64,000 bases of DNA from Kaistia dalseonensis (GTDB lineage: Bacteria > Pseudomonadota > Alphaproteobacteria > Rhizobiales > Kaistiaceae), in assembly GCF_030814715.1 (NCBI RefSeq), contig NZ_JAUSVO010000006.1:62001-126000 (forward strand). Direction: 5' to 3'. Both the position numbers and the translations under genes were made by a program. The stretch's first letter is position 1. The number at the start of each line of letters is the position of its first letter. The notes under the pieces are model-generated. The model was not told the DNA's origin and searched no databases. It was given only the letters and a program-made list of their open reading frames with translations. Shown here one piece after another: positions 1 through 64,000 of this stretch.

Positions 1-318
1 CGGCTCGATGGCGCCAGCCACTTCCAGATCTACTGGCATGTCGCGCTGCCGCTCTGCCGCAACGCGCTGGTGACGCTGGCCATCCTCACCTTCATGCAGA
101 CATGGGGCAATTACATGTGGCCGCTCATCGTCAGCTCGCGCCCCGAAATGTACACGGTCGGTCAGGTCGTCGGACTGTTCAACTCGCCGCTGTCGCACCA
201 GACGGTCGACACGGTGATGACCGCCAATCTTCTCGCCGCGATCCCCCCGCTCGTCTTCTTCCTGATCTTCCAGCGCAAGATCGTCGCGGGCATCGCCATG
301 TCGGGAACCAAGGGCTGA
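1..318 (+). CDS. Sugar ABC transporter permease, C-terminal fragment (MalG/UgpE type)
   Basis: Open from the first base of the window, so only the last 105 residues are present. They begin inside the cytoplasmic EAA loop of binding-protein-dependent permeases (DGASHFQIYWHVALPLCR, about residues 3-20), which docks on the ATPase, and continue into two hydrophobic segments before a short basic tail. The shape fits the MalG/UgpE/LacG inner-membrane subunit of carbohydrate importers (CUT1). The ATPase gene follows 13 bases later on the same strand, so they form one operon. The substrate cannot be read from this piece; the kinase and SIS genes downstream point to a sugar or amino sugar. Left edge truncated by the window. 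Confidence 0.85.
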   Translation, partial: RLDGASHFQIYWHVALPLCRNALVTLAILTFMQTWGNYMWPLIVSSRPEMYTVGQVVGLFNSPLSHQTVDTVMTANLLAAIPPLVFFLIFQRKIVAGIAMSGTKG

Positions 319-331
319 TCGGAGAACAATC

Positions 332-1453
332 ATGGCATTCCTCGACATCAAGGCCGTCTCCAAGTCCTTCGGCGCCCAAAGCGTGCTCAAGGACGTCGAC
401 CTCTCCATCGAGCGCGGCGAATTCGTCGTGTTCGTCGGGCCGTCGGGCTGCGGAAAATCAACGCTGCTGCGGATCATCACAGGGCTCGAGACCGTCAGCT
501 CGGGGACGATCTCGATCGAAGACGAGGTGGTCAACGATGTCGAGCCGGCCAAGCGCGGCACGGCGATGGTGTTCCAGTCCTATGCCCTCTATCCGCATAT
601 GACGACCTTCCAGAACGTCTCGTTCAGCCTGCGCATGGCCCATCGCCCGCGCGCCATGATCGCCGACAAGGTGCAGAAGGCTGCGGCGATCCTCCGGCTC
701 GACACGCTGCTGGAGCGCAAGCCCGGCCAGCTTTCCGGCGGCCAGAAGCAGCGCGTCGCCATCGGTCGGGCGATCGTGCGCGAGCCGCGCGTGTTCCTGT
801 TCGACGAGCCGCTGTCGAACCTTGATGCGGAGCTCCGCGTGCAGATGCGGGCCGAGTTGATGGACCTGCACCGGCGCCTCGGCACGACGATGATCTATGT
901 CACGCACGACCAGGTCGAGGCGATGACACTGGCCGACAAGATGGTGGTGATGCATGCCGGCCGGGTCCAACAGGCGGGCAAGCCGCTCGACCTCTATGAC
1001 GACCCCGACAATCGCTTCGTCGCCGGCTTCGTCGGTTCGCCCAAGATGAATTTCCTGCCCGCAACCGTGCTCTCCTCGTCGGGAGAGGGCCTCCGCCTCG
1101 GCCATATCGGCGGCACGGGCGAGGCGACGCTGCCCTTTTCCGCGCCCGGTCTCGCCGGGCCGATCGAGATCGGCCTCCGTCCCGAGCGGCTGCACCTGCT
1201 GGCGCCGGGCACGACCCCGCCCGTCGACAGGCTGGTCGTCGAAGGCACGGTGGCGCTGGTCGAGGAGCTGGGATCGGAGAGCTTCGTCCATATGGACCTT
1301 GCCGACGGAACGCGGATGACGATCCGCGCCGGGCGCGACGAAGTCGTGCATGAACGATCGCTGCGGGCGACCGCCGATCTCCGCCACGCCCTGCTGTTCG
1401 GTGCCGATGGCCTGCGCATCCGCAGCCGGACCCAGGGCGGAGTGCAGCCATGA
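332..1453 (+). CDS. Sugar ABC transporter ATP-binding protein (MalK/UgpC type)
   Basis: 373-residue ATPase that energises the importer whose permease end lies just upstream. Walker A is GPSGCGKST (residues 36-44), the Q-loop glutamine is near 82, the ABC signature LSGGQKQR starts at 134, Walker B FLFDEP is near 155-160 and the switch histidine (YVTHD) is near 192. The roughly 140 residues after the nucleotide-binding domain form the TOBE/MOP-like regulatory tail of CUT1 ATPases, and total length is typical of that group. GGAGAA at 320-325 is a ribosome site for the ATG. Its stop overlaps the start of the kinase gene by four bases (ATGA), indicating translational coupling. Confidence 0.93.
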
Positions 1454-2406
1454 CCCTCGCTTCGGCTGAGATGCCGCTGATCGTCGGCATCGACATCGGC
1501 GGCACCAAGACGCATCTGCGCGCGGAGTCTGTTTCAGATGGGCCGGCGCGCGACCTGGTGGTGCCGAGCCATGAATGGCGGACCCGCGATTGGGATCGCG
1601 ACGCCGTGCGGCTGCTCGACATGGTCGCGCGCTTCGTCGAGGGTGCACCGGTCGCCGCCATCGGCATCGGCGCGCATGGCTGCGACGATGCCGCGGAATG
1701 CGAGGCCTTCCGTGTGGCCCTCGCCGCGCGGACGGCAACGCCGCTATCGGTCGTCAACGACGCCGAACTGATGCCGCTGGCGCTCGGCCTTGCCGAACAG
1801 ATCGGCGTTGTTGCCGGCACCGGCTCGATCGCGGTCTGCCGTCCCTCGCCACAGCAGATGCTGGTGGCGGGCGGCTGGGGCTGGATCATCGGCGACGAGG
1901 GCAGCGCGTCCGGCCTGGTGCGCGAGGCGGTGCGCGCCGTCGCCCGCCATTTCGACGCCGGCGGCTCCCGCCGCGAGCCCCTGGTCGAGGCGATCTTCGA
2001 GACCTTGCAGGTGCCCTCCGTGCCGCGGCTCGGCAGCACGCTCTCTGAGCTGCGCTCCGCCGCCACCGTCGGCCGCCACGCCACGGCGGTTTTCCAGGCC
2101 GCCGAAGCGGGCTCAACACTGGCGGCGACGGTCATACGCGAAGGCGGTCGCGCCCTCGCCCAGTTGGCAGCGCTGCTCGAGGCGCGGGGTGCCGGTGCGC
2201 GTCATGCGGTGGCCGGCGGCAGCGTCATCGCCGCGCAGCCGCTGCTGTGGCAGGCCTTCGCCGCCGAATTGGCCGAAGCCTCGGCCGGCCGCATAGCGGC
2301 CCATCTCTTCACCGGCTCCCCGGTCGAAGGCGCCTGTCGCCTTGCCGCCAGCCTCGCCCAATCCCCGGCCGGAGACGGAATGCGTTCCGCCGCGGCCCTG
2401 TCATGA
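1450..2406 (+). CDS. BadF/BadG/BcrA/BcrD-type kinase, probable N-acetylglucosamine kinase
   Basis: 318-residue member of the actin-like ATPase superfamily. The N-terminal phosphate-1 loop reads GIDIGGTKTH (from about residue 14), the second phosphate motif AGTGSIA is near 120 and a GDEGSASG element near 145 is characteristic of BadF-type N-acetylglucosamine kinases. In this family the enzyme phosphorylates an amino sugar in the cytoplasm with ATP. Start ATG overlaps the ATPase stop and its own stop overlaps an ATG by one base pattern (ATGA), so it sits inside a tightly coupled operon. Placed between a sugar importer and a SIS protein, it probably traps the imported sugar as a 6-phosphate. Exact substrate is inferred, not shown. 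Confidence 0.8.
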   Translation: MTLASAEMPLIVGIDIGGTKTHLRAESVSDGPARDLVVPSHEWRTRDWDRDAVRLLDMVARFVEGAPVAAIGIGAHGCDDAAECEAFRVALAARTATPLSVVNDAELMPLALGLAEQIGVVAGTGSIAVCRPSPQQMLVAGGWGWIIGDEGSASGLVREAVRAVARHFDAGGSRREPLVEAIFETLQVPSVPRLGSTLSELRSAATVGRHATAVFQAAEAGSTLAATVIREGGRALAQLAALLEARGAGARHAVAGGSVIAAQPLLWQAFAAELAEASAGRIAAHLFTGSPVEGACRLAASLAQSPAGDGMRSAAALS

Positions 2407-2423
2407 TCCGGAAAGGACCCCCC

Positions 2424-3422
2424 ATGAGCTATCGTTCCACCATCGCCCGCCAGCCCCAGGCGCTGGCCGATACCCATGCGGCCGCCCGGGCCGAACTTGC
2501 CGGGCTCGAGCTCTCGTCGCTCGACCGGCCGGTGATCGGCGTGACCGGCATCGGCGCCAGTTTCGCTGCAGCGGTCGTGATCGCGGCGGAGTTGCAGGCG
2601 CAGGGCCGGCGCGGCTTCGCCATCCGCGCGGCCGACATGGCGGAAGGACACGACCTTTGCGATGCGCTGATCGGTCTGTCGCATCGCGGTCGCAGCGTCG
2701 AGACCGTCGACGCGCTGGCGAAGCTGCCCTCCGCGACCCGGCTCGCCATCACCAACGACCCGACGAGCCCGCTCGCGGAGGCTGCCAACCTGCATGTGCG
2801 CCTCGCCAACGGCTCCGACGCGACGCCGTCCAGCACCGGGTACACCGCGACGCTTCTCGCCGCCGGCATGGTCGTCGAGAAGCTCGGCGGCGGAACGGCC
2901 GATGCCTTCGCTGCCCTGCCCGCGCTCGCCTCGGAGGTATTGACCAATGCGGCGGAGAAGATGGAGCGGCTCGGCCGCTTGTTCCAGAACCGCCGCGCGA
3001 TCGACTGCGTCGGAGCCGGTGCGTCGCTGGGCACGGCCGACGGCGCCTCGCTCCTGATCCGCGAAGCGTCGCGCATCCCGGCCTCGGCCTATGACACGCG
3101 CCACTATCTGCACGGGCCGATGGAATCGATGGACGCGACCACGGGCGTCGTCCTTTTCGGCGCCGGGCGCGAGATTGAACTCGCGCGGCACCTGGAACAG
3201 ATCGGTTGTCCGGCCCTGCTCGTCACCACGGCCGACGGGGTCGCCGACGGCGAGCTGCTGACCGTGATCCGCGTGCCGCACTCGGACAATGTGATAGCCC
3301 AGGGCATCATCGACATCTTCGCGGCGCAACTGTTCGCGGCGCAACTTTCGGATGCGGCCGGCTTGACGGACACCAAGTTCCGCTACCGCATGTCCGACAC
3401 CAAGGTGCCGCAGGCGGCCTGA
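2424..3422 (+). CDS. SIS-domain protein, NagB-II/AgaS-like sugar-phosphate isomerase or deaminase
   Basis: 332 residues with two tandem SIS (sugar isomerase) domains, roughly residues 30-165 and 185-325, as in the isomerase half of GlmS and in the glucosamine-6-phosphate deaminase NagB-II. The N-terminus (RQPQAL) resembles that group, and the first domain holds the GIGASFAAA phosphosugar loop. I start it at 2424, where GGAAAGGA (2410-2417) is well spaced; an upstream ATG at 2403 overlaps the kinase stop but has no comparable ribosome site. With the kinase it makes a plausible amino-sugar catabolic pair: phosphorylation, then isomerisation and deamination. A simple isomerase or ketose-bisphosphate role remains possible. 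Confidence 0.78.
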   Translation: MSYRSTIARQPQALADTHAAARAELAGLELSSLDRPVIGVTGIGASFAAAVVIAAELQAQGRRGFAIRAADMAEGHDLCDALIGLSHRGRSVETVDALAKLPSATRLAITNDPTSPLAEAANLHVRLANGSDATPSSTGYTATLLAAGMVVEKLGGGTADAFAALPALASEVLTNAAEKMERLGRLFQNRRAIDCVGAGASLGTADGASLLIREASRIPASAYDTRHYLHGPMESMDATTGVVLFGAGREIELARHLEQIGCPALLVTTADGVADGELLTVIRVPHSDNVIAQGIIDIFAAQLFAAQLSDAAGLTDTKFRYRMSDTKVPQAA

Positions 3423-3448
3423 CGGCGGCCGCACGGGAAGGACGGAGG

Positions 3449-4609
3449 ATGAGCGCGATGAAGGACTTTGCCGACCTCGAGCTCGGCTTCGACATCCCTG
3501 CCCTTCCCGGAATGAGCGAGGCCGAGGTGCAGACGCCCTGCCTGATCCTCGACCTCGATGCGCTCGAGGCAAATCTCGCGCGGATGGCGGATTTCGTCGC
3601 CAGCCGCGGCCTCAGGCTCAGGGCCCATGGCAAGATGCACAAGTCGGTCGACGTCGCGCGATTGCAGATGACGATCGGCGGCGCCTCGGGCCTTTGCTGC
3701 CAGAAGGTCAGCGAGGCCGAGGTGTTCGTTCGCGGCGGCATCCGCGATATCCTCATCACCAACGAGGTGCGCAGCCCGGTGATGATCGACCGGCTGGCCC
3801 GGCTACCGCAGTCCGGCGCGCGGCTCGCGGTCTGCGTCGATGATCCGACCAATGTGCCGCAACTCGCCGAGGCGGTTCAGCGCCACGGCACGGAACTCGG
3901 TTGCTTCGTCGAAGTGGATTGCGGCGCCGGCCGCTGCGGGCTCTCCGATCCGGAGGCTGCGCTCGCGCTTGCCCGCTCCATCGCATCAGCGCCTGGCCTC
4001 AGCTTCGCGGGTATCCATGCCTATCAGGGCGGCATGCAGCATCTGCCGACCTATGCCGAACGCGAGACGGCCTTCGCCGCCGCGCTCGCGATCACGCGCG
4101 CCGTCGTCGACCGGATCGAGGCAGCCGGGCTGCCGGTTCCGCTCGTGACCGGCGGCGGCACGGGCAGCCATCCGCTCGAGGCGGCTTCTGGCCTCTATGG
4201 TGAATTGCAGTGCGGCTCCTACGCCTTCATGGATGCCGCCTATGGCCGCGTTCGCGGCGAGGATGGTGGGCGGCTGGATGGCGAATGGCGCAACGCCCTT
4301 TTCCTGCTGACATCGGTGCTGTCCTGCCCCGCCCCGGGGCGTGCCGTCTGCGATGCCGGGCTGAAGGCGCAATCGGCCGATTCCGGCCTGCCGGTGGTCT
4401 CCGGCCCGGAGGGCGTTCGCTACACGAAATGGACGGACGAGCACGGCGAACTCGCCGATCCCGACGGTCGGCTCGCCATCGGCGATCGACTGCGGCTGGT
4501 GCCCGGCCATTGTGACCCCACCTGCAACCTGCATGACTGGTATGTCGGGATCCGCAACGGCAAGGTCGAGACGATCTGGCCGGTCTCGGCGCGCGGCAAG
4601 CTCTTCTGA
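3449..4609 (+). CDS. PLP-dependent D-threonine aldolase / D-serine dehydratase (DSD1) family enzyme
   Basis: 386 residues. The alanine-racemase-type TIM barrel begins with TPCLILDLDALEANL (near residue 30), carries the PLP lysine in RAHGKMHKS (near 65), the GGTGSH phosphate loop near 235, and a C-terminal HCDPTCNLHD motif whose His and Cys bind the metal in DSD1-type enzymes. Such enzymes cleave or dehydrate 3-hydroxy-D-amino acids using PLP and a divalent metal. GGAGG lies directly ahead of the ATG at 3449; the ATG at 3458 has slightly better spacing and is an alternative start. It closes the sugar-uptake operon, which is unusual company and hints at a 3-hydroxy-amino-acid intermediate. Confidence 0.82.
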   Translation: MSAMKDFADLELGFDIPALPGMSEAEVQTPCLILDLDALEANLARMADFVASRGLRLRAHGKMHKSVDVARLQMTIGGASGLCCQKVSEAEVFVRGGIRDILITNEVRSPVMIDRLARLPQSGARLAVCVDDPTNVPQLAEAVQRHGTELGCFVEVDCGAGRCGLSDPEAALALARSIASAPGLSFAGIHAYQGGMQHLPTYAERETAFAAALAITRAVVDRIEAAGLPVPLVTGGGTGSHPLEAASGLYGELQCGSYAFMDAAYGRVRGEDGGRLDGEWRNALFLLTSVLSCPAPGRAVCDAGLKAQSADSGLPVVSGPEGVRYTKWTDEHGELADPDGRLAIGDRLRLVPGHCDPTCNLHDWYVGIRNGKVETIWPVSARGKLF

Positions 4610-4771
4610 GGCCCGTCCTGACGGTCAAATAGCTGGCGAGCGGCACGGGATCATGATGCCGCCCTTCGGGAGCATCGCCGACGAACGCCACGTGCGAGGG
4701 AGGCCTTTGGTCAATTCCCACGGGACCATTGGCGACGCGCGACCTCAACCCCCAGACGGCCTCGGCTCTGA

Positions 4772-5677
4772 TCACGTCACGCGCGCCTTCTCGGCCAAAA
4801 AATCCAGCAGCGCGCGGATGCGGGCCGGGAGCGGTCCGCCCTGGCCGAGATAGACGGCATGGACCTCTTCCAGATCGCCGGGATTATGGTCCTCCATGAC
4901 GGCGACGAGCCGGCCGGCGGCGATGTCGTCGCGGACCGTGAAGGCCGCGAGGCGGGCAAGACCGGCGCCGCAGATCACGAGCTGCCGCAGCGCCTCGCCA
5001 TCGCTCGTCTGGACGCTGCCGACGATCGGCAGCACGATTGTCCGCTCGCCGTCACTGAGCGGCCAGCCATCGACCGAGCGCACATAGCAGAAGCCGAGCC
5101 GGTTATGCCGCTCCAGTTCGGCGATCGTGGTCGGCAAACCGAAGCGCTCGATATGGGCCGGAGCCGCGACCACCATCATGCGCGTCGCGCCGAGCTTGCG
5201 TGCGACGAGACTGGAACTCTTCATCGGCCCGGCGCGGATCGCGATGTCCGTCCGCTCTTCCATCAGGTCGACGACCTTGTCGGTCTGCACGATATCGAGC
5301 GTCACGCCCGGATGCAGCGCGAGGAATTCGGCCACCAGCGGCGCCAGGAGATGATTGCCAAAGGAGGCGCTGGTGTTGATGCGGATGCGCCCCACGGCGC
5401 GCTCGCCGGTCGAGACGCTGCGCTCGGCCTCGTCCAGATCGGCCAGTATGGTGGTGCAGCGCTCATAAAAGGCGCTGCCCTCGGGCGTCAGTTGCAGCTT
5501 GCGCGTCGAGCGGTTGATGAGGCGCGCGCCGAGGCGCGTCTCGAGCCGGCCCATCAACTTGCTCACCGCCGACGGCGTCATCCGGCAGGCGCGCGCCGCG
5601 GCCGTGAAGCCGCCGAGCTCGACCACCCGCACGAACACCTCCATCTCGCCCGATCGATTGACGTCCAGTCGCGACAT
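4772..5677 (-). CDS. LysR-family transcriptional regulator
   Basis: 301 residues. The winged helix-turn-helix occupies about residues 8-68 (GGFTAAARACRMTPSAVSKL, ending LINRSTRKLQLTPEG), followed by a linker helix and a periplasmic-binding-type effector domain from about 92 to 295. The conserved sequence after the HTH places it in the CrgA/PA3398-like branch that usually controls a divergent oxidoreductase gene. It is divergent from the aldo/keto reductase at 5812, with 134 bases between the starts, so that reductase is its likely target, together with itself. The inducer cannot be told from sequence. Confidence 0.9.
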   Translation of the reverse strand: MSRLDVNRSGEMEVFVRVVELGGFTAAARACRMTPSAVSKLMGRLETRLGARLINRSTRKLQLTPEGSAFYERCTTILADLDEAERSVSTGERAVGRIRINTSASFGNHLLAPLVAEFLALHPGVTLDIVQTDKVVDLMEERTDIAIRAGPMKSSSLVARKLGATRMMVVAAPAHIERFGLPTTIAELERHNRLGFCYVRSVDGWPLSDGERTIVLPIVGSVQTSDGEALRQLVICGAGLARLAAFTVRDDIAAGRLVAVMEDHNPGDLEEVHAVYLGQGGPLPARIRALLDFLAEKARVT

Positions 5678-5683
5678 GATGAT

Positions 5684-5700
5684 TTGAACTCACAGATCAA
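5684..5700. promoter_or_regulatory. Possible LysR operator half-site pair
   Basis: An inverted repeat TTGA-N9-TCAA seven bases upstream of the regulator start, in the 134-base gap between the divergent lysR and aldo/keto reductase genes. Its size and position fit a LysR T-N11-A site, but the arms are only four bases long, so chance occurrence is quite possible. Confidence 0.25.
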
Positions 5701-5811
5701 GTGACGCCGAGCAGTCTAGCTCATCATCGCCGACAGGTCGATCTTGGACGGCGAGACGAGGCGCGCCATCCGCGCCGCTGTCACAACCAATCGAAGAACA
5801 GGAGATCGACC

Positions 5812-6846
5812 ATGGATTATCGCCATCTGGGCGCATCGGGCCTCAAGGTGCCGTTGCTGAGCTTTGGCGCCGGCACCTTCGGCGGCAGCGGGCCGCTTTT
5901 CGGCGCCTGGGGACAGACCGACGCCGATGAAGCACGACGGCTGGTCGATATCTGCCTCGAAGCCGGCGTCAATCTGTTCGACACCGCCGATGTCTATTCG
6001 AACGGCGCCTCGGAAGAGGTGCTCGGCGCGGCGATCAAGGGCCGGCGCGGCGATGTCCTGATCTCGACCAAGACCTCGCTGCCGATGGGCGATGGGCCGA
6101 ACGATTCCGGCTCGTCGCGCCTTCGGCTGATCCGCGCCGTCGAGGATGCATTACGCCGGCTCAACACCGACTATATCGACCTGCTGCAACTGCACGCCTT
6201 CGATGCCGGCACGCCGATCGAGGAGGTCCTGTCGACGCTCGACGGCCTCGTTCGTTCCGGCAAGGTCCGCTATGTCGGCGCATCGAACTTCGCCGGCTGG
6301 GAATTGATGAAGTCGCTCGCGCTCGCCGAAGCACGCGGCTATCCGCGCCATGTCGCCCACCAGGTCTATTATTCGCTGGTCGGCCGCGACTATGAGTGGG
6401 AATTGATGCCGCTCGCCCGCGACCAGGGCGTCGGCGCGCTGGTCTGGAGCCCGCTCGGCTGGGGCCGCCTGACCGGCAAGATCCGTCGCGGCCAGCCGCT
6501 GCCGGCGGGAAGCCGGCTGCACACGACCGCGGCCTTCGGCCCGCCCGTCGATGATGAAAAGCTGTTCGACATCGTCGAGGTGCTCGATGCGATCGCGGAA
6601 GAGACCGGCAGGACCGTGCCGCAGGTCGCGATCAACTGGCTGCTGCGGCGCCCGACGGTTTCCTCCGTCATCATCGGCGCGCGCAACGAAGAACAGCTGC
6701 GCCAGAATCTCGGCGCCGTCGGCTGGGCGCTCTCGGCCGAGCAGGTGGCCCGGCTCGATGCGGTCAGCGCCATGACCGCGCCCTACCCCTATTTCCCCTA
6801 TCATCGCCAGGAAGGGTTCGCCCGGCTCAATCCACCTATCGTGTGA
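5812..6846 (+). CDS. Aldo/keto reductase
   Basis: 344 residues forming the NADPH-dependent (alpha/beta)8 barrel. The catalytic set is visible: Asp in FDTADVYS, Tyr in the same segment (near residue 60), Lys in LISTKTS (near 84) and His in LLQLHAF (near 127); SSVIIGARNEEQL near 283 is the C-terminal cofactor-binding stretch. This is the IolS/YajO-like branch (general aldehyde or ketone reduction). The ATG at 5812 follows AGGAG with seven bases; the reading frame is open further upstream but without a start context. Divergent from the LysR gene, its probable regulator. Natural substrate unknown. Confidence 0.9.
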   Translation: MDYRHLGASGLKVPLLSFGAGTFGGSGPLFGAWGQTDADEARRLVDICLEAGVNLFDTADVYSNGASEEVLGAAIKGRRGDVLISTKTSLPMGDGPNDSGSSRLRLIRAVEDALRRLNTDYIDLLQLHAFDAGTPIEEVLSTLDGLVRSGKVRYVGASNFAGWELMKSLALAEARGYPRHVAHQVYYSLVGRDYEWELMPLARDQGVGALVWSPLGWGRLTGKIRRGQPLPAGSRLHTTAAFGPPVDDEKLFDIVEVLDAIAEETGRTVPQVAINWLLRRPTVSSVIIGARNEEQLRQNLGAVGWALSAEQVARLDAVSAMTAPYPYFPYHRQEGFARLNPPIV

Positions 6847-7036
6847 AAGGGTTGCCGGGTTTACCGGATTCAATCTGCGAAGAAGGCCGGCGGCGGTTTT
6901 GTATTGTGACTGCCGTCGGTGAAATATGACTTTCCTGCACGGCTTTTCTGCTGATACATCGGCGCCGGGTGAATCGTGACACCACGGCGGCTCGCTCGAA
7001 CCATCTCTGTCGCAGCGAGCCATCAGGACCGTCACC

Positions 7037-7768
7037 ATGACCGAACCCGTTTCCTACCGCCAATCCCTGCCGCTGGAGCCGCTGGCGATCCTCCAGCGCG
7101 CCGTCCTGATGGGCCGCGCCCTGGTGGGCGTGCGCGCCGGTGGCGCCCTGCTGGAGCGGATTGGCATTCTCGACGGCATCGTCGAGGAGAACGGCCTCAT
7201 CGTCTCGCATGGTGCGCGCCACGAAACGCGGATCGACCCGAAGGCGATCGTCGCGATCGTCGCCGATCGCAGCGAGACCCCGCACGATACCGTGCTCACC
7301 TATATCGATTTCCTCGACCGGAACGGTGATTCCGTCATCAAGGTCACGGCGCTTGATGGCCCCGAGGGCCTCGACGCGACGCTCGAAGGCTTTGCCCGCG
7401 CGCCGCTGCCCTATCAGCCGCCGCTTGAGCGTTCCGCCGTCGCCGTGGAGCCGAGCGATATTGGCGCCGTCCCGCTCCTCGCCGCCAAGGCCAATGGCGA
7501 TGCGGTCACCCTTGCCGTCACCCGGGCGGGCAGCTTCCAGTCCTGGACCGGCGTGATCGAGAAGGTCCATTTCGGCCACAACTACATCAACATCATCCAG
7601 CCCGAGGTGCACCTGCATCTGCGCGGCCAGGTGATCGGAAGCTGGGACACCGAGGTCGAGGGCGACCGGCTCGTCCTGACAGCGCTGGATCCGGCCGACG
7701 CGCCGATCGGCCTCACGGTCAGCGGCGATGCCATGGCCTTCGCCGAACCGCTTTCCCTCGACGCCTGA
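7037..7768 (+). CDS. Compact HemS/ChuX-fold protein (heme-utilisation-like), lacking the usual heme-ligand helix
   Basis: 243 residues that I recognise as two half-repeats of the HemS/ChuS fold. The first (about 15-120) ends in IDFLDRNGDSVIKV, matching the FFD..G.A.HKV element of HemS; the second (about 150-240) contains FQSWTGVIEKV and YINIIQPEVHLHLR, matching the G.iE.v...WiNV and LHL elements. HemS is about 345 residues; here the linker with the conserved heme-ligating histidine and its helix is missing. Neighbours are an aldo/keto reductase and a LysR gene, with no TonB receptor or heme ABC transporter nearby. It may bind another tetrapyrrole or ligand. Fold assignment moderate; function not assigned. 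Confidence 0.6.
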   Translation: MTEPVSYRQSLPLEPLAILQRAVLMGRALVGVRAGGALLERIGILDGIVEENGLIVSHGARHETRIDPKAIVAIVADRSETPHDTVLTYIDFLDRNGDSVIKVTALDGPEGLDATLEGFARAPLPYQPPLERSAVAVEPSDIGAVPLLAAKANGDAVTLAVTRAGSFQSWTGVIEKVHFGHNYINIIQPEVHLHLRGQVIGSWDTEVEGDRLVLTALDPADAPIGLTVSGDAMAFAEPLSLDA

Positions 7769-7796
7769 CCCCCACGCGACAAGCAGGCGGCCGCGC

Positions 7797-8660
7797 TCAC
7801 GCCGCGCGGGCGAGCGAGACGCGGTCGCAGAAGCTCACGATCAGCTCGGCCAGGCCACGCACGGCCGGGCCGGCATTCGGCGCCACCAGCAGGGCGAGTT
7901 CGGTCGGCGGCACGCGTCCGAAGCCGTCGGCCGGGCCGAGCCGCCGGTAGTTCGGCCTCGCGAAACGCTCCTCGACCAGCGCGACGCCGAGCCCTCCGGC
8001 GACCGCCGCGTCGATGCCGATCAGGCTCGCGCTCTCATAGGTGATGCGCCAGCGTCGTCCCGATACCTCAAGCGCGTGGATCGCCCGGTCACGATAGCGG
8101 CAGCCCTGCGGGAAGGCCACCAACGGCACCGGATCGGCCTCCCGCCAATCCCGCCCCTCGGACGCGACCCAGACCAGCCGCTCCGGCCATACGCCATGGG
8201 CCGGACCACCGCCCGCGTCGCGCTTCAACAGCACGAGGTCGAGATCGCCGCGCGACAGGCCCGCATCAAGCGCGACCGACAGATCGCAGCGCACATCGAG
8301 CCGGGCATCCGGCCAGGCCCTGGCGAAGCCCGAGACCAGATCGGTCAGCTCAACGATCGCGAAATCCTCGGTCAGCCCGAGCCGCACATGCTCACTCGCG
8401 CGCGGCGCCGCGACCGCCACCCGCGCCTCCTCGGCGAGGTCCAGCAGCCGGCGGGCATAGCCGATCAGCCGCTCCCCTTCCGGGGTCAACTGGACGCCGC
8501 GTCCGTCGCGGACGAGCAGCCGCGTACCGGCGAGTTCTTCGAGCCGCCGGATCTGTTGGCTGACGGTCGACTGGGTCTTGTGCACGCGCTCGCCCGCCCG
8601 CGTGAACCCGCCCGCATCGACGACCGATACGAAGCTGCGCAGAAGGTCGAGATCGAACAT
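7797..8660 (-). CDS. LysR-family transcriptional regulator
   Basis: 287 residues. Helix-turn-helix at about residues 3-62 (LLRSFVSVVDAGGFTRAGER, then TQSTVSQQIRRLE), linker helix, then effector-binding domain from about 85. I start it at 8660 because GGAGG is five bases upstream; an in-frame ATG at 8675 would put that site inside the gene. Divergent from the EamA exporter at 8776 with 115 bases between starts, and the gap carries a LysR-type inverted repeat, so it probably regulates that exporter. Convergent with the HemS-like gene, whose stop is 28 bases away. Confidence 0.9.
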   Translation of the reverse strand: MFDLDLLRSFVSVVDAGGFTRAGERVHKTQSTVSQQIRRLEELAGTRLLVRDGRGVQLTPEGERLIGYARRLLDLAEEARVAVAAPRASEHVRLGLTEDFAIVELTDLVSGFARAWPDARLDVRCDLSVALDAGLSRGDLDLVLLKRDAGGGPAHGVWPERLVWVASEGRDWREADPVPLVAFPQGCRYRDRAIHALEVSGRRWRITYESASLIGIDAAVAGGLGVALVEERFARPNYRRLGPADGFGRVPPTELALLVAPNAGPAVRGLAELIVSFCDRVSLARAA

Positions 8661-8672
8661 CGACACCTCCAT

Positions 8673-8719
8673 CATTCAGATATCGAATGATTAGCATCCA
8701 AACATTCAATTTCCAAATG
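8673..8719. promoter_or_regulatory. Candidate LysR operator between divergent lysR and EamA genes
   Basis: CATTC-N7-GAATG at 8673-8689 embeds a T-N11-A core, the generic LysR recognition pattern, and a second looser copy (CATT...AATG) sits at 8703-8719, the two centres about 30 bases apart. The region is noticeably AT-rich against its surroundings. Spaced paired sites of this kind are typical of LysR recognition and activation sites. Confidence 0.45.
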
Positions 8720-8775
8720 CTGCGCCGCCGGCCTATGCCCATGCCGGACAACAAAGGCAATCCGGACGACAACGA

Positions 8776-9684
8776 ATGGCAATGAATGGCAACACAATTG
8801 CGGCAGGCAGCGATCTCGGCCGATACCGCTTCGGCGGCCTGCTGCAGATCGCGCTGTTCTGCGTCATCTGGAGTTCGGCTTTCGCAGCGGCGAAGATCGC
8901 CCTGCCCGATTGTCCGCCGCTCCTGCTGCTCGCGATCCGTTTTCTCGCCGCCGGCTCGCTGATGTTCGCCCTCGCCGCGCTGACAGGTCGGCTCTCATGG
9001 CCGGATCGCCGCACGGTCGGACAGCTCGCGCTGCTCGGCGCGTTCAACAACGCGATCTATCTCGGCTTCAGCTTTTCCGGCATGCAGACCGTCTCCTCGG
9101 CCTTTGCCGCCGTGATCATCAGCGCCAATCCGCTGCTGACCGGGCTTGCCGCCGCGACGCTGCTCGGCGAGCACCTCTCGGCGCGCAAGATCGCCGGTCT
9201 CGTTCTCGGCATGGCGGGCGTATTTTTCGTTGTGCGTTCAAGGCTTTCCGGCGGGCATGAGGATCTGCACGGGACGATCCTCGTCATCCTGGGGCTCATC
9301 GCCCTGGTGTCGGGCACTGTCCTGTTCAAGAAGCTGAAGCCTGCGACGGATCTGTGGACCGGCACCGCGATCCAGGCTCTCGCCGGCGGCATCCTGCTGA
9401 TGCCGGTGGCACTCGCAACCGAAAGCGTCGCCGATATTCGCCTGACACCGGCGTTTTTCGGCGGCATCGCCTATCTGATCGTCGCGGTCTCGATCGGCGC
9501 CTACTGGCTCTGGTTCCGCCTGCTTCAGACCAGGACGGCGACCGAGGCGAGCGCGCTGCATTTCCTCATGCCGCCGCTCGGCCTCCTCTTCGGCTGGCTC
9601 GTCTTTCGCGAGCCGGTCAGCCTCGCCGATCTCGCCGGCATCGTGCCGATCGCGATCGGCATCGCGATGGTGACGCGAGGCTAA
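8776..9684 (+). CDS. EamA/DMT-family drug/metabolite exporter
   Basis: 302 residues with ten predicted hydrophobic segments arranged as two EamA repeats of five (roughly 20-150 and 165-300), the architecture of RhaT/YdcZ-type inner-membrane transporters. The first repeat starts with the LFCVIWSSAFAAAKIAL signature and the second ends with LVFREPVSLADLAGI. These proteins export amino acids, nucleobases or other metabolites by proton exchange. Three in-frame starts lie within 12 bases (8776, 8782 and just after); 8776 is the first and none has a strong ribosome site. Probably controlled by the adjacent divergent LysR protein. Confidence 0.88.
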   Translation: MAMNGNTIAAGSDLGRYRFGGLLQIALFCVIWSSAFAAAKIALPDCPPLLLLAIRFLAAGSLMFALAALTGRLSWPDRRTVGQLALLGAFNNAIYLGFSFSGMQTVSSAFAAVIISANPLLTGLAAATLLGEHLSARKIAGLVLGMAGVFFVVRSRLSGGHEDLHGTILVILGLIALVSGTVLFKKLKPATDLWTGTAIQALAGGILLMPVALATESVADIRLTPAFFGGIAYLIVAVSIGAYWLWFRLLQTRTATEASALHFLMPPLGLLFGWLVFREPVSLADLAGIVPIAIGIAMVTRG

Positions 9685-10008
9685 TCAGTTGGTCTCTTCG
9701 CGCTGGGACTTCACCTCGGCGATGAAGCCCTCGGCGTCCTTCTTGATCTCGCGCAGGTGCTCGCCGACATCCTTGAGCAGCCTGTCGAGATCGAGGCGCA
9801 GACCGCTTGCGGACGGCTTCTCGACACTATTCGCATAGAGCATCATGCGCGTCGTGACCGTCAGGTCGAGCAGGAGGCCCATCAGAAGCGCGTCGTCGAC
9901 CTGGTGCTCATCGGCATAATCCGAGATCAGGTCGAACAGCGCCTCGCGATGCTCCTCATATTCTTCGGCAAAGGCTTCGAATTCTTCGTCTTCGGTCGGC
10001 TCGGTCAT
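9685..10008 (-). CDS. Small acidic protein of unknown function, co-transcribed with gpt
   Basis: 107 residues, highly acidic at the N-terminus (EPTEDEEFEAFAEEYEEHRE) with a hydrophobic mid-section that looks like packed helices and a charged helical C-terminus. No signal peptide or metal motif. I do not recognise a named family. The start codon is 11 bases after the gpt stop on the same strand, so it is almost certainly in the gpt transcript. Its stop abuts the EamA stop directly (9684/9685), leaving no room for a classical terminator. The high-GC third codon positions and clean ending support it as real. Confidence 0.72.
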   Translation of the reverse strand: MTEPTEDEEFEAFAEEYEEHREALFDLISDYADEHQVDDALLMGLLLDLTVTTRMMLYANSVEKPSASGLRLDLDRLLKDVGEHLREIKKDAEGFIAEVKSQREETN

Positions 10009-10019
10009 TTGGAAAATCC

Positions 10020-10517
10020 TCAGCCGACAATCGGCGGTTGGAAGGTGAGACCCATGTCCCACGGGAAATAGATCCAGGTATCCTGTGACACTTCCGTGAT
10101 GAAGGTGTCGACCAGCGGGCGGCCGAGCGGCTTCGAATAGAGCGTCGCATAATGCGCCTTCGGCAGCATGTCACGCACCAGCCGTGCCGTCTTGCCCGTA
10201 TCGACCAGATCGTCGATGACGAGGACGCCCGCGCCATCGCCGCCGGCGAGATCGATGACCGCCTGGCTCACGGGCTTCAGAACCTTGAGCGAACCCTGCT
10301 CCTGATAGTCGTGATAGGAGGCGACGCAGATGGTCTCGACCAAGCGTATGCCCAGTTCGCGCGCCACCACGGCGGCCGGCACGAGCCCGCCCCGCGTGAC
10401 GCAAACGATCGCTTCCCACTTCTTGTCGCCCGAAAGCCGCCAGGTCAGCGCGCGGGCATCCCTGTGAAACTGGTCCCAGGATACGGGAAAAGCCTTGTCG
10501 CTGCGGGCATCCACCAT
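10020..10517 (-). CDS. gpt: Xanthine-guanine phosphoribosyltransferase
   Basis: 165 residues of the type I PRTase fold. The PRPP-binding loop [13 protein letters not shown] (near 95) and the [10 protein letters not shown] segment (near 41) are those of bacterial Gpt, which salvages xanthine, guanine and hypoxanthine to nucleotides. GGAG sits six bases before the ATG at 10517; an ATG two codons earlier (10523) overlaps that site and is less likely. The C-terminal FPWDMGLTF segment also matches Gpt. Followed by a small acidic-protein gene in the same transcript. Confidence 0.92.
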
Positions 10518-10641
10518 CGTCATCTCCTGCTCGTCGCGAGCATGCCGTCAGGCCAAAGAAACCGTAAAGACTGACCCTTGGAGCGCCGGCCGGCCGCTGG
10601 CAATGCAGCCGCCCCGGCGATCCACAGGAAACCGCTGAAAC

Positions 10642-11403
10642 TCAGCCCTGCGCCGCCCAGATCGACGCGATCATGGCCTCGACGGCGCGCGCCGCTTCGT
10701 CCAACCGGTCGGCGTCGCGCGATCTGAGCACGATATCGGTCGAAAAGCCGCCATCGAGCATCTTGGGATAGCTCCCGATCGCGACATCGGGAAAATCCTT
10801 CTGGATCGCGCCGAGCTGCGCGGCGATGCGGCCCTCGCCCATATTGGCCGGGACCGTGCGCGACAGCATCTTGGTGCCCGTCGGGATCGTCGCGGCGACC
10901 TCGTCCAGCATCGCCTGCATGATCGCCGGCACGCCGGCCATGACATGGACATTGCCGAGCGTGAAGCCGGGCGCCTTGGAGACCGCGTTCAGGATCAGAT
11001 CGGCGCCGGCCGGAATCCGCGCCATGCGCAGGCGCGCCTCGTTCAGGTTGGCCTCGCCATAATGGCTGGTCAAAATCGCCACCGCGCGCGGATCATGATC
11101 GATGGCGACGCCGAATGCCGCAGCCATCGAATCCGCCGTGATGTCGTCATGCGTCGGCCCGATGCCGCCGGTCGAGAAGACGTGATCGTAGCGGGCGCGG
11201 AGTGCGTTCACCGCCGCGACGATCTCGGCCTCGATATCCGGCACGACGCGAACCTCGCGGATGTCGATGCCGATATTGGTGCAGTATTCGGCGATATAGC
11301 CGATGTTCTTGTCCTTGGTACGCCCCGACAGGATCTCGTCGCCAATGACGAGGATCGCGGCGGTAACGATGCGGGGTGCCGCCGCGGGATCGGTTTCGGC
11401 CAT
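10642..11403 (-). CDS. Stand-alone CinA N-terminal domain protein (molybdopterin-binding-like, COG1058)
   Basis: 253 residues corresponding to the COG1058 half of CinA: ILVIGDEILSGRTKDKN at the N-terminus and the FSTGGIGPTHDD loop near 82, both part of the MoCF-biosynthesis-like fold. The nicotinamide-mononucleotide deamidase half (CinA-C) is absent; in CinA the N-terminal domain has ADP-ribose/CoA pyrophosphatase activity. I chose 11403 because GGAG lies nine bases upstream; the ATG at 11418 is in frame but has no visible site. Alone here, with no competence genes around. Divergent from map. Confidence 0.85.
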   Translation of the reverse strand: MAETDPAAAPRIVTAAILVIGDEILSGRTKDKNIGYIAEYCTNIGIDIREVRVVPDIEAEIVAAVNALRARYDHVFSTGGIGPTHDDITADSMAAAFGVAIDHDPRAVAILTSHYGEANLNEARLRMARIPAGADLILNAVSKAPGFTLGNVHVMAGVPAIMQAMLDEVAATIPTGTKMLSRTVPANMGEGRIAAQLGAIQKDFPDVAIGSYPKMLDGGFSTDIVLRSRDADRLDEAARAVEAMIASIWAAQG

Positions 11404-11671
11404 TCTCGTGAACTCCATCTCTGTCCGAGCGGTTTAGCGCCCAATTCGGGGCGGCTCAACAGAGCGTTGAGAATCAGTGCGCTTCGCGCGCTCATGTCGC
11501 TGATGACCTGCCATCGACCCAATAAGCGGACGCCATGGCTGCATTTGCTCAACGTTCCCCTTGCAACCGCGGCGCCGATACGCCAGATCGAGCGCATATT
11601 CCCCTTTGTCGCGAAGACGACTTGTTCCGGCGCCCCGAGAGTGGTGTGCTACCGGAAACGGAGCTGGTTTC

Positions 11672-12505
11672 ATGGTTACCTATGTTGATGCCGATACGGC
11701 GCCGCTGAAGAACAACGGCCAGATCAGGCTTTATGGACGTGACGGTTTTGACGCGATGCATCGCGCCGGCCAATTGGCGGCGGCCTGCCTCGACGCGCTC
11801 GCCGACATCGTCCGCCCCGGCGTGCCGACCGATGTGATCGACCGGTTCGTCTATGATTTCGGCGCGGAACACAACGCTCTGCCGGCCACGCTCGGCTATC
11901 GCGGCTATACCAAGTCGACCTGCACCTCGATCAATCACGTCGTCTGCCACGGAATCCCGAACGAGAAGCCGTTGAAGGAAGGCGACATCGTCAATGTCGA
12001 CGTGACCTATGTGCTCGACGGCTGGTATGGCGATTCAAGCCGCATGTATCTGGTCGGCGAAGTGAAGCGCGCCGCCGAGCGGCTGGTCGAAGTGACCTAT
12101 GAATCGCTTATGCGCGGCATCGCGGTCGTAAAGCCCGGCGCCACCACCGGCGACATCGGCTATGCGATCCAGTCGTTTGCCGAGGCCGAGCGCTGCAGCG
12201 TCGTGCGCGATTTCTGCGGCCACGGCGTTGGCCGCCTGTTTCACGACACGCCGAACATCCTGCACTACGGCAATCCCGGCGAGGGCGTCGAATTGCGGCC
12301 CGGCATGATCTTCACGATCGAGCCAATGATCAATCTCGGCCGCCCCCATGTGAAGGTGCTCTCGGACGGCTGGACCGCGGTGACGCGCGATCGCTCGCTC
12401 TCGGCACAGTTCGAGCACACGGTCGGCGTCACGGAAACCGGCTGCGAGATCTTCACACTGTCGCCCCGCGGCTATACCTGCCCGCCCTACCCCGTCGGAG
12501 CATGA
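11672..12505 (+). CDS. map: Methionine aminopeptidase, type I
   Basis: 277 residues of the pita-bread fold. The five metal ligands are visible: Asp in [11 protein letters not shown], Asp in YGDSSRM, His in CGHGVGR, Glu in TIEPMI and Glu in QFEHTVGV. The substrate histidine is in INHVVCHG. Removes initiator methionine from nascent proteins. The C-terminus ends in CPPYPVGA, typical of rhizobial enzymes. The frame is open upstream to 11561 but the N-terminus from 11672 matches the family. Its stop overlaps the radC start (ATGA), so the two are translationally coupled, an arrangement found in several alphaproteobacteria. Confidence 0.93.
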
Positions 12506-13203
12506 ACGGTTTCGAAGACGATTCCGGCGACCTGCCGCATTTCGTTGGCCATCGCGAGCGGCTCAAGAACCGTTTCCGCGAGCATGGCAGCGAGGCGGTC
12601 GCCGACTATGAGTTGCTGGAGCTGATCCTCTTCCAGGCCGTCCCACGGCGCGACACCAAGCCGATCGCGAAGGCCCTGATCGCGCGGTTCGGCACATTCT
12701 CCGACGTTCTGGCCGCGCCGGAAGCCCGGCTGATGGAAATACCGGGCGTTGGCGCCTCGGTCGCAACGCATCTGAAGGTCGTCCACGCTGCCGCGACGCG
12801 CTATGCCCGTGGCGCGCTGCGGGAGCGCCCGCTGCTCGGCTCGTGGAGCGCCGTCATCGACTATTGCCGCGCGGCCATGGCCTATGAGGAGAAGGAGCAG
12901 TTCCGCATCCTCTTCCTCGACAAGAAGAACGTTCTCATCGCCGACGAAGTGCAGCAGACAGGCACGGTCGATCACACGCCGGTCTATCCGCGAGAAGTCG
13001 TCAAGCGCGCGCTGGAACTGTCGACAACGGCTGTGGTGCTCGTCCACAACCATCCGTCGGGCGACCCGACACCGTCGCGCGCCGATATCCAGATGACGAA
13101 GACCATCATCGACATCGCAACGCCCCTCGGCATTGCCGTGCATGATCACATCATTGTCGGCCGCCACGGCCATGCGAGCTTCAAGGGGTTGAAGCTGATC
13201 TGA
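12502..13203 (+). CDS. radC: RadC-family JAMM/MPN+ protein
   Basis: 233 residues: an N-terminal helix-hairpin-helix-like region ([19 protein letters not shown], then [12 protein letters not shown]) and a C-terminal JAMM domain with the zinc motif [14 protein letters not shown] near 180-193. Despite its name, RadC has no firmly shown DNA-repair role; the JAMM fold suggests a metallopeptidase or nuclease-associated function. The ATG overlaps the map stop, so it is expressed with map. A perfect hairpin begins at its stop codon. Confidence 0.92.
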
Positions 13204-13235
13204 ACGCGGTGCGTGACCGCGTTCAGTCGTCTTTT
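13201..13235 (+). terminator. Rho-independent terminator after map-radC
   Basis: Perfect 10-bp stem TGAACGCGGT / ACCGCGTTCA (13201-13210 and 13216-13225) with a five-base loop, followed within six bases by CTTTT. The left arm begins with the radC stop codon itself. Confidence 0.7.
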
Positions 13236-13252
13236 CGCGAGCGTGCGCTGCC

Positions 13253-14242
13253 TCAGTAACGCTGCGGCGCGGCCGGCTTGTTGTCGAGGATCGCGTCGAT
13301 CCTCGCGAGGATTTCCGGCGTCAGGCTATCCTGCACGTCGAGCGCCTTGAGATTGTCCTCGAGTTGGCTCTTCTTCGAAGCGCCGAGGATGACGGTCGAG
13401 ACATTCTTGTTCGCAAGGCACCAGCCGAGCGCAAGATGATGCAGCGGAATGCCGAGTTCGCCGGCGATCTCGGTCAACTGCTCGACCTTGACCAGCCGCG
13501 CCTGGCCCTTCTCGCTCTGCCAGATCTCCTTCAGCCACTCATAGCCCGGCAGGTTCAGGCGGCTATCGGAAGGAATGCCCTTATTGTATTTGCCCGTCAG
13601 GATGCCCGACGCCAGCGGCGACCAGATCGTCGTGCCGAGACCGATCAGATCGTAAAGCGGACGGTAATCGCCTTCGACCTTATCGCGCTCGAAAAGATTA
13701 TATTGCGGCTGCTCCATGGTCGGCGGCGTGATCTTGAGATCCTTCGCGACGGCCCAGGCCTCGGTCAACTGCTGCGCTGTCCATTCCGACGTGCCCCAAT
13801 AGAGCACCTTGCCCTGCGCAACGAGGTCGTGCATCGCCCGCACCGTTTCCTCGATCGGGGTATCGATATCGGGACGGTGGCAGAAATAGAGATCGAGATA
13901 GTCGACCTGCAGGCGCTTCAGGGCGGCGTGGCAGGCGTCCGTCACATGCTTGCGCGAGAGGCCGCGCTGCGTGGGCTTGTTGCCACCCCAGAACACCTTG
14001 CTCGATACGATATAGGAATCCCGGCCCCAGTTCAGCTCCGCGAGCGCCTCGCCCATCAGCGTCTCCGAGACGCCGGCCTCATAGCCCTCGGCGTTGTCGA
14101 AGAAATTGATGCCGGATTCATAGGCCAACGCCATGATATCGAGCGCATCCTTCCGGTCGACCTGCTTGCCGAACGTGACCCACGAGCCGAGCGAAAACTC
14201 GCTCACCTGCAGACCTGATTTACCCAGACGGCGGTATCGCAT
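13253..14242 (-). CDS. Aldo/keto reductase, Kv-beta / YghZ-like
   Basis: 329 residues. Catalytic Asp and Tyr lie in FFDNAEGYEAG (near 50-55), Lys in VSSKVFWGG (near 84), His in LYFCHRPD (near 124), and STVILGASKKSQLEDN near 289 binds NADP. The VFWGG and WGTSEWTAQQ segments place it with the voltage-gated-potassium-channel beta-subunit-like reductases, which reduce methylglyoxal and other aldehydes. GGAATTG precedes the ATG. It is convergent with radC across a terminator and divergent from the Gtr cassette; no operon partner. Confidence 0.9.
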   Translation of the reverse strand: MRYRRLGKSGLQVSEFSLGSWVTFGKQVDRKDALDIMALAYESGINFFDNAEGYEAGVSETLMGEALAELNWGRDSYIVSSKVFWGGNKPTQRGLSRKHVTDACHAALKRLQVDYLDLYFCHRPDIDTPIEETVRAMHDLVAQGKVLYWGTSEWTAQQLTEAWAVAKDLKITPPTMEQPQYNLFERDKVEGDYRPLYDLIGLGTTIWSPLASGILTGKYNKGIPSDSRLNLPGYEWLKEIWQSEKGQARLVKVEQLTEIAGELGIPLHHLALGWCLANKNVSTVILGASKKSQLEDNLKALDVQDSLTPEILARIDAILDNKPAAPQRY

Positions 14243-14391
14243 CGTTCAATTCCATTCTTCTGTCGATTGCTGCTGCAATGGGGCTTGGTATATCAGCGCC
14301 AGGGCGCTCATGGCAGCGACGCGAGATCACTTTCGTGCGCACCATTTCGCCTATAACGATCTATGATCTTGTTTTGTTGCATTTTCTTCAC

Positions 14392-14412
14392 GCGAACCGC
14401 AGTCCGGTTCGC
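14392..14412. repeat. Stem-loop palindrome GCGAACCG-N5-CGGTTCGC
   Basis: Perfect 8-bp arms (14392-14399 and 14405-14412) with loop CAGTC, flanked by TTCA and by TCAGAAATGC. Elements of this type recur between genes in many Hyphomicrobiales genomes as I remember them, so I treat it as a possible dispersed palindromic repeat; no second copy was noticed in this window. Confidence 0.4.
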
Positions 14413-14544
14413 TCAGAAATGCCGAAGCCGTTGCAACGCGAGGCATTCTTGATATCCACCCTACCAGCAAATCGGCACGGCTCGGTTGGACTGTGTGGCC
14501 AATGAACGTGTCGTTGCGGCACCCGTTCCATGATGAACCACGAC

Positions 14545-14561
14545 AATTCATCTGATGAATT
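14545..14561. promoter_or_regulatory. AT-rich 17-base palindrome, possible operator of the Gtr cassette
   Basis: AATTCATC-T-GATGAATT is a perfect inverted repeat centred on 14553, about 95 bases before the glycosyltransferase start. Partial copies (ATGATGAA at 14530-14537, TTCATCAT at 14561-14568) flank it and pair with each other. The symmetry and clustered repeats look like a repressor or activator site; no known consensus is recognised. Confidence 0.45.
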
Positions 14562-14647
14562 TCATCATCGCCCGCCAATGACGTCTGGCATGGACGCCCG
14601 AGCGGCGGCTCGCTAGAACGCCCTACGATCATCGGGGTAAAATGTGA

Positions 14648-15778
14648 ATGTCAGAACTATCTGCCGATCATTTGGCCGGCGCCAACTGGACCCCGCCTGA
14701 AGTCTGCATTGTCGTTCCGACTTATAATGAGAGCGGCAACATCGCGTCGCTCTATGAGAAAATCGCGATCGCGCTCCAGGGCACGCCTTGGGAGATGATC
14801 GTCGTCGACGACAACAGTCCCGACCATACGATTGACGTGGTCAGGACCTTGTCGCGGCAACACAGCAATCTGCGCGGTATCAGGCGTGTGGGACGACGCG
14901 GCCTTTCCTCGGCCTGCATCGAGGGCATACTGGCGACGGCGGCGCCCTATGTCGCCGTCATCGATGCCGACCACCAGCACGACGAGAGAATTCTGCCTGA
15001 GATGCTGGCATTGGTCCGGTCTGGCGCGGATATCGCAGTCGGCTCGCGCTTCGTCGGCGGCGCAACGGCGGGAGACGGCCTGTCGGCAACGCGGCTTTGG
15101 GGCAGCCGTCTCGCGACCAGGCTTTCATCGATCGTGACCGGTCAGGACATCACCGATCCGATGAGCGGCTTCTTCCTGCTGCGCCGCGACGAATTCAACC
15201 GCCTTGCGCCCGAGCTTTCTTCCGACGGCTTCAAGATCCTTCTCGATCTGCTGGTGACGGCCAGGCAGCAAGGCCGACCACTTGCGGTCGCCGAGGTGCC
15301 GTACACGTTCCGCGCGCGCTTCAGCGGCGAGAGCAAGATGAACTCACTGATCGCCGCCCAGTTCGTCGGACTCTGGTTCTCCAAACTGACCCGCGGCGCC
15401 GTTCCCACCACCTTCGTCCTGTTCGCAGCCATCGGCATCTCGGGAATCGGCATCCACCTGCTGACCCTCTGGCTTCTGCTCGATGTCATCGGCTTCGATT
15501 TCACCGTCTCGCAGATCGGCGCGACACTCGTCGCGATGACGACGAACTTCTTCTTCAACAATACGCTGACCTATGCGGACAAGAAGCTGTCAGGCCGGCG
15601 TCTGTTCACCGGCTTGATCGAGTTCTATGCGATCTGCTCCATTGGCGGACTGGCCAATGTGTCGGTCGCCGCATGGCTCTATCAGGCGCATCAGCCGCCT
15701 TTGTTCGCCGGTGTCGCCGGCGCTCTCATGAGCTCGGTATTCAACTATACTGTGACCCGCGCCTTTACCTGGCGTTAG
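14648..15778 (+). CDS. GtrB-GtrA fusion: polyprenyl-phosphate glycosyltransferase with C-terminal GtrA flippase-like domain
   Basis: 376 residues. The N-terminal GT2 domain (about 18-245) has VVPTYNESGNI, VVDDNSPDHT, the DxD-like VIDADHQHD and a VGSRFVGG element, as in DPM1/GtrB enzymes that make polyprenyl-phosphate hexose. Residues about 250-374 form a GtrA domain of four hydrophobic helices, with MTTNFFFNNTLTY as its signature, expected to flip the lipid-linked sugar. The same fusion occurs in archaeal dolichol-phosphate mannose synthases. The next gene is a GtrII-like transferase nine bases downstream, so the operon holds a full synthesis-flip-transfer route for decorating a surface glycan. 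Confidence 0.88.
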   Translation: MSELSADHLAGANWTPPEVCIVVPTYNESGNIASLYEKIAIALQGTPWEMIVVDDNSPDHTIDVVRTLSRQHSNLRGIRRVGRRGLSSACIEGILATAAPYVAVIDADHQHDERILPEMLALVRSGADIAVGSRFVGGATAGDGLSATRLWGSRLATRLSSIVTGQDITDPMSGFFLLRRDEFNRLAPELSSDGFKILLDLLVTARQQGRPLAVAEVPYTFRARFSGESKMNSLIAAQFVGLWFSKLTRGAVPTTFVLFAAIGISGIGIHLLTLWLLLDVIGFDFTVSQIGATLVAMTTNFFFNNTLTYADKKLSGRRLFTGLIEFYAICSIGGLANVSVAAWLYQAHQPPLFAGVAGALMSSVFNYTVTRAFTWR

Positions 15779-15787
15779 GAGACCGCA

Positions 15788-17317
15788 TTGGGACTGGTCA
15801 GATCAGCAGGTGCCACTACGCCGATATCCTGGGATCGACTTCCGGTATGGTGGCGAGAAAACGCGCTCGCCATTCTGGTCGCGTTCGGGGCCGCGCTGAT
15901 CGCCTATTCATCGATCGTCACGCAGTTTCTGTTTACCAACCATTCCGTCCCCAACATCTTCATCTACCCTTATCCAAGCTTCAAAACGTTCTATGAAGGC
16001 AGATGGTTCGCCGACATCATTATTCGTCTCGGCGGCGGCGGCGGGACACAGTCGTTTCAAGCGCTCGCCGGCTTCTTCTTCCAGGCCCTTAACGGCGTTC
16101 TGTTTGCCGAGGTCCTGCGCGTCAAGGGTCGCGCCAACAGGATATTGATCGCCCTCTTGGTCGCGCTGCATCCTGCAGTGCTCGACTATTATGCCTTCAC
16201 GATCGACAATGCGAGCTTCACGATCGGCGACAGCCTGCTGCTTCTGGGTGCCATCGCGCTGGATCGCGGCCAGAACCGTCTAGTGTCCTGGACAGCTGCG
16301 ACCATCCTCTTCGTCCTGGCCCTCGCGACCTACCAGCCGAAGATTGCCGTTCTGGCGGTGATCCTGATTGCCTGGGTCGTCTCGCGGACAACTTCTGGCC
16401 ACAGGGACGACAAGAACATCTATGCGCCAATGGTCGCGGCGGCCGTATGCTTTGTTCTCGCTGTCATACTCTACAGACTGTCGCTGTTCATCACGACGGA
16501 CTTGGCGACGGATACCGGTATAGGCCAACGGACGCATATGAACAGCCTGCGCGAAGTCGCGGTTGAGTTCTTTGTATCCTATCAGACAGTTATCGTGAGC
16601 TCGATCCGCCAGATCAAGTCACAGCCCCTCCTGACGGGATGGGCCACCATACCGATCGTGTTGGGCGGCACCACTGTCGCGGCGACCAGAGCCGCAAGGC
16701 GCAGCCCCTTGGCCGTGCTCCTGAGCCTGATCGGAATCGCCGTCTTGCCGCCGGCGATCAATCTCGCCGCGGTCATCAACAATGAGAGTTGGACGAATAC
16801 GGGCAGGATATCGATCGGTTATGTCTATGCTCTGCCCTTCTTCGTCGCCGTACTCATGACAGGCGCCTGGCAACAGCGGATTGCCCGTCTGCTCGCCATC
16901 ATCGTCATCTACGGCTTCTTCCTGGTCGCGACACAACAGAACCAGTACATGTCGACCAAGGCGCTGTTCGAGACAAACCTGCTGTCGAGGATAACAGGGC
17001 GAATCGAATCGATCCTGCCTGATGACAAGCCGCACCCGCTTGTCGTCCTGGGCTACCCCTCGTTCGACGATGGCGCGCTCACCATGATGTATCCGGATCG
17101 CCCGCTTCGTTCGCAGTTCAACACTGCGGCGTTCGCGCCCTATCGCCAGCCCGCAATCGTCAATTTCTTTCTCGGACGGAGCCAACTGCGCTTTGCAACG
17201 GCGGACGAGATCGCACTGGCGACGTCGCATGCATCCGGACGCCCTGCCTGGCCGCTGGCGGGGTCGGTCTATATGGACGGCGACATGGTTGTGGTTGTCT
17301 TGACGCCGGTGCCCTGA
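15788..17317 (+). CDS. GtrII-like membrane glucosyltransferase (Glucos_trans_II type)
   Basis: 509 residues, mostly hydrophobic, with about 10-12 transmembrane segments and a periplasmic C-terminal region. The opening (WRENALAILVAFGAALIAYS) and the HPAVLDYYAFTIDNASFTIG loop resemble the GtrII/Gtr(I) family that transfers glucose from undecaprenyl-phosphate to O-antigen. Start is TTG at 15788, supported by TAGGAGA (15776-15782) five bases upstream; that site overlaps the stop of the fused GtrB-GtrA gene, so the two are coupled. Acceptor is unknown: O-antigen, exopolysaccharide or another envelope glycan. Confidence 0.72.
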   Translation: MGLVRSAGATTPISWDRLPVWWRENALAILVAFGAALIAYSSIVTQFLFTNHSVPNIFIYPYPSFKTFYEGRWFADIIIRLGGGGGTQSFQALAGFFFQALNGVLFAEVLRVKGRANRILIALLVALHPAVLDYYAFTIDNASFTIGDSLLLLGAIALDRGQNRLVSWTAATILFVLALATYQPKIAVLAVILIAWVVSRTTSGHRDDKNIYAPMVAAAVCFVLAVILYRLSLFITTDLATDTGIGQRTHMNSLREVAVEFFVSYQTVIVSSIRQIKSQPLLTGWATIPIVLGGTTVAATRAARRSPLAVLLSLIGIAVLPPAINLAAVINNESWTNTGRISIGYVYALPFFVAVLMTGAWQQRIARLLAIIVIYGFFLVATQQNQYMSTKALFETNLLSRITGRIESILPDDKPHPLVVLGYPSFDDGALTMMYPDRPLRSQFNTAAFAPYRQPAIVNFFLGRSQLRFATADEIALATSHASGRPAWPLAGSVYMDGDMVVVVLTPVP

Positions 17318-17359
17318 GGACTGCGCTCTCTGGGCGGACGCGGCATCTGCCTAATTATT

Positions 17360-17371
17360 CAGCAAATGCTG
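17360..17371. promoter_or_regulatory. Short palindrome upstream of the Anbu operon promoter
   Basis: CAGCA-AA-TGCTG, about 140 bases ahead of the sigma-54 promoter match, a usual distance for an enhancer-binding-protein site. It does not fit the NtrC consensus well; the arms are only five bases, so significance is doubtful. Confidence 0.2.
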
Positions 17372-17500
17372 CCTTTCGTGCCGCGTCAAACGGTTCTGGC
17401 GAATTCGTGATATTGCCTCTAGCCAAGATTGCTCGGCTGATATGCAATGCTCGTCGTGATGCTGCTTCGGCTGTGCTTCGCGCCTGACGCCAATGTCGCG

Positions 17501-17517
17501 TTGGCATGGGGTTTGCC
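17501..17517 (+). promoter_or_regulatory. Sigma-54 (-24/-12) promoter of the Anbu operon
   Basis: TTGGCATGGGGTTTGCC fits the RpoN consensus YTGGCACG-N4-TTGCW with one transition in the -24 block (CACG to CATG) and C in the last position. The invariant GG (17503-17504) and GC (17515-17516) are exactly ten bases apart. Transcription would start near 17528, 29 bases before the ATG at 17557 and just ahead of its GGGGGA ribosome site, which independently supports that start codon. Confidence 0.65.
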
Positions 17518-17556
17518 GGATGTAGCCAGAAAAACGAAATGGGGGACCGCGCGCAT

Positions 17557-18975
17557 ATGGTCGTTGCCTTCGACGAGATGAGCGCAACCAGCGATGGCTG
17601 CAGGCCTGGTTACGAGATCCTGAAACGCTGGCTCGATGCCACGCCGCCGGAGCTTCTGGCGACACGAAGGGCGGAGGCCGAGTTGCTCTTCCGCCGGGTC
17701 GGCATCACCTTCAACGTCTATGGCGATGATGCCGGCGAAGAACGCCTCATCCCCTTCGACATCATTCCGCGCATTCTGACGGGGACGGAGTGGACGCGCC
17801 TCTCCAAGGGGCTCGTCCAGCGCACCAAGGCGCTGAACGCCTTCCTGGCCGATATCTATTCCAAGGGCGAAATCCTGCGCGCCGGGCTGGTGCCGGAAGA
17901 TCTCGTCTACCGGAACCCCTATTACCGTCCCGAGATGGCCGGGCTGAAGCTCGCCCATGACATCTATGTCATGATCGCCGGCATCGACATTGTCCGTGTC
18001 GACCCGGACACCTTCTATGTGCTCGAGGACAATGCGCGTACGCCTTCCGGCGTCTCCTACATGCTGGAAAACCGCGAAGTGATGATGCGGCTTTTCCCCG
18101 ATCTCTTCGCCGAGCACAGGATCGCGCCGGTCGAGAACTATCCCGATGCGCTGCTGGCGACGCTGAAATCGGTAGCGCCGCGCTCAGCGCCGAGCGATCC
18201 GACTGTCGCGCTGCTCACGCCCGGGCCCTTCAATTCGGCCTTCTACGAGCACTCTTTCCTTGCCGACAAGCTTGGTGTCGAACTCGTCGAGGGCCGCGAT
18301 CTCCTGGTGCGCGACAACATCGTGCACATGCGCACGACCGAGGGCCCGAAGCGCATCGACGTGCTCTATCGTCGCCTCGACGATGATTTCCTCGATCCCC
18401 TGACCTTCCGGCCGGATTCGATCCTCGGCGTGCCTGGATTGATGAACGCCTATCGTGCCGGCAACATCACGCTCTCCAACGCGGTTGGAACGGGCGTCGC
18501 CGACGACAAGGCGGTCTACTCCTACATGCCGGAGATCGTGCGCTTCTATCTCGGCGAAGAACCGATCCTGAAGAACGTGCCGACATGGCGCTGCCGCGAG
18601 CCGGATTCGCTGAAATACGTGCTCGAGCATCTGGACGAGATGGTCGTGAAGGAAGTCGCGGGATCGGGCGGATACGGCATGCTGATCGGGCCGGCAGCCG
18701 ACAAGAAGACGCGCGACGAATTCGCGGCCAAGCTGAAGGCCAACCCCGACGACTTCATTGCCCAGCCGACTCTGGCCCTGTCGACCTCGCCGACCTTCGT
18801 CGATGCCGGCATCGCGCCGCGCCATGTCGATCTGAGGCCCTTCGTGCTGACGGGTAGCGACAAGGTCCGCATCGTACCGGGCGGGTTGACCCGCGTCGCC
18901 CTGAAGGAGGGCTCGCTCGTGGTCAATTCCAGCCAGGGCGGCGGCACCAAGGATACGTGGGTGCTCGATGCGTGA
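17557..18975 (+). CDS. Circularly permuted ATP-grasp protein (DUF404/DUF407), Anbu operon
   Basis: 472 residues. The N-terminus MVVAFDEM and the blocks VYGDDAGEERLIPFDIIPRI (near 55), VLEDNARTPSGVSYMLENR (near 155) and VVKEVAGSGGYGM (near 365) are those of the circularly permuted ATP-grasp family, predicted to be peptide or amide ligases acting in the cytoplasm; no substrate is established to my knowledge. An ATG at 17539 is in frame but lacks a ribosome site, whereas 17557 has GGGGGA nine bases upstream. First gene of a four-gene operon with alpha-E, transglutaminase-like and Anbu genes, a set conserved across proteobacteria. Confidence 0.92.
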   Translation: MVVAFDEMSATSDGCRPGYEILKRWLDATPPELLATRRAEAELLFRRVGITFNVYGDDAGEERLIPFDIIPRILTGTEWTRLSKGLVQRTKALNAFLADIYSKGEILRAGLVPEDLVYRNPYYRPEMAGLKLAHDIYVMIAGIDIVRVDPDTFYVLEDNARTPSGVSYMLENREVMMRLFPDLFAEHRIAPVENYPDALLATLKSVAPRSAPSDPTVALLTPGPFNSAFYEHSFLADKLGVELVEGRDLLVRDNIVHMRTTEGPKRIDVLYRRLDDDFLDPLTFRPDSILGVPGLMNAYRAGNITLSNAVGTGVADDKAVYSYMPEIVRFYLGEEPILKNVPTWRCREPDSLKYVLEHLDEMVVKEVAGSGGYGMLIGPAADKKTRDEFAAKLKANPDDFIAQPTLALSTSPTFVDAGIAPRHVDLRPFVLTGSDKVRIVPGGLTRVALKEGSLVVNSSQGGGTKDTWVLDA

Positions 18976-19119
18976 CACAAGGCAACGCACCGCAACGATC
19001 GCCCGCAGGCCGGCCCGAATGTGCCTGCCATCGACGTCGATGAAGCCCTCGCACAGGACGAACGCGCCTTCAGGCGCCCCTCGCCAAGGCGATTGCCTTC
19101 CATTCCGGAGTTCTTTTCC

Positions 19120-20061
19120 GTGCTGAGCCGTACCGCCGACAATCTCTTCTGGCTCGCCCGCTATGTGGAGCGCGCGGAAAACACCGCCCGTATCGTCGAC
19201 GCGGCCAACCGCCTCGCCGCGATGCCGATTTCCTATGCCGGCAGTTCGAATGAGTGGGAATCGGCCGTCGCCGCCACCGGTTCGCTCGGCCTGTTCAAGA
19301 CGCTCGGCAAGGAAGCGACATCCGAAAACGTCATCGAATTCCTCGCATTCTCGCAGGAGAATCCCTCCTCGATCCGCTCCTGCCTCGAGCGCGCCCGCGT
19401 CAATGCGCGCACGGTCCGCACGGCGCTCACCTCGGAGATGTGGGAGGCGATCAACGGCGCCTGGCTCGGGCTGAAGAATTTCAGGAACATTTCGCACGAC
19501 CGCCTGCGGCTGAACGAGTTCCTGACCTATGTGAAGGAAGCATCCGTCCGCTTCGATGGTTCGGCCTATCGCACCATGTTGCGCAACGATGCGTTCTTCT
19601 TCTCCGGCCTCGGCACCTTCATCGAGCGGGCGGACAATACGGCGCGCATTCTCGATGTGAAGTATCATCTGCTTCTGCCGGAGCATGAAGCCGTCGGCGG
19701 CGGCCTCGATTTCTTCCAGTGGTCGTCGATCCTGCGGTCGGTCTCGGCCAATACTGCCTATCACTGGGTCTATCGCGAGAGCCTGAAGCCATGGCTGGTG
19801 GCGGACCTCCTGGTCCTCAACGACCAGCTGCCGCGCTCGCTTGCTTCCTGCTACGACCATATCTGCGCCTTCCTCGACGAACTCTCGCTCGCCTATGGCC
19901 GGCAGGGCCCGGCCCAGCGCGTTGCGCGCTCGACCCGCAACCGGTTGCAGAACGCGACGATCCAGGATGTCTTCCAGGGTGGACTGCACGAATTCCTGAC
20001 CGAGTTCATCGGCGAGAACGGCCGTCTCGGGCAGGCCATCACCGACCAGTATCTCGTCTGA
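19120..20061 (+). CDS. Alpha-E domain protein (DUF403), Anbu operon
   Basis: 313 residues, nearly all alpha-helical. The start VLSRTADNLFWLARYVERAEN is the family signature; it begins at GTG 19120, with CCGGAG ending nine bases upstream. The open frame continues upstream to 19021 but those residues are unlike the family. Alpha-E proteins always travel with the circularly permuted ATP-grasp protein and are sometimes fused to it, so they are thought to work as a ligase complex. The gap to the ATP-grasp stop is 144 bases, longer than usual inside an operon; I see no terminator in it. Confidence 0.92.
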   Translation: MLSRTADNLFWLARYVERAENTARIVDAANRLAAMPISYAGSSNEWESAVAATGSLGLFKTLGKEATSENVIEFLAFSQENPSSIRSCLERARVNARTVRTALTSEMWEAINGAWLGLKNFRNISHDRLRLNEFLTYVKEASVRFDGSAYRTMLRNDAFFFSGLGTFIERADNTARILDVKYHLLLPEHEAVGGGLDFFQWSSILRSVSANTAYHWVYRESLKPWLVADLLVLNDQLPRSLASCYDHICAFLDELSLAYGRQGPAQRVARSTRNRLQNATIQDVFQGGLHEFLTEFIGENGRLGQAITDQYLV

Positions 20062-20073
20062 CAGGACCGTTTC

Positions 20074-20889
20074 ATGCGTTTGAGGATCGTTCATGAAACG
20101 GCCTACAGCTACGATCCGCCCGCGACGGGCGCGATCCAGACGCTGAGGCTGACGCCACGCGGCCATGATGGGCAGTTCGTCATCAACTGGCGCATCGAGG
20201 TCGATCATGATTGCCGGCTCGACACGGCGAGCGACCCGTTCGGCAATGTCGTCCAGTCCTTCACGACGGAAGGCAGGCTCGACGGGCTCGTGATCACGGC
20301 GCTGGGCGAGGTCGAGACCCACGACATGGCCGGCATGGTCCGCGGCCAGTCCGAGCGCTTTCCCACCGCCGTCTTCCTGCGCGATACGCCACTCACCGAG
20401 TCGAACGCGGCGCTCAGGACGTTTGCGCTCGACGTGAACGCCTCGGCACCGGCCGATCGATTATCCAAGCTGCACGTCCTGATGGGCGCCATCCACGAGG
20501 CCATCGCGGTCGAGACGACCGATCATGACGATGCGATCCGCACGTTCGAATCGGCCAAGGGAGATCCACGCGCCATTGCGCATGTCTTCATCGCGGCCGC
20601 GCGCCATCTCGGCATTCCGACGCGCTACGCAAGCGGCTATCTCTACCGGCCGGACGACTCCGAGCCGGTCTCGGCCGAACATGGCTGGGCGGAGGCGCTG
20701 ATCGATGGCGTGGGCTGGATCGGTTTCGATGCGACGATGAATCTCTGTCCCACGGACTACTACGTCCGCCTCGCCATCGGCCTCGACAGGGTCGGTGCAG
20801 CGCCGGTTCGTGGCACGGCTTATGGTGACGGTGCTGCCGTTCCGCGGGTCTCGATCCTCGTCTCGGAGGCCCGTGCGGCAAAGAGATAA
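20074..20889 (+). CDS. Transglutaminase-like protein without catalytic cysteine, Anbu operon
   Basis: 271 residues: N-terminal beta-rich domain (MRLRIVHETAYSYDPP to about 95) then a transglutaminase/papain-like domain. In the family the nucleophile sits in GVCQDxxH before IPARYVSGY. Here the aligned stretch is GDPRAIAH (residues 162-169) followed by GIPTRYASGYLY, so cysteine is replaced by proline. The catalytic His (EHGWAEA, near 207) and Asp (GFDATM, near 221) remain. It probably binds rather than cleaves its target, or acts as a non-enzymatic partner. Twelve bases after the alpha-E stop. In frame and otherwise intact, so not a pseudogene by appearance. Confidence 0.88.
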   Translation: MRLRIVHETAYSYDPPATGAIQTLRLTPRGHDGQFVINWRIEVDHDCRLDTASDPFGNVVQSFTTEGRLDGLVITALGEVETHDMAGMVRGQSERFPTAVFLRDTPLTESNAALRTFALDVNASAPADRLSKLHVLMGAIHEAIAVETTDHDDAIRTFESAKGDPRAIAHVFIAAARHLGIPTRYASGYLYRPDDSEPVSAEHGWAEALIDGVGWIGFDATMNLCPTDYYVRLAIGLDRVGAAPVRGTAYGDGAAVPRVSILVSEARAAKR

Positions 20890-20890
20890 C

Positions 20891-20908
20891 GGGCTGAACG
20901 CCCTTTTT
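20891..20908 (+). terminator. Weak hairpin with T-tract between transglutaminase-like gene and anbu
   Basis: GGGC-TGAAC-GCCC immediately followed by TTTTT. The stem is only four base pairs, so full termination is unlikely, but the T-run makes partial attenuation conceivable. A second possible hairpin, CCCAAC (20931-20936) with GTTGGG (20951-20956), follows before the anbu ribosome site. Confidence 0.3.
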
Positions 20909-20973
20909 GCTTGCGACTCGTCGGCCAACACCCAACAATCCGCCTTCCGAGTTGGGGGGCCTGGACGAGTTTA

Positions 20974-21717
20974 ATGACTTACTGCGTAGGAATTCTGGTG
21001 CGCGAAGGGTTGGTGATGGTCGCCGACACGCGCACCAATGCCGGCCTCGACAACATCGCCACGTTCCGCAAGCTCCATCTGTTTCAGAGCGAAGGCGAGC
21101 GTGCGATTGCGATTGCAACCGCCGGCAATCTCGCCGTCAGCCAATCGGTCCTGAATGTCTTGACCGAAGGGATCAAGGACCCCGAGACGGGCAAGCTCGA
21201 GACGATCTTCACGATACCGACCATGTTCAAGGTGGCGCAGTTCGTAGGCCGCGCCATTCGTGAAGTCTATCGCATCCACGGCAAGTCGATGGAGCAGCAG
21301 GCGGCGAGTTTTGACGTCACCATGCTGCTCGGTGGCCAGGTCAAGGGTGGCCGGCTCCGGCTGTTCATGGTCTATTCGGCCGGCAACTTCATCGAGGCTA
21401 CCGCCGATACGCCCTATCTGCAGATTGGCGAGCACAAATACGGCAAGCCGATCCTCGACCGCGCGGTGACGAGCGAGACCAGCCTGAACGAGGCGCTGAA
21501 GCTCGGCCTCGTTTCGATGGATTCCACCATCCGCTCCAATCTCGGCGTCGGCATGCCGATCGACATCGTCACGATCCCTCGCGATTCGATTTCGATCGAG
21601 GTGTCGCACCGGATCGATCGAAACGACGAGTATTTCATGGACCTGCGCGAGCGCTGGTCGGCGGCGCTGCGCGCCGCCCATCAAGCTATTCCCGCGCCGC
21701 CCTATGGCCGCGACTGA
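20974..21717 (+). CDS. anbu: Anbu: proteasome-type Ntn peptidase (HslV/proteasome beta homologue)
   Basis: 247 residues starting MTYCVGILVREGLVMVADTR. After removal of Met1 the exposed Thr2 would be the N-terminal nucleophile; Asp18 and Lys33 (in FRKLH) occupy the other active-site positions of HslV and proteasome beta subunits. Anbu is the 'ancestral beta subunit' of bacteria and forms open helical ring assemblies; its substrates and any unfoldase partner are unknown. The frame is open upstream to 20911 but the N-terminus must be at 20974 for the nucleophile. Last gene of the ATP-grasp/alpha-E/transglutaminase-like operon, after an 84-base gap containing hairpins. Confidence 0.93.
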   Translation: MTYCVGILVREGLVMVADTRTNAGLDNIATFRKLHLFQSEGERAIAIATAGNLAVSQSVLNVLTEGIKDPETGKLETIFTIPTMFKVAQFVGRAIREVYRIHGKSMEQQAASFDVTMLLGGQVKGGRLRLFMVYSAGNFIEATADTPYLQIGEHKYGKPILDRAVTSETSLNEALKLGLVSMDSTIRSNLGVGMPIDIVTIPRDSISIEVSHRIDRNDEYFMDLRERWSAALRAAHQAIPAPPYGRD

Positions 21718-21732
21718 CGCGCTGCATCGACG

Positions 21733-21999
21733 CTAGTTGAGTGCAAACTCGGCTGAGGCGAGCCTCACTTCGGCTGCACTGATTATCTTGTGGTGCGCCA
21801 CCTTCACGGAATGCAAAGGCCCCTCGATCTCGCGCTTCCAGAAATCGAGAAAGCGGTTCAGTTCGGGAAACTCTGGAGCGAGATCATAGTCCTGCCAGAC
21901 ATAGGTCTGCAGCAGCTTCGGATGGTCCGGCAGATGGTAGAGGATCTGGGCCGTGGTCAGCCCGTAGCCGGAGAGTTGGCGCAACAGCGAAGACGTCAT
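21733..21999 (-). CDS. usg: Usg family protein
   Basis: 88 residues: MTSSLLRQLSGYGLTTAQIL, then a YHLPDHPKLLQTYVWQDYD block and LDFWKREIEGPLHSVKVAH. This closely matches the small Usg proteins of Rhizobiales, named from a gene next to tryptophan biosynthesis but with no proven function. The ATG at 21999 has GAGAGG five bases upstream; a GTG two codons earlier is possible. Convergent with anbu (15 bases apart). No tryptophan gene is nearby. Confidence 0.85.
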   Translation of the reverse strand: MTSSLLRQLSGYGLTTAQILYHLPDHPKLLQTYVWQDYDLAPEFPELNRFLDFWKREIEGPLHSVKVAHHKIISAAEVRLASAEFALN

Positions 22000-22204
22000 G
22001 GGCACCTCTCGATTGCGATCGTTTCACGTCCTGGGAGGGACACGACGATGCTCTCGCCACGAGGGCTTGCCTTCAAGAGAAAATTGGACGATTGTCCTTC
22101 ATAATCAATATTTTAGCAGCATAGTCGGCTGAGTGCTGCCAAGAGCCGGCGCAACAAGTCCGTGTGGTAGAGCCGAATGGATATTGGCCAACCGATCGGA
22201 CAGA

Positions 22205-22807
22205 TCAGCCGACGATGCGCCCGCCCAAGGCTGCCAAGCCTTCGGGTGTGTCGAGATCGAGCATCACCTCAGGGCCGATCTCGACCTCCACGACCACATC
22301 ATCATGCGCGGCGATGAGCCCCCGCGCGCCCTTGTCACCCGTCAATGCAGCGATTTCGGGAAAGAAGGACCGCGACAGGATCACCGGATTGCCGCGCGCG
22401 CCTTCATGGGTCGGAACGACGATCAGCCGCCCCTCCTCCGGCGCGAAGGCGGCCATGAGACGGTCGAGGATGGCGGCACTGATCGCCGGCATGTCGGCCA
22501 GCATGACGAGGACGGCATCACACCCCTCGCCGAGATGGGCGATCCCCGCCCGCAACGATGTCGCGAGGCCATCCGCATGGTCCTCGTTATGCACCAGTTG
22601 AACCGGCAGCCCGGCGAGAGCCAGTTCGATCGCCTCGCGACGATGTCCGGTAACAACCGTCACTGAGGCTGCGGCGCTGGCAAGCGCTGCCTCCGCCGCG
22701 CGTCGCACGAGGCTCCTGCCGTCGATCTCGGCCAGCAGCTTGTTCGGCCCGCCCATCCGCCGCCCCTGCCCCGCGGCCAGGATGAGGATCGCGATACGGG
22801 GCTTCAT
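22205..22807 (-). CDS. mocA: MocA-like molybdenum cofactor cytidylyltransferase (NTP transferase)
   Basis: 200 residues of the MobA-like nucleotidyltransferase fold. LILAAGQGRRMGGPNKLLAE at the N-terminus is the nucleotide-binding loop and VMLADMPAIS near 98 holds the metal-binding Asp. MocA adds CMP to molybdopterin for the xanthine/aldehyde-oxidase enzyme family. Its ATG overlaps the stop of the XdhC C-terminal-type gene (ATGA), making a three-gene operon with the two XdhC-type genes. No Mo-dehydrogenase structural gene lies in the window. Confidence 0.82.
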   Translation of the reverse strand: MKPRIAILILAAGQGRRMGGPNKLLAEIDGRSLVRRAAEAALASAAASVTVVTGHRREAIELALAGLPVQLVHNEDHADGLATSLRAGIAHLGEGCDAVLVMLADMPAISAAILDRLMAAFAPEEGRLIVVPTHEGARGNPVILSRSFFPEIAALTGDKGARGLIAAHDDVVVEVEIGPEVMLDLDTPEGLAALGGRIVG

Positions 22808-23532
22808 CGGGACAGCAGGGTGTCGGTTCCGCGCGTGCGCAATGCGCCGACGATTTCGGCCAATATCGAAACGGCGATTTCGGCCGGCGACTGCGCGCCG
22901 ATCGCAAGACCGATCGGCGCCCTGATTCGGGCCGTCACCTCTCCAGGCAGACCAAGCGCTTGCAACCGATCGAGCCGCTTTGCATGCGTCTTCCGCGAGC
23001 CGAGCGCCCCGACATAGAAGCAATCGGCGGACAGGGCTGCGGATAGTGCGAAATCGTCGATCTTGGGATCGTGCGTCAGCGCGGCAAGCGCGGTGAACGG
23101 GTCGAGGGCGATCGTCTCGAACGCCTCCTCGGGCCATTGCGGCAACAGGGCGACATCGGGAAAACGCTCTGTCGTCGCGAAGGCGGTGCGCGGGTCGATA
23201 ATCGTGACATCGAAGCCGGCGATCCGCGCCATCGGCGCCAGTGCCTGCGAAATGTGGACGGCACCAATGACGACGAGGCGGGGTGGCGGCAGACTCACGG
23301 TCAGGAAGAGCGCGCCCCCACCCTCCACATCGACCGTGCCGGAGCGCCCGGTGCGAAAGCGCTCAGCCAGGTGCGCCGCCAGCGGCTCGTCATCGAGCTG
23401 GTCGGTCTCGCGGACCAGGCGCACCGCGCCGCTATCGAGATCGGTCACGAGAATCGCGGCCTGCCGGCCGCGGCGCGTCTCGTTCAGCGCATGAAGGGTC
23501 GCCAGATCCAACTCAGCCCACCTTCTCGACAT
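22804..23532 (-). CDS. XdhC C-terminal-type (Rossmann) protein, Mo-enzyme maturation
   Basis: About 242 residues. LVVIGAVHISQALAPMARIA near 100 is a Rossmann-type loop, and DCFYVGALGSRKTHAKRL plus GLPIGAQSPAEIAVSI-like elements (here APIGLAIGAQSPAEIAVSI) are the XdhC/CoxI C-terminal signature. XdhC binds Mo cofactor and delivers it, sulfurated, to xanthine-dehydrogenase-type enzymes. The start is uncertain: ATG 23532 overlaps the upstream gene by 20 bases, while TTG 23511, directly after that gene's stop, is preceded by GAGAAGG. Middle gene of a three-gene operon. Confidence 0.8.
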   Translation of the reverse strand: MSRRWAELDLATLHALNETRRGRQAAILVTDLDSGAVRLVRETDQLDDEPLAAHLAERFRTGRSGTVDVEGGGALFLTVSLPPPRLVVIGAVHISQALAPMARIAGFDVTIIDPRTAFATTERFPDVALLPQWPEEAFETIALDPFTALAALTHDPKIDDFALSAALSADCFYVGALGSRKTHAKRLDRLQALGLPGEVTARIRAPIGLAIGAQSPAEIAVSILAEIVGALRTRGTDTLLSR

Positions 23533-23854
23533 AGATTCGGATGCGGCCGCCGCAGGAGAGGCCGACCCGCCACGCCGTCTCGTCGGCCACGCCAAAATCG
23601 AGCATGCGCGGTGCACCCACCCCGATCACGTCGATAGCCTCCTGAACCACCGCACCTTCGACGCAACCACCGGACACCGAGCCCTCGAAACGGCCATTCG
23701 CGTCGACGATCAGATGGCTGCCAACCGGACGCGGCGCGGAGCCCCAGGTCTCGATCACCGTCGCAAGCGCAACGCTCCGCCCCTGGCTCACCCAGTCTTC
23801 GGCGAGCGCCAAGACGTCGCTCTCGGCGGGCCGAGGGTTCAAGACACCGGACAT
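23513..23854 (-). CDS. XdhC N-terminal-type (XdhC/CoxI) protein
   Basis: 113 residues comprising only the XdhC_CoxI domain: LATVIETWGSAPRPVGSH near 30, GSVSGGCVEGAV near 58 with its conserved cysteine, and VGLSCGGRI near 98 with a second. In many bacteria this domain is fused to the Rossmann domain encoded by the next gene; here they are separate, overlapping cistrons. First gene of the Mo-cofactor delivery operon. Start ATG 23854 (MSGVLNPRP). Confidence 0.85.
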   Translation of the reverse strand: MSGVLNPRPAESDVLALAEDWVSQGRSVALATVIETWGSAPRPVGSHLIVDANGRFEGSVSGGCVEGAVVQEAIDVIGVGAPRMLDFGVADETAWRVGLSCGGRIRIYVEKVG

Positions 23855-24081
23855 CAGGCTCCTCGCCGAATCATTTCAACGGGCAGGCGGGTGGATCGAT
23901 TGCGGAACGCGCCATCACAATGCTGTCCATTGATCCGATCCTCAGCCATTCTGCGCCTCTCGCGCCTCTTGCCCTCCCCCGGCGCTGCTATAGGCTGTAG
24001 CGGCGCGATTGCGGGGGAGCAGCTGTGCCGCCATCATGCAGGCTGTTCGCATTTGCTGGCAAGTTGACGGAAAGAGGGTCG

Positions 24082-24873
24082 ATGCCACTGATCTCGATGG
24101 ATGACGGAATTGGGCTTCATGTGGAGGCCGATCCGGAGAACGGGAAACCGTCCGTACTGTTCCTGAACGCGCTCGGCGCCGACCACACGATGTGGGACGA
24201 GCAGATGCCGGCCTTTCGCGAGCATTTCCGTGTGATCCGCATGGACGATCGCGGCCATGGCCAGTCAGAGGCCCCCGACATGCCCTATACGATCGACCGG
24301 TTGGGGCGCGATGCGCGCGCCGTGCTGGAGGCCGTCGATGTTGAGAGTGCCCATGTCGTTGGGCTCTCCAAGGGCGGCATGACGGCTGCATGGCTCGGCG
24401 CGAACTCGCCGGAGCATATCGAAAAGCTGGTTATCGTCTCTGCCGCGCCGCATCTGGCGCCGCGCGACGTCTGGGAAGGCCGCGCCAAGACGGCGCGCAC
24501 CGAGGGCGGGCTGCATACGCTCGCCGAGGCCGCCATCGGACGGTGGTTCACGGAGAGCTTCCGCGCCAAGAACCCCGAGGCGATCGCCAAGGTGAGAGCC
24601 ATGATCATGCAGACGGCGCCGGCAGGCTATGCGGCGTGCTGCGAGGCGCTCGCGGAAATGGACCTCAGGGACGATCTGGCCCTCATTCCCTCGCCGACGC
24701 TGGTGCTGGTCGGTGATTCGGATCCCACCAGCCATCCGGGCAAGACTCGCGAATGGGTGGCGACGATCGAGGGCGCGCAGCTCCAGATCATCAAGCAGGC
24801 CGCGCATCTCTGCAACATCGAGCAGGCGGCCAATTTCAACAAGATCGCCCTGGATTTCCTGCTGGCCAATTGA
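24082..24873 (+). CDS. Alpha/beta hydrolase, 3-oxoadipate enol-lactonase (PcaD)-like
   Basis: 263 residues. The oxyanion/strand block LFLNALGADHTMWDEQM near 25 and DDRGHGQSEAP near 56 are PcaD-like; the nucleophile Ser is in VVGLSKGGM (near 94), the acid is probably in VGDSDPTS (near 215) and the His in QAAHLCNIEQ (near 242). AGAGGG precedes the ATG at 24082; the frame is open upstream to 24025. PcaD hydrolyses 3-oxoadipate enol-lactone in protocatechuate breakdown, but no other pca gene is present here, so the substrate may differ. Basic Lys after the nucleophile is unusual for PcaD, which usually has Leu. Confidence 0.78.
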   Translation: MPLISMDDGIGLHVEADPENGKPSVLFLNALGADHTMWDEQMPAFREHFRVIRMDDRGHGQSEAPDMPYTIDRLGRDARAVLEAVDVESAHVVGLSKGGMTAAWLGANSPEHIEKLVIVSAAPHLAPRDVWEGRAKTARTEGGLHTLAEAAIGRWFTESFRAKNPEAIAKVRAMIMQTAPAGYAACCEALAEMDLRDDLALIPSPTLVLVGDSDPTSHPGKTREWVATIEGAQLQIIKQAAHLCNIEQAANFNKIALDFLLAN

Positions 24874-24879
24874 GCGGCG

Positions 24880-24925
24880 CGCCGCGACCCCGTCGGCACG
24901 AATTGCAGCCAACGGGATCGCGGCG
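24880..24925. terminator. Hairpin between convergent hydrolase and ETF-QO genes
   Basis: CGCCGCGACCCCGT (24880-24893) pairs with ACGGGATCGCGGCG (24912-24925), 13 of 14 positions, with an 18-base loop. No T-tract on either side, so it may be a bidirectional, Rho-assisted or processing structure. Confidence 0.4.
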
Positions 24926-24980
24926 TCCGCCACGGTTCAGCATCGCAAGGCGGCTCAACGACCGGCCGCTTTGCCCGCTT

Positions 24981-26639
24981 TCACATATTCGGATAGTTCG
25001 GCCCGCCCGCGCCCTCGGGCACGGTCCAGTTGATGTTCTGGTTCGGATCCTTGATGTCGCACGTCTTGCAGTGGACGCAATTCTGCGCGTTGATCACGAA
25101 GCGCGGGCCATCGGCCTCTTCGACCCACTCATAGACGCCCGCCGGACAATAGCGGCTGGAGGGGCCGGCATAGACGTCGTGCTCCGATGTCTTCTGCAGG
25201 GTAGGATCAGTGACCCTGAGATGAATCGGCTGGTCTTCCTCATGGTTGGTGTTGGAGAGGAACACCGAGGAGAGGCGATCGAATGTCAGAACGCCATCGG
25301 GCTTGGGATAATCGATCGGCTTGCACGCCGCGGCAGGCTTCGTCGCCGCATAATCCGGCTTACCGTGCCTGAGCGTACCGAACAGCGAAAAGCCAAGCGT
25401 ATTCGTCCACATGTCGAGGCCGCCCAGCGCGATGCCGGCCAGCGTGCCGAGCTTGGACCAGAGCGGCTTGACGTTGCGCACGCGCTTCAGGTCGCGCCCG
25501 ATATCGGACGCCCGCCAATCCCTCTCATAGCCGGCTAACTCATCGCCAGAGCGTCCCTCGGCGAGTGCTGCGACGACGTGCTCCGCCGCCTGCATGCCGG
25601 AGAGCATGGCGTTGTGGCTGCCCTTGATGCGCGGAACATTCACAAATCCGGCCGAGCAGCCGATCAGCGCACCGCCTGGAAAGACCAGCTTGGGCACGGA
25701 CTGATAACCGCCTTCGGTAATCGCCCGGGCGCCATAGGATATGCGCTTGGCCCCCTTGAACAGCGGCGCGATCGCCGGATGCGTCTTGAAGCGCTGGAAC
25801 TCCTGGAACGGCGAGAGATAGGGATTGTCGTAGTTCAGGTGAACGACAAAGCCGACGACGACCTGATTGTCCTCCAGATGATAGAGGAACGAGCCGCCAC
25901 CCGTGCCGTTGCCGAGCGGCCAGCCGAAGGAATGCTGCACCAGCCCCGGCTTGTGCAGGGCCGGATCGACCTGCCAGAGCTCCTTGAGGCCAAGACCGTA
26001 TTTCTGCGGTTCGCGGCTTTCGTCGAGGCCGAAGGCGGCGATCAGCTCCTTGGCGAGCGAACCACGGGCCCCTTCTCCAATGAGGGTGTACTTGCCGCGA
26101 AGCTCCATGCCGCGCTGATAATTCGGGCCCGGCTCGCCATCGCGACCAACGCCCATGTCTCCCGTCGCGACCCCGACGACAGCGCCGGTGTCATCGCGCA
26201 GCAATTCGGCGGCGGCAAAGCCCGGATAGATTTCGACGCCGAGCGCCTCGGCCTTGCCGGCCAGCCAGCGACAGACATTGCCGAGCGAGACGACAAAATT
26301 GCCGTGATTGGACATCAAGGGCGGCATCAGGAAATTGGGCAGCCGAACGCTCCCCGCTGGCCCAAGGAACAGAAAATGATCCTCGGTGACCGGGGTCTTG
26401 ATCGGTGTCTCCTCCTGCCGCCATTCCGGCAGCAGGCGATCGAGCGCGATCGGATCGATCACCGCGCCAGAGAGAATATGCGCACCGACTTCGGAGCCCT
26501 TTTCGACCACGACTACAGAAACGTCCGGATCCAGTTGCTTCAGTCGAATGGCGGCGGCAAGTCCAGCCGGACCGGCACCGACGATGACGACGTCGAACTC
26601 CATCGCCTCACGTTCGGGAAGCTCCGCCAAAGGGGCCAT
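24981..26639 (-). CDS. Electron transfer flavoprotein-ubiquinone oxidoreductase
   Basis: 552 residues. FAD-binding VVIVGAGPAGLAAAIRL near 15, the HILSGAVIDPIAL segment near 54, and a C-terminal 4Fe-4S site with Cys residues in YCPAGVYEW, NCVHCKTCD near 508-537. Passes electrons from ETF (fatty-acid and amino-acid oxidation) to ubiquinone at the inner membrane. The start at 26639 (MAPLAELPEREAMEFD) agrees with the alphaproteobacterial N-terminus; an internal ATG at 26603 would trim it. Monocistronic here, divergent from the L,D-transpeptidase gene. Confidence 0.95.
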   Translation of the reverse strand: MAPLAELPEREAMEFDVVIVGAGPAGLAAAIRLKQLDPDVSVVVVEKGSEVGAHILSGAVIDPIALDRLLPEWRQEETPIKTPVTEDHFLFLGPAGSVRLPNFLMPPLMSNHGNFVVSLGNVCRWLAGKAEALGVEIYPGFAAAELLRDDTGAVVGVATGDMGVGRDGEPGPNYQRGMELRGKYTLIGEGARGSLAKELIAAFGLDESREPQKYGLGLKELWQVDPALHKPGLVQHSFGWPLGNGTGGGSFLYHLEDNQVVVGFVVHLNYDNPYLSPFQEFQRFKTHPAIAPLFKGAKRISYGARAITEGGYQSVPKLVFPGGALIGCSAGFVNVPRIKGSHNAMLSGMQAAEHVVAALAEGRSGDELAGYERDWRASDIGRDLKRVRNVKPLWSKLGTLAGIALGGLDMWTNTLGFSLFGTLRHGKPDYAATKPAAACKPIDYPKPDGVLTFDRLSSVFLSNTNHEEDQPIHLRVTDPTLQKTSEHDVYAGPSSRYCPAGVYEWVEEADGPRFVINAQNCVHCKTCDIKDPNQNINWTVPEGAGGPNYPNM

Positions 26640-26810
26640 GACTGCTCTGCTCGCTGGAGAAATGCCTGTCCCTCTTTAGAAGAGGGATAATCGACGCGCA
26701 ATGACCGGGCGTCATGTCGGCGCTGGTCCGCGCTGCCGGATGCGATTGACCGATCGGCAGCCGCCCCCGTATCGGTTGCAATGGAACAGTGATTCGTGGG
26801 GAAACGGACC

Positions 26811-27815
26811 ATGGCAGGCAGTATCGAACTCGGCCGTCTCAGCCGGCGCGGCTTTCTTGTCGCCGGCGCCGCCGGGATGGGACTTCTGGTGACGCGCGGC
26901 GTGCATGCCGAGGCGGTTGAGGAAATCACCGATCTGAAGCCTGGGGACTACACCTGGCATCCCGAGCGCTCGCCCGACGGTCCTGTTGCCGTCGTCGTCT
27001 CGCTGCCGGAACAACTCGTCTTCGTCTATCGCAACGGCATCCGCATCGCCGTCTCGACCTGCTCGACCGGCAAGCCAGGTCATGAGACCCCCACAGGCGT
27101 CTTCACGGTCCTCCAGAAGGACAAGAACCATCATTCGAGCATCTATGACGATGCCTCGATGCCGAACACGGACCGGCTGACCTGGTCGGGCGTGGCGCTT
27201 CATGCCGGCGGCTTGCCCGGCTATCCCTCCTCACATGGCTGCGTGCATCTGCCGCTTGCCTTCTCGTCGCTGCTGTTCGGCATCACGCCGGTCGGCACGC
27301 CGGTCATCATTGCCGGCCAGCATGACGAGCCGGTCGATGTGGTCCATCCGGGCCTGGTGCTGTCGGACTATGCCGTCCAGGAGGCCGACGCCGCCGAGGC
27401 CAAGGCCGATCCCGCCGCGCTCAACGCCGAGGACGCCAAGCCGGCGGTCTCCATCATCGTCTCCGGCGCCGACAAGGCGATCGAAGTGCTGGAAAACGGC
27501 GAGACGGTCGCCTCGGGCCCGGCGACGATCCAGTTTCCCGACAAGCCGCTCGGCTCCTATGTCTATGTTCTGTCGCGCACTGACGGCTCCAATGGCGACC
27601 TGACCTGGCATGCGATCGGGTATAATCGTGGCAGCGATCAGGAGCAGGAGGCGGAAGCAACGCTCTTCCGCATCCATGGCGACCCGACCGTCATCAAGGC
27701 GATCCAGGCGCGGATGAACCCCGGCGCGATCATGGTCACCACCGACCTGCCGCTCGAGCCGAACGCCAGAAGCGGCAAGGATTTCGTCGTCATGGATACC
27801 AGGACCGAGAGCTGA
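26811..27815 (+). CDS. Tat-type exported L,D-transpeptidase (YkuD) with atypical SHGCVH motif
   Basis: 334 residues. The N-terminus has a twin-arginine-like export signal (RLSRRGFLVAGAAGMGLLV) ending near an AEA site. The YkuD domain (about 55-185) carries the conserved HAGGLPGYPSSHGCVHLP, with catalytic Cys; the residue two after it is His where most YkuD enzymes have Arg. A second, YkuD-like beta domain without a cysteine follows (about 215-320, VSIIVSGADKAIEVLENG). Such enzymes form 3-3 peptidoglycan cross-links or attach outer-membrane proteins. GGGGAA precedes the ATG; the GTG at 26796 is an alternative start. Confidence 0.85.
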   Translation: MAGSIELGRLSRRGFLVAGAAGMGLLVTRGVHAEAVEEITDLKPGDYTWHPERSPDGPVAVVVSLPEQLVFVYRNGIRIAVSTCSTGKPGHETPTGVFTVLQKDKNHHSSIYDDASMPNTDRLTWSGVALHAGGLPGYPSSHGCVHLPLAFSSLLFGITPVGTPVIIAGQHDEPVDVVHPGLVLSDYAVQEADAAEAKADPAALNAEDAKPAVSIIVSGADKAIEVLENGETVASGPATIQFPDKPLGSYVYVLSRTDGSNGDLTWHAIGYNRGSDQEQEAEATLFRIHGDPTVIKAIQARMNPGAIMVTTDLPLEPNARSGKDFVVMDTRTES

Positions 27816-27845
27816 TCCTGCCGCCAGCGTCGCCCGGCTGAAGCA

Positions 27846-27872
27846 GCGCGTCACGGCACGGCCGTGACGCGC
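27846..27872. terminator. Perfect hairpin spanning the sorbosone dehydrogenase stop codon
   Basis: GCGCGTCACGGC (27846-27857) and GCCGTGACGCGC (27861-27872) form a perfect 12-bp stem with an ACG loop. It includes the last codons and stop of the minus-strand gene at 27851 and lies 30 bases beyond the convergent L,D-transpeptidase stop, so it may end both transcripts although no T-run follows. Confidence 0.5.
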
Positions 27873-29182
27873 CAGATCGATCCATTGCCGTCCTCGGACA
27901 AATAGAGCGCCCCGTCCGGTCCGACCGTCACGCCGACGGGACGGCCCCAGACCGCATTGTCCGACAAGACGAAGCCGGTCACGAAATCCTCATACACACC
28001 GGTCGGCCGACCATCCTGCATCCGGAGCCGCACCAGCTTGTAGCCGGTCGGCGAGCCGCGATTCCACGAGCCGTGCAGAGCCACGAAGGCGTCGCCACGA
28101 TAGGCCTCGGGGAAAGCGGTGCCGTCGTAAAAGGCGATGCCGAGCGGCGCCGAATGCGGCTGGATCAGCACGTCCGGTACCGTGACCTTGTTTCTGAGAT
28201 CGCCGCGCTCGCCCGCATGCCGCGGATCCTGATTGGCGCCGATATAGAACCACGGCCAGCCATAGAACCCGCCTTCGGTAACATGCGTGGCATAGTCGGG
28301 CGGCAGGTTGTCCCCGAGGCCGTCGCGCTCATTGGTGGCGCACCAAAGAGCGCCCGAGGCGGGTTGGACTGCAAGGCCGGAACAATTGCGGATGCCGGTC
28401 GCGAACGTCTTGAAGTCTCGGCCCTCGGGGTCGGCCATGAAGACGCCAGCGCGGCCCTGCTCTCGCCCCCAGGCGGCACCGAGGCCGTGATGATCCTCCC
28501 AATCCGCGATGTCGGCGTCTGACTTCGTTCCCATTGCCTCGCCCGCATTGGAGGCTGAGCCGACGGAAAGGAACAGGCGCTTGCCATCAGCCGAGAAGGC
28601 GATGTCGCGCGTCCAGTGCGAACCTCCCGCGGGAAAGCCGGACAGCACCGTCTCGCCCGGCCCCGAGGCCTTGCGATCGCCGGCCCTATAGGCGAAGCGC
28701 ACCACCCTGTTGGTCTCGGCGACATAGAGGAATTGCGGATCGGGCCCCGGAGGATAGAAGGCCATGCCATAGGGGCGATTCAGACCGCTGGCGAAGACCA
28801 CTGGCTTGGACAGGCTGGCGGATTCGCCTGCCGGGATCACGCTGATCCGCCCGCCCCGGCTCTCGGCGACAAAGAGATCGCCATTCGGTGCGGTCCGCAA
28901 TGTTCGGGGTCCCGCCAGACCCTCGGCGACGAGCGAGACGTCGAAGCCCGGCGGCACGCGCGGCTTGCCGCCGGCTGGACGCTTGACGATGTTGGCCTGC
29001 TGGGCAACGGATTCCGTCGCATAGGCCGGCGGAAGATCGCCGGGGCGGATCAGCCGGCTGACGCCCGGCCGGTCGCCGCGCCAGCCACCGAAGGCGTCCG
29101 AACCGGTCAGCGGCTCGGCCGCCTGCGCCGTCAATGTGGCGCAGGCGATCAAGGCTGCCGGCCACAGGCTTCTGATGGGCAT
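27851..29182 (-). CDS. Sorbosone dehydrogenase-like PQQ-type glucose/sorbosone dehydrogenase, exported
   Basis: 443 residues. Signal peptide [24 protein letters not shown], then a six-bladed beta-propeller: [19 protein letters not shown] near 110, [20 protein letters not shown] near 190, [12 protein letters not shown] near 310 and [21 protein letters not shown] near the end are the repeating blade motifs of L-sorbosone dehydrogenase and soluble glucose dehydrogenase. These use PQQ in the periplasm; no PQQ synthesis gene is here. Start chosen at 29182 since GGGAAGG is five bases upstream; ATGs at 29200 and 29242 lie outside the signal peptide. Confidence 0.85.
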
Positions 29183-29313
29183 GGTGGCCTTCCCTTTCAT
29201 CGCGTCTCGCGGCTGGCTTGTCGGATTTGTCGGTTGCGTCATCCGGCTTTAGGGACGACATAGGGTTTCGATATCCCGACACAAGCGGAACGGGCTTCCC
29301 CGACAACGAGATC

Positions 29314-30207
29314 ATGCCGGCCGAGTTCCCCGCCTCCTCCACCGACGCGCTGGCCGCTCTCATCGAGTGGTATGCGGCCAATGGCGTCGACATCGCGCTC
29401 GACGAGGAGCCGGTCGATCGGCTGACGCCTCGTGCCGCGCCGCAGCCGGCTTTCGCCACCGCTGCACCGCCGACCATGGAGACGGCCACCCCCTCCCCAC
29501 GGATTATGCCGTCGGCGCCGCCACAGGTCGCACCAGCGCGGGCCGCCGGCAGCAACGCGGCCCTCTCCCCCGACGCCGAGGCGGACGCGCTGGCGGCGCG
29601 GGCCGCGGCCGCCTCGGCGCGAACGCTCGACGAACTGCGCGAGATTCTCGCCAATTTCGAGGGCTGCTCACTCAAGCTGACCGCGAAGTCACTGGTCTTT
29701 GCCGACGGCAATCCGGCCGCGCGCATCATGCTCGTCGGCGAAGCGCCCGGCCGGGAGGAGGACCTGCAGGGCCTGCCCTTCGTCGGCCCCTCCGGCCAAT
29801 TGCTCGACCGAATGCTGGCGGCGATCGAGCTGACGCGCGACGATGTCTACATCGCCAATGTCGTGCCCTGGCGGCCGCCCGGCAACCGCACGCCGACGCC
29901 GCAGGAAACCGCGATCTGCCGCCCGTTCATCGAACGACAGATCGCGCTCGTCGACCCAGACATCCTGATCTTCCTGGGCGGCGCGTCGGCAAAGGAGATG
30001 CTGCGTGCCACGGAAGGCATATTGCGGCTGCGCGGCCAATGGCGCGACTTCGACACCGGAACGCGTATCGTCAAGGCGATGGCGACCCTCCATCCCGCCT
30101 ATCTGCTGCGCCAGCCGCTGCAGAAGCGGCTGGTCTGGCGCGACCTGCTCACCGTCAAGGCGGAGATCGACGCACGGCGCGCAGAGACTATTAATTCCGC
30201 AAGCTGA
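29314..30207 (+). CDS. Uracil-DNA glycosylase, family-4-like but missing two Fe-S cysteines
   Basis: 297 residues. A low-complexity Ala/Pro linker (about 35-100) precedes the glycosylase core: [20 protein letters not shown] with the catalytic-loop region near 140, [17 protein letters not shown] near 185 and [14 protein letters not shown] near 257. Family 4 enzymes hold a 4Fe-4S cluster with CxxC, KC and AAC cysteines; here the first is Phe (FEGC) and the third is Trp (PWRPP), leaving two. The Bradyrhizobium BdiUng group is likewise described as clusterless. Start at 29314 is the first ATG; an upstream TTG at 29218 is in frame. Removes uracil from DNA. Confidence 0.82.
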
Positions 30208-30348
30208 AAATCCTCGCAATTCACTGAATATATCTGCCGTAAACGCACTATTCATCGGCAAATGCCATGATTTGGACATGCGACTGGCGTTGAAATCAGC
30301 CATTGCACTCAAGCCTTTGCGACACCAGCGGTCGCTCTCCGGTCATTC

Positions 30349-31602
30349 ATGGCTCTGCAGCTCATTCCCGTCGCCGCACTCCTCATGGGGTCGGCCCTCC
30401 TTCTCGTTGCCGGCGGCATCCATGGCCTGCTGCTTCCCATTCGTGGCTCGATCGAGGGCTTCACGACGACGGAACTCGGCCTGATCGGCACGGGCTGGGC
30501 CATCGGCTTCGTTGCGGGCTGCCTGATCGTGCCGACCATCGTGCGGCGCGTCGGCCATGTCCGCGCCTATGGCGTGATGGCTTCGATCGCCACCGTCGTC
30601 ATCCTGCTGAACCTGCTGTTCATCTCGCCCTGGGCGTGGATCGTGCTGCGCGGCTTCTCCGGCTTCTGCTTCGCCGGCGCGGCGATGATCGTCGAGAGCT
30701 GGCTGAACGAGCGCGCGACCAAGGAGAACCGTGGCACGATCTTCTCCGTCTACCAGATGGTGAATTTCGCGGCGTCCACGGCTGGACAGCTGGTGCTCGC
30801 GACGCGGCCCACAGATGGATATTTCTTCTTCGTGCTCGGCGCCGTGTTCTATTCGCTGGCGATCCTGCCCTCGGCGCTCTCCACCGCGCAGACCCCTCGC
30901 CCGCTCAAGACCACCAAGCTCGACCTCAAGGGGCTCTTCGCCAATTCGCCGGTAGCGGCGGTCGGCTGCTTCATCATCGGCATGGTCAATGGCGCATTCG
31001 GCACGCTCGGCGCCGTCTACAGCCAGAAGATAGGCCTGCCGACCGAGACCATCGCCCTCGTCATGAGCGGCGCGGTCCTCGGCGGCGCGCTGACCCAGGT
31101 GCCGCTCGGCCGGCTCTCCGACAAGATCGATCGTCGTTACGTGCTGATCGGCGTGGCCACCGCGGCGATCGTCATGACGCTCACCATCAGCATCCTGAAC
31201 CCGACCGATCCGTGGGTGGTCATCGGGCTCGTCACGCTGTTCGGCGGCATGGTCTATCCGATGTATGGCCTCACCGTCGCGCATGCGAACGACTTCGCGG
31301 CGCCCGACGATTTCGTGAAGATCGCAAGCGGCCTGCTGCTGATGTCCGGCATTGGCACCATGATCGGGCCGATCATCGGGGCGCTCGCGATGGAGCATCT
31401 GGGACCACAGGGCCTCTTCACCTTCTGCGGCGCCATGCATGCCCTGCTGATCGTCTATATCGGCTATCGGCTGATGCGGCGTCCGGCCGTTCGTGACGTC
31501 CCGCGCGACGTGTTTCAGTCTGTCCCCATGCTGAAGAACGCCACGCCGGAAACCGCCGCGCTCGACCCGCGTGCGACAGAAGGCGGCAAACAGGCCGCCT
31601 GA
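30349..31602 (+). CDS. MFS transporter, YcaD/CmlA-like
   Basis: 417 residues with about twelve hydrophobic segments and the MFS loop 2-3 motif (GLIGTGWAIGFVAGCLIVP, near 45) and a VLGGALTQVPLGRLSDKIDRR signature near 250, the second-half copy. The layout fits the YcaD-type MFS group whose substrates are mostly unknown. Preceded by 141 bases with no clear ribosome site; next ATG is not better. Monocistronic: the liv operon starts 249 bases later. Confidence 0.85.
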   Translation: MALQLIPVAALLMGSALLLVAGGIHGLLLPIRGSIEGFTTTELGLIGTGWAIGFVAGCLIVPTIVRRVGHVRAYGVMASIATVVILLNLLFISPWAWIVLRGFSGFCFAGAAMIVESWLNERATKENRGTIFSVYQMVNFAASTAGQLVLATRPTDGYFFFVLGAVFYSLAILPSALSTAQTPRPLKTTKLDLKGLFANSPVAAVGCFIIGMVNGAFGTLGAVYSQKIGLPTETIALVMSGAVLGGALTQVPLGRLSDKIDRRYVLIGVATAAIVMTLTISILNPTDPWVVIGLVTLFGGMVYPMYGLTVAHANDFAAPDDFVKIASGLLLMSGIGTMIGPIIGALAMEHLGPQGLFTFCGAMHALLIVYIGYRLMRRPAVRDVPRDVFQSVPMLKNATPETAALDPRATEGGKQAA

Positions 31603-31851
31603 TTCGACGTTTCGCGGCGCACCGCGCCTGAAAGCCACGATTTCTCACATTCTTGCCGTCCGCAACCGCACAAGGCGCCGCCGCCCTTTGCTGCGCGGCG
31701 GCCACGCTTTGCGTCGCCCTCATCGCAGCGGGTGGCGCTGCTGTTGTTTTGTGCGTGCCGAATTGCTAAGCCAAAGGATCAAAGAGAAGCCGGCCTTCGG
31801 GACCGAGCTTCCAATAAAGACGAGAACCGGCTGCATCGGGGAACTGTGAAG

Positions 31852-32769
31852 ATGGAAATCTTCCTACAGCAATTGATCAATGGGCTGACGCTCGGATCAA
31901 TCTACGGACTTATCGCCATCGGCTACACGATGGTGTTCGGCATCATCGGCATGGTGAACTTCGCCCATGGCGACGTGTTCATGGTGTCGGCGTTCATCGC
32001 CATGATATTCTTCCTTCTTTTGACGACGGTGTTCGGCATTACGTCGATCTTCCTGACGCTCATCATCGTGCTCGTCATCGCCATGGTGCTGACCAGCCTG
32101 TTGAGCTGGACGATCGAGCGAGTGGCCTACCGGCCGCTACGCGGCTCGTTCCGCCTCGCGCCGCTGATTTCGGCGATCGGTATGTCGATCGTGCTGTCGA
32201 ACTTCATCCAGGTCGCTCAGGGCCCGCGCAACAAGCCCCTGCCCCCGATGCTGTCCGGCACCGTGACGCTGATGGAGAAGAACGGCTTTGCCGCGACGAT
32301 CTCCTACAAGCAGATCATGATCTGGGTCGTGACCGCCGTGCTGCTGGCAGCCTTCTGGTATGTCGTGCAGAAGACGCCGCTTGGCCGCGCCCAGCGCGCT
32401 TGCGAGCAGGATCGCAAGATGGCGGCGCTGCTCGGCGTCAATGTCGACCGCACGATCTCGCTCACCTTCGTGATGGGCGCCGCACTCGCCGCGGTCGCCG
32501 GCACGCTCTACCTCTCCTATTACGGCGTCGTGAACTTCTCGGACGGCTTCACGCCGGGCGTCAAAGCCTTCACGGCTGCGGTCCTCGGCGGCATTGGCTC
32601 GCTTCCGGGCGCGGTGCTGGGCGGGCTCCTGATCGGGCTGATCGAGACCTTCTGGTCCGGTTACTTCTCGATCGACTACAAGGATGTCGCCGCATTCTCG
32701 ATCCTCGCGATCGTCCTGATCTTCATGCCGCAAGGCATTCTCGGACGTCCTGAAGTCGAGAAGGTTTGA
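31852..32769 (+). CDS. livH: Branched-chain amino acid ABC permease LivH
   Basis: 305 residues with eight or so membrane helices. IYGLIAIGYTMVFGIIGMVN-type N-terminal block and GRAQRACEQDRKMAALLGV near 180, the cytoplasmic loop that binds the ATPases, are LivH hallmarks; AVLGGIGSLPGAVLGG lies near 245. Transports Leu/Ile/Val-type substrates with LivM. The ATG at 31852 is preceded by an in-frame GTG at 31846. First gene of the liv operon; the LivM start is one base past its stop. Confidence 0.95.
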   Translation: MEIFLQQLINGLTLGSIYGLIAIGYTMVFGIIGMVNFAHGDVFMVSAFIAMIFFLLLTTVFGITSIFLTLIIVLVIAMVLTSLLSWTIERVAYRPLRGSFRLAPLISAIGMSIVLSNFIQVAQGPRNKPLPPMLSGTVTLMEKNGFAATISYKQIMIWVVTAVLLAAFWYVVQKTPLGRAQRACEQDRKMAALLGVNVDRTISLTFVMGAALAAVAGTLYLSYYGVVNFSDGFTPGVKAFTAAVLGGIGSLPGAVLGGLLIGLIETFWSGYFSIDYKDVAAFSILAIVLIFMPQGILGRPEVEKV

Positions 32770-32770
32770 C

Positions 32771-34162
32771 ATGACGTCAGATGCGACTGTGACGAAACAC
32801 GGCCCGGACATCCCCGCCGCCGTGAAGGACGCCGTATTGGCCGGCGTCATCGCGCTTGGCATCTTCGGCCCGCTGGTCGGGCTGAAGACCGAGCAGAACA
32901 TGAGCAACGAGCTCGTCATAACCACCCGCTGGGGGCTGGTTGCAGTAATCGTCGGCATCGTGATGGCCGGGCGCTTCCTGCTCACCACCTTCATCTGGCC
33001 GACGATCGCCGTGCGCAAGCAGCGCGACAAGGCGCCGCCGAGCGCAGGGCGCCTCGCCTTCCTCGCCTCGTTCAAGAAGTGGTTCCCCTCGGGTTCGCTC
33101 GTCTTCCTGTTTCTCTACCCCGCGATCGTGGTCTACCTGCTCGGTTTCCAGGGATCGCTGAAATGGGTCGATAATTTCGGCATCCAGATCCTCATCTATG
33201 TGATGCTCGGATGGGGCCTGAACATCGTGGTCGGACTCGCCGGCCTGCTCGACCTCGGCTATGTCGCCTTCTACGCGGTCGGCGCCTATTCCTATGCGCT
33301 GCTCGCCACGCATTTCGGGCTGTCCTTCTGGCTGCTGCTGCCCATGGCCGGCATTCTCGCCGCGCTCTGGGGCATCATGCTCGGCTTCCCCGTGCTGCGC
33401 CTCAGGGGCGACTATCTCGCCATCGTGACGCTGGCCTTCGGCGAGATCATTCGCCTGGTGCTGATCAATTTCCGTGAGCTGACCAACGGTTCGGCCGGTA
33501 TCAGCTCGATCCCGAAGATCACCTTCTTCGGCATCTGGTCCTTCGACGTCAGCGCACCGAACAACTTCGCCAAGGTCTGGGGCCTCGCCATGTCGAGCGC
33601 CTATTACAAGATCTTCCTCTATTACCTGATCCTGCTCCTGGCGCTCCTGACCGCCTTCGTGACATTGCGCCTCAGGAAGTTGCCGATCGGCCGTGCATGG
33701 GAAGCCCTGCGCGAGGACGAGATCGCCTGCCGCTCGCTCGGCATCAACACAACCAACACCAAGCTGACGGCCTTCGCCCTCGGCGCCATGTTCGGCGGCT
33801 TCGCCGGCTCGTTCTTTGCCGCGCGCCAGGGCTTCGTCAGTCCTGAATCCTTCGTCTTCATGGAATCGGCCGTCATCGTCGCCATCGTCGTCCTCGGCGG
33901 CATGGGCTCGATGATCGGCGTCGCGCTCGCCGCCGTCGCCATGATCGGCGGCACGGAGCTCCTGCGCGAGCTGAGCTTCCTGAAGGCGGTGTTCGGCGAC
34001 AATTTCGATCCGGACCAGTTCCGCATGCTGTTCTTCGGCCTTGCCATGGTGCTGATCATGATCTGGCGGCCACGCGGCTTCGTCTCCGCCCGCGAACCGA
34101 CCGTGTTCCTCACTGAACGAAAAGCGATCTCCGGTTCGCTCGTGAAAGAGGGCCATGGCTGA
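32771..34162 (+). CDS. livM: Branched-chain amino acid ABC permease LivM
   Basis: 463 residues: a DUF3382-like N-terminal extension with two hydrophobic segments (about 15-110), then the permease core. LNIVVGLAGLLDLGYVAFYA near 155, and GRAWEALREDEIACRSLGIN near 315, the ATPase-docking loop, are LivM signatures. With LivH it forms the inner-membrane channel. The last base of its stop is the first base of the livG start. Confidence 0.95.
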   Translation: MTSDATVTKHGPDIPAAVKDAVLAGVIALGIFGPLVGLKTEQNMSNELVITTRWGLVAVIVGIVMAGRFLLTTFIWPTIAVRKQRDKAPPSAGRLAFLASFKKWFPSGSLVFLFLYPAIVVYLLGFQGSLKWVDNFGIQILIYVMLGWGLNIVVGLAGLLDLGYVAFYAVGAYSYALLATHFGLSFWLLLPMAGILAALWGIMLGFPVLRLRGDYLAIVTLAFGEIIRLVLINFRELTNGSAGISSIPKITFFGIWSFDVSAPNNFAKVWGLAMSSAYYKIFLYYLILLLALLTAFVTLRLRKLPIGRAWEALREDEIACRSLGINTTNTKLTAFALGAMFGGFAGSFFAARQGFVSPESFVFMESAVIVAIVVLGGMGSMIGVALAAVAMIGGTELLRELSFLKAVFGDNFDPDQFRMLFFGLAMVLIMIWRPRGFVSAREPTVFLTERKAISGSLVKEGHG

Positions 34163-35073
34163 TGTCGTTCATCACAGAAGTGGAAGTCGACGTGACGGTC
34201 GACATACTCCCGTCCTGGGCGCTTGATCCGGTCCTCTCGGTCGAGCATGTCTTCATGCGGTTCGGCGGTCTGGTCGCGGTGAACGATCTCTCGTTCACGG
34301 CCGGCCGCGGCGACATCACCGCGCTGATCGGACCGAACGGTGCCGGCAAGACCACGGTGTTCAACTGCATCACCGGCTTCTACAAGCCGACGCAGGGGAT
34401 GCTGCTCCTGAAGCACGGCTCGGGCGACAGCTATCTGCTGGAGCGGATGACGGATTTCCGCATTTCCGCCAAGGCCAGGGTTGCGCGGACGTTCCAGAAC
34501 ATCCGCCTCTTCTCCGGCATGACGGTGCTGGAGAACCTCCTGGTCGCCCAGCACAATCCGCTGATGCTCGCCTCCGGCATGACGATCCTCGGCGTGCTCG
34601 GCCTCCCCGGCTACAAGCGCGCCGAAAAGGTCGCAATCGAGCGGGCGAAATACTGGCTCGACAAGACCGGTCTCTACAGCCGCGCAGACGACCCCGCCGG
34701 TGACCTGCCCTATGGCGCGCAAAGGCGGCTCGAGATTGCACGCGCCATGTGCACGGGCCCCGAGCTCCTCTGCCTCGACGAGCCGGCGGCTGGCCTCAAT
34801 CCGCGCGAATCTGCGGAACTGAACGCTCTCCTCCTCGACATCCGGGGAACCGAGAAGACGTCGATCCTGCTGATCGAGCACGACATGTCGGTCGTGATGG
34901 AAATCTCCGACCATGTCGTGGTGCTCGAATATGGCACCAAGATCTCCGACGGCACGCCGTCGGCCGTCCGCAACGACCCCCGCGTCATCGCCGCCTATCT
35001 CGGCGTCGACGATGAGGAAGTCGAGAAGGTCGAAGAACAGTTGGACGAGATCATCGCGGAGTCGACGCCATGA
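34162..35073 (+). CDS. livG: Branched-chain amino acid ABC ATPase LivG
   Basis: 303 residues. Walker A GPNGAGKTT near 56, Q-loop RTFQNIRLF near 110, signature LPYGAQRRLEIARAM near 182, Walker B LLCLDEPAAGLNP near 202, switch His IEHDMSVVM near 238. The phrase AGLNPRE is characteristic of LivG over LivF. The N-terminus is about 20 residues longer than in E. coli and the C-terminus has an acidic tail (DDEEVEKVEEQ). Overlaps the livM stop by one base and the livF start by four. Confidence 0.95.
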   Translation: MSFITEVEVDVTVDILPSWALDPVLSVEHVFMRFGGLVAVNDLSFTAGRGDITALIGPNGAGKTTVFNCITGFYKPTQGMLLLKHGSGDSYLLERMTDFRISAKARVARTFQNIRLFSGMTVLENLLVAQHNPLMLASGMTILGVLGLPGYKRAEKVAIERAKYWLDKTGLYSRADDPAGDLPYGAQRRLEIARAMCTGPELLCLDEPAAGLNPRESAELNALLLDIRGTEKTSILLIEHDMSVVMEISDHVVVLEYGTKISDGTPSAVRNDPRVIAAYLGVDDEEVEKVEEQLDEIIAESTP

Positions 35074-35834
35074 CGGACACGCTCATGGAGGCCCCTGCCC
35101 CGGTCGATACGCGCACGCCGCTTCTGTCGGTGCGCGGCGCCAAGACCTATTACGGCAAGATCATCGCGCTGAAGGGTGTCGACGTCGACGTCCACAAGGG
35201 CGAGATCGTGACGCTGATCGGCGCGAACGGCGCCGGCAAGTCGACCCTGATGATGACGATCTGCGGCAATCCGCGGGCGCGCGAGGGGCAGATCCTGTTC
35301 GAGGGACAGGACATCACCAACATGCCGACGCACGAGATCGCGCGGCTGCGCATCGCGCAGTCTCCCGAAGGGCGCCGCATCTTCCCGCGCATGACCGTGC
35401 TCGAAAACCTGCAGATGGGGGCGGCGCTCGACAACCTCGCCCATTTCGACCAGGACGTGGAGCGCATGTTCACACTGTTTCCGCGCCTCAAGGAGCGCAT
35501 CGGGCAGCGCGGCGGCACGCTCTCCGGCGGCGAGCAACAGATGCTCGCCATTGCTCGTGCCCTGATGGCGCGGCCGAAGCTGCTGATGCTGGACGAGCCC
35601 TCGCTCGGCCTTGCGCCGCTGATCGTGAAGCAGATTTTCGACGTCATCGGCGAATTGAACCGTACCGAGGGGCTGACCGTCTTCCTCGTCGAGCAGAACG
35701 CCTATCACGCGTTGAAGCTCGCCCATCGCGGCTATGTGCTGGTGAATGGCTCGGTCACAATGAGCGGTCCCGGGCGTGAACTGCTCGAGAAGCCCGAAAT
35801 CCGCGCTGCCTATCTCGAGGGAGGGGCTCATTGA
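35070..35834 (+). CDS. livF: Branched-chain amino acid ABC ATPase LivF
   Basis: 254 residues. Walker A GANGAGKST near 50, RRIFPRMTVLENLQMGA near 105 (the Q-loop region of LivF), signature LSGGEQQMLAIARAL near 151, Walker B LLMLDEPSLGLAP near 172, VEQNAYHALKLA near 210 where LivF has Q-N in place of the usual HD. Pairs with LivG under LivHM. The ATG overlaps the livG stop (ATGA). Confidence 0.95.
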   Translation: MTDTLMEAPAPVDTRTPLLSVRGAKTYYGKIIALKGVDVDVHKGEIVTLIGANGAGKSTLMMTICGNPRAREGQILFEGQDITNMPTHEIARLRIAQSPEGRRIFPRMTVLENLQMGAALDNLAHFDQDVERMFTLFPRLKERIGQRGGTLSGGEQQMLAIARALMARPKLLMLDEPSLGLAPLIVKQIFDVIGELNRTEGLTVFLVEQNAYHALKLAHRGYVLVNGSVTMSGPGRELLEKPEIRAAYLEGGAH

Positions 35835-35923
35835 TGTCGATCGCGCCGCTTTCCTGCCATCACGCCGCCGGCCCTGCCGGCGGATCCGCAATGCCACGGC
35901 TGCACGGGCTAGGGTGAACGACG

Positions 35924-36268
35924 ATGCAAGGTCTGATCTACGAGGAATCCTCGCTGCTGGTCTTCCTGTTCGTGACGTGCATCCTCGGCGGTGCCGGCGC
36001 CTGGATGACGGGCCGCGCCTGCGCGCGCACCTGGCGCCCTTATCCACCGCTGCTCGTCTATCTCCTGATCCTCTCCTTCGCCGTTCGATTCATCCATTTT
36101 GCCCTGTTCGGTGGCACGCTCCTGTCACTGCACTACTGGCTGGTTGACCTCGTCGTCGTGGTGATCATAGGAACGATCGGCTACAGGTATACTTTGGCCA
36201 ACCAAATGGTTTCCCAATATTACTGGCTCTACGCAAAGTCGGGTCCGTTTTCCTGGCAGGCCAAATGA
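35924..36268 (+). CDS. Small integral membrane protein in liv operon (DUF6867 type)
   Basis: 114 residues with three hydrophobic segments (about 10-30, 43-65, 70-92) and a conserved-looking polar C-terminus (NQMVSQYYWLYAKSGPFSW). It matches what I remember of the DUF6867 family, found beside livHMGF in Rhizobiales; no function is known. It lies between the ATPase and binding-protein genes on the same strand, 89 bases after livF, so a structural or regulatory link to the transporter is likely. AGGGTGAA precedes the ATG. Confidence 0.8.
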   Translation: MQGLIYEESSLLVFLFVTCILGGAGAWMTGRACARTWRPYPPLLVYLLILSFAVRFIHFALFGGTLLSLHYWLVDLVVVVIIGTIGYRYTLANQMVSQYYWLYAKSGPFSWQAK

Positions 36269-36316
36269 CGCGGTCTTCGCAGCCTGATTGAAGCTCGACT
36301 AAAACGCTTATCGAAC

Positions 36317-36331
36317 AGGCGCCAAGCGCCT
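36317..36331 (+). repeat. Small hairpin ahead of the binding-protein gene
   Basis: AGGCGC-CAA-GCGCCT, a perfect 6-bp stem, 126 bases before the livK start, followed by A-rich sequence, not a T-run. It may protect or separate the binding-protein message from the upstream permease message, a common arrangement in ABC operons; evidence is only structural. Confidence 0.3.
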
Positions 36332-36456
36332 CAAAATGAACCAAGAATCCGGATGACAGGTCTCGCAAAATCGGCAAGATGGCCGATCAAGGCGATTGCT
36401 GCATCCGCCGAAAGGGCCGAACGGCCCACTTCCAGTGCCAAACGGGAGACTATCGA

Positions 36457-37575
36457 ATGAAGAAGTCCATCATGTCCGGTCTCGTGCTTGCAGCGGGACT
36501 GGCATTTGCCGGTGTCGCGCATGCCGACGACATCAAGATCGGCGTCGCCGGTCCGCTCACGGGCCCGAACGCCGCTTTCGGTGCTCAGCTGCAGAAGGGT
36601 GCCGAACAGGCCGTCGCGGACATCAACGCCAAGGGCGGCGTTCTCGGCCAGAAGTTTGTGGTTGAGCTCGGCGACGACGTTTCCGACGCGAAGCAGGGTG
36701 TCTCGGTCGCCAACAAGTTCGTCGGCGACGGCGTGAAGTTCGTTGTCGGTCACTTCAACTCGAGCGTCTCGATCCCGGCCTCGGAAGTCTATGCCGAGAA
36801 CGACATCCTTCAGATCACCCCGGCCTCGACCAACCCGACCTACACCGAGCGTGGCCTCTGGAACACCTTCCGTACCTGCGGTCGTGACGACCAGCAGGGC
36901 GCGGTCGCCGGCGCCTTCATCGCCGAGAAGTTCAAGACCACCCCGATCGCCGTCATCCACGACAAGACGACCTACGGTCAGGGCCTTGCCGACGAGACCA
37001 AGAAGGCGCTCAACGCGGCCGGCATCACCGAAGTCGTCTATGAAGGCATCAATGTCGGCGACAAGGACTTCTCGGCGCTGATCTCGAAGATGAAGGCCGC
37101 GAATGTCGGCGTCATCTACTGGGGCGGCCTGCACACCGAAGGCGGCCTCATTGTCCGTCAGGCGGCCGAGCAGGGCCTGAAGGCCGTTCTGATCTCGGGC
37201 GACGGCATCGTGTCGAACGAGTTCGCCTCGATCGCCGGTCCGGCGGCTGAAGGCACGCTCAACACCTTCTCGCCCGATCCGCGCAAGAACCCCGCCGCGG
37301 CCGCTGCCGTGGGCGAGTTCCGCGCTGCCGGCTTCGAGCCGGAAGCCTACACGCTCTACTCCTACGCTTCGGTCCAGGTGATCGCCGCTGCGATCGAAAA
37401 GGCCGGTTCGGCCGATCCGCAGAAGGTCGCCGAAGTCCTGAAGTCGGGTGGCCCGTTCGAGACCGTGATCGGCCCGCTCTCCTTCGACGCCAAGGGTGAC
37501 CGCACCACCGCCGACTACGTCATGTATGTCTGGAAGAAGGGTGAGGACGGCAAGATCACCTATGTCGAGATGTAA
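36457..37575 (+). CDS. livK: Branched-chain amino acid ABC substrate-binding protein LivK
   Basis: 372 residues. Signal peptide [23 protein letters not shown], mature start [19 protein letters not shown]; then the two-lobed peripla BP fold with [25 protein letters not shown] and [17 protein letters not shown] segments of LIV-binding proteins. Codon use differs from most genes around (many CGT, GGT, GTT), a sign of high expression expected of a binding protein. Ends at a strong terminator. Captures the amino acid in the periplasm for LivHMGF. Confidence 0.95.
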
Positions 37576-37603
37576 GATCACGCGCCAGCGCGCCTGATTG
37601 CAG

Positions 37604-37640
37604 CGCCCGTCCCGGTCTCCGGGGCGGGCGTTTGCTTTTT
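37604..37640 (+). terminator. Rho-independent terminator after livK
   Basis: CGCCCGTCCCGG (37604-37615) and CCGGGGCGGGCG (37619-37630) form a 12-bp stem with one G-T wobble and a TCT loop, followed by TTTGCTTTTT. A strong intrinsic terminator, separating livK from the second binding protein. Confidence 0.9.
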
Positions 37641-37691
37641 CGCCCGATGTCGGCATCATCCCGCCGTCCTGCAACACACCCGCCGGCCTCC

Positions 37692-38777
37692 ATGTACCGC
37701 TTCCTGCTCGCCCTCCCCCTCCTCGCCACGCTCGCGCTTCCCGCCGAGGCCGATATCCGCATTGCGGTGATCGGGCCGATGACGGGCCCCTATCAGGCGC
37801 TCGGCAAACAGATCCAGGCCGGCGTTCAGAAGGCCGCCGACGACATCAACGCCAAGGGCGGCATCGGCGGCGAGCGGATCAGCGTCGACGTCGAGGATGA
37901 CGCCTGCAAGGCCGACGATGCGGCCGCAGCGGCCAACCGCGCCGCCGGGCGTGGCGATGTGCTGGTCGTGGGGCATGTCTGCGCAGAGGCCGCCAAGGCG
38001 GCCGCCGCCGTCTATGCCAAGGCCGGCATTGTCGCGATCACGCCTGCAGTAACGGCGATCGGCTACACCGATGAGCGCGCCGGACCGTCCATCTTCCGCC
38101 TCGCGACCCGTGATGACGCGCAAGGCGCAGCCGCGGGGGCCTATCTAGCCAGCCATTTCGCCGATGCGCGCATCGCCATCCTGCATGACGGCTCGCCCTA
38201 CGGCAAACCGCTCGCCGACGCCACGAAGCAGGCCATGAACGAGGCCGGAAAACGCGAGGCGCGCGCCGACAGTTTCGATCCCGGCGCCAAGGATTACAAT
38301 GCGCTCGCCGATCGTCTGAAGGCCGACGCCATCGATGTCGTCTTCGTCGGCGGCTACCAGGCCGACGCCGCACTGATCCTGAAGGCACTGCGCGCAAAGG
38401 GCTCCAAGGCAATCCTGATGGGCGGCGACGCGCTCGGCACCAGCGAATTCGTGAATTCCGCCGGCGACGCGGCTGAAGGCACGCTGCTGACCTTCTTCAC
38501 GGACTGGCGTCTGGCGCCCGACGCCCAGAATGTCGTCGCGGCCATGCGTGCCGCAGGAACCGAACCGCAGGGCTACACGCTTCCCGCCTACGCGGCGGTG
38601 CAGAGCTGGGCGGCCGCGCGCCAATCGGCTGGAGCCACCGGCACGATTGCCGCGCTTTCGACCGATATCACGCCGACAATCCTCGGCGCCCTAGCCTTCG
38701 ACGCCAAGGGTGACGCCGAAATCCCGGGCTTCACCGTGAATGTCTGGAAAGACGGCGTCTTCGCACCGGCGCAGTAA
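37692..38777 (+). CDS. Second branched-chain amino acid-type ABC substrate-binding protein
   Basis: 361 residues. Signal peptide MYRFLLALPLLATLALPAEA, then DIRIAVIGPMTGPYQALGKQ and DDINAKGGIGGERI, homologous to LivK just upstream. Compared with it, codon use is ordinary and the pair of cysteines (DDACKADD, VGHVCAEA; about residues 75-100) suggests a disulfide. It lies past the livK terminator, so it needs its own promoter or read-through. Probably a divergent duplicate feeding the same LivHMGF with a different ligand. Confidence 0.88.
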   Translation: MYRFLLALPLLATLALPAEADIRIAVIGPMTGPYQALGKQIQAGVQKAADDINAKGGIGGERISVDVEDDACKADDAAAAANRAAGRGDVLVVGHVCAEAAKAAAAVYAKAGIVAITPAVTAIGYTDERAGPSIFRLATRDDAQGAAAGAYLASHFADARIAILHDGSPYGKPLADATKQAMNEAGKREARADSFDPGAKDYNALADRLKADAIDVVFVGGYQADAALILKALRAKGSKAILMGGDALGTSEFVNSAGDAAEGTLLTFFTDWRLAPDAQNVVAAMRAAGTEPQGYTLPAYAAVQSWAAARQSAGATGTIAALSTDITPTILGALAFDAKGDAEIPGFTVNVWKDGVFAPAQ

Positions 38778-38841
38778 ATCGACACCGCGCTCGCGCTGCA
38801 CCTCCGCTGCACGCGGCGAACCTTCCCGGCGGCTTCTCCAC

Positions 38842-40089
38842 CTAACCCCTGAACCGCGTCGCGGCGAACGGAGCCGGGTCCACGAACGGCATTTCGCGCG
38901 TGATCAGCTCGGCGAGCAGCCGTCCCGTGGCGGGTCCGAGCGTGAAGCCGAGATGGCCATGGCCGAAATCGAGCCAGAGGCCCGGATGGCGCGGCGCGGG
39001 ACCAACCACCGGCATCGAATCGGGGAAACAGGGCCGCGATCCCATCCAGGGCTCCCGCTCGATCGGGTCGCCGATCGGGAACAGTGCGCGGGCCTGCGGC
39101 AGGATGCGCTCGATCTGGACTGGGGTCGGCGGTGCGTCGCGGTCGTCGAACTCGATGCCGGACGTGATGCGATAGCCCTGCCGCATCGGCGTCAGCACAT
39201 AGCCATGGTCGACATCGACGATCGGCCGGTCCAGCGCGGCATCGCCGCGCGGCTTGAAATGCAGATGATAGCCGCGCTTGACCGCAAGCGGAAAGCGGTA
39301 GCCGAGCGGGCCGAGCACGTCCATCGACCAGGGGCCGAGCGCCACGACCACATCGGGCGCGGTCACCGGCCCGCTCGCGCAATCGACCACCCAAAGATCA
39401 TTCTCCCGGCGCAACGAGCGAGCATCGCCATGGCCGAGCCCACCGCCCATCAGTTCGAACAGGCGCGCGAACGACTTCGTGACGCCGCCAGGGCTGGAAA
39501 CGGAGACCGTATCGGGCCACAACACCGCGCGGGCGAAGACCGGCGCGAGATCCGGTTCGAGATCGGCGATCTGATGATTGTCGAGGATCTCGTAGCGCAC
39601 ACCGAAATGATCGGCGAGCGCGCGCTGCGGACCGCTCGCCGCGAAGCTCGCCACGCTGCGATGGCCGCGCAGCCAGCCGGTGCCGCGATAGAATTCCAGC
39701 GCACGGCTCTTGCCGGCCAGAACGCCATGCTCGCTCGCCGCATGCGAGAGAATCGGATTCATCGCCTCGGCATAGGCTTCGACGCGGCGCGGCGCGGAGG
39801 CGGCCCTCAGCTTGAGCAGCCAGGGCGCGATCTTCGGCATGTAGCGGGCATTGTAGTGAAGCCGCGCCTCGCCATTGCGCGCGGCGCTCCAGAGTTCGCC
39901 GGTCTTGCGCGGGAACACGATCGGATAGAACCCTTCGCGCTCGATCACGCCGGCATTGCCATAGGAGGTTGCCTCGCCGGCGCCGCTCCTGTCGACCAGG
40001 ACGACGCTCCGGTTCCGCTTCAGAAGATTGAGCGCTGCGGACACGCCGACAATGCCGGCTCCGAGCACGATCGCATCAAACTTCTTCAT
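38842..40089 (-). CDS. FAD-dependent D-amino-acid dehydrogenase (DadA)-like oxidoreductase
   Basis: 415 residues of the DAO fold. N-terminal FAD motif AIVLGAGIVGVSAALNLLKR, GEATSYGNAGVIER near 45 as in DadA, and a C-terminal GLWLDFGHGHLGFTLGPATG that closes the FAD site. DadA oxidises D-amino acids at the inner membrane and feeds electrons to the respiratory chain. GGGGA precedes the ATG at 40089; an ATG at 40116 is in frame. Located after the amino-acid ABC genes but convergent with them. Sarcosine- or proline-type substrates cannot be excluded. Confidence 0.85.
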   Translation of the reverse strand: MKKFDAIVLGAGIVGVSAALNLLKRNRSVVLVDRSGAGEATSYGNAGVIEREGFYPIVFPRKTGELWSAARNGEARLHYNARYMPKIAPWLLKLRAASAPRRVEAYAEAMNPILSHAASEHGVLAGKSRALEFYRGTGWLRGHRSVASFAASGPQRALADHFGVRYEILDNHQIADLEPDLAPVFARAVLWPDTVSVSSPGGVTKSFARLFELMGGGLGHGDARSLRRENDLWVVDCASGPVTAPDVVVALGPWSMDVLGPLGYRFPLAVKRGYHLHFKPRGDAALDRPIVDVDHGYVLTPMRQGYRITSGIEFDDRDAPPTPVQIERILPQARALFPIGDPIEREPWMGSRPCFPDSMPVVGPAPRHPGLWLDFGHGHLGFTLGPATGRLLAELITREMPFVDPAPFAATRFRG

Positions 40090-40235
40090 GAAGTCCCCGT
40101 TTGGAATCGGCAGCATATGACGTGGCGATGACGGAGTTTGCCTGCAGCCGTCGGAACGGGCAATTGCCGAGGGATGATGGCCGTGTTAGGGCCGGGGCGA
40201 AGGCGATCAAGCCGCGACATGAGATGCAGCAGACC

Positions 40236-40889
40236 ATGGCCAAAGCTCCCCTGATAGCCCCCTCGATCCTGGCTTCGGATTTTTCCCGCCTCGGCGAAGA
40301 GGTCCGCGCCGTCGACGCCGCCGGCGCCGACTGGATCCACCTCGACGTGATGGATGGGCACTTCGTTCCCAACATCACCTTCGGGCCGGATGTGGTGAAG
40401 GCGGTGCGCCATGCGAGCGCCAAGCCGTTCGACGTCCATCTGATGATCGCGCCGGCCGATCCCTATCTCGCCGCCTTTGCCGATGCCGGCGCCGATCGCA
40501 TCACCGTCCATGCCGAGGCCGGCCCGCATCTGCACCGCTCGCTGCAGGCGATCCGGGCACTGGGCAAGAAGGCCGGCGTTTCGCTCAATCCGGGGACACC
40601 TGAGAGCGCGATCTCCTATGTGCTCGACGTCTGCGACCTCGTGCTGGTCATGAGCGTCAACCCGGGCTTTGGCGGACAGGCCTTCCTGCCCGAGGCGATC
40701 GACAAGGTCGCCAGGATCAAGGCGATGATCGGCGCACGGCCGATCCTGATCGAGGTCGATGGCGGCGTGACGCACGAGACCGCGCCGCCGCTGGTGGCCG
40801 CCGGCGCCGACGTTCTCGTCGCGGGCTCCGCCGTGTTCAGGGGCGGCCCGTCATCCTATGCGGCCAATATCGCCGCCATACGCGGATAG
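40236..40889 (+). CDS. rpe: Ribulose-phosphate 3-epimerase
   Basis: 217 residues, TIM barrel. [18 protein letters not shown], the metal and substrate block [18 protein letters not shown] near 37, VHLMI near 68, [10 protein letters not shown] near 140 and [14 protein letters not shown] near 172 with the catalytic Asp pair are all present. Interconverts ribulose- and xylulose-5-phosphate in the pentose phosphate and Calvin pathways. ATG 40224 is an alternative start adding four residues; neither has a good ribosome site. Confidence 0.95.
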
Positions 40890-40973
40890 AGCGACGACGA
40901 GGCCAATCCGACAGACAACTGCTGACCGCGCGACGGCCGCGCCGCGCCATCCGTGTCCCTGGGGAGATCGACG

Positions 40974-41681
40974 ATGCGATCGTTCGTTCTTGCGTCCATG
41001 CTGCTCGTAGCCGGCCTTGCGCCAGCCACGGCCGGCGATTTCGCCGAGCGCAACCTGCTCGGCTTTTCCGGCGACGGCGCCCGTTTCGCCTTCGAGGAAT
41101 TCGGCGTGCAGGACGGCTCCGGCTTTCCCTATGCCAATGTCACCGTCATCGACACGACCAAGGGCAAGCGCGCCGAAGGCTCGCCCGTCCGTGCGGTGAT
41201 CGAAGACGAGACGGCGACGATTGCCGCCGTGCGCCACATGGCGGCCGAGCGCGCCGCACCCATGCTCGAAGGAATCGACAATCCCGGAACGCTGCTTGCC
41301 TCCAATCCGATCACGGAAAGTGGCCGCGCCCCCTACCACATCGTCTTCAAGCGCCATCCGGAACAACTCCTGCCGGGCCCGGACCTGTCGCTCCGGCTCG
41401 ACAAGTTTCCGCTCGACGCGCCCGACAATCACGACCCGTTCTACAAGACCTATGGCTTCCGCCTCGTGCTGAAGACCGACAAGCTAGAGACGATCGTGCA
41501 CGAAGACCAGGCACTGCCCGCCAGTCGCGGCACGCCGCTCGATTATCGGATCAACGATGTCGTCATCTATCAGCGCTTCGGCCAGCCGGCGACGCTCGTC
41601 GTCGTCATCATGGTACTGCGACGCGGGTTCGAGGGCCCGGACGGCCGCTATATCGCGGTGAGCGCGCAACTGCCCGATTGA
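40974..41681 (+). CDS. Secreted protein of DUF2259 family
   Basis: 235 residues. Signal peptide MRSFVLASMLLVAGLAPATA-GDF; mature protein opens FAERNLLGFSGDGARFAFEE and FGVQDGSGFPYANVTVIDT, which I recognise as the DUF2259 (COG5497) predicted secreted family, in which the motif resembles a beta-propeller blade. No catalytic motif. GGGGAGATC precedes the ATG. Between rpe and purB on the same strand, with short gaps (84 and 114 bases). Function unknown; periplasmic location inferred. Confidence 0.82.
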   Translation: MRSFVLASMLLVAGLAPATAGDFAERNLLGFSGDGARFAFEEFGVQDGSGFPYANVTVIDTTKGKRAEGSPVRAVIEDETATIAAVRHMAAERAAPMLEGIDNPGTLLASNPITESGRAPYHIVFKRHPEQLLPGPDLSLRLDKFPLDAPDNHDPFYKTYGFRLVLKTDKLETIVHEDQALPASRGTPLDYRINDVVIYQRFGQPATLVVVIMVLRRGFEGPDGRYIAVSAQLPD

Positions 41682-41795
41682 AGCGGCGCCTGCAACGCCC
41701 CGGCGCGCCATCGCTTGGCCGCTTCCGGGACGAGCGGGATTGTTCACCGCGCGCGGCTCTGTTAGACCGCGCGCGGAAACAACTGGGGAATGCCG

Positions 41796-43103
41796 ATGAT
41801 CCCGCGCTATTCGCGCCCCGAAATGACCGCCATCTGGTCACCGGAAACCAAGTTCCGCATCTGGTTCGAGATCGAGGCCCATGCGCTCGATGCCATGGCC
41901 GAGATCGGCACGGTTCCGAAATCGGCCGCGCAGACGGTCTGGGAGAAGGGCGGCGCCGCCACCTTCGACATTGATCGCATCGACGAGATCGAGCGCGTCA
42001 CCAAGCATGACGTCATCGCTTTCCTGACCCATCTTGCCGAAATCGTCGGCGAGGATGCCCGCTTCGTCCATCAGGGCATGACCTCGTCCGACGTGCTCGA
42101 CACCTGCTTCAACATCCAGCTCGTGCGTGCCGCCGATCTCCTGATCGCCGATGTCGACGCCCTGCTCGCCGCCCTGAAACGCCGCGCCTTCGAGCACAAG
42201 AACACCGTCACGATCGGCCGCAGCCACGGCATCCATGCCGAGCCGACGACCTTCGGCGTCAAGCTCGCCCAGGCCTACGCGGAGTTCGATCGCAACCGCG
42301 CTCGCCTCGTCGCGGCGCGTGACGAGGTCGCGACCTGCGCCATTTCCGGCGCTGTCGGCTCCTTCGCCAATATCGACCCGCGCGTCGAGGAACATGTCGC
42401 CGCCGCACTCGGCCTCAAGCCCGAGCCGGTCTCGACGCAGGTGATTCCGCGCGATCGCCACGCCATGTATTTCGCAACGCTGGGCGTGGTCGCCTCGTCG
42501 ATCGAGCGCGTCGCGACCGAGATCCGCCATCTGCAGCGGACTGAAGTGCTGGAGGCGGAGGAGTATTTCTCGCCCGGCCAGAAGGGCTCGTCGGCCATGC
42601 CGCACAAGCGCAATCCGGTCCTGACCGAGAACCTGACGGGCCTTGCCCGCCTCGTCCGCGGCATGGCGCTCCCCGCCATGGAGAATGTCGCGCTCTGGCA
42701 CGAGCGGGATATCTCGCATTCCTCGGTCGAACGCATGATCGGCCCGGATGCGACGGTGACGCTCGATTTCGCCCTGGCCCGGCTCACCAGCGTGATCGAC
42801 AAGCTGCTGATCTATCCCGACAACATGCAGAAGAACCTCGACCGCCTCGGCGGCCTCGTTCATTCGCAGCGTGTCCTCCTCGCGCTGACGCAGAAGGGTG
42901 TTTCGCGCGAGGACGCCTATGCGCTCGTGCAGCGCAATGCGATGCGCGTCTGGGAGGAAGGTGCGGATTTCCTCACCGAGCTCAAGGCCGATCCGGACGT
43001 GACAGCCGCGCTGAGCGAGGCGGAGCTCGAGGAGAAATTCGACCTCGGCTATCACACCAAGCACGTCGACACGATCTTCCGCCGGGTCTTCGGCACGGCC
43101 TGA
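41796..43103 (+). CDS. purB: Adenylosuccinate lyase
   Basis: 435 residues of the fumarase/aspartase superfamily, with the signature loop GQKGSSAMPHKRNPVLTENL near 260 and HQGMTSSDVLDT near 87, GRSHGIHAEP near 137 carrying the catalytic histidine. Cleaves adenylosuccinate to AMP and SAICAR to AICAR. I start it at 41796 because GGGGA ends six bases upstream; the ATG at 41790 directly abuts that site. The other pur genes lie 3 to 9 kb downstream, so purine synthesis is clustered but not one operon. Confidence 0.96.
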   Translation: MIPRYSRPEMTAIWSPETKFRIWFEIEAHALDAMAEIGTVPKSAAQTVWEKGGAATFDIDRIDEIERVTKHDVIAFLTHLAEIVGEDARFVHQGMTSSDVLDTCFNIQLVRAADLLIADVDALLAALKRRAFEHKNTVTIGRSHGIHAEPTTFGVKLAQAYAEFDRNRARLVAARDEVATCAISGAVGSFANIDPRVEEHVAAALGLKPEPVSTQVIPRDRHAMYFATLGVVASSIERVATEIRHLQRTEVLEAEEYFSPGQKGSSAMPHKRNPVLTENLTGLARLVRGMALPAMENVALWHERDISHSSVERMIGPDATVTLDFALARLTSVIDKLLIYPDNMQKNLDRLGGLVHSQRVLLALTQKGVSREDAYALVQRNAMRVWEEGADFLTELKADPDVTAALSEAELEEKFDLGYHTKHVDTIFRRVFGTA

Positions 43104-43242
43104 ATTCGACAGGCTGACGCGCGCCTCGCGGTTATCGCCGGAACAGACCCGGCCATGACCGCGCGGCGCTTGAGCTTTCTCCAGGCATCCTTATGTTCCG
43201 AACGTCAGCTTTATTGCCAAAGCGTCGAACAGAGGTTGCCCC

Positions 43243-43719
43243 ATGCCCTCCCCGCTCTATGAAATCCCCGTAGCCCGCATCGACGGCAGCGAGACATCGC
43301 TCGGCGCCTATGCCGGCAACGTCCTTCTCGTCGTCAATGTCGCCTCGAAATGCGGCCTGACACCGCAATATGACGGGCTGGAAGCGCTCTATCGGAAGTA
43401 CAAGGACGAGGGACTGACGGTCGTAGGCTTCCCCGCCAACAATTTCGCCGGGCAGGAACCTGGCACCAACGCCGAAATTGCCGAATTCTGCCGCCTGACC
43501 TATGGCGTCGATTTCCCGATGTTCGCCAAGATCTCAGTCAAGGGCGAGGATCGCCATCCCCTCTATGATGCGCTTGCCGGCAGCGAGGACATCAGCTGGA
43601 ACTTCGAGAAGTTCCTGATCGGCCGCAACGGCGAGGTCGCCGCGCGCTTCTCACCGAAGACGGTTCCCGAGGATCCGGCGGTCGTGACGGCGATCGAGCA
43701 GGAACTGGCCAAGGGCTGA
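43243..43719 (+). CDS. Glutathione peroxidase
   Basis: 158 residues with thioredoxin fold. Peroxidatic Cys in VVNVASKCGLTPQ (near 37, Cys not Sec), Gln in GFPANNFAGQEPG (near 71) and Trp in DISWNFEKFLIG (near 125) make the catalytic triad. Bacterial Cys-type enzymes of this type reduce peroxides, often with thioredoxin. GAGG precedes the ATG at suitable spacing. Convergent with aqpZ. Confidence 0.92.
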   Translation: MPSPLYEIPVARIDGSETSLGAYAGNVLLVVNVASKCGLTPQYDGLEALYRKYKDEGLTVVGFPANNFAGQEPGTNAEIAEFCRLTYGVDFPMFAKISVKGEDRHPLYDALAGSEDISWNFEKFLIGRNGEVAARFSPKTVPEDPAVVTAIEQELAKG

Positions 43720-43791
43720 ACCCTCCTCCCGAAAGGCGCCAAAGTACCGGCGCCCCCGGGGCGGGCTCGGATAAATTCCGCCAGGATCGAA

Positions 43792-43816
43792 GCGGCAGGC
43801 GTCAGTCGCCTGCCGC
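43792..43816. terminator. Hairpin between gpx and aqpZ
   Basis: GCGGCAGGCG (43792-43801) and CGCCTGCCGC (43807-43816) form a perfect 10-bp stem with a TCAGT loop, midway between the convergent stops. No T-tract; likely shared transcript end. Confidence 0.5.
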
Positions 43817-43829
43817 GCCAGCGAGCTGA

Positions 43830-44528
43830 TCAGGTCTCGCCGCCATAGAGAATGCCGGCCTTGTAGACGAAGCCGGCAATGGCCGCGCCGAGGAACGGCG
43901 CCACGATGAAGAGCCAGAGCTGCGACAAGGCCGCACCGCCGGCAAAGAGCGCCGGGCCGAGACTGCGGGCCGGGTTGACCGAAACGCCGGTGACGTTGAT
44001 GCCGACGATGTGGATCATGACCAGCGTCAGGCCGATGGCGAGGCCGGCGAAATGGTGCACGACGAGCCTGTGCGTCACGCCGAGAATCACCACGACGAAG
44101 ATGAAGGTCGCCACCACTTCGAAGATGAGGGCCGAGGCAGTGTTGTACTCGCCGAGATAGCCGGCGCCCCAGCCATTCGTGCCCATGCCGCCTTCCCAGC
44201 CCGAGGCCTTGCCCTTCATGATGATGAAGAGGACGAGCGCGCCGACAATCGCACCAGCCACCTGCGCGATCACATAGGTGATGAAGTCACCGACCGACAT
44301 GCGGCCGGCGACAAGCGCTCCGAGACTCACGGCGGGATTGACGTGGCAACCCGAGATAGGCCCGATCGCATAGGCCATGGCGACGATCGCCAGACCGAAC
44401 GAGAACGCGATGCCGAGCACGCCGACAGTGTTGGGTCCCGCAATACCCGGGCCGGCGATCACGGCCGCGCCACAGCCGAACAGGACCAGCGTAAAGGTTC
44501 CGATGAACTCCGCAATTGCTTTTTGCAT
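43830..44528 (-). CDS. aqpZ: Aquaporin Z
   Basis: 232 residues with six membrane helices and the two half-helix signatures: GCHVNPAVSLGAL near 62 and VSVNPARSLGPALF near 183. The residue before the second NPA is Val, and an Arg follows it (NPAR), as in water-selective AqpZ; GlpF-type glycerol features (Asp after NPAR) are absent. Rapid water flow across the inner membrane. GGAGGAAGCAC precedes the ATG at 44528; an in-frame ATG at 44579 is upstream of this site. Confidence 0.92.
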   Translation of the reverse strand: MQKAIAEFIGTFTLVLFGCGAAVIAGPGIAGPNTVGVLGIAFSFGLAIVAMAYAIGPISGCHVNPAVSLGALVAGRMSVGDFITYVIAQVAGAIVGALVLFIIMKGKASGWEGGMGTNGWGAGYLGEYNTASALIFEVVATFIFVVVILGVTHRLVVHHFAGLAIGLTLVMIHIVGINVTGVSVNPARSLGPALFAGGAALSQLWLFIVAPFLGAAIAGFVYKAGILYGGET

Positions 44529-44632
44529 GTGCTTCCTCCCAGAAGCAGCGGATTCGCTGCCCAGCAAGAAGATCACCACAGACTTGACTTGTAAAATGAC
44601 GTAGCGTTACTCGGCGCGTCGATGACGCAACG

Positions 44633-45406
44633 TTACTTGGCGCGTGCTTCCGCCAGCATCGACGCAGCGCCGGCCTGCAAATACATGTCGTCTGACCCGA
44701 GCGCGACGAAATCATAGCCGAGCCCGAGATAGAGCTTGGCCTGGGCGCCGGTCAGAGCAAACATCCCAACATACTTGCCGGCCGCATGGGCGCGCGCGAG
44801 CAGATCGCTTGCGACAGCCTGATTCTCGGCATCCATCGGGTCGACATGGCCGCCGCGCGAGAGCGCGATCGAGAGATCCGACGGGCCGATGAAGATCGCA
44901 TCGATGCCGGGCACCGCCAGGATCTCGTCCAGCGCTGCAACGGCGGCGCGCGTCTCGATCATGGCGAAGGTGAGCGTTTCGGCATTGGCGCCCTGGAGAT
45001 AGGCATTGCCACCAGTCGCGCCAGCGATCTGCATGGCGCGGACCGGGCCCCAGCTCCGTTCGCCGATCGGCGGATATTTTGTGGCCCGCGCCAGGGCCTC
45101 GGCATCGGCGGCCGAATTGATCATCGGCGCAATGATCGCGCTCGCCCCCATGTCGAGCGCACGGCTCGCCATGGCGAAATCGCCAACCGGAACGCGCACG
45201 ATCGCCGGAACGCCGGCGAGCGCGACCGCGCCAATGCCGCGCATGATGCTGACCGGATCATGCAGGCCGTGCTGCATGTCGAGCGTCACGCAATCAAAAC
45301 CCGCGCGCGCCGCGCTCTCCGCGACGAGCGGCTCGGGCATCGCGATCCACGAGGAAAGGACGGATCCGCGCGCACGCAGAAGAGCGATCAGCGACGGAAC
45401 CGGCAT
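44633..45406 (-). CDS. HpcH/HpaI-family class II aldolase
   Basis: 257 residues, TIM barrel. Catalytic His in VTLDMQHG near 46, metal-binding Glu in FAMIETRAAV near 152 and Asp in IFIGPSDLS near 178, with PPIGERSWGP near 115 as the Arg-bearing loop. These enzymes cleave 2-keto-3-deoxy acids or 4-hydroxy-2-ketoheptanedioate to pyruvate plus an aldehyde. Alone between aqpZ and the zeta-inhibitor gene, 27 bases from the latter's stop and in the same direction, but functionally unrelated to it. Substrate unknown. Confidence 0.88.
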   Translation of the reverse strand: MPVPSLIALLRARGSVLSSWIAMPEPLVAESAARAGFDCVTLDMQHGLHDPVSIMRGIGAVALAGVPAIVRVPVGDFAMASRALDMGASAIIAPMINSAADAEALARATKYPPIGERSWGPVRAMQIAGATGGNAYLQGANAETLTFAMIETRAAVAALDEILAVPGIDAIFIGPSDLSIALSRGGHVDPMDAENQAVASDLLARAHAAGKYVGMFALTGAQAKLYLGLGYDFVALGSDDMYLQAGAASMLAEARAK

Positions 45407-45433
45407 GGATGGCGCTCCGGGCGTGTCCCCGCC

Positions 45434-45757
45434 TCAGCCTTCGGACTTGATCTGCTCGATCGCCTTGGCGAGGAGCTCGTCCATGGTGCGACGGATCTGG
45501 TGATCGGATTCGGCAACGCCGGCCGCGTCGAAATCCGCGCGGATCTTGCGGAACACGTCCTCGTCACCGGCCTCGACAAAGTCCGAGACAATGACTTCGG
45601 CCGCATAGGATTCGGCATCATCGCCGGTCTTGCCCAGCAGGCCGGCAGCCCAAAGCCCGAGCTGCTTGTTGCGCCGCGCGACCGCCTTGAACTTCAGCGC
45701 CTCGTCATGGGCGAAGCGGTTCTCGAAAGCGTCCTTGCGCTGGTCGAACGTCGTCAT
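45434..45757 (-). CDS. ATP synthase zeta-type inhibitor (DUF1476)
   Basis: 107 residues beginning MTTFDQRKDAFENRFAHDE, the DUF1476 signature, then LKFKAVARRNKQLGLWAAGL. In Paracoccus and other alphaproteobacteria this protein is the zeta subunit that blocks ATP hydrolysis by F1 with its N-terminal helix, a four-helix bundle otherwise. Located away from atp genes, as is usual. Start at 45757; the frame is open upstream but family similarity begins here. Upstream is a 323-base divergent region shared with purC. Confidence 0.9.
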   Translation of the reverse strand: MTTFDQRKDAFENRFAHDEALKFKAVARRNKQLGLWAAGLLGKTGDDAESYAAEVIVSDFVEAGDEDVFRKIRADFDAAGVAESDHQIRRTMDELLAKAIEQIKSEG

Positions 45758-46080
45758 CGGCGAAGTCTCCAGTGAATATGTCAATCGGACCGGCAAGCGA
45801 GGCCTGCCCGTGCAGAGTGGCCCTTGCATATCGCGCCGGAAACCCCAAATCAACGGCAGCGAGAAGGCGAAGGAAACTCAGGGCGTGTCGCAACATATAG
45901 CGGCTCGAAATGTCAAAATCGCCGCATTTATCCGTCATTGTGAATTGGCCGGCGATCGAGTAGGTTCACGCCGCGCGGACGGCCTTAGGATGAGAGTCGT
46001 TCGGCGGAGTTTCGCCGCGGCGAATCCCTTTATATTGGAACCCCGGCTGTATGGATTTCCTCAAACCACGGTATGTGCCC
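45758..46080. other. 323-base divergent promoter region, zeta inhibitor / purC
   Basis: No gene recognised. It must hold the promoters of both flanking genes. TATATT at 46031-46036, 45 bases before the purC start, is a fair -10 box, but no good -35 lies at the right distance. I see no PurR-type operator or riboswitch. Confidence 0.5.
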
Positions 46081-46848
46081 ATGAATCGCCGTCGGCGCAT
46101 CTATGAGGGCAAGGGCAAGATTCTTTTCGAAGGACCTGAGCCCGGCACGCTGATTCAATTCTTCAAGGACGACGCGACTGCCTTCAATAAAAAGAAGCAT
46201 GAAGTCGTCGATGGCAAGGGTGTGCTGAACAACCGGATCTCGGAGCACATCTTCACCCATCTCAACAGGATGGGGATCCCGACCCACTTCATCCGCCGGC
46301 TCAACATGCGCGAGCAGTTGATCCGTGAGGTCGAGATCATCCCGCTCGAAATCGTCGTGCGCAACGTCGCCGCCGGTTCGCTCGCGAAGCGCCTCGGACT
46401 CGAAGAGGGCACGGTTCTGCCGCGCTCGATCATCGAGTTTTACTACAAGGCCGACGCGCTCGACGATCCGATGGTTTCGGAAGAGCACATCACGGCTTTC
46501 GGCTGGGCGAACCCGCAGGAAATCGACGACATCATGGCGCTCGCCATTCGTGTCAACGACTTCCTTTCGGGTCTCTTCCTCGGCGCCGGCATCCAGCTCG
46601 TCGATTTCAAGATCGAATGTGGACGGCTCTGGGAAGGCGACATGATGCGTATCGTCGTCGCCGACGAGATTTCGCCCGACAGCTGCCGTCTCTGGGACGT
46701 TCAGACCCAGAACAAGCTGGACAAGGACCGTTTCCGCCGCGACATGGGCGGCCTCGTCGAGGCCTACCAGGAAGTCGCGCGCCGTCTCGGCATCCTCACG
46801 GAAGAGCAGGAGCGGCCGCAGGGCGGCGGGCCTGTTCTCGTTCAGTAA
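46081..46848 (+). CDS. purC: SAICAR synthetase (phosphoribosylaminoimidazole-succinocarboxamide synthase)
   Basis: 255 residues. [18 protein letters not shown] at the N-terminus, [14 protein letters not shown] near 30, [15 protein letters not shown] near 95 and VDFKIECGR near 172 are PurC hallmarks. Joins aspartate to CAIR in de novo purine synthesis. I start at 46081, which matches the alphaproteobacterial N-terminus; an ATG at 46051 adds ten unlike residues. Followed by a hairpin before purS, so the downstream genes may be partly independent. Confidence 0.96.
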
Positions 46849-46862
46849 AATATCGATTATGG

Positions 46863-46888
46863 AAACGGCCGCCGAGAGGCGGCCGTTT
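46863..46888 (+). terminator. Hairpin between purC and purS
   Basis: AAACGGCCGCC (46863-46873) and GGCGGCCGTTT (46878-46888) make a perfect 11-bp stem with GAGA tetraloop, then GCATTTCT. Good intrinsic-terminator shape but a broken T-run, so partial read-through into purSQ is likely. Confidence 0.65.
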
Positions 46889-46922
46889 GCATTTCTAGGT
46901 TCACTTTCGACTGGAGCTCCCG

Positions 46923-47165
46923 ATGAAGGCCCGCGTGACCGTCACCCTGAAGAACGGCGTCCTTGATCCGCAAGGCAAGGCAATCGAAGGCGCGCTCGGT
47001 TCGCTCGGCTTCGACGGCATCGCCAGCGTCCGCCAGGGCAAAGTGTTCGACATCGAAGTCGAGGGCAATGATGCCGGCAAGGCCAAGGCGGAGCTTGAAG
47101 CCATGGCCGCCAGGCTGCTGGCCAATACGGTGATCGAGAATTACCGGGTCGAGATCGTCGGCTGA
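46923..47165 (+). CDS. purS: FGAM synthase subunit PurS
   Basis: 80 residues: MKARVTVTLKNGVLDPQGKA and then GSLGFDGIASVRQGKVFDI, the PurS ferredoxin-like fold. PurS bridges PurQ and PurL in the three-part formylglycinamidine ribonucleotide synthase. GGAG lies six bases ahead of the ATG. 15 bases separate it from purQ. Confidence 0.95.
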   Translation: MKARVTVTLKNGVLDPQGKAIEGALGSLGFDGIASVRQGKVFDIEVEGNDAGKAKAELEAMAARLLANTVIENYRVEIVG

Positions 47166-47180
47166 GCGGAGGCATCTTTC

Positions 47181-47843
47181 ATGAAATCCGCTGTCGTCGT
47201 CTTCCCCGGCTCCAATCGCGAACGCGACATGATCGCGGCGATCGAGAAAATCAGCGGCCATAGGCCCGTGACGGTCTGGCATGGCGATCACGACCTGCCC
47301 AAAGTCGACCTGATCGTCATTCCGGGCGGCTTCTCCTACGGCGATTATCTGCGCTCCGGCGCGATCGCCGCGCGCGAGCCGATCATGGCAGCGATCGCCC
47401 GCGAGGCCGAGCGCGGCGTAGCGGTGCTGGGCGTCTGCAACGGGTTTCAGATCCTGTGCGAAGCCGGCCTGCTGCCGGGCGTGCTGATGCGCAATGCCGG
47501 GCTCAAGTTCATCTGCAAGGAAGTGCATCTGCGCGTCGAGACGACGGCGAGCCAGTTCACGAACGGCTACACCAAGGGCCAGGTCATCCGCTCGCCGGTC
47601 GCCCATGGTGACGGCAATTATCGCGCCGACGACGAGACGCTGAAGCGGCTCAACGACGAAGACCGCATCGCCTTCCGCTATGTCGACAACCCCAACGGCT
47701 CGATCGATGACATTGCCGGCATCCTGTCGGAAAAGCGCAATGTGCTCGGCATGATGCCGCATCCGGAAAACCTGATCGAGCCGCTGAATGGCGGGCTCGA
47801 TGGACGGCCTCTGTTCGAGGCGGCACTGAAGGCGGTCGCCTGA
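47181..47843 (+). CDS. purQ: FGAM synthase glutaminase subunit PurQ
   Basis: 220 residues of class I glutamine amidotransferase. [12 protein letters not shown] at the start, [19 protein letters not shown] near 48, the nucleophile Cys in [13 protein letters not shown] near 87, and GMMPHPENL near 192 with the catalytic His and Glu. Supplies ammonia to PurL. GGAGG precedes the ATG. Followed by a convergent small gene, then purL. Confidence 0.96.
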
Positions 47844-47869
47844 TCGGGCTGCGTCCCGCCCCGCAGGGA

Positions 47870-48265
47870 TCATTCCTTGATCGGGTAGTCGGCGAGTTCG
47901 GGCAGCATCGCTTCGACGACGAAATCGACAAAGGCCTCGGGCACGTCGAGATAGAATTCGCGGGTGGTATAGGCCGAAACCTGCGCATTCAGTCCGCGTT
48001 CCCGGAGCCAGATGGCGAGTTCCTCGAGATCCTGCTGCGGCGTGGTGCTCAGGAACGACACTTGCGACTTCAGCTTGTCGTCATCGCGGGACTGTTCGAC
48101 GCTGCGGTTCAGCTGAAGATCGATATTGGTGCCGGGCTGCCGCATCCAGATCGCGCGATCCAGCCGGCGCAATGTCTCGAAGCCGAGCTTTTCGAGGAAC
48201 ATGGCGACGATGATATCGAAATGACGTCCGTCGATCCGGTTGGCGACGTGATTGAACTGCAGCAT
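47870..48265 (-). CDS. Unknown protein, possibly VOC/glyoxalase-like, antisense between purQ and purL
   Basis: 131 residues: MLQFNHVANRIDGRHFDIIV then FLEKLGFETLRRLDRAIWMR and TNIDLQLNRS. The opening pattern of His, then a long helix followed by LGF and a beta strand with paired ID-L, resembles one vicinal-oxygen-chelate module, but this is weak. It is on the opposite strand to the pur run and separates purQ from purL by 619 bases. GGGAAC precedes the ATG. Third-position GC is high, which supports a real gene. Function unknown. Confidence 0.7.
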   Translation of the reverse strand: MLQFNHVANRIDGRHFDIIVAMFLEKLGFETLRRLDRAIWMRQPGTNIDLQLNRSVEQSRDDDKLKSQVSFLSTTPQQDLEELAIWLRERGLNAQVSAYTTREFYLDVPEAFVDFVVEAMLPELADYPIKE

Positions 48266-48462
48266 GGGGTTCCCTTCACTGGCTGCGTTGAAAATGCGGC
48301 GCGAGGGACCCAGATGTCACGCCGTTTCTCGGAGCAGAGTGCCCCGATTTCCGCCTCATGGCAGCGGAATCTGCGCCGCCGCCCAGTCTTTTGCCGCCCT
48401 GCCATTTACAGATGTCGCCCTGCGCTCTATCGCAACGTCGACACATTCGACCGAGGTTTTCC

Positions 48463-50676
<2,214 letters not shown>

Positions 50677-50728
50677 CCTGCGGCGGGCCGAGAGCGACAG
50701 CGATCCCCACGGCGCAAGGAAACTGACA

Positions 50729-50962
50729 ATGGCAATGGATGCACGCGACATTGAAGGCCTGATCAAGGCGGCCCTGCCCGATGCCAAGGTCGTCATCCGT
50801 GATCTTGCAGGCGACGGCGACCACTATGCCGCCGAAGTCGTATCCGAATCATTCCGCGGCAAGAACCGGGTGCAGCAGCACCAGATGATCTATGCCGCGC
50901 TCAAGGGAAACATGGGCGGCGCCCTGCATGCGCTGGCCCTGCAGACCAGCGCGCCGGAATAG
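50729..50962 (+). CDS. BolA-family protein
   Basis: 77 residues: [20 protein letters not shown], then [20 protein letters not shown] and [19 protein letters not shown]. This is the short BolA (YrbA/IbaG-like) that pairs with CGFS monothiol glutaredoxins in Fe-S trafficking; the histidine in RVQQHQMIY is the conserved cluster-ligand position. AAGGA precedes the ATG. Next gene is grxD, its expected partner, 139 bases downstream. Confidence 0.93.
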
Positions 50963-51101
50963 ATTTTCCGTTCTGGCCCACCAAATGCATGGAAAGTTCT
51001 TGTCGGCGCGGTTGCCGCAGGCGTAGGGAAGTCCCAATTGACGGCGAGAATGACCGGGCCTCGGAGGTTCGGCGAGCCGCCATCGACAAAGGATCGATTG
51101 A

Positions 51102-51437
51102 ATGAGCGATATTCAGACCTTCATCGACAACGAAGTGAAGTCGAACGACGTCGTGCTGTTCATGAAGGGCACGCCGGCCTTCCCGCAGTGCGGCTTCTCG
51201 GGTCAGGTGGTCCAGATCCTCGATTATCTCGGGGTCGACTATAAGGGCATCAACGTGCTCGCCGACGCCGATATCCGCCAGGGCATCAAGGATTATTCCA
51301 ACTGGCCGACCATTCCGCAGCTCTATGTGAAGGGCGAGTTCGTCGGCGGCTGCGACATCATTCGCGAGATGTTCCAGGCCGGCGAGATCCAGTCCTATTT
51401 CACCGAAAAGGGCATCGCGGTCGCTCAGCCGGCCTGA
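51102..51437 (+). CDS. grxD: Monothiol glutaredoxin, Grx4/GrxD type
   Basis: 111 residues with active site CGFS in [14 protein letters not shown] (near 29-32) and the glutathione-binding [19 protein letters not shown] near 70. Binds a 2Fe-2S cluster with glutathione and BolA and hands it on. Order purL-bolA-grxD is common in Hyphomicrobiales. Ends at a strong hairpin. Confidence 0.95.
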
Positions 51438-51465
51438 GCGACATCCGCCATCGGTCTTTGATTTG

Positions 51466-51503
51466 AAACGGCGTGCATCTCTGATGCGCGCCGTTTTCGT
51501 TTG
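51466..51503 (+). terminator. Rho-independent terminator after grxD
   Basis: AAACGGCGTGCATC (51466-51479) and GATGCGCGCCGTTT (51483-51496) form a 14-bp stem with one G-T wobble and a TCT loop, followed by TCGTTTG. Marks the end of the purL-bolA-grxD unit. Confidence 0.8.
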
Positions 51504-51552
51504 TTCGCCGTGTGGCGCGATCAATCGAAGGAACCAATCCATTCTCCGTCCG

Positions 51553-51581
51553 TTGTAACTTCACAGACCAACGCGTATCGG
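51553..51581 (+). promoter_or_regulatory. Possible sigma-70 promoter of BA14K-like gene
   Basis: TTGTAA (51553-51558), 17-base spacer, TATCGG (51576-51581). The -35 matches well, the -10 only in its first three bases. It would give a leader of about 70 bases with a small TCTCGC/GCGAGA hairpin. Confidence 0.35.
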
Positions 51582-51657
51582 CGCCGAATATCGGCATGCT
51601 TTCTCTCGCTTGCGAGAAGTCGATCCGGTCAACGATACGAGTGATGGAGGATATATT

Positions 51658-52101
51658 ATGTTCGAGAACGTCAAGAAGCTCGCCGTTTGTGGCCTGGCGA
51701 CAGCACTGGTCGCGACGTCGGCGCTCGCAATTCCATCGGCCGCCCAGGCCCAGCCGGCTGACGGATCATTTCAGCTCGCGCAGAACTGGGATCGGCCAAA
51801 TGGCTGGAACGGCGGTGGCCCCCGCTACCACAATGGCGGCCCGCGCTATTATGGTCATGGTCGCTATTATGGCCCGCGCCGTGGCTATACCTATCGCAAC
51901 GGCTACTACTATAATAACAATACTGGAGCGGCCGTGGCGGCTGGCGTGATCGGGCTTGCCGCAGGCGCCATGATCGCCGGCGCGGCGAACCAGGACCGCT
52001 ACAACAACAACGTTTCCTACTGCTCGCAGCGCTACCGCTCGTACAATCCCAATACCGGCACCTACACCGGTTATGATGGCCGCCAGCATCCTTGCCCGTA
52101 G
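51658..52101 (+). CDS. BA14K-family secreted protein
   Basis: 147 residues. Signal peptide to about residue 32 (AAQA), a Gly/Tyr/Asn/Arg-rich middle (GGPRYHNGGPRYYGHGRYYG), a hydrophobic glycine-zipper-like segment (VAAGVIGLAAGAMIAGAA, about 98-115) and a C-terminal YCSQRYRSYNPNTGTYTGYD block ending in HPCP, the BA14K signature. In Brucella the 14-kDa member is an immunoreactive lectin-like surface protein. Two Cys in that block probably form a disulfide. GGAGG precedes the ATG. Followed by a terminator. Confidence 0.9.
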   Translation: MFENVKKLAVCGLATALVATSALAIPSAAQAQPADGSFQLAQNWDRPNGWNGGGPRYHNGGPRYYGHGRYYGPRRGYTYRNGYYYNNNTGAAVAAGVIGLAAGAMIAGAANQDRYNNNVSYCSQRYRSYNPNTGTYTGYDGRQHPCP

Positions 52102-52148
52102 GGCATCGCCGTAGCGGTTCGACCATACGCCTTGCTGAAGTGAACTTC

Positions 52149-52182
52149 GGGACGACGCGAATCAGCGCCGTCCCTTTTCGTT
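52149..52182 (+). terminator. Terminator after BA14K-like gene
   Basis: GGGACGACGC (52149-52158) and GCGCCGTCCC (52165-52174) pair at nine of ten positions with a GAATCA loop, followed by TTTTCGTT. It ends two bases into the ttcA stop region on the other strand. Confidence 0.75.
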
Positions 52183-53047
52183 ATGACGCGCGCAGATCGA
52201 GCCCGGCGAAATCGAACATGTCGCGGTCGAGCAGGTGCGAGGGATTGCCGTTGGCCAACGCCTTCAGCATGATTTCCTTGCGGCCCGGCGCCTTCTTCTC
52301 CCAATCGGCGAGCATCGCCTTCACGGCGTTGCGCTGCAGCCCCTCCTGAGACCCGCAGAGATCGCAGGGGATGATCGGGAACGCCATGGCCTGCGCGAAG
52401 CGGGCGATATCATCTTCCGCGGCATAGGCGAGCGGCCGCAGCACGAACTGATCGCCCTCCTCATTGACCAGCTTCGGCGGCATCGCCGCGAGCTTGCCGC
52501 CATGGAAGAGGTTGAGGAAGAATGTCTCGAGAATGTCCTCGCGGTGATGGCCGAGCACGACGGCCTGGCACCCCTCCTCCCGCGCCACGCGATAGAGATG
52601 GCCGCGGCGAAGGCGCGAGCAGAGCGCGCAATAGGTCTTGCCGGCCTGCACCTTGGACGTGACGATCGAATAGGTGTCCTGACGCTCGATCCGGTAGGGA
52701 ACGCCGACCTCGTCGAGGAAGCGCGGCAGCACGTCGGCCGGGAAGCCCGGCTGCGCCTGGTCGAGATTGCAGGCGAGCAGATCGACGGGCAGCAGGCCAC
52801 GCCATTTCAGATCGAGCAGCATGGCGAGCAGCGTATAGGAATCCTTGCCGCCGGAGAGGCAGACGAGCCAGCGATCGCCCGGCCGCACCATGGCGAAATC
52901 GTCGAGTGCCTGACGCGTCTGCCGGATCAGCCTTTTCCGCAGCTTGGCGAACTCGACGCCGGATGGCGCCCGACGAAAGAGCGCGGGCAGTTCGTCGCCT
53001 TGAGGATCAGAATCGGAATCGAGCTCGAAATCGAGAACGGCGGACAT
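52181..53047 (-). CDS. ttcA: tRNA 2-thiocytidine(32) synthetase TtcA
   Basis: 288 residues. PP-loop [10 protein letters not shown] near 65; two CxxC pairs, CALC near 135 and CDLC near 225, of the 4Fe-4S cluster used in sulfur transfer to tRNA cytidine 32. [20 protein letters not shown] near 158 is conserved in the family. GGAG lies seven bases upstream of the ATG at 53047. Downstream of an EamA gene on the same strand, 64 bases apart. Confidence 0.93.
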
Positions 53048-53111
53048 GGGGAGGCTCCTGCAACGGCTCCCTTTTGCCCGTTCGGCGCGCGTCGCGCAAC
53101 AAAGGCCGCGC

Positions 53112-54005
53112 CTATCGCCGCCGCGCCAGATTGACGATCAGCACGCCACCGATCGCCATCGCGCCGCCGACGAGGCCAAGGATGGTCGGGATCTCGCCAA
53201 GCCAGAAATAGCCGATGATCGTCGCCGTCGGCGCGATGCAGTAGAGGAAGTTCGAGGCGCGCCCGGCGGGAAACTGCTTCAGCGCCACGGCCCATGTCAG
53301 ATAGCCGATCACGGTCGGGATCAGGGCGAGATAGGCGATCGAAAGAATGACCGATGACGGCGCGAGGCTGAGAGCCGAGATCGTCTCGGGCACCGCCGGC
53401 AGCAATGGCAGCGGCCCGAGCAGCAGGATCCAGGCCGTGACGGCCAGGGCCGGCATGCGGCCGAGCAGTGGCTTCTGCATGATGGTCGAGACCGATGTGC
53501 AGAGGGCGGCACCGAGAATGAGCAGCGCGCCGACATTCAGGCTGAAGCCGTCGCCGCTGCCATAGGCGATCAGCCCGACACCAAGGAACGAGATCAGCGT
53601 ACCGAGCCAGCCATAGAGCCCGAAGCGCTCGCCGAGCAGCGGCATGGCGACCAGCGCCACCATGACCGGGTTGATCTGGATGATGAAGGAGGCCGGTCCG
53701 GCCGGAATCGTCATCTCGCCCGTATTAAGCAGGACGGCATAGGCCGAGATGAAGGTCACAGCGATGATGACGAGGCGGATGAAGTCCCTGAGCGAGGGCA
53801 GCGGCGGCCGCGCGATCAGGAGATAGAGCCCGGCCGGCACCGCAGCCGACAGGTAGCGCGCGGCGGCCAGCTCGACCGGGCTCAGATAGCGAAGCCCGAC
53901 CCGGATCGCGGCAAAGGCGGATGCCCATGTCACGATGGTGATGGCGATGGCGACGAAGCCACCGACAGCGGCGCCGCTTGGCTTTTCGGCTGCAATCTCG
54001 GACAT
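53112..54005 (-). CDS. EamA/DMT-family transporter
   Basis: 297 residues with ten hydrophobic segments in two EamA repeats. [20 protein letters not shown] near 25 is the family opening. Start at 54005, with GAGGAACG upstream; the frame is open to 54116 but crosses the rpsD terminator. In the YdcZ/RhaT-like group; substrate unknown. Same strand as ttcA and rpsD, but a terminator separates it from rpsD. Confidence 0.86.
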
Positions 54006-54077
54006 GGAATCGTTCCTCCGCGCCGCTCTCTGACGGGCGGCTTCACACGGCAATGAAGGCGGCACCATACGCCACCC

Positions 54078-54111
54078 GAAAATGAAAAGGCCGCCCCGAA
54101 GGACGGCCTTT
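54078..54111 (-). terminator. Rho-independent terminator after rpsD
   Basis: On the minus strand AAAGGCCG (54111-54104) and CGGCCTTT (54093-54086) form an 8-bp stem, part of a longer hairpin around TCCTTCGGGG, followed by TCATTTTC. It stands 24 bases past the rpsD stop. Confidence 0.75.
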
Positions 54112-54134
54112 CCCAATTCGAGACCTGAAACCGA

Positions 54135-54752
54135 TCAGCGCGAGTAGAACTCGACGACCAGGTTCGGCTCCATGTGGACCGGATACGGCACGTCCGCGAG
54201 GCTCGGGACGCGCGCGAAGGTCGCGGTCATCTTGTGATGATCGACTTCGATGTAGTCGGGAACGTCGCGCTCGGCGAGCTGGGTCGCCTCGATGACGATC
54301 GCGAGCTGCTTCGACGATTCCTTGACCTCGATCAGGTCACCGACCTTGACCGAATAGCTCGGAATGGTGACGCGGCGGCCGTTGACCTTGACGTGGCCGT
54401 GCGAGACGAACTGGCGCGCGGCGAAGACGGTCGGAACGAACTTGGCGCGATAGACGATCGCGTCCAGCCGGCTCTCGAGCAGGCTGATCAAGCTCTCGGA
54501 CGAATCGCCCTTCCGGCGCGTCGCCTCGGCATAGATCTTCCGGAACTGCTTCTCGGAGATGTTGCCGTAATAGCCCTTGAGCTTCTGCTTGGCGCGGAGC
54601 TGGGTGCCGTAATCGGAAACCTTGCCCTTGCGGCGCTGGCCATGCTGGCCCGGGCCGTATTCGCGCTTGTTGACCGGGGACTTCGGACGGCCCCAGAGGT
54701 TTTCGCCAAGACGGCGATCGATCTTATGTTTGGACGAAGCACGCTTCGACAT
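54135..54752 (-). CDS. rpsD: 30S ribosomal protein S4
   Basis: 205 residues. [20 protein letters not shown], then [20 protein letters not shown], the alphaproteobacterial S4 opening, and the S4 RNA-binding domain at about 95-160 ([20 protein letters not shown]). A primary 16S rRNA binder and, in other bacteria, translational autoregulator. It is a single gene here with its own promoter and terminator, unlike the alpha-operon position in E. coli. Confidence 0.97.
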
Positions 54753-54798
54753 CGCATATCCCTTGGATTACGCGTTTCAGGGACACGCGCCCTCCTCT

Positions 54799-54885
54799 GT
54801 CCGCCTGGGCGGACCGACAGGACAAAGCGACGAGCGCTTTATCCGCGGGTGCGTGAAATAACACGCGGGCCCAAATGGACCCGCG
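54799..54885 (-). promoter_or_regulatory. Structured 5' leader of rpsD
   Basis: Between the predicted start site and ATG lie two hairpins: CGCGGGTCC/GGGCCCGCG (54885-54877 and 54872-54864, one mismatch or wobble) and GTCCGC-CTGG-style GTCCGCC/GGCGGAC (54814-54799). A leader of about 138 bases with two stems, one close to the ribosome site, is consistent with S4 autoregulation but not diagnostic of it. Confidence 0.4.
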
Positions 54886-54896
54886 CGATGGCTGGG

Positions 54897-54925
54897 TCTT
54901 TAGACGAGATGGGCGGGAGTGTCAA
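54897..54925 (-). promoter_or_regulatory. Sigma-70-type promoter of rpsD
   Basis: On the minus strand TTGACA (54925-54920), a 17-base spacer, TAAAGA (54902-54897). The -35 is perfect and the spacing ideal; the -10 matches three or four of six positions. Transcription would start near 54890. Confidence 0.6.
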
Positions 54926-55050
54926 ATATAGACCGATCCGCGCGGCACTATATGAACCGCGCGCTCCGTGAGCAGAGGCTTGCGCGCCATGGCCGGCAGG
55001 GGCATTGAGGCGGCGATCACGAAACGCAGCATAGCGAAAAGGCGGGACAC

Positions 55051-55758
55051 ATGTCGCAGAAAGTCATCGGCCTGATCGGCGGCATGAGCTGGGAAAGCTC
55101 GGCTGAATATTATCGCATCATCAATGAGCGCGTGCGCGACCGCCTGGGCGGCCTGCACTCCGCGCGCTGCCTGATGTGGTCATTCGATTTCGCCGAAGTC
55201 GAGGCGTTGCAGCACGAAGGACGCTGGCAGGATGCCACCCTGCTGATGATAGAGGCGGCGCAGCGGCTCGAGCGCGGCGGCGCCGACTTCGTCGTGATCT
55301 GCACCAATACGATGCACCGCATGGCGGCCGAGGTTCAGGCGGCGATTTCGCTGCCGCTGCTGCATATCGCCGACCCGACCGCAACGCGCATCCGCGCCGA
55401 CGGCCACCGTCGTGTCGGCCTGCTCGGCACCGCCTTCACGATGGAGCAGGACTTCTACAAGGGCCGACTCGCCGACAAGCACGGGCTCGATGTTCTGATT
55501 CCCGATGAGGCCGATCGCACGACCGTCCACCGCATCATCTATGAGGAACTGGTGCAGGGCCGGGTCGTCGAAAGCTCGCGGCAGGCCTATCGCGCGGTGA
55601 TCACCCGCCTCGTCGAACGCGGCGCGGAGGCCATCATCCTCGGCTGCACGGAGATCATGCTACTGGTGAAGCCCGAAGACAGCACCGTGCCGCTCTACGA
55701 TACGACGATGATCCATGCCGAGGCCGCTTTGGAGATGGCGCTGGGCCAACCGAGCTAA
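55051..55758 (+). CDS. Aspartate/glutamate racemase family protein (RacX/YgeA-like)
   Basis: 235 residues. The two catalytic cysteines are at about 84 (VICTNTMH) and 199 (ILGCTEIMLL), the PLP-independent racemase arrangement; GLIGGMSWESSAEYYRIIN at the N-terminus is the family block. Substrate within the group varies (aspartate, glutamate, broad-range amino acids). Divergent from rpsD and convergent with the Gfo/Idh dehydrogenase. Provides D-amino acids for the wall or degrades them; murI, also here, is the dedicated glutamate enzyme. Confidence 0.9.
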   Translation: MSQKVIGLIGGMSWESSAEYYRIINERVRDRLGGLHSARCLMWSFDFAEVEALQHEGRWQDATLLMIEAAQRLERGGADFVVICTNTMHRMAAEVQAAISLPLLHIADPTATRIRADGHRRVGLLGTAFTMEQDFYKGRLADKHGLDVLIPDEADRTTVHRIIYEELVQGRVVESSRQAYRAVITRLVERGAEAIILGCTEIMLLVKPEDSTVPLYDTTMIHAEAALEMALGQPS

Positions 55759-55814
55759 CCATCGTTCGGGGCAAGCCGCCAAGCCTCCCGCGCGCGGCCC
55801 AGGGTTGGACCCGC

Positions 55815-56804
55815 TCAGCCGCGCCGCACATCCGCCTCCCACTGCGTCAGCAGTTCCATGATCTCGATCGAGTCGTCCAGCCGCGGCGACGGGCGCTCCG
55901 CCTGCTTCAATCCGGCGGCGAGGCTCCGCTCGACCATCCGCACCTGATGCAGGAACGCGTCGCCGTCGGACTGCACCTCGATGACCTCCGAAGAACCGTC
56001 GAATCCCGTCCACACAAGACGGTTGCTGCCCGCGACGGGCAACCAGGGATTCGTCACAAAGCTGAGGCTGCCCTTTTCGCCGATCACTGTGAATTCAGGA
56101 TGCATGCCATGCGTCTCGGCCGTCTGGACGGTGGCCAGAATGCCATTGCCGAAGCGCAGCGCGATCGCGGCCTCGCTGACATTGCCGTCATGGGCGGAGA
56201 TCGTGCCGAGGCCCGTTCCCGCTCGGTCGCGGAAGGCGCCCTCGCCTGCCACGGTCTGGATGGCGAGATGCAGCAGCGAAACCGGATAGCAGCCGAGATT
56301 GTAGAGAACGCCGCGCCCCTCGGGATTGACCAGTTGCCAGATATCGGCGGCATAGCTGGCGTGGATCGATTTGACCGCGCCGAGCCGGCCATCGCGCAGG
56401 ATCTCCACGAAACGCGCGATCACAGGGTGAGCCAGATACATCAGCCCTTCGACGAAGAAGCTGTCATGCGCGCGAACTGCATCGACCAGCGCATGGCTCT
56501 TCTCCATGTCGATCGAGAGCGACTTTTCGCTCAGCACCGGCTTGCCGGTGGCCGCGGCTCGAATGGTCCAGACATGATGGAGATTGTTCGGCAGGCCGAC
56601 ATAGACGATGTCGACCGACGGATCGGCAAGAAGCGCATCGAAATCGGTATAGGCCGCAGGAATGGCGAAGCGGGCGCGAAACGCCTCTGTCCGCGCCGCA
56701 TCGCGCCCCGCGACAGCCGCGATGCGGGACCCCGGGCTCTGTCCGATGGCCTTGGCGACGGTATCGGAAATGAAGCTGGTGCCGAGAATTCCCCAACCGG
56801 GCAT
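55815..56804 (-). CDS. Gfo/Idh/MocA-family oxidoreductase
   Basis: 329 residues. N-terminal Rossmann MPGWGILGTSFISDTVAKAI, then VYVGLPNNLHHVWTIRA near 65 and VLSEKSLSIDMEKSHAL near 90 with the catalytic Lys of this family (EKS in place of the common EKP). C-terminal beta-sheet domain from about 130. Uses NAD(P) to oxidise or reduce sugars or related cyclic polyols. GGGAGA precedes the ATG at 56804; an in-frame ATG at 56825 is upstream of it. Substrate unknown. Confidence 0.88.
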   Translation of the reverse strand: MPGWGILGTSFISDTVAKAIGQSPGSRIAAVAGRDAARTEAFRARFAIPAAYTDFDALLADPSVDIVYVGLPNNLHHVWTIRAAATGKPVLSEKSLSIDMEKSHALVDAVRAHDSFFVEGLMYLAHPVIARFVEILRDGRLGAVKSIHASYAADIWQLVNPEGRGVLYNLGCYPVSLLHLAIQTVAGEGAFRDRAGTGLGTISAHDGNVSEAAIALRFGNGILATVQTAETHGMHPEFTVIGEKGSLSFVTNPWLPVAGSNRLVWTGFDGSSEVIEVQSDGDAFLHQVRMVERSLAAGLKQAERPSPRLDDSIEIMELLTQWEADVRRG

Positions 56805-56960
56805 GCGCGATCTCCCTTGCGGCAATGACCCTGCTTAGCCGGTTCGTTGCGCGGAGCCTAGCAGGGGGCGACTTTGTAAGCCTCGCTTATCGAAGCCCCT
56901 TTTCGATGGTCCGCCGCAACCCCACATGGCGATGACATTCGCAGATCCGGAAATCTCCCC

Positions 56961-57965
56961 ATGCCCAATCTCGCCGATACGCCGCTCTCGGTCCTCGACC
57001 TCGCGCCAGTCCGCCAGGGCGGCACCATATCGGCCGCGCTCGCCGACACGCTCGATCTCGCCCGCCATGTGGAAAAGCTCGGCTATAATCGCTTCTGGCT
57101 CGCCGAGCATCACAACATGCCCGGCATTGCGAGTTCCGCGACCTCCGTACTGATCGGCCATGTCGCGGGCGGCACGTCGACCATTCGCGTCGGCTCCGGC
57201 GGAGTGATGCTGCCGAACCACGCGCCGATCGTCATCGCGGAACAGTTCGGCACACTGGAGGCGCTCTATCCCGGGCGAATCGATCTCGGGCTCGGCCGTG
57301 CGCCGGGGACCGACATGCTGACCACGCGCGCACTGCGCCGCGATCTCGCCGACGACGAGAACTCGTTCCCGCGCAATGTGCAGGAACTGCTCGCCCTGCT
57401 CGCCCCGGCCGGCGAAGGCCAGAAGGTTCGGGCCGTGCCGGGTTCGGGTTCCAACGTGCCGGTCTGGCTGCTCGGCTCATCGACCTTCAGCGCGCAGCTT
57501 TCCGCCATGCTCGGCCTGCCCTTCGCATTTGCCAGCCATTTCGCGCCGCAGCGGCTGCTCGAGGCGATCGAAGTTCACCACCATTTCTTCAGGCCGTCGG
57601 AATATCTGGACAAGCCCTACATCATGGTCGGCCTGCCGGTGATCGCGGCGGACACCGACGAGAAGGCACAATATCTGGCGACGACCACCTATCAGCGCCT
57701 GGTCAATCTCGTCCGTGGCCAGCCGACCGTGCTGGTGCCGCCGGTGGACAGCATGGACGGGCTCTGGGACGAACGCGAGAAGGCGTATGTCGCCTCCCAT
57801 CTCGGTATTGCCGTCATCGGCGGACCCGAAACGGTCAAATCGGGACTGCAGGCCTTCCTGGACAAGACCGGCGCGAACGAACTGATCATCACATCCGACT
57901 TTTACGAGCATGCCGACCGGCTACGCTCGTTCGAGATCATAAAGGATGCGGCCCGGGCCGGCTGA
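56961..57965 (+). CDS. LLM-class flavin-dependent oxidoreductase (luciferase-like, MsnO8 group)
   Basis: 334 residues: [20 protein letters not shown] opening, [20 protein letters not shown] near 40, [21 protein letters not shown] near 80 and [17 protein letters not shown] near 110 are the signature of the MsnO8-like branch. FMN-dependent, flavin supplied by a reductase. Such genes are common and mostly without a known substrate. Start at 56961; ribosome site weak. Confidence 0.88.
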
Positions 57966-58025
57966 AGCCATCATACGGCCCTGATCAGGCGCGAAATGGG
58001 GACATCGTCTTGCCAAGAAGCGCCC

Positions 58026-59018
58026 ATGTCTGCCGATCAGCTTACCGTCATCGTACCGGTCTTCAACGAGGAGGCCGGGCTCCATCGTTTCGCGGCCGAA
58101 CTCAAGGCCGTGCTGGAACATATTGACCGCATCGAATGGACGGTCCTGTTCGTCGATGACGGCTCGAAAGACGAAACGCGGGACATCATCCATGTCCTGA
58201 ACGCGGGCGATCCGCGCTTTCGCGGCCTGGCGCTGAGCCGCAATTTCGGCAAGGAGGTCGCGATCGCCGCCGGTCTGCGCAATGCGGGGGGCGACGCGAT
58301 CATCCTCATGGATGGCGATCTCGAGCATCCCCCGGCGGTCCTGCCCAGCTTCGTCGAGAACTGGCGTGCCGGCTACAAGATCGTCTTCGGCCGAAGGACC
58401 GACAGCGAGCAGCAATCGGCGCTTCGCCGCCTCTATTCGAAGGCGTTCCATCGTGTCTTCACGGCGATCGCCAAGCCGAGCATTCCGTCCGGCGCCGTCG
58501 ATTTCCTGCTGATGGACCGCAAGGCGGTCGACGCGATGAACGCGCTCGGCGAGCGCGCGCGGTTCAGCAAGGGCCTCTATGCCTGGATCGGCTTCAAATC
58601 GACCGTCGTGCCGTTCGATGTCGGCCGGCGCGAAGCCGGAGATTCGAAATTCGGCTTCGTCTCGCTCGCGCGCTTCGCGATCGACGGCCTCGTGTCGTTC
58701 TCGACGATCCCGTTGAAGGTCTGGTCCTATCTCGGCCTCGTCATCTCGGTCTTCGCCCTGCTCTACGGCCTCGCCTTCATCATCGACACGATCGTCAACG
58801 GTCCCGACGTTCCGGGCTTCCCGACGCTGGTCGTGTCGATCATGTTCTTCGCGGGCGTGCAGCTCATCTCGCTGGGCGTGCTCGGCGAGTATGTTGCGCG
58901 GATCTACGAGGAGGTGAAGGGCCGGCCGCTCTTCATCGTCGACGAGACGATCGGCGGCGGCAGTCCCCGCCCCGCCTCGCCGGAGACCCGCATCGCGTCG
59001 GCGGAGCAAAGGGACTGA
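58026..59018 (+). CDS. Polyprenyl-phosphate glycosyltransferase, GtrB/ArnC/FlmF2-like
   Basis: 330 residues. GT2 domain (about 5-225) with VIVPVFNEEAGLHRF, VDDGSKDETRD, ALSRNFGKEVAIAAG and MDGDLEHPP (DxD-like); two membrane helices at the C-terminus (about 238-260 and 275-300) and a cytoplasmic tail. This is the ArnC/GtrB type that loads a sugar on undecaprenyl phosphate. Its stop and the start of the deacetylase share one base (TGATG), so the next gene is coupled. It is a separate gene from the fused one at 14.6 kb. An ATG at 57996 is in frame but lacks a ribosome site. Confidence 0.9.
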   Translation: MSADQLTVIVPVFNEEAGLHRFAAELKAVLEHIDRIEWTVLFVDDGSKDETRDIIHVLNAGDPRFRGLALSRNFGKEVAIAAGLRNAGGDAIILMDGDLEHPPAVLPSFVENWRAGYKIVFGRRTDSEQQSALRRLYSKAFHRVFTAIAKPSIPSGAVDFLLMDRKAVDAMNALGERARFSKGLYAWIGFKSTVVPFDVGRREAGDSKFGFVSLARFAIDGLVSFSTIPLKVWSYLGLVISVFALLYGLAFIIDTIVNGPDVPGFPTLVVSIMFFAGVQLISLGVLGEYVARIYEEVKGRPLFIVDETIGGGSPRPASPETRIASAEQRD

Positions 59019-59872
59019 TGGCGGACAGGGTGCTGCTCTGCGCCGATGATTTCGCGCTTTCGCCGGGCGTATCGCGCGGCATCGCGGAATTGATCCGAGC
59101 GGGGCGTCTGTCGGCCACGGGCGCGATGGTGACGGAGCCCGATTGGGCCGCGCAGCGGACCGCGTTGCCTGAATTGCGGTCCAAAGCCGCGATCGGCCTT
59201 CATCTCAATCTGACCACAGGTGGACCGCTCGGCCCCATGCCGACTTTGGCGCCCGATGGACCGTTTCCGGGCCTGCAGGCGCTGATGCGGCTGGCCTTCA
59301 CCGGCCGCCTTGCGGCGCCCGAAATCAGCGCGGAAATCAGCCGTCAGCTCGACCAGTTCGAGACCGTGGCGAACATGCCGCCCGATTTCGTCGATGGCCA
59401 CCACCATGTTCAGGTCCTGCCGAAAGTCCGTGCCGCCCTGCTCGACGCATTGTCCCGGCGCTATCCCGGCCACACGCCCCTGCTTCGCAATCCCGGCGAC
59501 ACTGTTCGGCGAATCGCGGCGCGGCGCGGTGCAGGGCGAAAGGCGCTGCTCGTCACCCTGCTCGCCCGCGGCTTCGGTGCCGACGCGCATCGCCATGGCA
59601 TTGCGACCAATGAGGGCTTTTCGGGATTTTCGGCGTTTGATCGCGAGCGCGCCTTCGCTGACGAGCTGACGACCTTTCTGAAGGCGCCGGGACCACGACA
59701 GATCGTCATGTGCCACCCCGGCTATCCCGACCAGCAGCTTGCGGCGCTGGACCCGCTCTTCGACCGGCGTCTTGACGAGCTCGGCGCATTGATGACCTAT
59801 CCCGATCTGGACCGGCTGATCACGCGGCCGAGGCGCAACACGGACGGACGGATCGAATGGTTATGGCCGTGA
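59018..59872 (+). CDS. YdjC/ChbG/NaxD-family deacetylase
   Basis: 284 residues. LLCADDFALSPGVSRGIAEL has the metal Asp, AIGLHLNLTTGGPLGP near 62 one His, and VDGHHHVQVLPKVR near 125 the next His cluster; MCHPGYPD near 232 completes the YdjC fold. Known members deacetylate chitobiose (ChbG), hopanoid intermediates (HpnK) or undecaprenyl-phosphate-GalNAc (Francisella NaxD). Between a polyprenyl-phosphate glycosyltransferase and a GtrA gene, the NaxD role fits best: unmasking an amine on a lipid-linked sugar. Overlaps the GtrA gene by 16 bases. Confidence 0.88.
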   Translation: MADRVLLCADDFALSPGVSRGIAELIRAGRLSATGAMVTEPDWAAQRTALPELRSKAAIGLHLNLTTGGPLGPMPTLAPDGPFPGLQALMRLAFTGRLAAPEISAEISRQLDQFETVANMPPDFVDGHHHVQVLPKVRAALLDALSRRYPGHTPLLRNPGDTVRRIAARRGAGRKALLVTLLARGFGADAHRHGIATNEGFSGFSAFDRERAFADELTTFLKAPGPRQIVMCHPGYPDQQLAALDPLFDRRLDELGALMTYPDLDRLITRPRRNTDGRIEWLWP

Positions 59873-60300
59873 GCCCTCGCCGCAGGCAGCAATTGCACCA
59901 TCTCGCCGGCTTCCTCGTGGCGGGTGGCAGCGCCTTTCTGGTCGATGCGGGCATTCTCATGCTGCTCGTCCATTTCGGCGCCAACCCTTTTGCGGCACGG
60001 CCCTTCGCCATCGCCTGCGCCATGGTCGTCGGCTGGCTGATCAACCGCACATGGACCTTCCCCATGCCCGGGCCGCCGCGCCTCGGCGAGTTCCTGCGCT
60101 ACGCCGCCGTCGCCTGGCTCTCGGTCTCGATCAACTATGCGATCTATGCGGGATTGCTGATCGTGTGGCCGACCATGCCGCTGATCGAGGCGCTGGTCAT
60201 CGCCACGGCGATCGCCATGTTTTTCTCCTATTTCGGCTACCGCCTGATCGCCTTCCGCAAGCCCCGCTCGGCGGTCAGCGCGTCCGGGCCGAAGTCGTAG
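59857..60300 (+). CDS. GtrA-family membrane protein (polyprenyl-phosphate-sugar flippase-like)
   Basis: 147 residues with four hydrophobic helices. HLAGFLVAGGSAFLVDAGIL near 12, and VVGWLINRTWTFPMPG near 55 is the GtrA signature (NR/NxxWTF). GtrA proteins are thought to flip undecaprenyl-phosphate sugars to the periplasm. Overlaps the deacetylase end by 16 bases and its last 26 bases overlap the 3' end of the convergent GT87 gene. The short C-terminal tail is basic. Confidence 0.9.
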   Translation: MVMAVSPRRRQQLHHLAGFLVAGGSAFLVDAGILMLLVHFGANPFAARPFAIACAMVVGWLINRTWTFPMPGPPRLGEFLRYAAVAWLSVSINYAIYAGLLIVWPTMPLIEALVIATAIAMFFSYFGYRLIAFRKPRSAVSASGPKS

Positions 60301-61474
60301 CCGCCTGCGGCGCTGCCAGGCAGCGCCACACCAGGAAGGGCAGGAAGGCGAGGCAGAGCAGCGGCTGCAGCCAGAGATTCGTCAGCTTGAACGTGAGCGC
60401 CTGCACGAGGAAGCCAAAGGCGATCGCGCCCAGGAACCAGGTCGGCCCCGCAAGGCGGTCCCTGTTCCAGACGATGCTGGCGTAAACCGCGAGCACCGAA
60501 CCGAACATGATGTAGGTGTTGGCCTCGGTGCGCGGGTTCATCAGCATCAGATAGACGACCGAGAGCGCGAATATGTCGATCGCCGCATCGAGGCCGTCAC
60601 GACGGCGCTTCGTGATGTAGGCGAGCCCCAGCACGACGGCGGCGATCACGATCCGGATCGCGGTCAGGACGGGGTCCGAAAGCCAGATGCCGAGGCTGTG
60701 GAGAAGGCCGGTGATGTCGGCCCATGCGCCCTCGCCCGGATCGCCGGCCACCATGATCTTCTGGATGCCCAGCCCGTAGAGGTGGAAGGCCACGACGGGA
60801 TCCGGATTGACCAGCGGCAGCAGCAGCACGCCGATCGTAACGACCAGCAAGCGCCAGCCAAGCTTGGGATAAAGCACCCCGACCAGCAGCATCATGACGA
60901 AGGCGAGCGGCTTGATCGCAAAGGCGAGCCCGAGCAGCAGTGCGGCGAGCCACCAGCGCCTCTCGGCGATCGAAAGCGCGCTGAGCAGCATGAGCGCCGT
61001 CAGGATGGTCGTCGCCTGGCCGTTCCGGAGTGCGCTGAACGCGCTCGGCATCAGGAACAGCAGCGCCGCGCCGAAGACCAGCAGCCGGTCGCGCGCCGGC
61101 ATGGAGGGCATGGCCAGGATGCTGGCGCGCCACAATGCAAAGGCCAGAAGCACGACCGAGACAACCCGCCAGAGCGCATCGCCGACATTCGGCCCCAGCA
61201 GCGCGAACGGCGTATAGAGCACCGCAAAGCTCGGCAGATAGAGGAAGCCCTCGCGGCCGGCGCCGAAAATGTCCTCGCCGCGCCACCAGCCGAGCGCACC
61301 ATTGCGATAGACCGGAACGACGCTGCTCGCGGACGGATCGCGCAGGACCAGCACCACGACAACGAGATTGAACAGAACGAAGAGCGCCAGTCCGACGACC
61401 CCGGCGACAGGAAGGAGTCGATCCAGCGGATCGCGCGACCCTGCGCCTGCGGTCGCGATATTCACATTCGACAT
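60275..61474 (-). CDS. GT87/DUF2029-family integral membrane glycosyltransferase
   Basis: 399 residues with about ten membrane helices. The pattern GREGFLYLPSFAVLYTPFAL near 75 (YPP-like: acidic/aromatic then Pro), NGQATTILTALMLLSAL near 150 and AIKPLAFVMMLLVG near 185 is that of the GT87 (DUF2029) group, GT-C enzymes using polyprenyl-phosphate sugars (as in mycobacterial mannosyltransferases). It converges on the GtrA gene with a 26-base overlap, so it is on another transcript but is likely the transferase of this cassette. Acceptor unknown. Confidence 0.82.
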   Translation of the reverse strand: MSNVNIATAGAGSRDPLDRLLPVAGVVGLALFVLFNLVVVVLVLRDPSASSVVPVYRNGALGWWRGEDIFGAGREGFLYLPSFAVLYTPFALLGPNVGDALWRVVSVVLLAFALWRASILAMPSMPARDRLLVFGAALLFLMPSAFSALRNGQATTILTALMLLSALSIAERRWWLAALLLGLAFAIKPLAFVMMLLVGVLYPKLGWRLLVVTIGVLLLPLVNPDPVVAFHLYGLGIQKIMVAGDPGEGAWADITGLLHSLGIWLSDPVLTAIRIVIAAVVLGLAYITKRRRDGLDAAIDIFALSVVYLMLMNPRTEANTYIMFGSVLAVYASIVWNRDRLAGPTWFLGAIAFGFLVQALTFKLTNLWLQPLLCLAFLPFLVWRCLAAPQAATTSARTR

Positions 61475-61495
61475 CGAAATTCCATTTCCTGCCGA

Positions 61496-62290
61496 TTATC
61501 CGGCGCGCGGCTCGAGGCCGCACTGCGCCAACAAGCCGGTGAGATTATGGGACCAGTCTTTTGCCGAAGTTAGGTACGCACCACCCTTGTTCAGTGGCGT
61601 TCCCTCGGGATCGGGCTCCCGGCCGAGCACGGAAAGGACACGGCGCGCGATCGCTTCGGCCGGATCGACCCAGGCCACCGGCCAGGGCGCGAGCCGGTCG
61701 AACCGCTCGAGGAGAAAGGGATAATGCGTGCAGGCCAGAACGACAACATCGGTTCTGCGTCCATCGACCTCGATGAAGGCCGGTTCGATCTCGGTTCGGA
61801 TCGCCTCGTCCGGCACGTCCTCACCAGCCATGACGCGTTCCGCCAGCGGGGCGAGTTCCGACGAGCCGACGAGGCGGACATGGCAGCGCTGCGCGAAGGA
61901 GCGGATGAGTTCGCGCGTATAGTCGCGCTTCATCGTGCCGGGCGTCGCGAGAACACCGATGACGCCGCTCTTCGTACGCTCGGTGGCCGGCTTGATCGCC
62001 GGCACGGTGCCGATGAAGGGAATGGGATGGGCAGCGCGCAGCGCGGGAAGCACCAGCGTGGACGCCGTGTTGCAGGCGATGACGACAGCATCGGGCTGGA
62101 ACCGCGCGATCAACCGGCCGATCAGCGCCACGATATGTTCGAGCAGCGGTCCGGCCTCCCAATCGCCATAGGGAAAGGCGGCATCGTCGGCGACATAGGC
62201 GATCTCCGCCGAGGGCAGATTGCGGCGGATCTCGCGCAATACGGAGAGACCGCCTATCCCGGAATCGAAGACCAGCAGCCGGATGCTCAA
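61496..62290 (-). CDS. murI: Glutamate racemase
   Basis: 264 residues. LLVFDSGIGGLSVLREIRR opening with the catalytic-acid Asp-Ser, first Cys in VIACNTASTLVL near 70 and second in LACTHYPFLLERF near 178. Makes D-glutamate for peptidoglycan. The start is TTG at 62290, overlapping the TGA of the trmJ-like gene (TTGA); there is no closer ATG. The frame is open far upstream but those residues do not fit the family. Probably coupled with the methyltransferase gene. Confidence 0.92.
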   Translation of the reverse strand: MSIRLLVFDSGIGGLSVLREIRRNLPSAEIAYVADDAAFPYGDWEAGPLLEHIVALIGRLIARFQPDAVVIACNTASTLVLPALRAAHPIPFIGTVPAIKPATERTKSGVIGVLATPGTMKRDYTRELIRSFAQRCHVRLVGSSELAPLAERVMAGEDVPDEAIRTEIEPAFIEVDGRRTDVVVLACTHYPFLLERFDRLAPWPVAWVDPAEAIARRVLSVLGREPDPEGTPLNKGGAYLTSAKDWSHNLTGLLAQCGLEPRAG

Positions 62291-63096
62291 TCGTCGGCCT
62301 CGCGGCTGGTCGTCTCCGTCCCGTCGGCGCGCCGGCGGGGGCGTGTCGGACGATTTTCGAGCGCCGCGATGACGCCGCGCAGGGTGCGGATGTCCTTCTC
62401 GGTGAACTGCGCCTTCTGCAGCATGGCGCGCAGCGTATGGACGACCACCGGCCGCTTCTCGACCGGACGGAAGAAGGTCACGGCATCGAGCGCGCCTTCC
62501 AGATGCTCGAACAGGCCGATCAGCTCTTCCTTGGTCGCCGGGCGGCTGTCGTTCGGCGTCGTGAAGCGCAGCCCAGCCTCTTCGCTCTCCAGCCCGCTCC
62601 GCCGCCATTCATAAGCGACGATCAGCACGGCCTGCGCGATGTTGAGCGAGGCGAATTGCGGATCGATCGGCAGCGTTACGATCTCGTCGGCGAGCGAAAT
62701 CTCCTCGTTCGTCAGTCCGATCCGCTCGCGTCCGAACAAGACACCGGTCCGCACGCCCTCCATCATCCGGCCGCGCATCATCTCGGCCGCCGAAGCCGGA
62801 CCACGAACCGTCTTGGCGAGTTCGCGCGGGCGGGCGGTCGTCGCGGCCACATAGCCGAGATCGGCCACGGCCTCCTCGACGGTGCCGAACAGGCGGATAC
62901 GGTCGAACACATGGTCGGCCCGGCTCGCGGCACGGCGCGCGCTCTCGCTCGGCCAGCCGTCGCGCGGGTTCACGACACGCAGGTCGCGAAGGCCGAAATT
63001 CGCCATGGCGCGGGCGGCGGTGCCGATATTCTCGCCGAGTTGCGGCTCGACGAGGATGATCGCAGGTCCGTCGATCAGGAGTTCGGAATCTGACAT
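62287..63096 (-). CDS. trmJ: TrmJ-like tRNA 2'-O-methyltransferase (SPOUT)
   Basis: 269 residues. IILVEPQLGENIGTAARAMA near 12, VNPRDGWP near 38 and VLFGRERIGLTNEEISLADE near 120 are SPOUT motifs; VTLPIDPQFASLNIAQAVLI near 140 forms the deep knot binding SAM. TrmJ methylates ribose at position 32 of tRNA. A tail of about 85 residues follows the knot, including a helical region and a basic end (RPTRPRRRADG). Stop overlaps the murI start. Confidence 0.88.
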   Translation of the reverse strand: MSDSELLIDGPAIILVEPQLGENIGTAARAMANFGLRDLRVVNPRDGWPSESARRAASRADHVFDRIRLFGTVEEAVADLGYVAATTARPRELAKTVRGPASAAEMMRGRMMEGVRTGVLFGRERIGLTNEEISLADEIVTLPIDPQFASLNIAQAVLIVAYEWRRSGLESEEAGLRFTTPNDSRPATKEELIGLFEHLEGALDAVTFFRPVEKRPVVVHTLRAMLQKAQFTEKDIRTLRGVIAALENRPTRPRRRADGTETTSREADD

Positions 63097-63290
63097 GGAT
63101 CTCGCAAAGGGATCGAAAACGTGGGTGGCGCTGTCCTAACGCATAGCATCGCCCCTCGCCAGAGACGTCCGAACCCCCAAGGCGATGGGCGCCCGATTCG
63201 GCGCTTCCACATCGCATTCCGATATCGGCAATATGGTTGTAGAATGGCAGCATCCGCGCCAGATTCGGGCGCTATTTTGGGGGTACGGCA

Positions 63291-63854
63291 ATGCCGACGG
63301 TCATCGTCTCGGACAAGAGCATTTCGGCGACGGTCCTGCAGAAATGGGGCTGGTTCATCGCGCTCGGCGTGGTGTTCCTGATTGGCGGCATCTTCGCCAT
63401 CATGATGCCGCTCGTTTCCAGTCTCGCCGTCGGCATCTTCCTCGCCGCCATCCTCGTCATCGCCGGCGTCATCCAGATCTTCCAGGCCTTCCGCGTCCAG
63501 AGCTGGTCGGGCTTCATCTGGCAGTTGCTGATCGGCGTGATCGTCCTGATCGGCGGCATCGCGATCTACTCTTCGCCGGTCTCCGGCAGCTTCGCGCTCA
63601 CGCTCGTGATCGCGGCCGTGTTCATCGCCAAGGGCATCTTCCAGATCGTGCTCGGCTTCCGCCTGCGCCCGCAGGACGGCTGGGGCTGGATCCTGGCTGC
63701 GGGCATCATCGCGCTGCTGGTCGGCGTCATGATCCTCTCCAACTACCCGTTCTCGGGCCTCTGGGTTCCCGGCACGCTCGCTGGCGTCTCGCTGATCTTC
63801 ACGGGCTGGAGCTATATCGCCCTGGGTCTGGCGGCGCGGCGTCTGGCGTCCTGA
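63291..63854 (+). CDS. HdeD-family (DUF308) membrane protein
   Basis: 187 residues with six hydrophobic segments grouped in three pairs, each repeat with an IGG or IAG turn (FLIGGIFAIMMPLVSSLAVG near 30, LIGGIAIYSSPVSG near 88, LLVGVMILSNYPFS near 145). E. coli HdeD is an acid-resistance membrane protein; the function of others is unclear. GGGGGT lies ahead of the ATG. The last 56 bases overlap a minus-strand reading frame that enters from the right edge. Confidence 0.85.
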   Translation: MPTVIVSDKSISATVLQKWGWFIALGVVFLIGGIFAIMMPLVSSLAVGIFLAAILVIAGVIQIFQAFRVQSWSGFIWQLLIGVIVLIGGIAIYSSPVSGSFALTLVIAAVFIAKGIFQIVLGFRLRPQDGWGWILAAGIIALLVGVMILSNYPFSGLWVPGTLAGVSLIFTGWSYIALGLAARRLAS

Positions 63855-64000
63855 CACTGATCGACGCCGGCGCGGCGGACATCGCAGGCGCCGGCGCGAT
63901 CTCCCGGGCATAATCGACACAGGCCGCGACGATCGGTGCGCAGACCGTGTTGCGGCCATAGGACGTGTCATTGTCGCCGGCATAAGTGAGCCGCACGGCG
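63799..64000 (-). CDS. C-terminal end of an unidentified protein, running off the right edge
   Basis: About 67 residues open to the window end: RLTYAGDNDTSYGRNTVC, APIVAACVDYAREIAPAP, then a Pro/Ala/Ser-rich tail and stop at 63799. Codon third positions are GC-rich and the first part looks like structured protein, so it is probably the tail of a gene starting beyond the window. It overlaps the HdeD-like gene by 56 bases at its 3' end. No family recognised; a chance frame is possible. Confidence 0.4.
   Translation of the reverse strand, partial: AVRLTYAGDNDTSYGRNTVCAPIVAACVDYAREIAPAPAMSAAPASISVRTPDAAPPDPGRYSSSP

What the first reader, a model, noticed from the sequence alone, without database searches (positions are those of the whole stretch)
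58026..61474. Lgm/NaxD-like cassette predicted to add an amino sugar to lipid A or an envelope glycan
Seen: ArnC/GtrB-like GT2, YdjC-type deacetylase overlapping it by one base, GtrA overlapping that by 16, and a convergent GT87 membrane transferase. Known: Francisella FlmF2-NaxD-FlmK and the Bordetella lgm locus use a polyprenyl-phosphate GT, a YdjC deacetylase and a GT-C transferase to put an amino sugar on lipid A phosphates. Inferred: same logic here with GT87 in place of the ArnT-like enzyme. An uncovered amine would lower surface charge and cationic-peptide sensitivity.
Basis: partly seen in the sequence, partly recalled or inferred. Interest (0 to 1): 0.7.

Follow-up and report, generated by a model that had tools for sequence, protein, structure and literature searches.

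The report
Cassette predicted to export amino sugars
Four neighbouring genes in a soil bacterium of the genus Kaistia look like a complete kit for putting a sugar on a membrane carrier, uncovering its amino group, flipping it outward and attaching it to a cell-surface molecule; the kit is real and comes and goes as one block, but what it decorates is not known.

Summary
The four genes are confirmed at the stated places: GT2, YdjC deacetylase, GtrA and a convergent GT87. They form one unit. In 7 of 14 genomes of the genus (Kaistia, by contig match) they sit between the same neighbours; YdjC and GT87 have no match in the other 7. In 5 of 6 cassette-free genomes fetched, those neighbours lie 3-72 bp apart. 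In a second, unnamed genus, all 8 matching genomes carry the four genes as one co-directional run, although its GT2 and YdjC lie on other branches. GT2 and YdjC are linked widely and diverge together. Elsewhere a PMT_2 or YfhO protein accompanies them. HpnK is excluded by score, tree and absence of hopene cyclase. I read it as a gtr-type polyprenyl-phosphate system with a built-in deacetylase: a new variant of a known kind. The amino-sugar logic is supported. Lipid A as target is not: the GT-C is GT87, no LPS gene was seen among the flanking genes scanned, and nothing here tests the acceptor.

The parts
57996..59018 (+). GT2 polyprenyl-phosphate sugar synthase, GtrB-like, two hydrophobic segments in its C-terminal part (likely start 58026)
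   Evidence: PF00535 101 bits; best solved relatives sll0501 347 bits, ArnC 190 bits; hydrophobic segments near residues 237 and 272
59018..59872 (+). YdjC-family deacetylase, presumed N-acetylhexosamine deacetylase; no hydrophobic segment found, so predicted cytoplasmic
   Evidence: PF04794 165 bits; D10, D11, H62, H128, H130, H233 invariant in 36 sequences; model pLDDT 94.4, best PDB match ChbG 7vi8
59857..60300 (+). GtrA-family membrane protein with four hydrophobic segments, presumed flippase of the lipid-linked sugar
   Evidence: PF04138 75 bits
60275..61474 (-). GT87 polytopic membrane glycosyltransferase, presumed periplasmic GT-C transferase
   Evidence: PF09594 64 bits, cut-off 25; 12 hydrophobic segments in a simple scan; linked to YdjC, GT2 and GtrA in 7 of 7 own-genus genomes that have it and in all 8 matching genomes of a second genus
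57966..61495 (.). extent of the presence/absence block between the luciferase-like monooxygenase gene (56961-57965 +) and murI (ends at 61496, -)
   Evidence: in 5 of 6 cassette-free genus genomes fetched these two genes end 3-72 bp apart

Best explanation
A four-part envelope glycosylation cassette. (1) GT2 moves an N-acetylhexosamine (GlcNAc or GalNAc; inferred from the deacetylase) from a UDP-sugar to a polyprenyl phosphate on the cytoplasmic face. (2) YdjC removes the acetyl group while the sugar is still on the cytoplasmic side. (3) GtrA flips the lipid-linked amino sugar. (4) GT87 transfers it to an envelope acceptor in the periplasm. Shown: gene families, conserved putative deacetylase site, no hydrophobic segment in YdjC, the four genes as one unit in two genera. 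Inferred: substrates, order of steps, flipping, catalysis by GT87, acceptor. Most likely acceptor: an LPS or other surface polysaccharide, or lipid A; undecided.
For: All four families confirmed. YdjC and GT87 are present in the same 7 of 14 genus genomes, at one place beside GT2 and GtrA, and the site is empty in 5 of 6 cassette-free genomes fetched. A second genus has GT87-GT2-YdjC-GtrA co-directional in all 8 genomes that matched, with YdjC and GT2 outside the Kaistia groups: the link is kept although gene order and orientation differ. GT2 lies within 3 kb of YdjC in 66 of the 80 loci kept (the best of 404 relatives) and in 19 of 20 further loci that I picked over genera. YdjC and GT2 identities correlate at r = 0.88 over 52 chosen loci, 0 of 1000 permutations as high. 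In L098, of the same YdjC group as Kaistia, the order is PMT_2-GT2-YdjC-GtrA, a different GT-C in the same company. The GtrA/GtrB/GT-C scheme is described for O-antigen modification (PMC11127046, passages); YdjC-family deacetylation of polyprenyl-linked GalNAc is described for NaxD (PMC11279074, a review, passages).
Against: No biochemistry. 14 of 80 loci have no GT2 within 3 kb of YdjC (some are short contigs, L074 has one about 4 kb away). In 57 of 80 loci there is GT2 but no GtrA or GT87 match within 3 kb; other GT-C families were not sought there systematically. Five of nine named loci with GT2-YdjC-GtrA have no GT87; among the neighbours scanned a recognised GT-C was seen in one of those five, L098. 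Two extra GT87 copies in G282 are unlinked, and in G632 GT87 and YdjC are on separate contigs. D68 of the first predicted loop is invariant in the 7 own-genus GT87s but not across both genera (D253 and E317 are invariant in all 17), so I could not name a catalytic acid. The GT87 structure job never finished.
Confidence: 0.68

Rival explanations
1. Strict Lgm/NaxD function: the amino sugar goes onto lipid A phosphates and lowers cationic-peptide sensitivity.
For: Donor logic equals NaxD as described (PMC11279074 passages); in Bordetella GlcN on lipid A depends on the lgm genes (PMC11401268 passages; a YdjC protein in lgm is recalled, the word deacetylase does not occur in that paper).
Against: GT-C is GT87, not the ArnT-like type (recalled for those systems); flanking genes are a luciferase-like oxidoreductase, murI (named from sequence), a TrmJ-type gene and a DUF308 gene; in two loci of the second genus the scanned neighbours are dehydrogenases, a phosphotransferase-family gene and an RND pump gene; half of the genus lacks the cassette.
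Confidence: 0.27
2. Gtr-type decoration of O-antigen, capsule or exopolysaccharide with an amino-sugar side residue.
For: GT2 closest to sll0501 among solved relatives; GtrA present; patchy presence within a genus, as serotype-like modules show; the same window holds a plain Gtr-type pair.
Against: No polysaccharide cluster seen among the flanking genes scanned; no GT87 known to me in O-antigen modification.
Confidence: 0.38
3. YdjC is HpnK and the cassette serves hopanoid glucosamine synthesis.
For: YdjC family membership and weak HpnK score, 53.8 bits.
Against: Below the 232.6 cut-off; four HpnK over the cut-off form a separate branch, support 100; one genome (G078) has both kinds; no squalene-hopene cyclase match in the genome; Kaistia is listed as lacking shc (PMC12583986, passages).
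Confidence: 0.01
4. YdjC is a catabolic chitobiose or cellobiose deacetylase that happens to sit beside a glycosylation operon.
For: Best solved relative is ChbG.
Against: 91.5 bits against the chitin-disaccharide deacetylase cut-off of 227; co-divergence with GT2; the genome's other YdjC (L002), beside what reads by eye like a sugar-binding protein, fits the catabolic role and branches apart, though on long branches.
Confidence: 0.04
5. GT87 is an unrelated convergent neighbour; the functional unit is GT2-YdjC-GtrA only.
For: Opposite strand in Kaistia; related trios without GT87 exist.
Against: YdjC and GT87 are present or absent together in 14 of 14 genus genomes; GT87 is the first gene of the same co-directional run in all 8 matching genomes of a second genus; weak GT87 homologues in 5 other genomes have none of the partners near.
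Confidence: 0.08

Closest known systems
GtrA/GtrB/Gtr(type) three-component periplasmic glycosylation
   Same: GtrB-like GT2, GtrA, dedicated GT-C-type gene in one locus
   Different: has a deacetylase between GT2 and GtrA, and a GT87 as transferase
FlmF2-NaxD-FlmK (Francisella) and lgm (Bordetella) lipid A amino-sugar addition (gene make-up recalled, but for NaxD)
   Same: polyprenyl-P GT2, YdjC deacetylase, GT-C
   Different: GT87 instead of the ArnT-like enzyme; a GtrA is part of the unit; target unknown
PpgS / Rv3632 / Rv3779 galactosamine addition to arabinogalactan (Corynebacteriales)
   Same: polyprenyl-P-HexNAc made, flipped, deacetylated and transferred outside
   Different: flipping and deacetylation are assigned to unidentified factors there (PMC9671496, passages); here both have candidates; GT2 scores only 20 bits with the PpgS model
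CsbB/GtcA/YfhO-like Gram-positive multi-component glycosylation (recalled; listings)
   Same: GT2, GtrA-like flippase, GT-C; L206, and weakly L211, pair YdjC-GT2 with a YfhO-type protein
   Different: no deacetylase in the Gram-positive sets (recalled)
HpnI-HpnK-HpnJ
   Same: GlcNAc added, then deacetylated (PMC12583986, passages)
   Different: different YdjC branch; no hopene cyclase match in the genome

Membership tests
Gtr-type three-component system | GT2 polyprenyl-phosphate sugar synthase with C-terminal membrane segments | tested here: met
   family and segments only, activity not tested
Gtr-type three-component system | GtrA gene in the locus | tested here: met
Gtr-type three-component system | dedicated GT-C in the same locus | tested here: met
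   GT87 linked in 7 of 7 and 8 of 8 matching genomes of two genera; GT-C fold not modelled, job unfinished
Gtr-type three-component system | periplasmic transfer to a glycan | not testable with these tools
   needs mutants and glycan analysis
NaxD/Lgm lipid A modification | YdjC deacetylase with intact metal site | tested here: met
   D10, D11, H62, H128 invariant in 36; aligned to ChbG; that these are the metal ligands is recalled
NaxD/Lgm lipid A modification | YdjC groups with NaxD or the lgm deacetylase in a tree | not tested
   reference sequences not fetched
NaxD/Lgm lipid A modification | ArnT-like (GT83/PMT) transferase | tested here: not met
   the only Pfam family is GT87
NaxD/Lgm lipid A modification | lipid A phosphate as acceptor | not testable with these tools
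   needs mass spectrometry
HpnK | NCBIfam TIGR03473 cut-off 232.6 bits | tested here: not met
   53.8 bits
HpnK | groups with HpnK in a tree | tested here: not met
HpnK | hopanoid genes in the genome | tested here: not met
   no SQHop_cyclase_C match in own genome; control rings in 2 of 14; other hopanoid genes not searched
Chitin disaccharide deacetylase (ChbG) | NF002559 cut-off 227 bits | tested here: not met
   91.5 bits
ArnC | NF007986 cut-off 529 bits | tested here: not met
   161.6 bits
GT87 | PF09594 cut-off 25 bits | tested here: met
   64.1 bits

The most novel reading that the evidence does not exclude
Alphaproteobacteria use one exportable donor module, a GtrB-like GT2 plus a YdjC deacetylase (often with GtrA), that makes polyprenyl-phosphate hexosamine and is coupled to interchangeable GT-C enzymes of unrelated families (GT87, PMT_2, YfhO), so that free amino sugars can be placed on different envelope targets. 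In Kaistia and one other genus GT87 has been recruited, which would be the first GT87 known to me to use an amino-sugar donor.
Probability: 0.45. Interest if true: 0.62.

Novelty: new variant of a known kind. Interest (0 to 1): 0.45.

Why it matters
It ties a deacetylase and a presumed flippase to one polyprenyl-phosphate amino-sugar route in a single block, two steps that are assigned to unidentified factors in the corynebacterial galactosamine route (PMC9671496, passages). Kaistia genomes with and without the block at the same site give a natural comparison, and the block predicts a free amine on the cell surface of soil bacteria that can be sought by mass spectrometry.

Tried and rejected
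HpnK/hopanoid reading: rejected. Catabolic YdjC: unlikely. GT87 as mere neighbour: unlikely. A single-protein scan of genome contigs confirmed no relative; repeated with the alignment. The PDB sequence search with the GT87 profile found nothing up to E = 1. GT87 structure prediction was submitted and polled through without a result; the GT-C fold and a catalytic acid remain untested. Placement against NaxD or the lgm deacetylase was not attempted. In Bosea-type loci the GT2 is followed by a MurJ-family gene; since G257 has that MurJ only, I did not read it as a dedicated flippase. Literature: ten searches. YdjC with deacetylase and undecaprenyl phosphate gave two reviews. No paper held YdjC with GtrA and glycosyltransferase, GT87 with undecaprenyl and lipopolysaccharide, or four of the five terms YdjC, GT-C, deacetylase, polyprenyl, lipid A. 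PimE with GT87 gave two papers, listing only. The library lacks most subscription papers, so this is weak evidence of absence in print. Rows dropped or chosen: of 404 relatives the tool kept the best 80. The YdjC tree used 31 of those 80 and dropped 2 of 75 rows shorter than 180 residues. The GT2 comparison used 52 loci, 21 of the 80 and 16 of the 20 order loci among them, chosen for having a GT2; it took the best GT2 of each locus. Of 7 cassette-free genus genomes one (G021, 720 contigs) was not fetched, and in one of the six fetched (G020) no luciferase-like gene was found in the stretch. Both trees are quick ones, without bootstrap.
Full report
Observation. The GT2-YdjC overlap of one base and the YdjC-GtrA overlap of 16 bases are correct; the convergent GtrA and GT87 ends overlap by 26 bases. 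Upstream is a luciferase-like monooxygenase (56961-57965 +), downstream murI (named from its sequence, not from a call), a TrmJ-type gene and a DUF308 gene. The genus is Kaistia: G014, of the same genus, has a contig of 1,593,317 bases, the length of the Kaistia adipata DSM 17808 contig that the search for related loci returned.

The parts. GT2 is nearest sll0501 among solved proteins (347 bits; ArnC 190 bits) and below every NCBIfam cut-off: PgfS 298 of 500, ArnC 162 of 529. YdjC keeps D10, D11, H62, H128, H130 and H233 in 36 of 36 sequences, 35 of them from the 80 loci. Its model has mean pLDDT 94.4 and matches ChbG first (7vi8, 26% identity). Strand 1 begins at residue 5 and no hydrophobic segment was found, so deacetylation on the cytoplasmic side, before flipping, is the natural inference. 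GtrA has four and GT87 twelve hydrophobic segments in a simple Kyte-Doolittle scan.

One unit. In the own family (28 genomes) strong YdjC matches occur in 7 genomes, all of the own genus (7 of 14); an eighth match is weak and partial. Strong GT87 matches occur in the same 7; an eighth is weak. The order is the same in the six relatives fetched: luciferase-like gene, GT2, YdjC, GtrA, GT87 reversed, murI. Of the 7 genus genomes without it, 6 were fetched. None of these stretches has YdjC, GtrA or GT87; two have a weak partial GT2 match elsewhere. In 5 the luciferase-like gene and murI end 3, 31, 30, 30 and 72 bp apart. Within the genus the genes come and go as a block.

A second genus. In 397 genomes of the order the GT87 profile matched 22. 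Fifteen are strong: the 7 own-genus genomes and 8 of another, unnamed genus (g69); any g69 genome without a match would not be listed. In these 8, GT87, GT2, YdjC and GtrA lie in that order on one strand; domain envelopes of GT2 and YdjC are -4 to 17 bp apart, those of YdjC and GtrA 14 to 29. Two extra GT87 copies in G282 stand alone. Of the 7 genomes with weak GT87 matches I fetched 5; none has a partner in the 9-13 kb taken. In the class scan (385 genomes, 4 matched) one further genome, G632, has a 208-bit GT87; it also has a YdjC, on another short contig. The two weak class matches have no YdjC. The g69 YdjC and GT2 lie outside the groups that hold Kaistia's; g69 and Kaistia are each one group with support 96-100. 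So the association with this kind of GT87 holds across different donor modules.

The donor module. YdjC matched in 147 of 397 order genomes, weak and partial matches included. GT2 lies within 3 kb in 66 of 80 named loci (the best 80 of 404; four are own-genus), 19 of 20 further loci chosen by me over genera, and 8 of 8 g69 loci; GtrA in 9 of 80, 7 of 20 and 8 of 8. Three of the 20 repeat named loci (L212-L214). Identities of YdjC and GT2 rise and fall together over 52 loci (r = 0.88, 0 of 1000 permutations as high; related sequences are not independent). Kaistia and eight loci with GT2-YdjC-GtrA form one group in both trees, support 100 and 96.

Other GT-C partners. L098 (Hyphomicrobiaceae) has PMT_2-GT2-YdjC-GtrA in one direction. 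L207 and L210 have a PMT_2 protein beside GT2; L206 has a YfhO protein between GT2 and GtrA; L211 has a YfhO match below the cut-off. So similar donor genes meet unrelated transferase families. Of 80 named loci 57 show only GT2 within 3 kb; 55 of 80 hold a gene of one cluster whose scanned member, L066, is MurJ-family.

What it is not. HpnK: 53.8 bits against 232.6; four HpnK over the cut-off group apart; G078 has both kinds; no hopene cyclase match in the genome, in line with Kaistia being listed without shc (PMC12583986, passages). ChbG: 91.5 bits against 227.

Mechanism and limits. The gtr scheme (PMC11127046, passages) plus NaxD-type deacetylation (PMC11279074, passages) gives the model in Best explanation. 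The sugar, the acceptor and the phenotype are not determined. Lipid A is possible but none of the neighbours scanned in either genus points to it (of g69 two loci only). The window also holds a plain Gtr-type pair without deacetylase at 14648-17317, so this genome probably has at least two such systems.

Noticed in passing
window 14648-15778 + and 16178-17317 +: One ORF fuses a GT2 to a GtrA domain and is followed, about 400 bp on, by a GtrII-type glucosyl transferase ORF (PF14264, 42 bits, cut-off 30): a second, deacetylase-free three-component system in the same window.
   Followed up: partly
L066 3137-5795 and similar loci: The GT2 divergent from YdjC is followed by a MurJ-family gene (cluster present in 55 of 80 loci; PF03023 in the two members scanned). 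Five of six such genomes searched have a second full-length MurJ elsewhere, one (G257) does not.
   Followed up: partly
L194 6129-7340 and L196 1445-2632: Two extra GT87 copies in G282 without YdjC, GT2 or GtrA matches in the stretch fetched.
   Followed up: no
L002 (G000:C2:145801-146556): The genome's second YdjC, beside ORFs that read by eye like a sugar-binding protein and a sugar isomerase, probably catabolic; branches apart from the cassette YdjC.
   Followed up: partly
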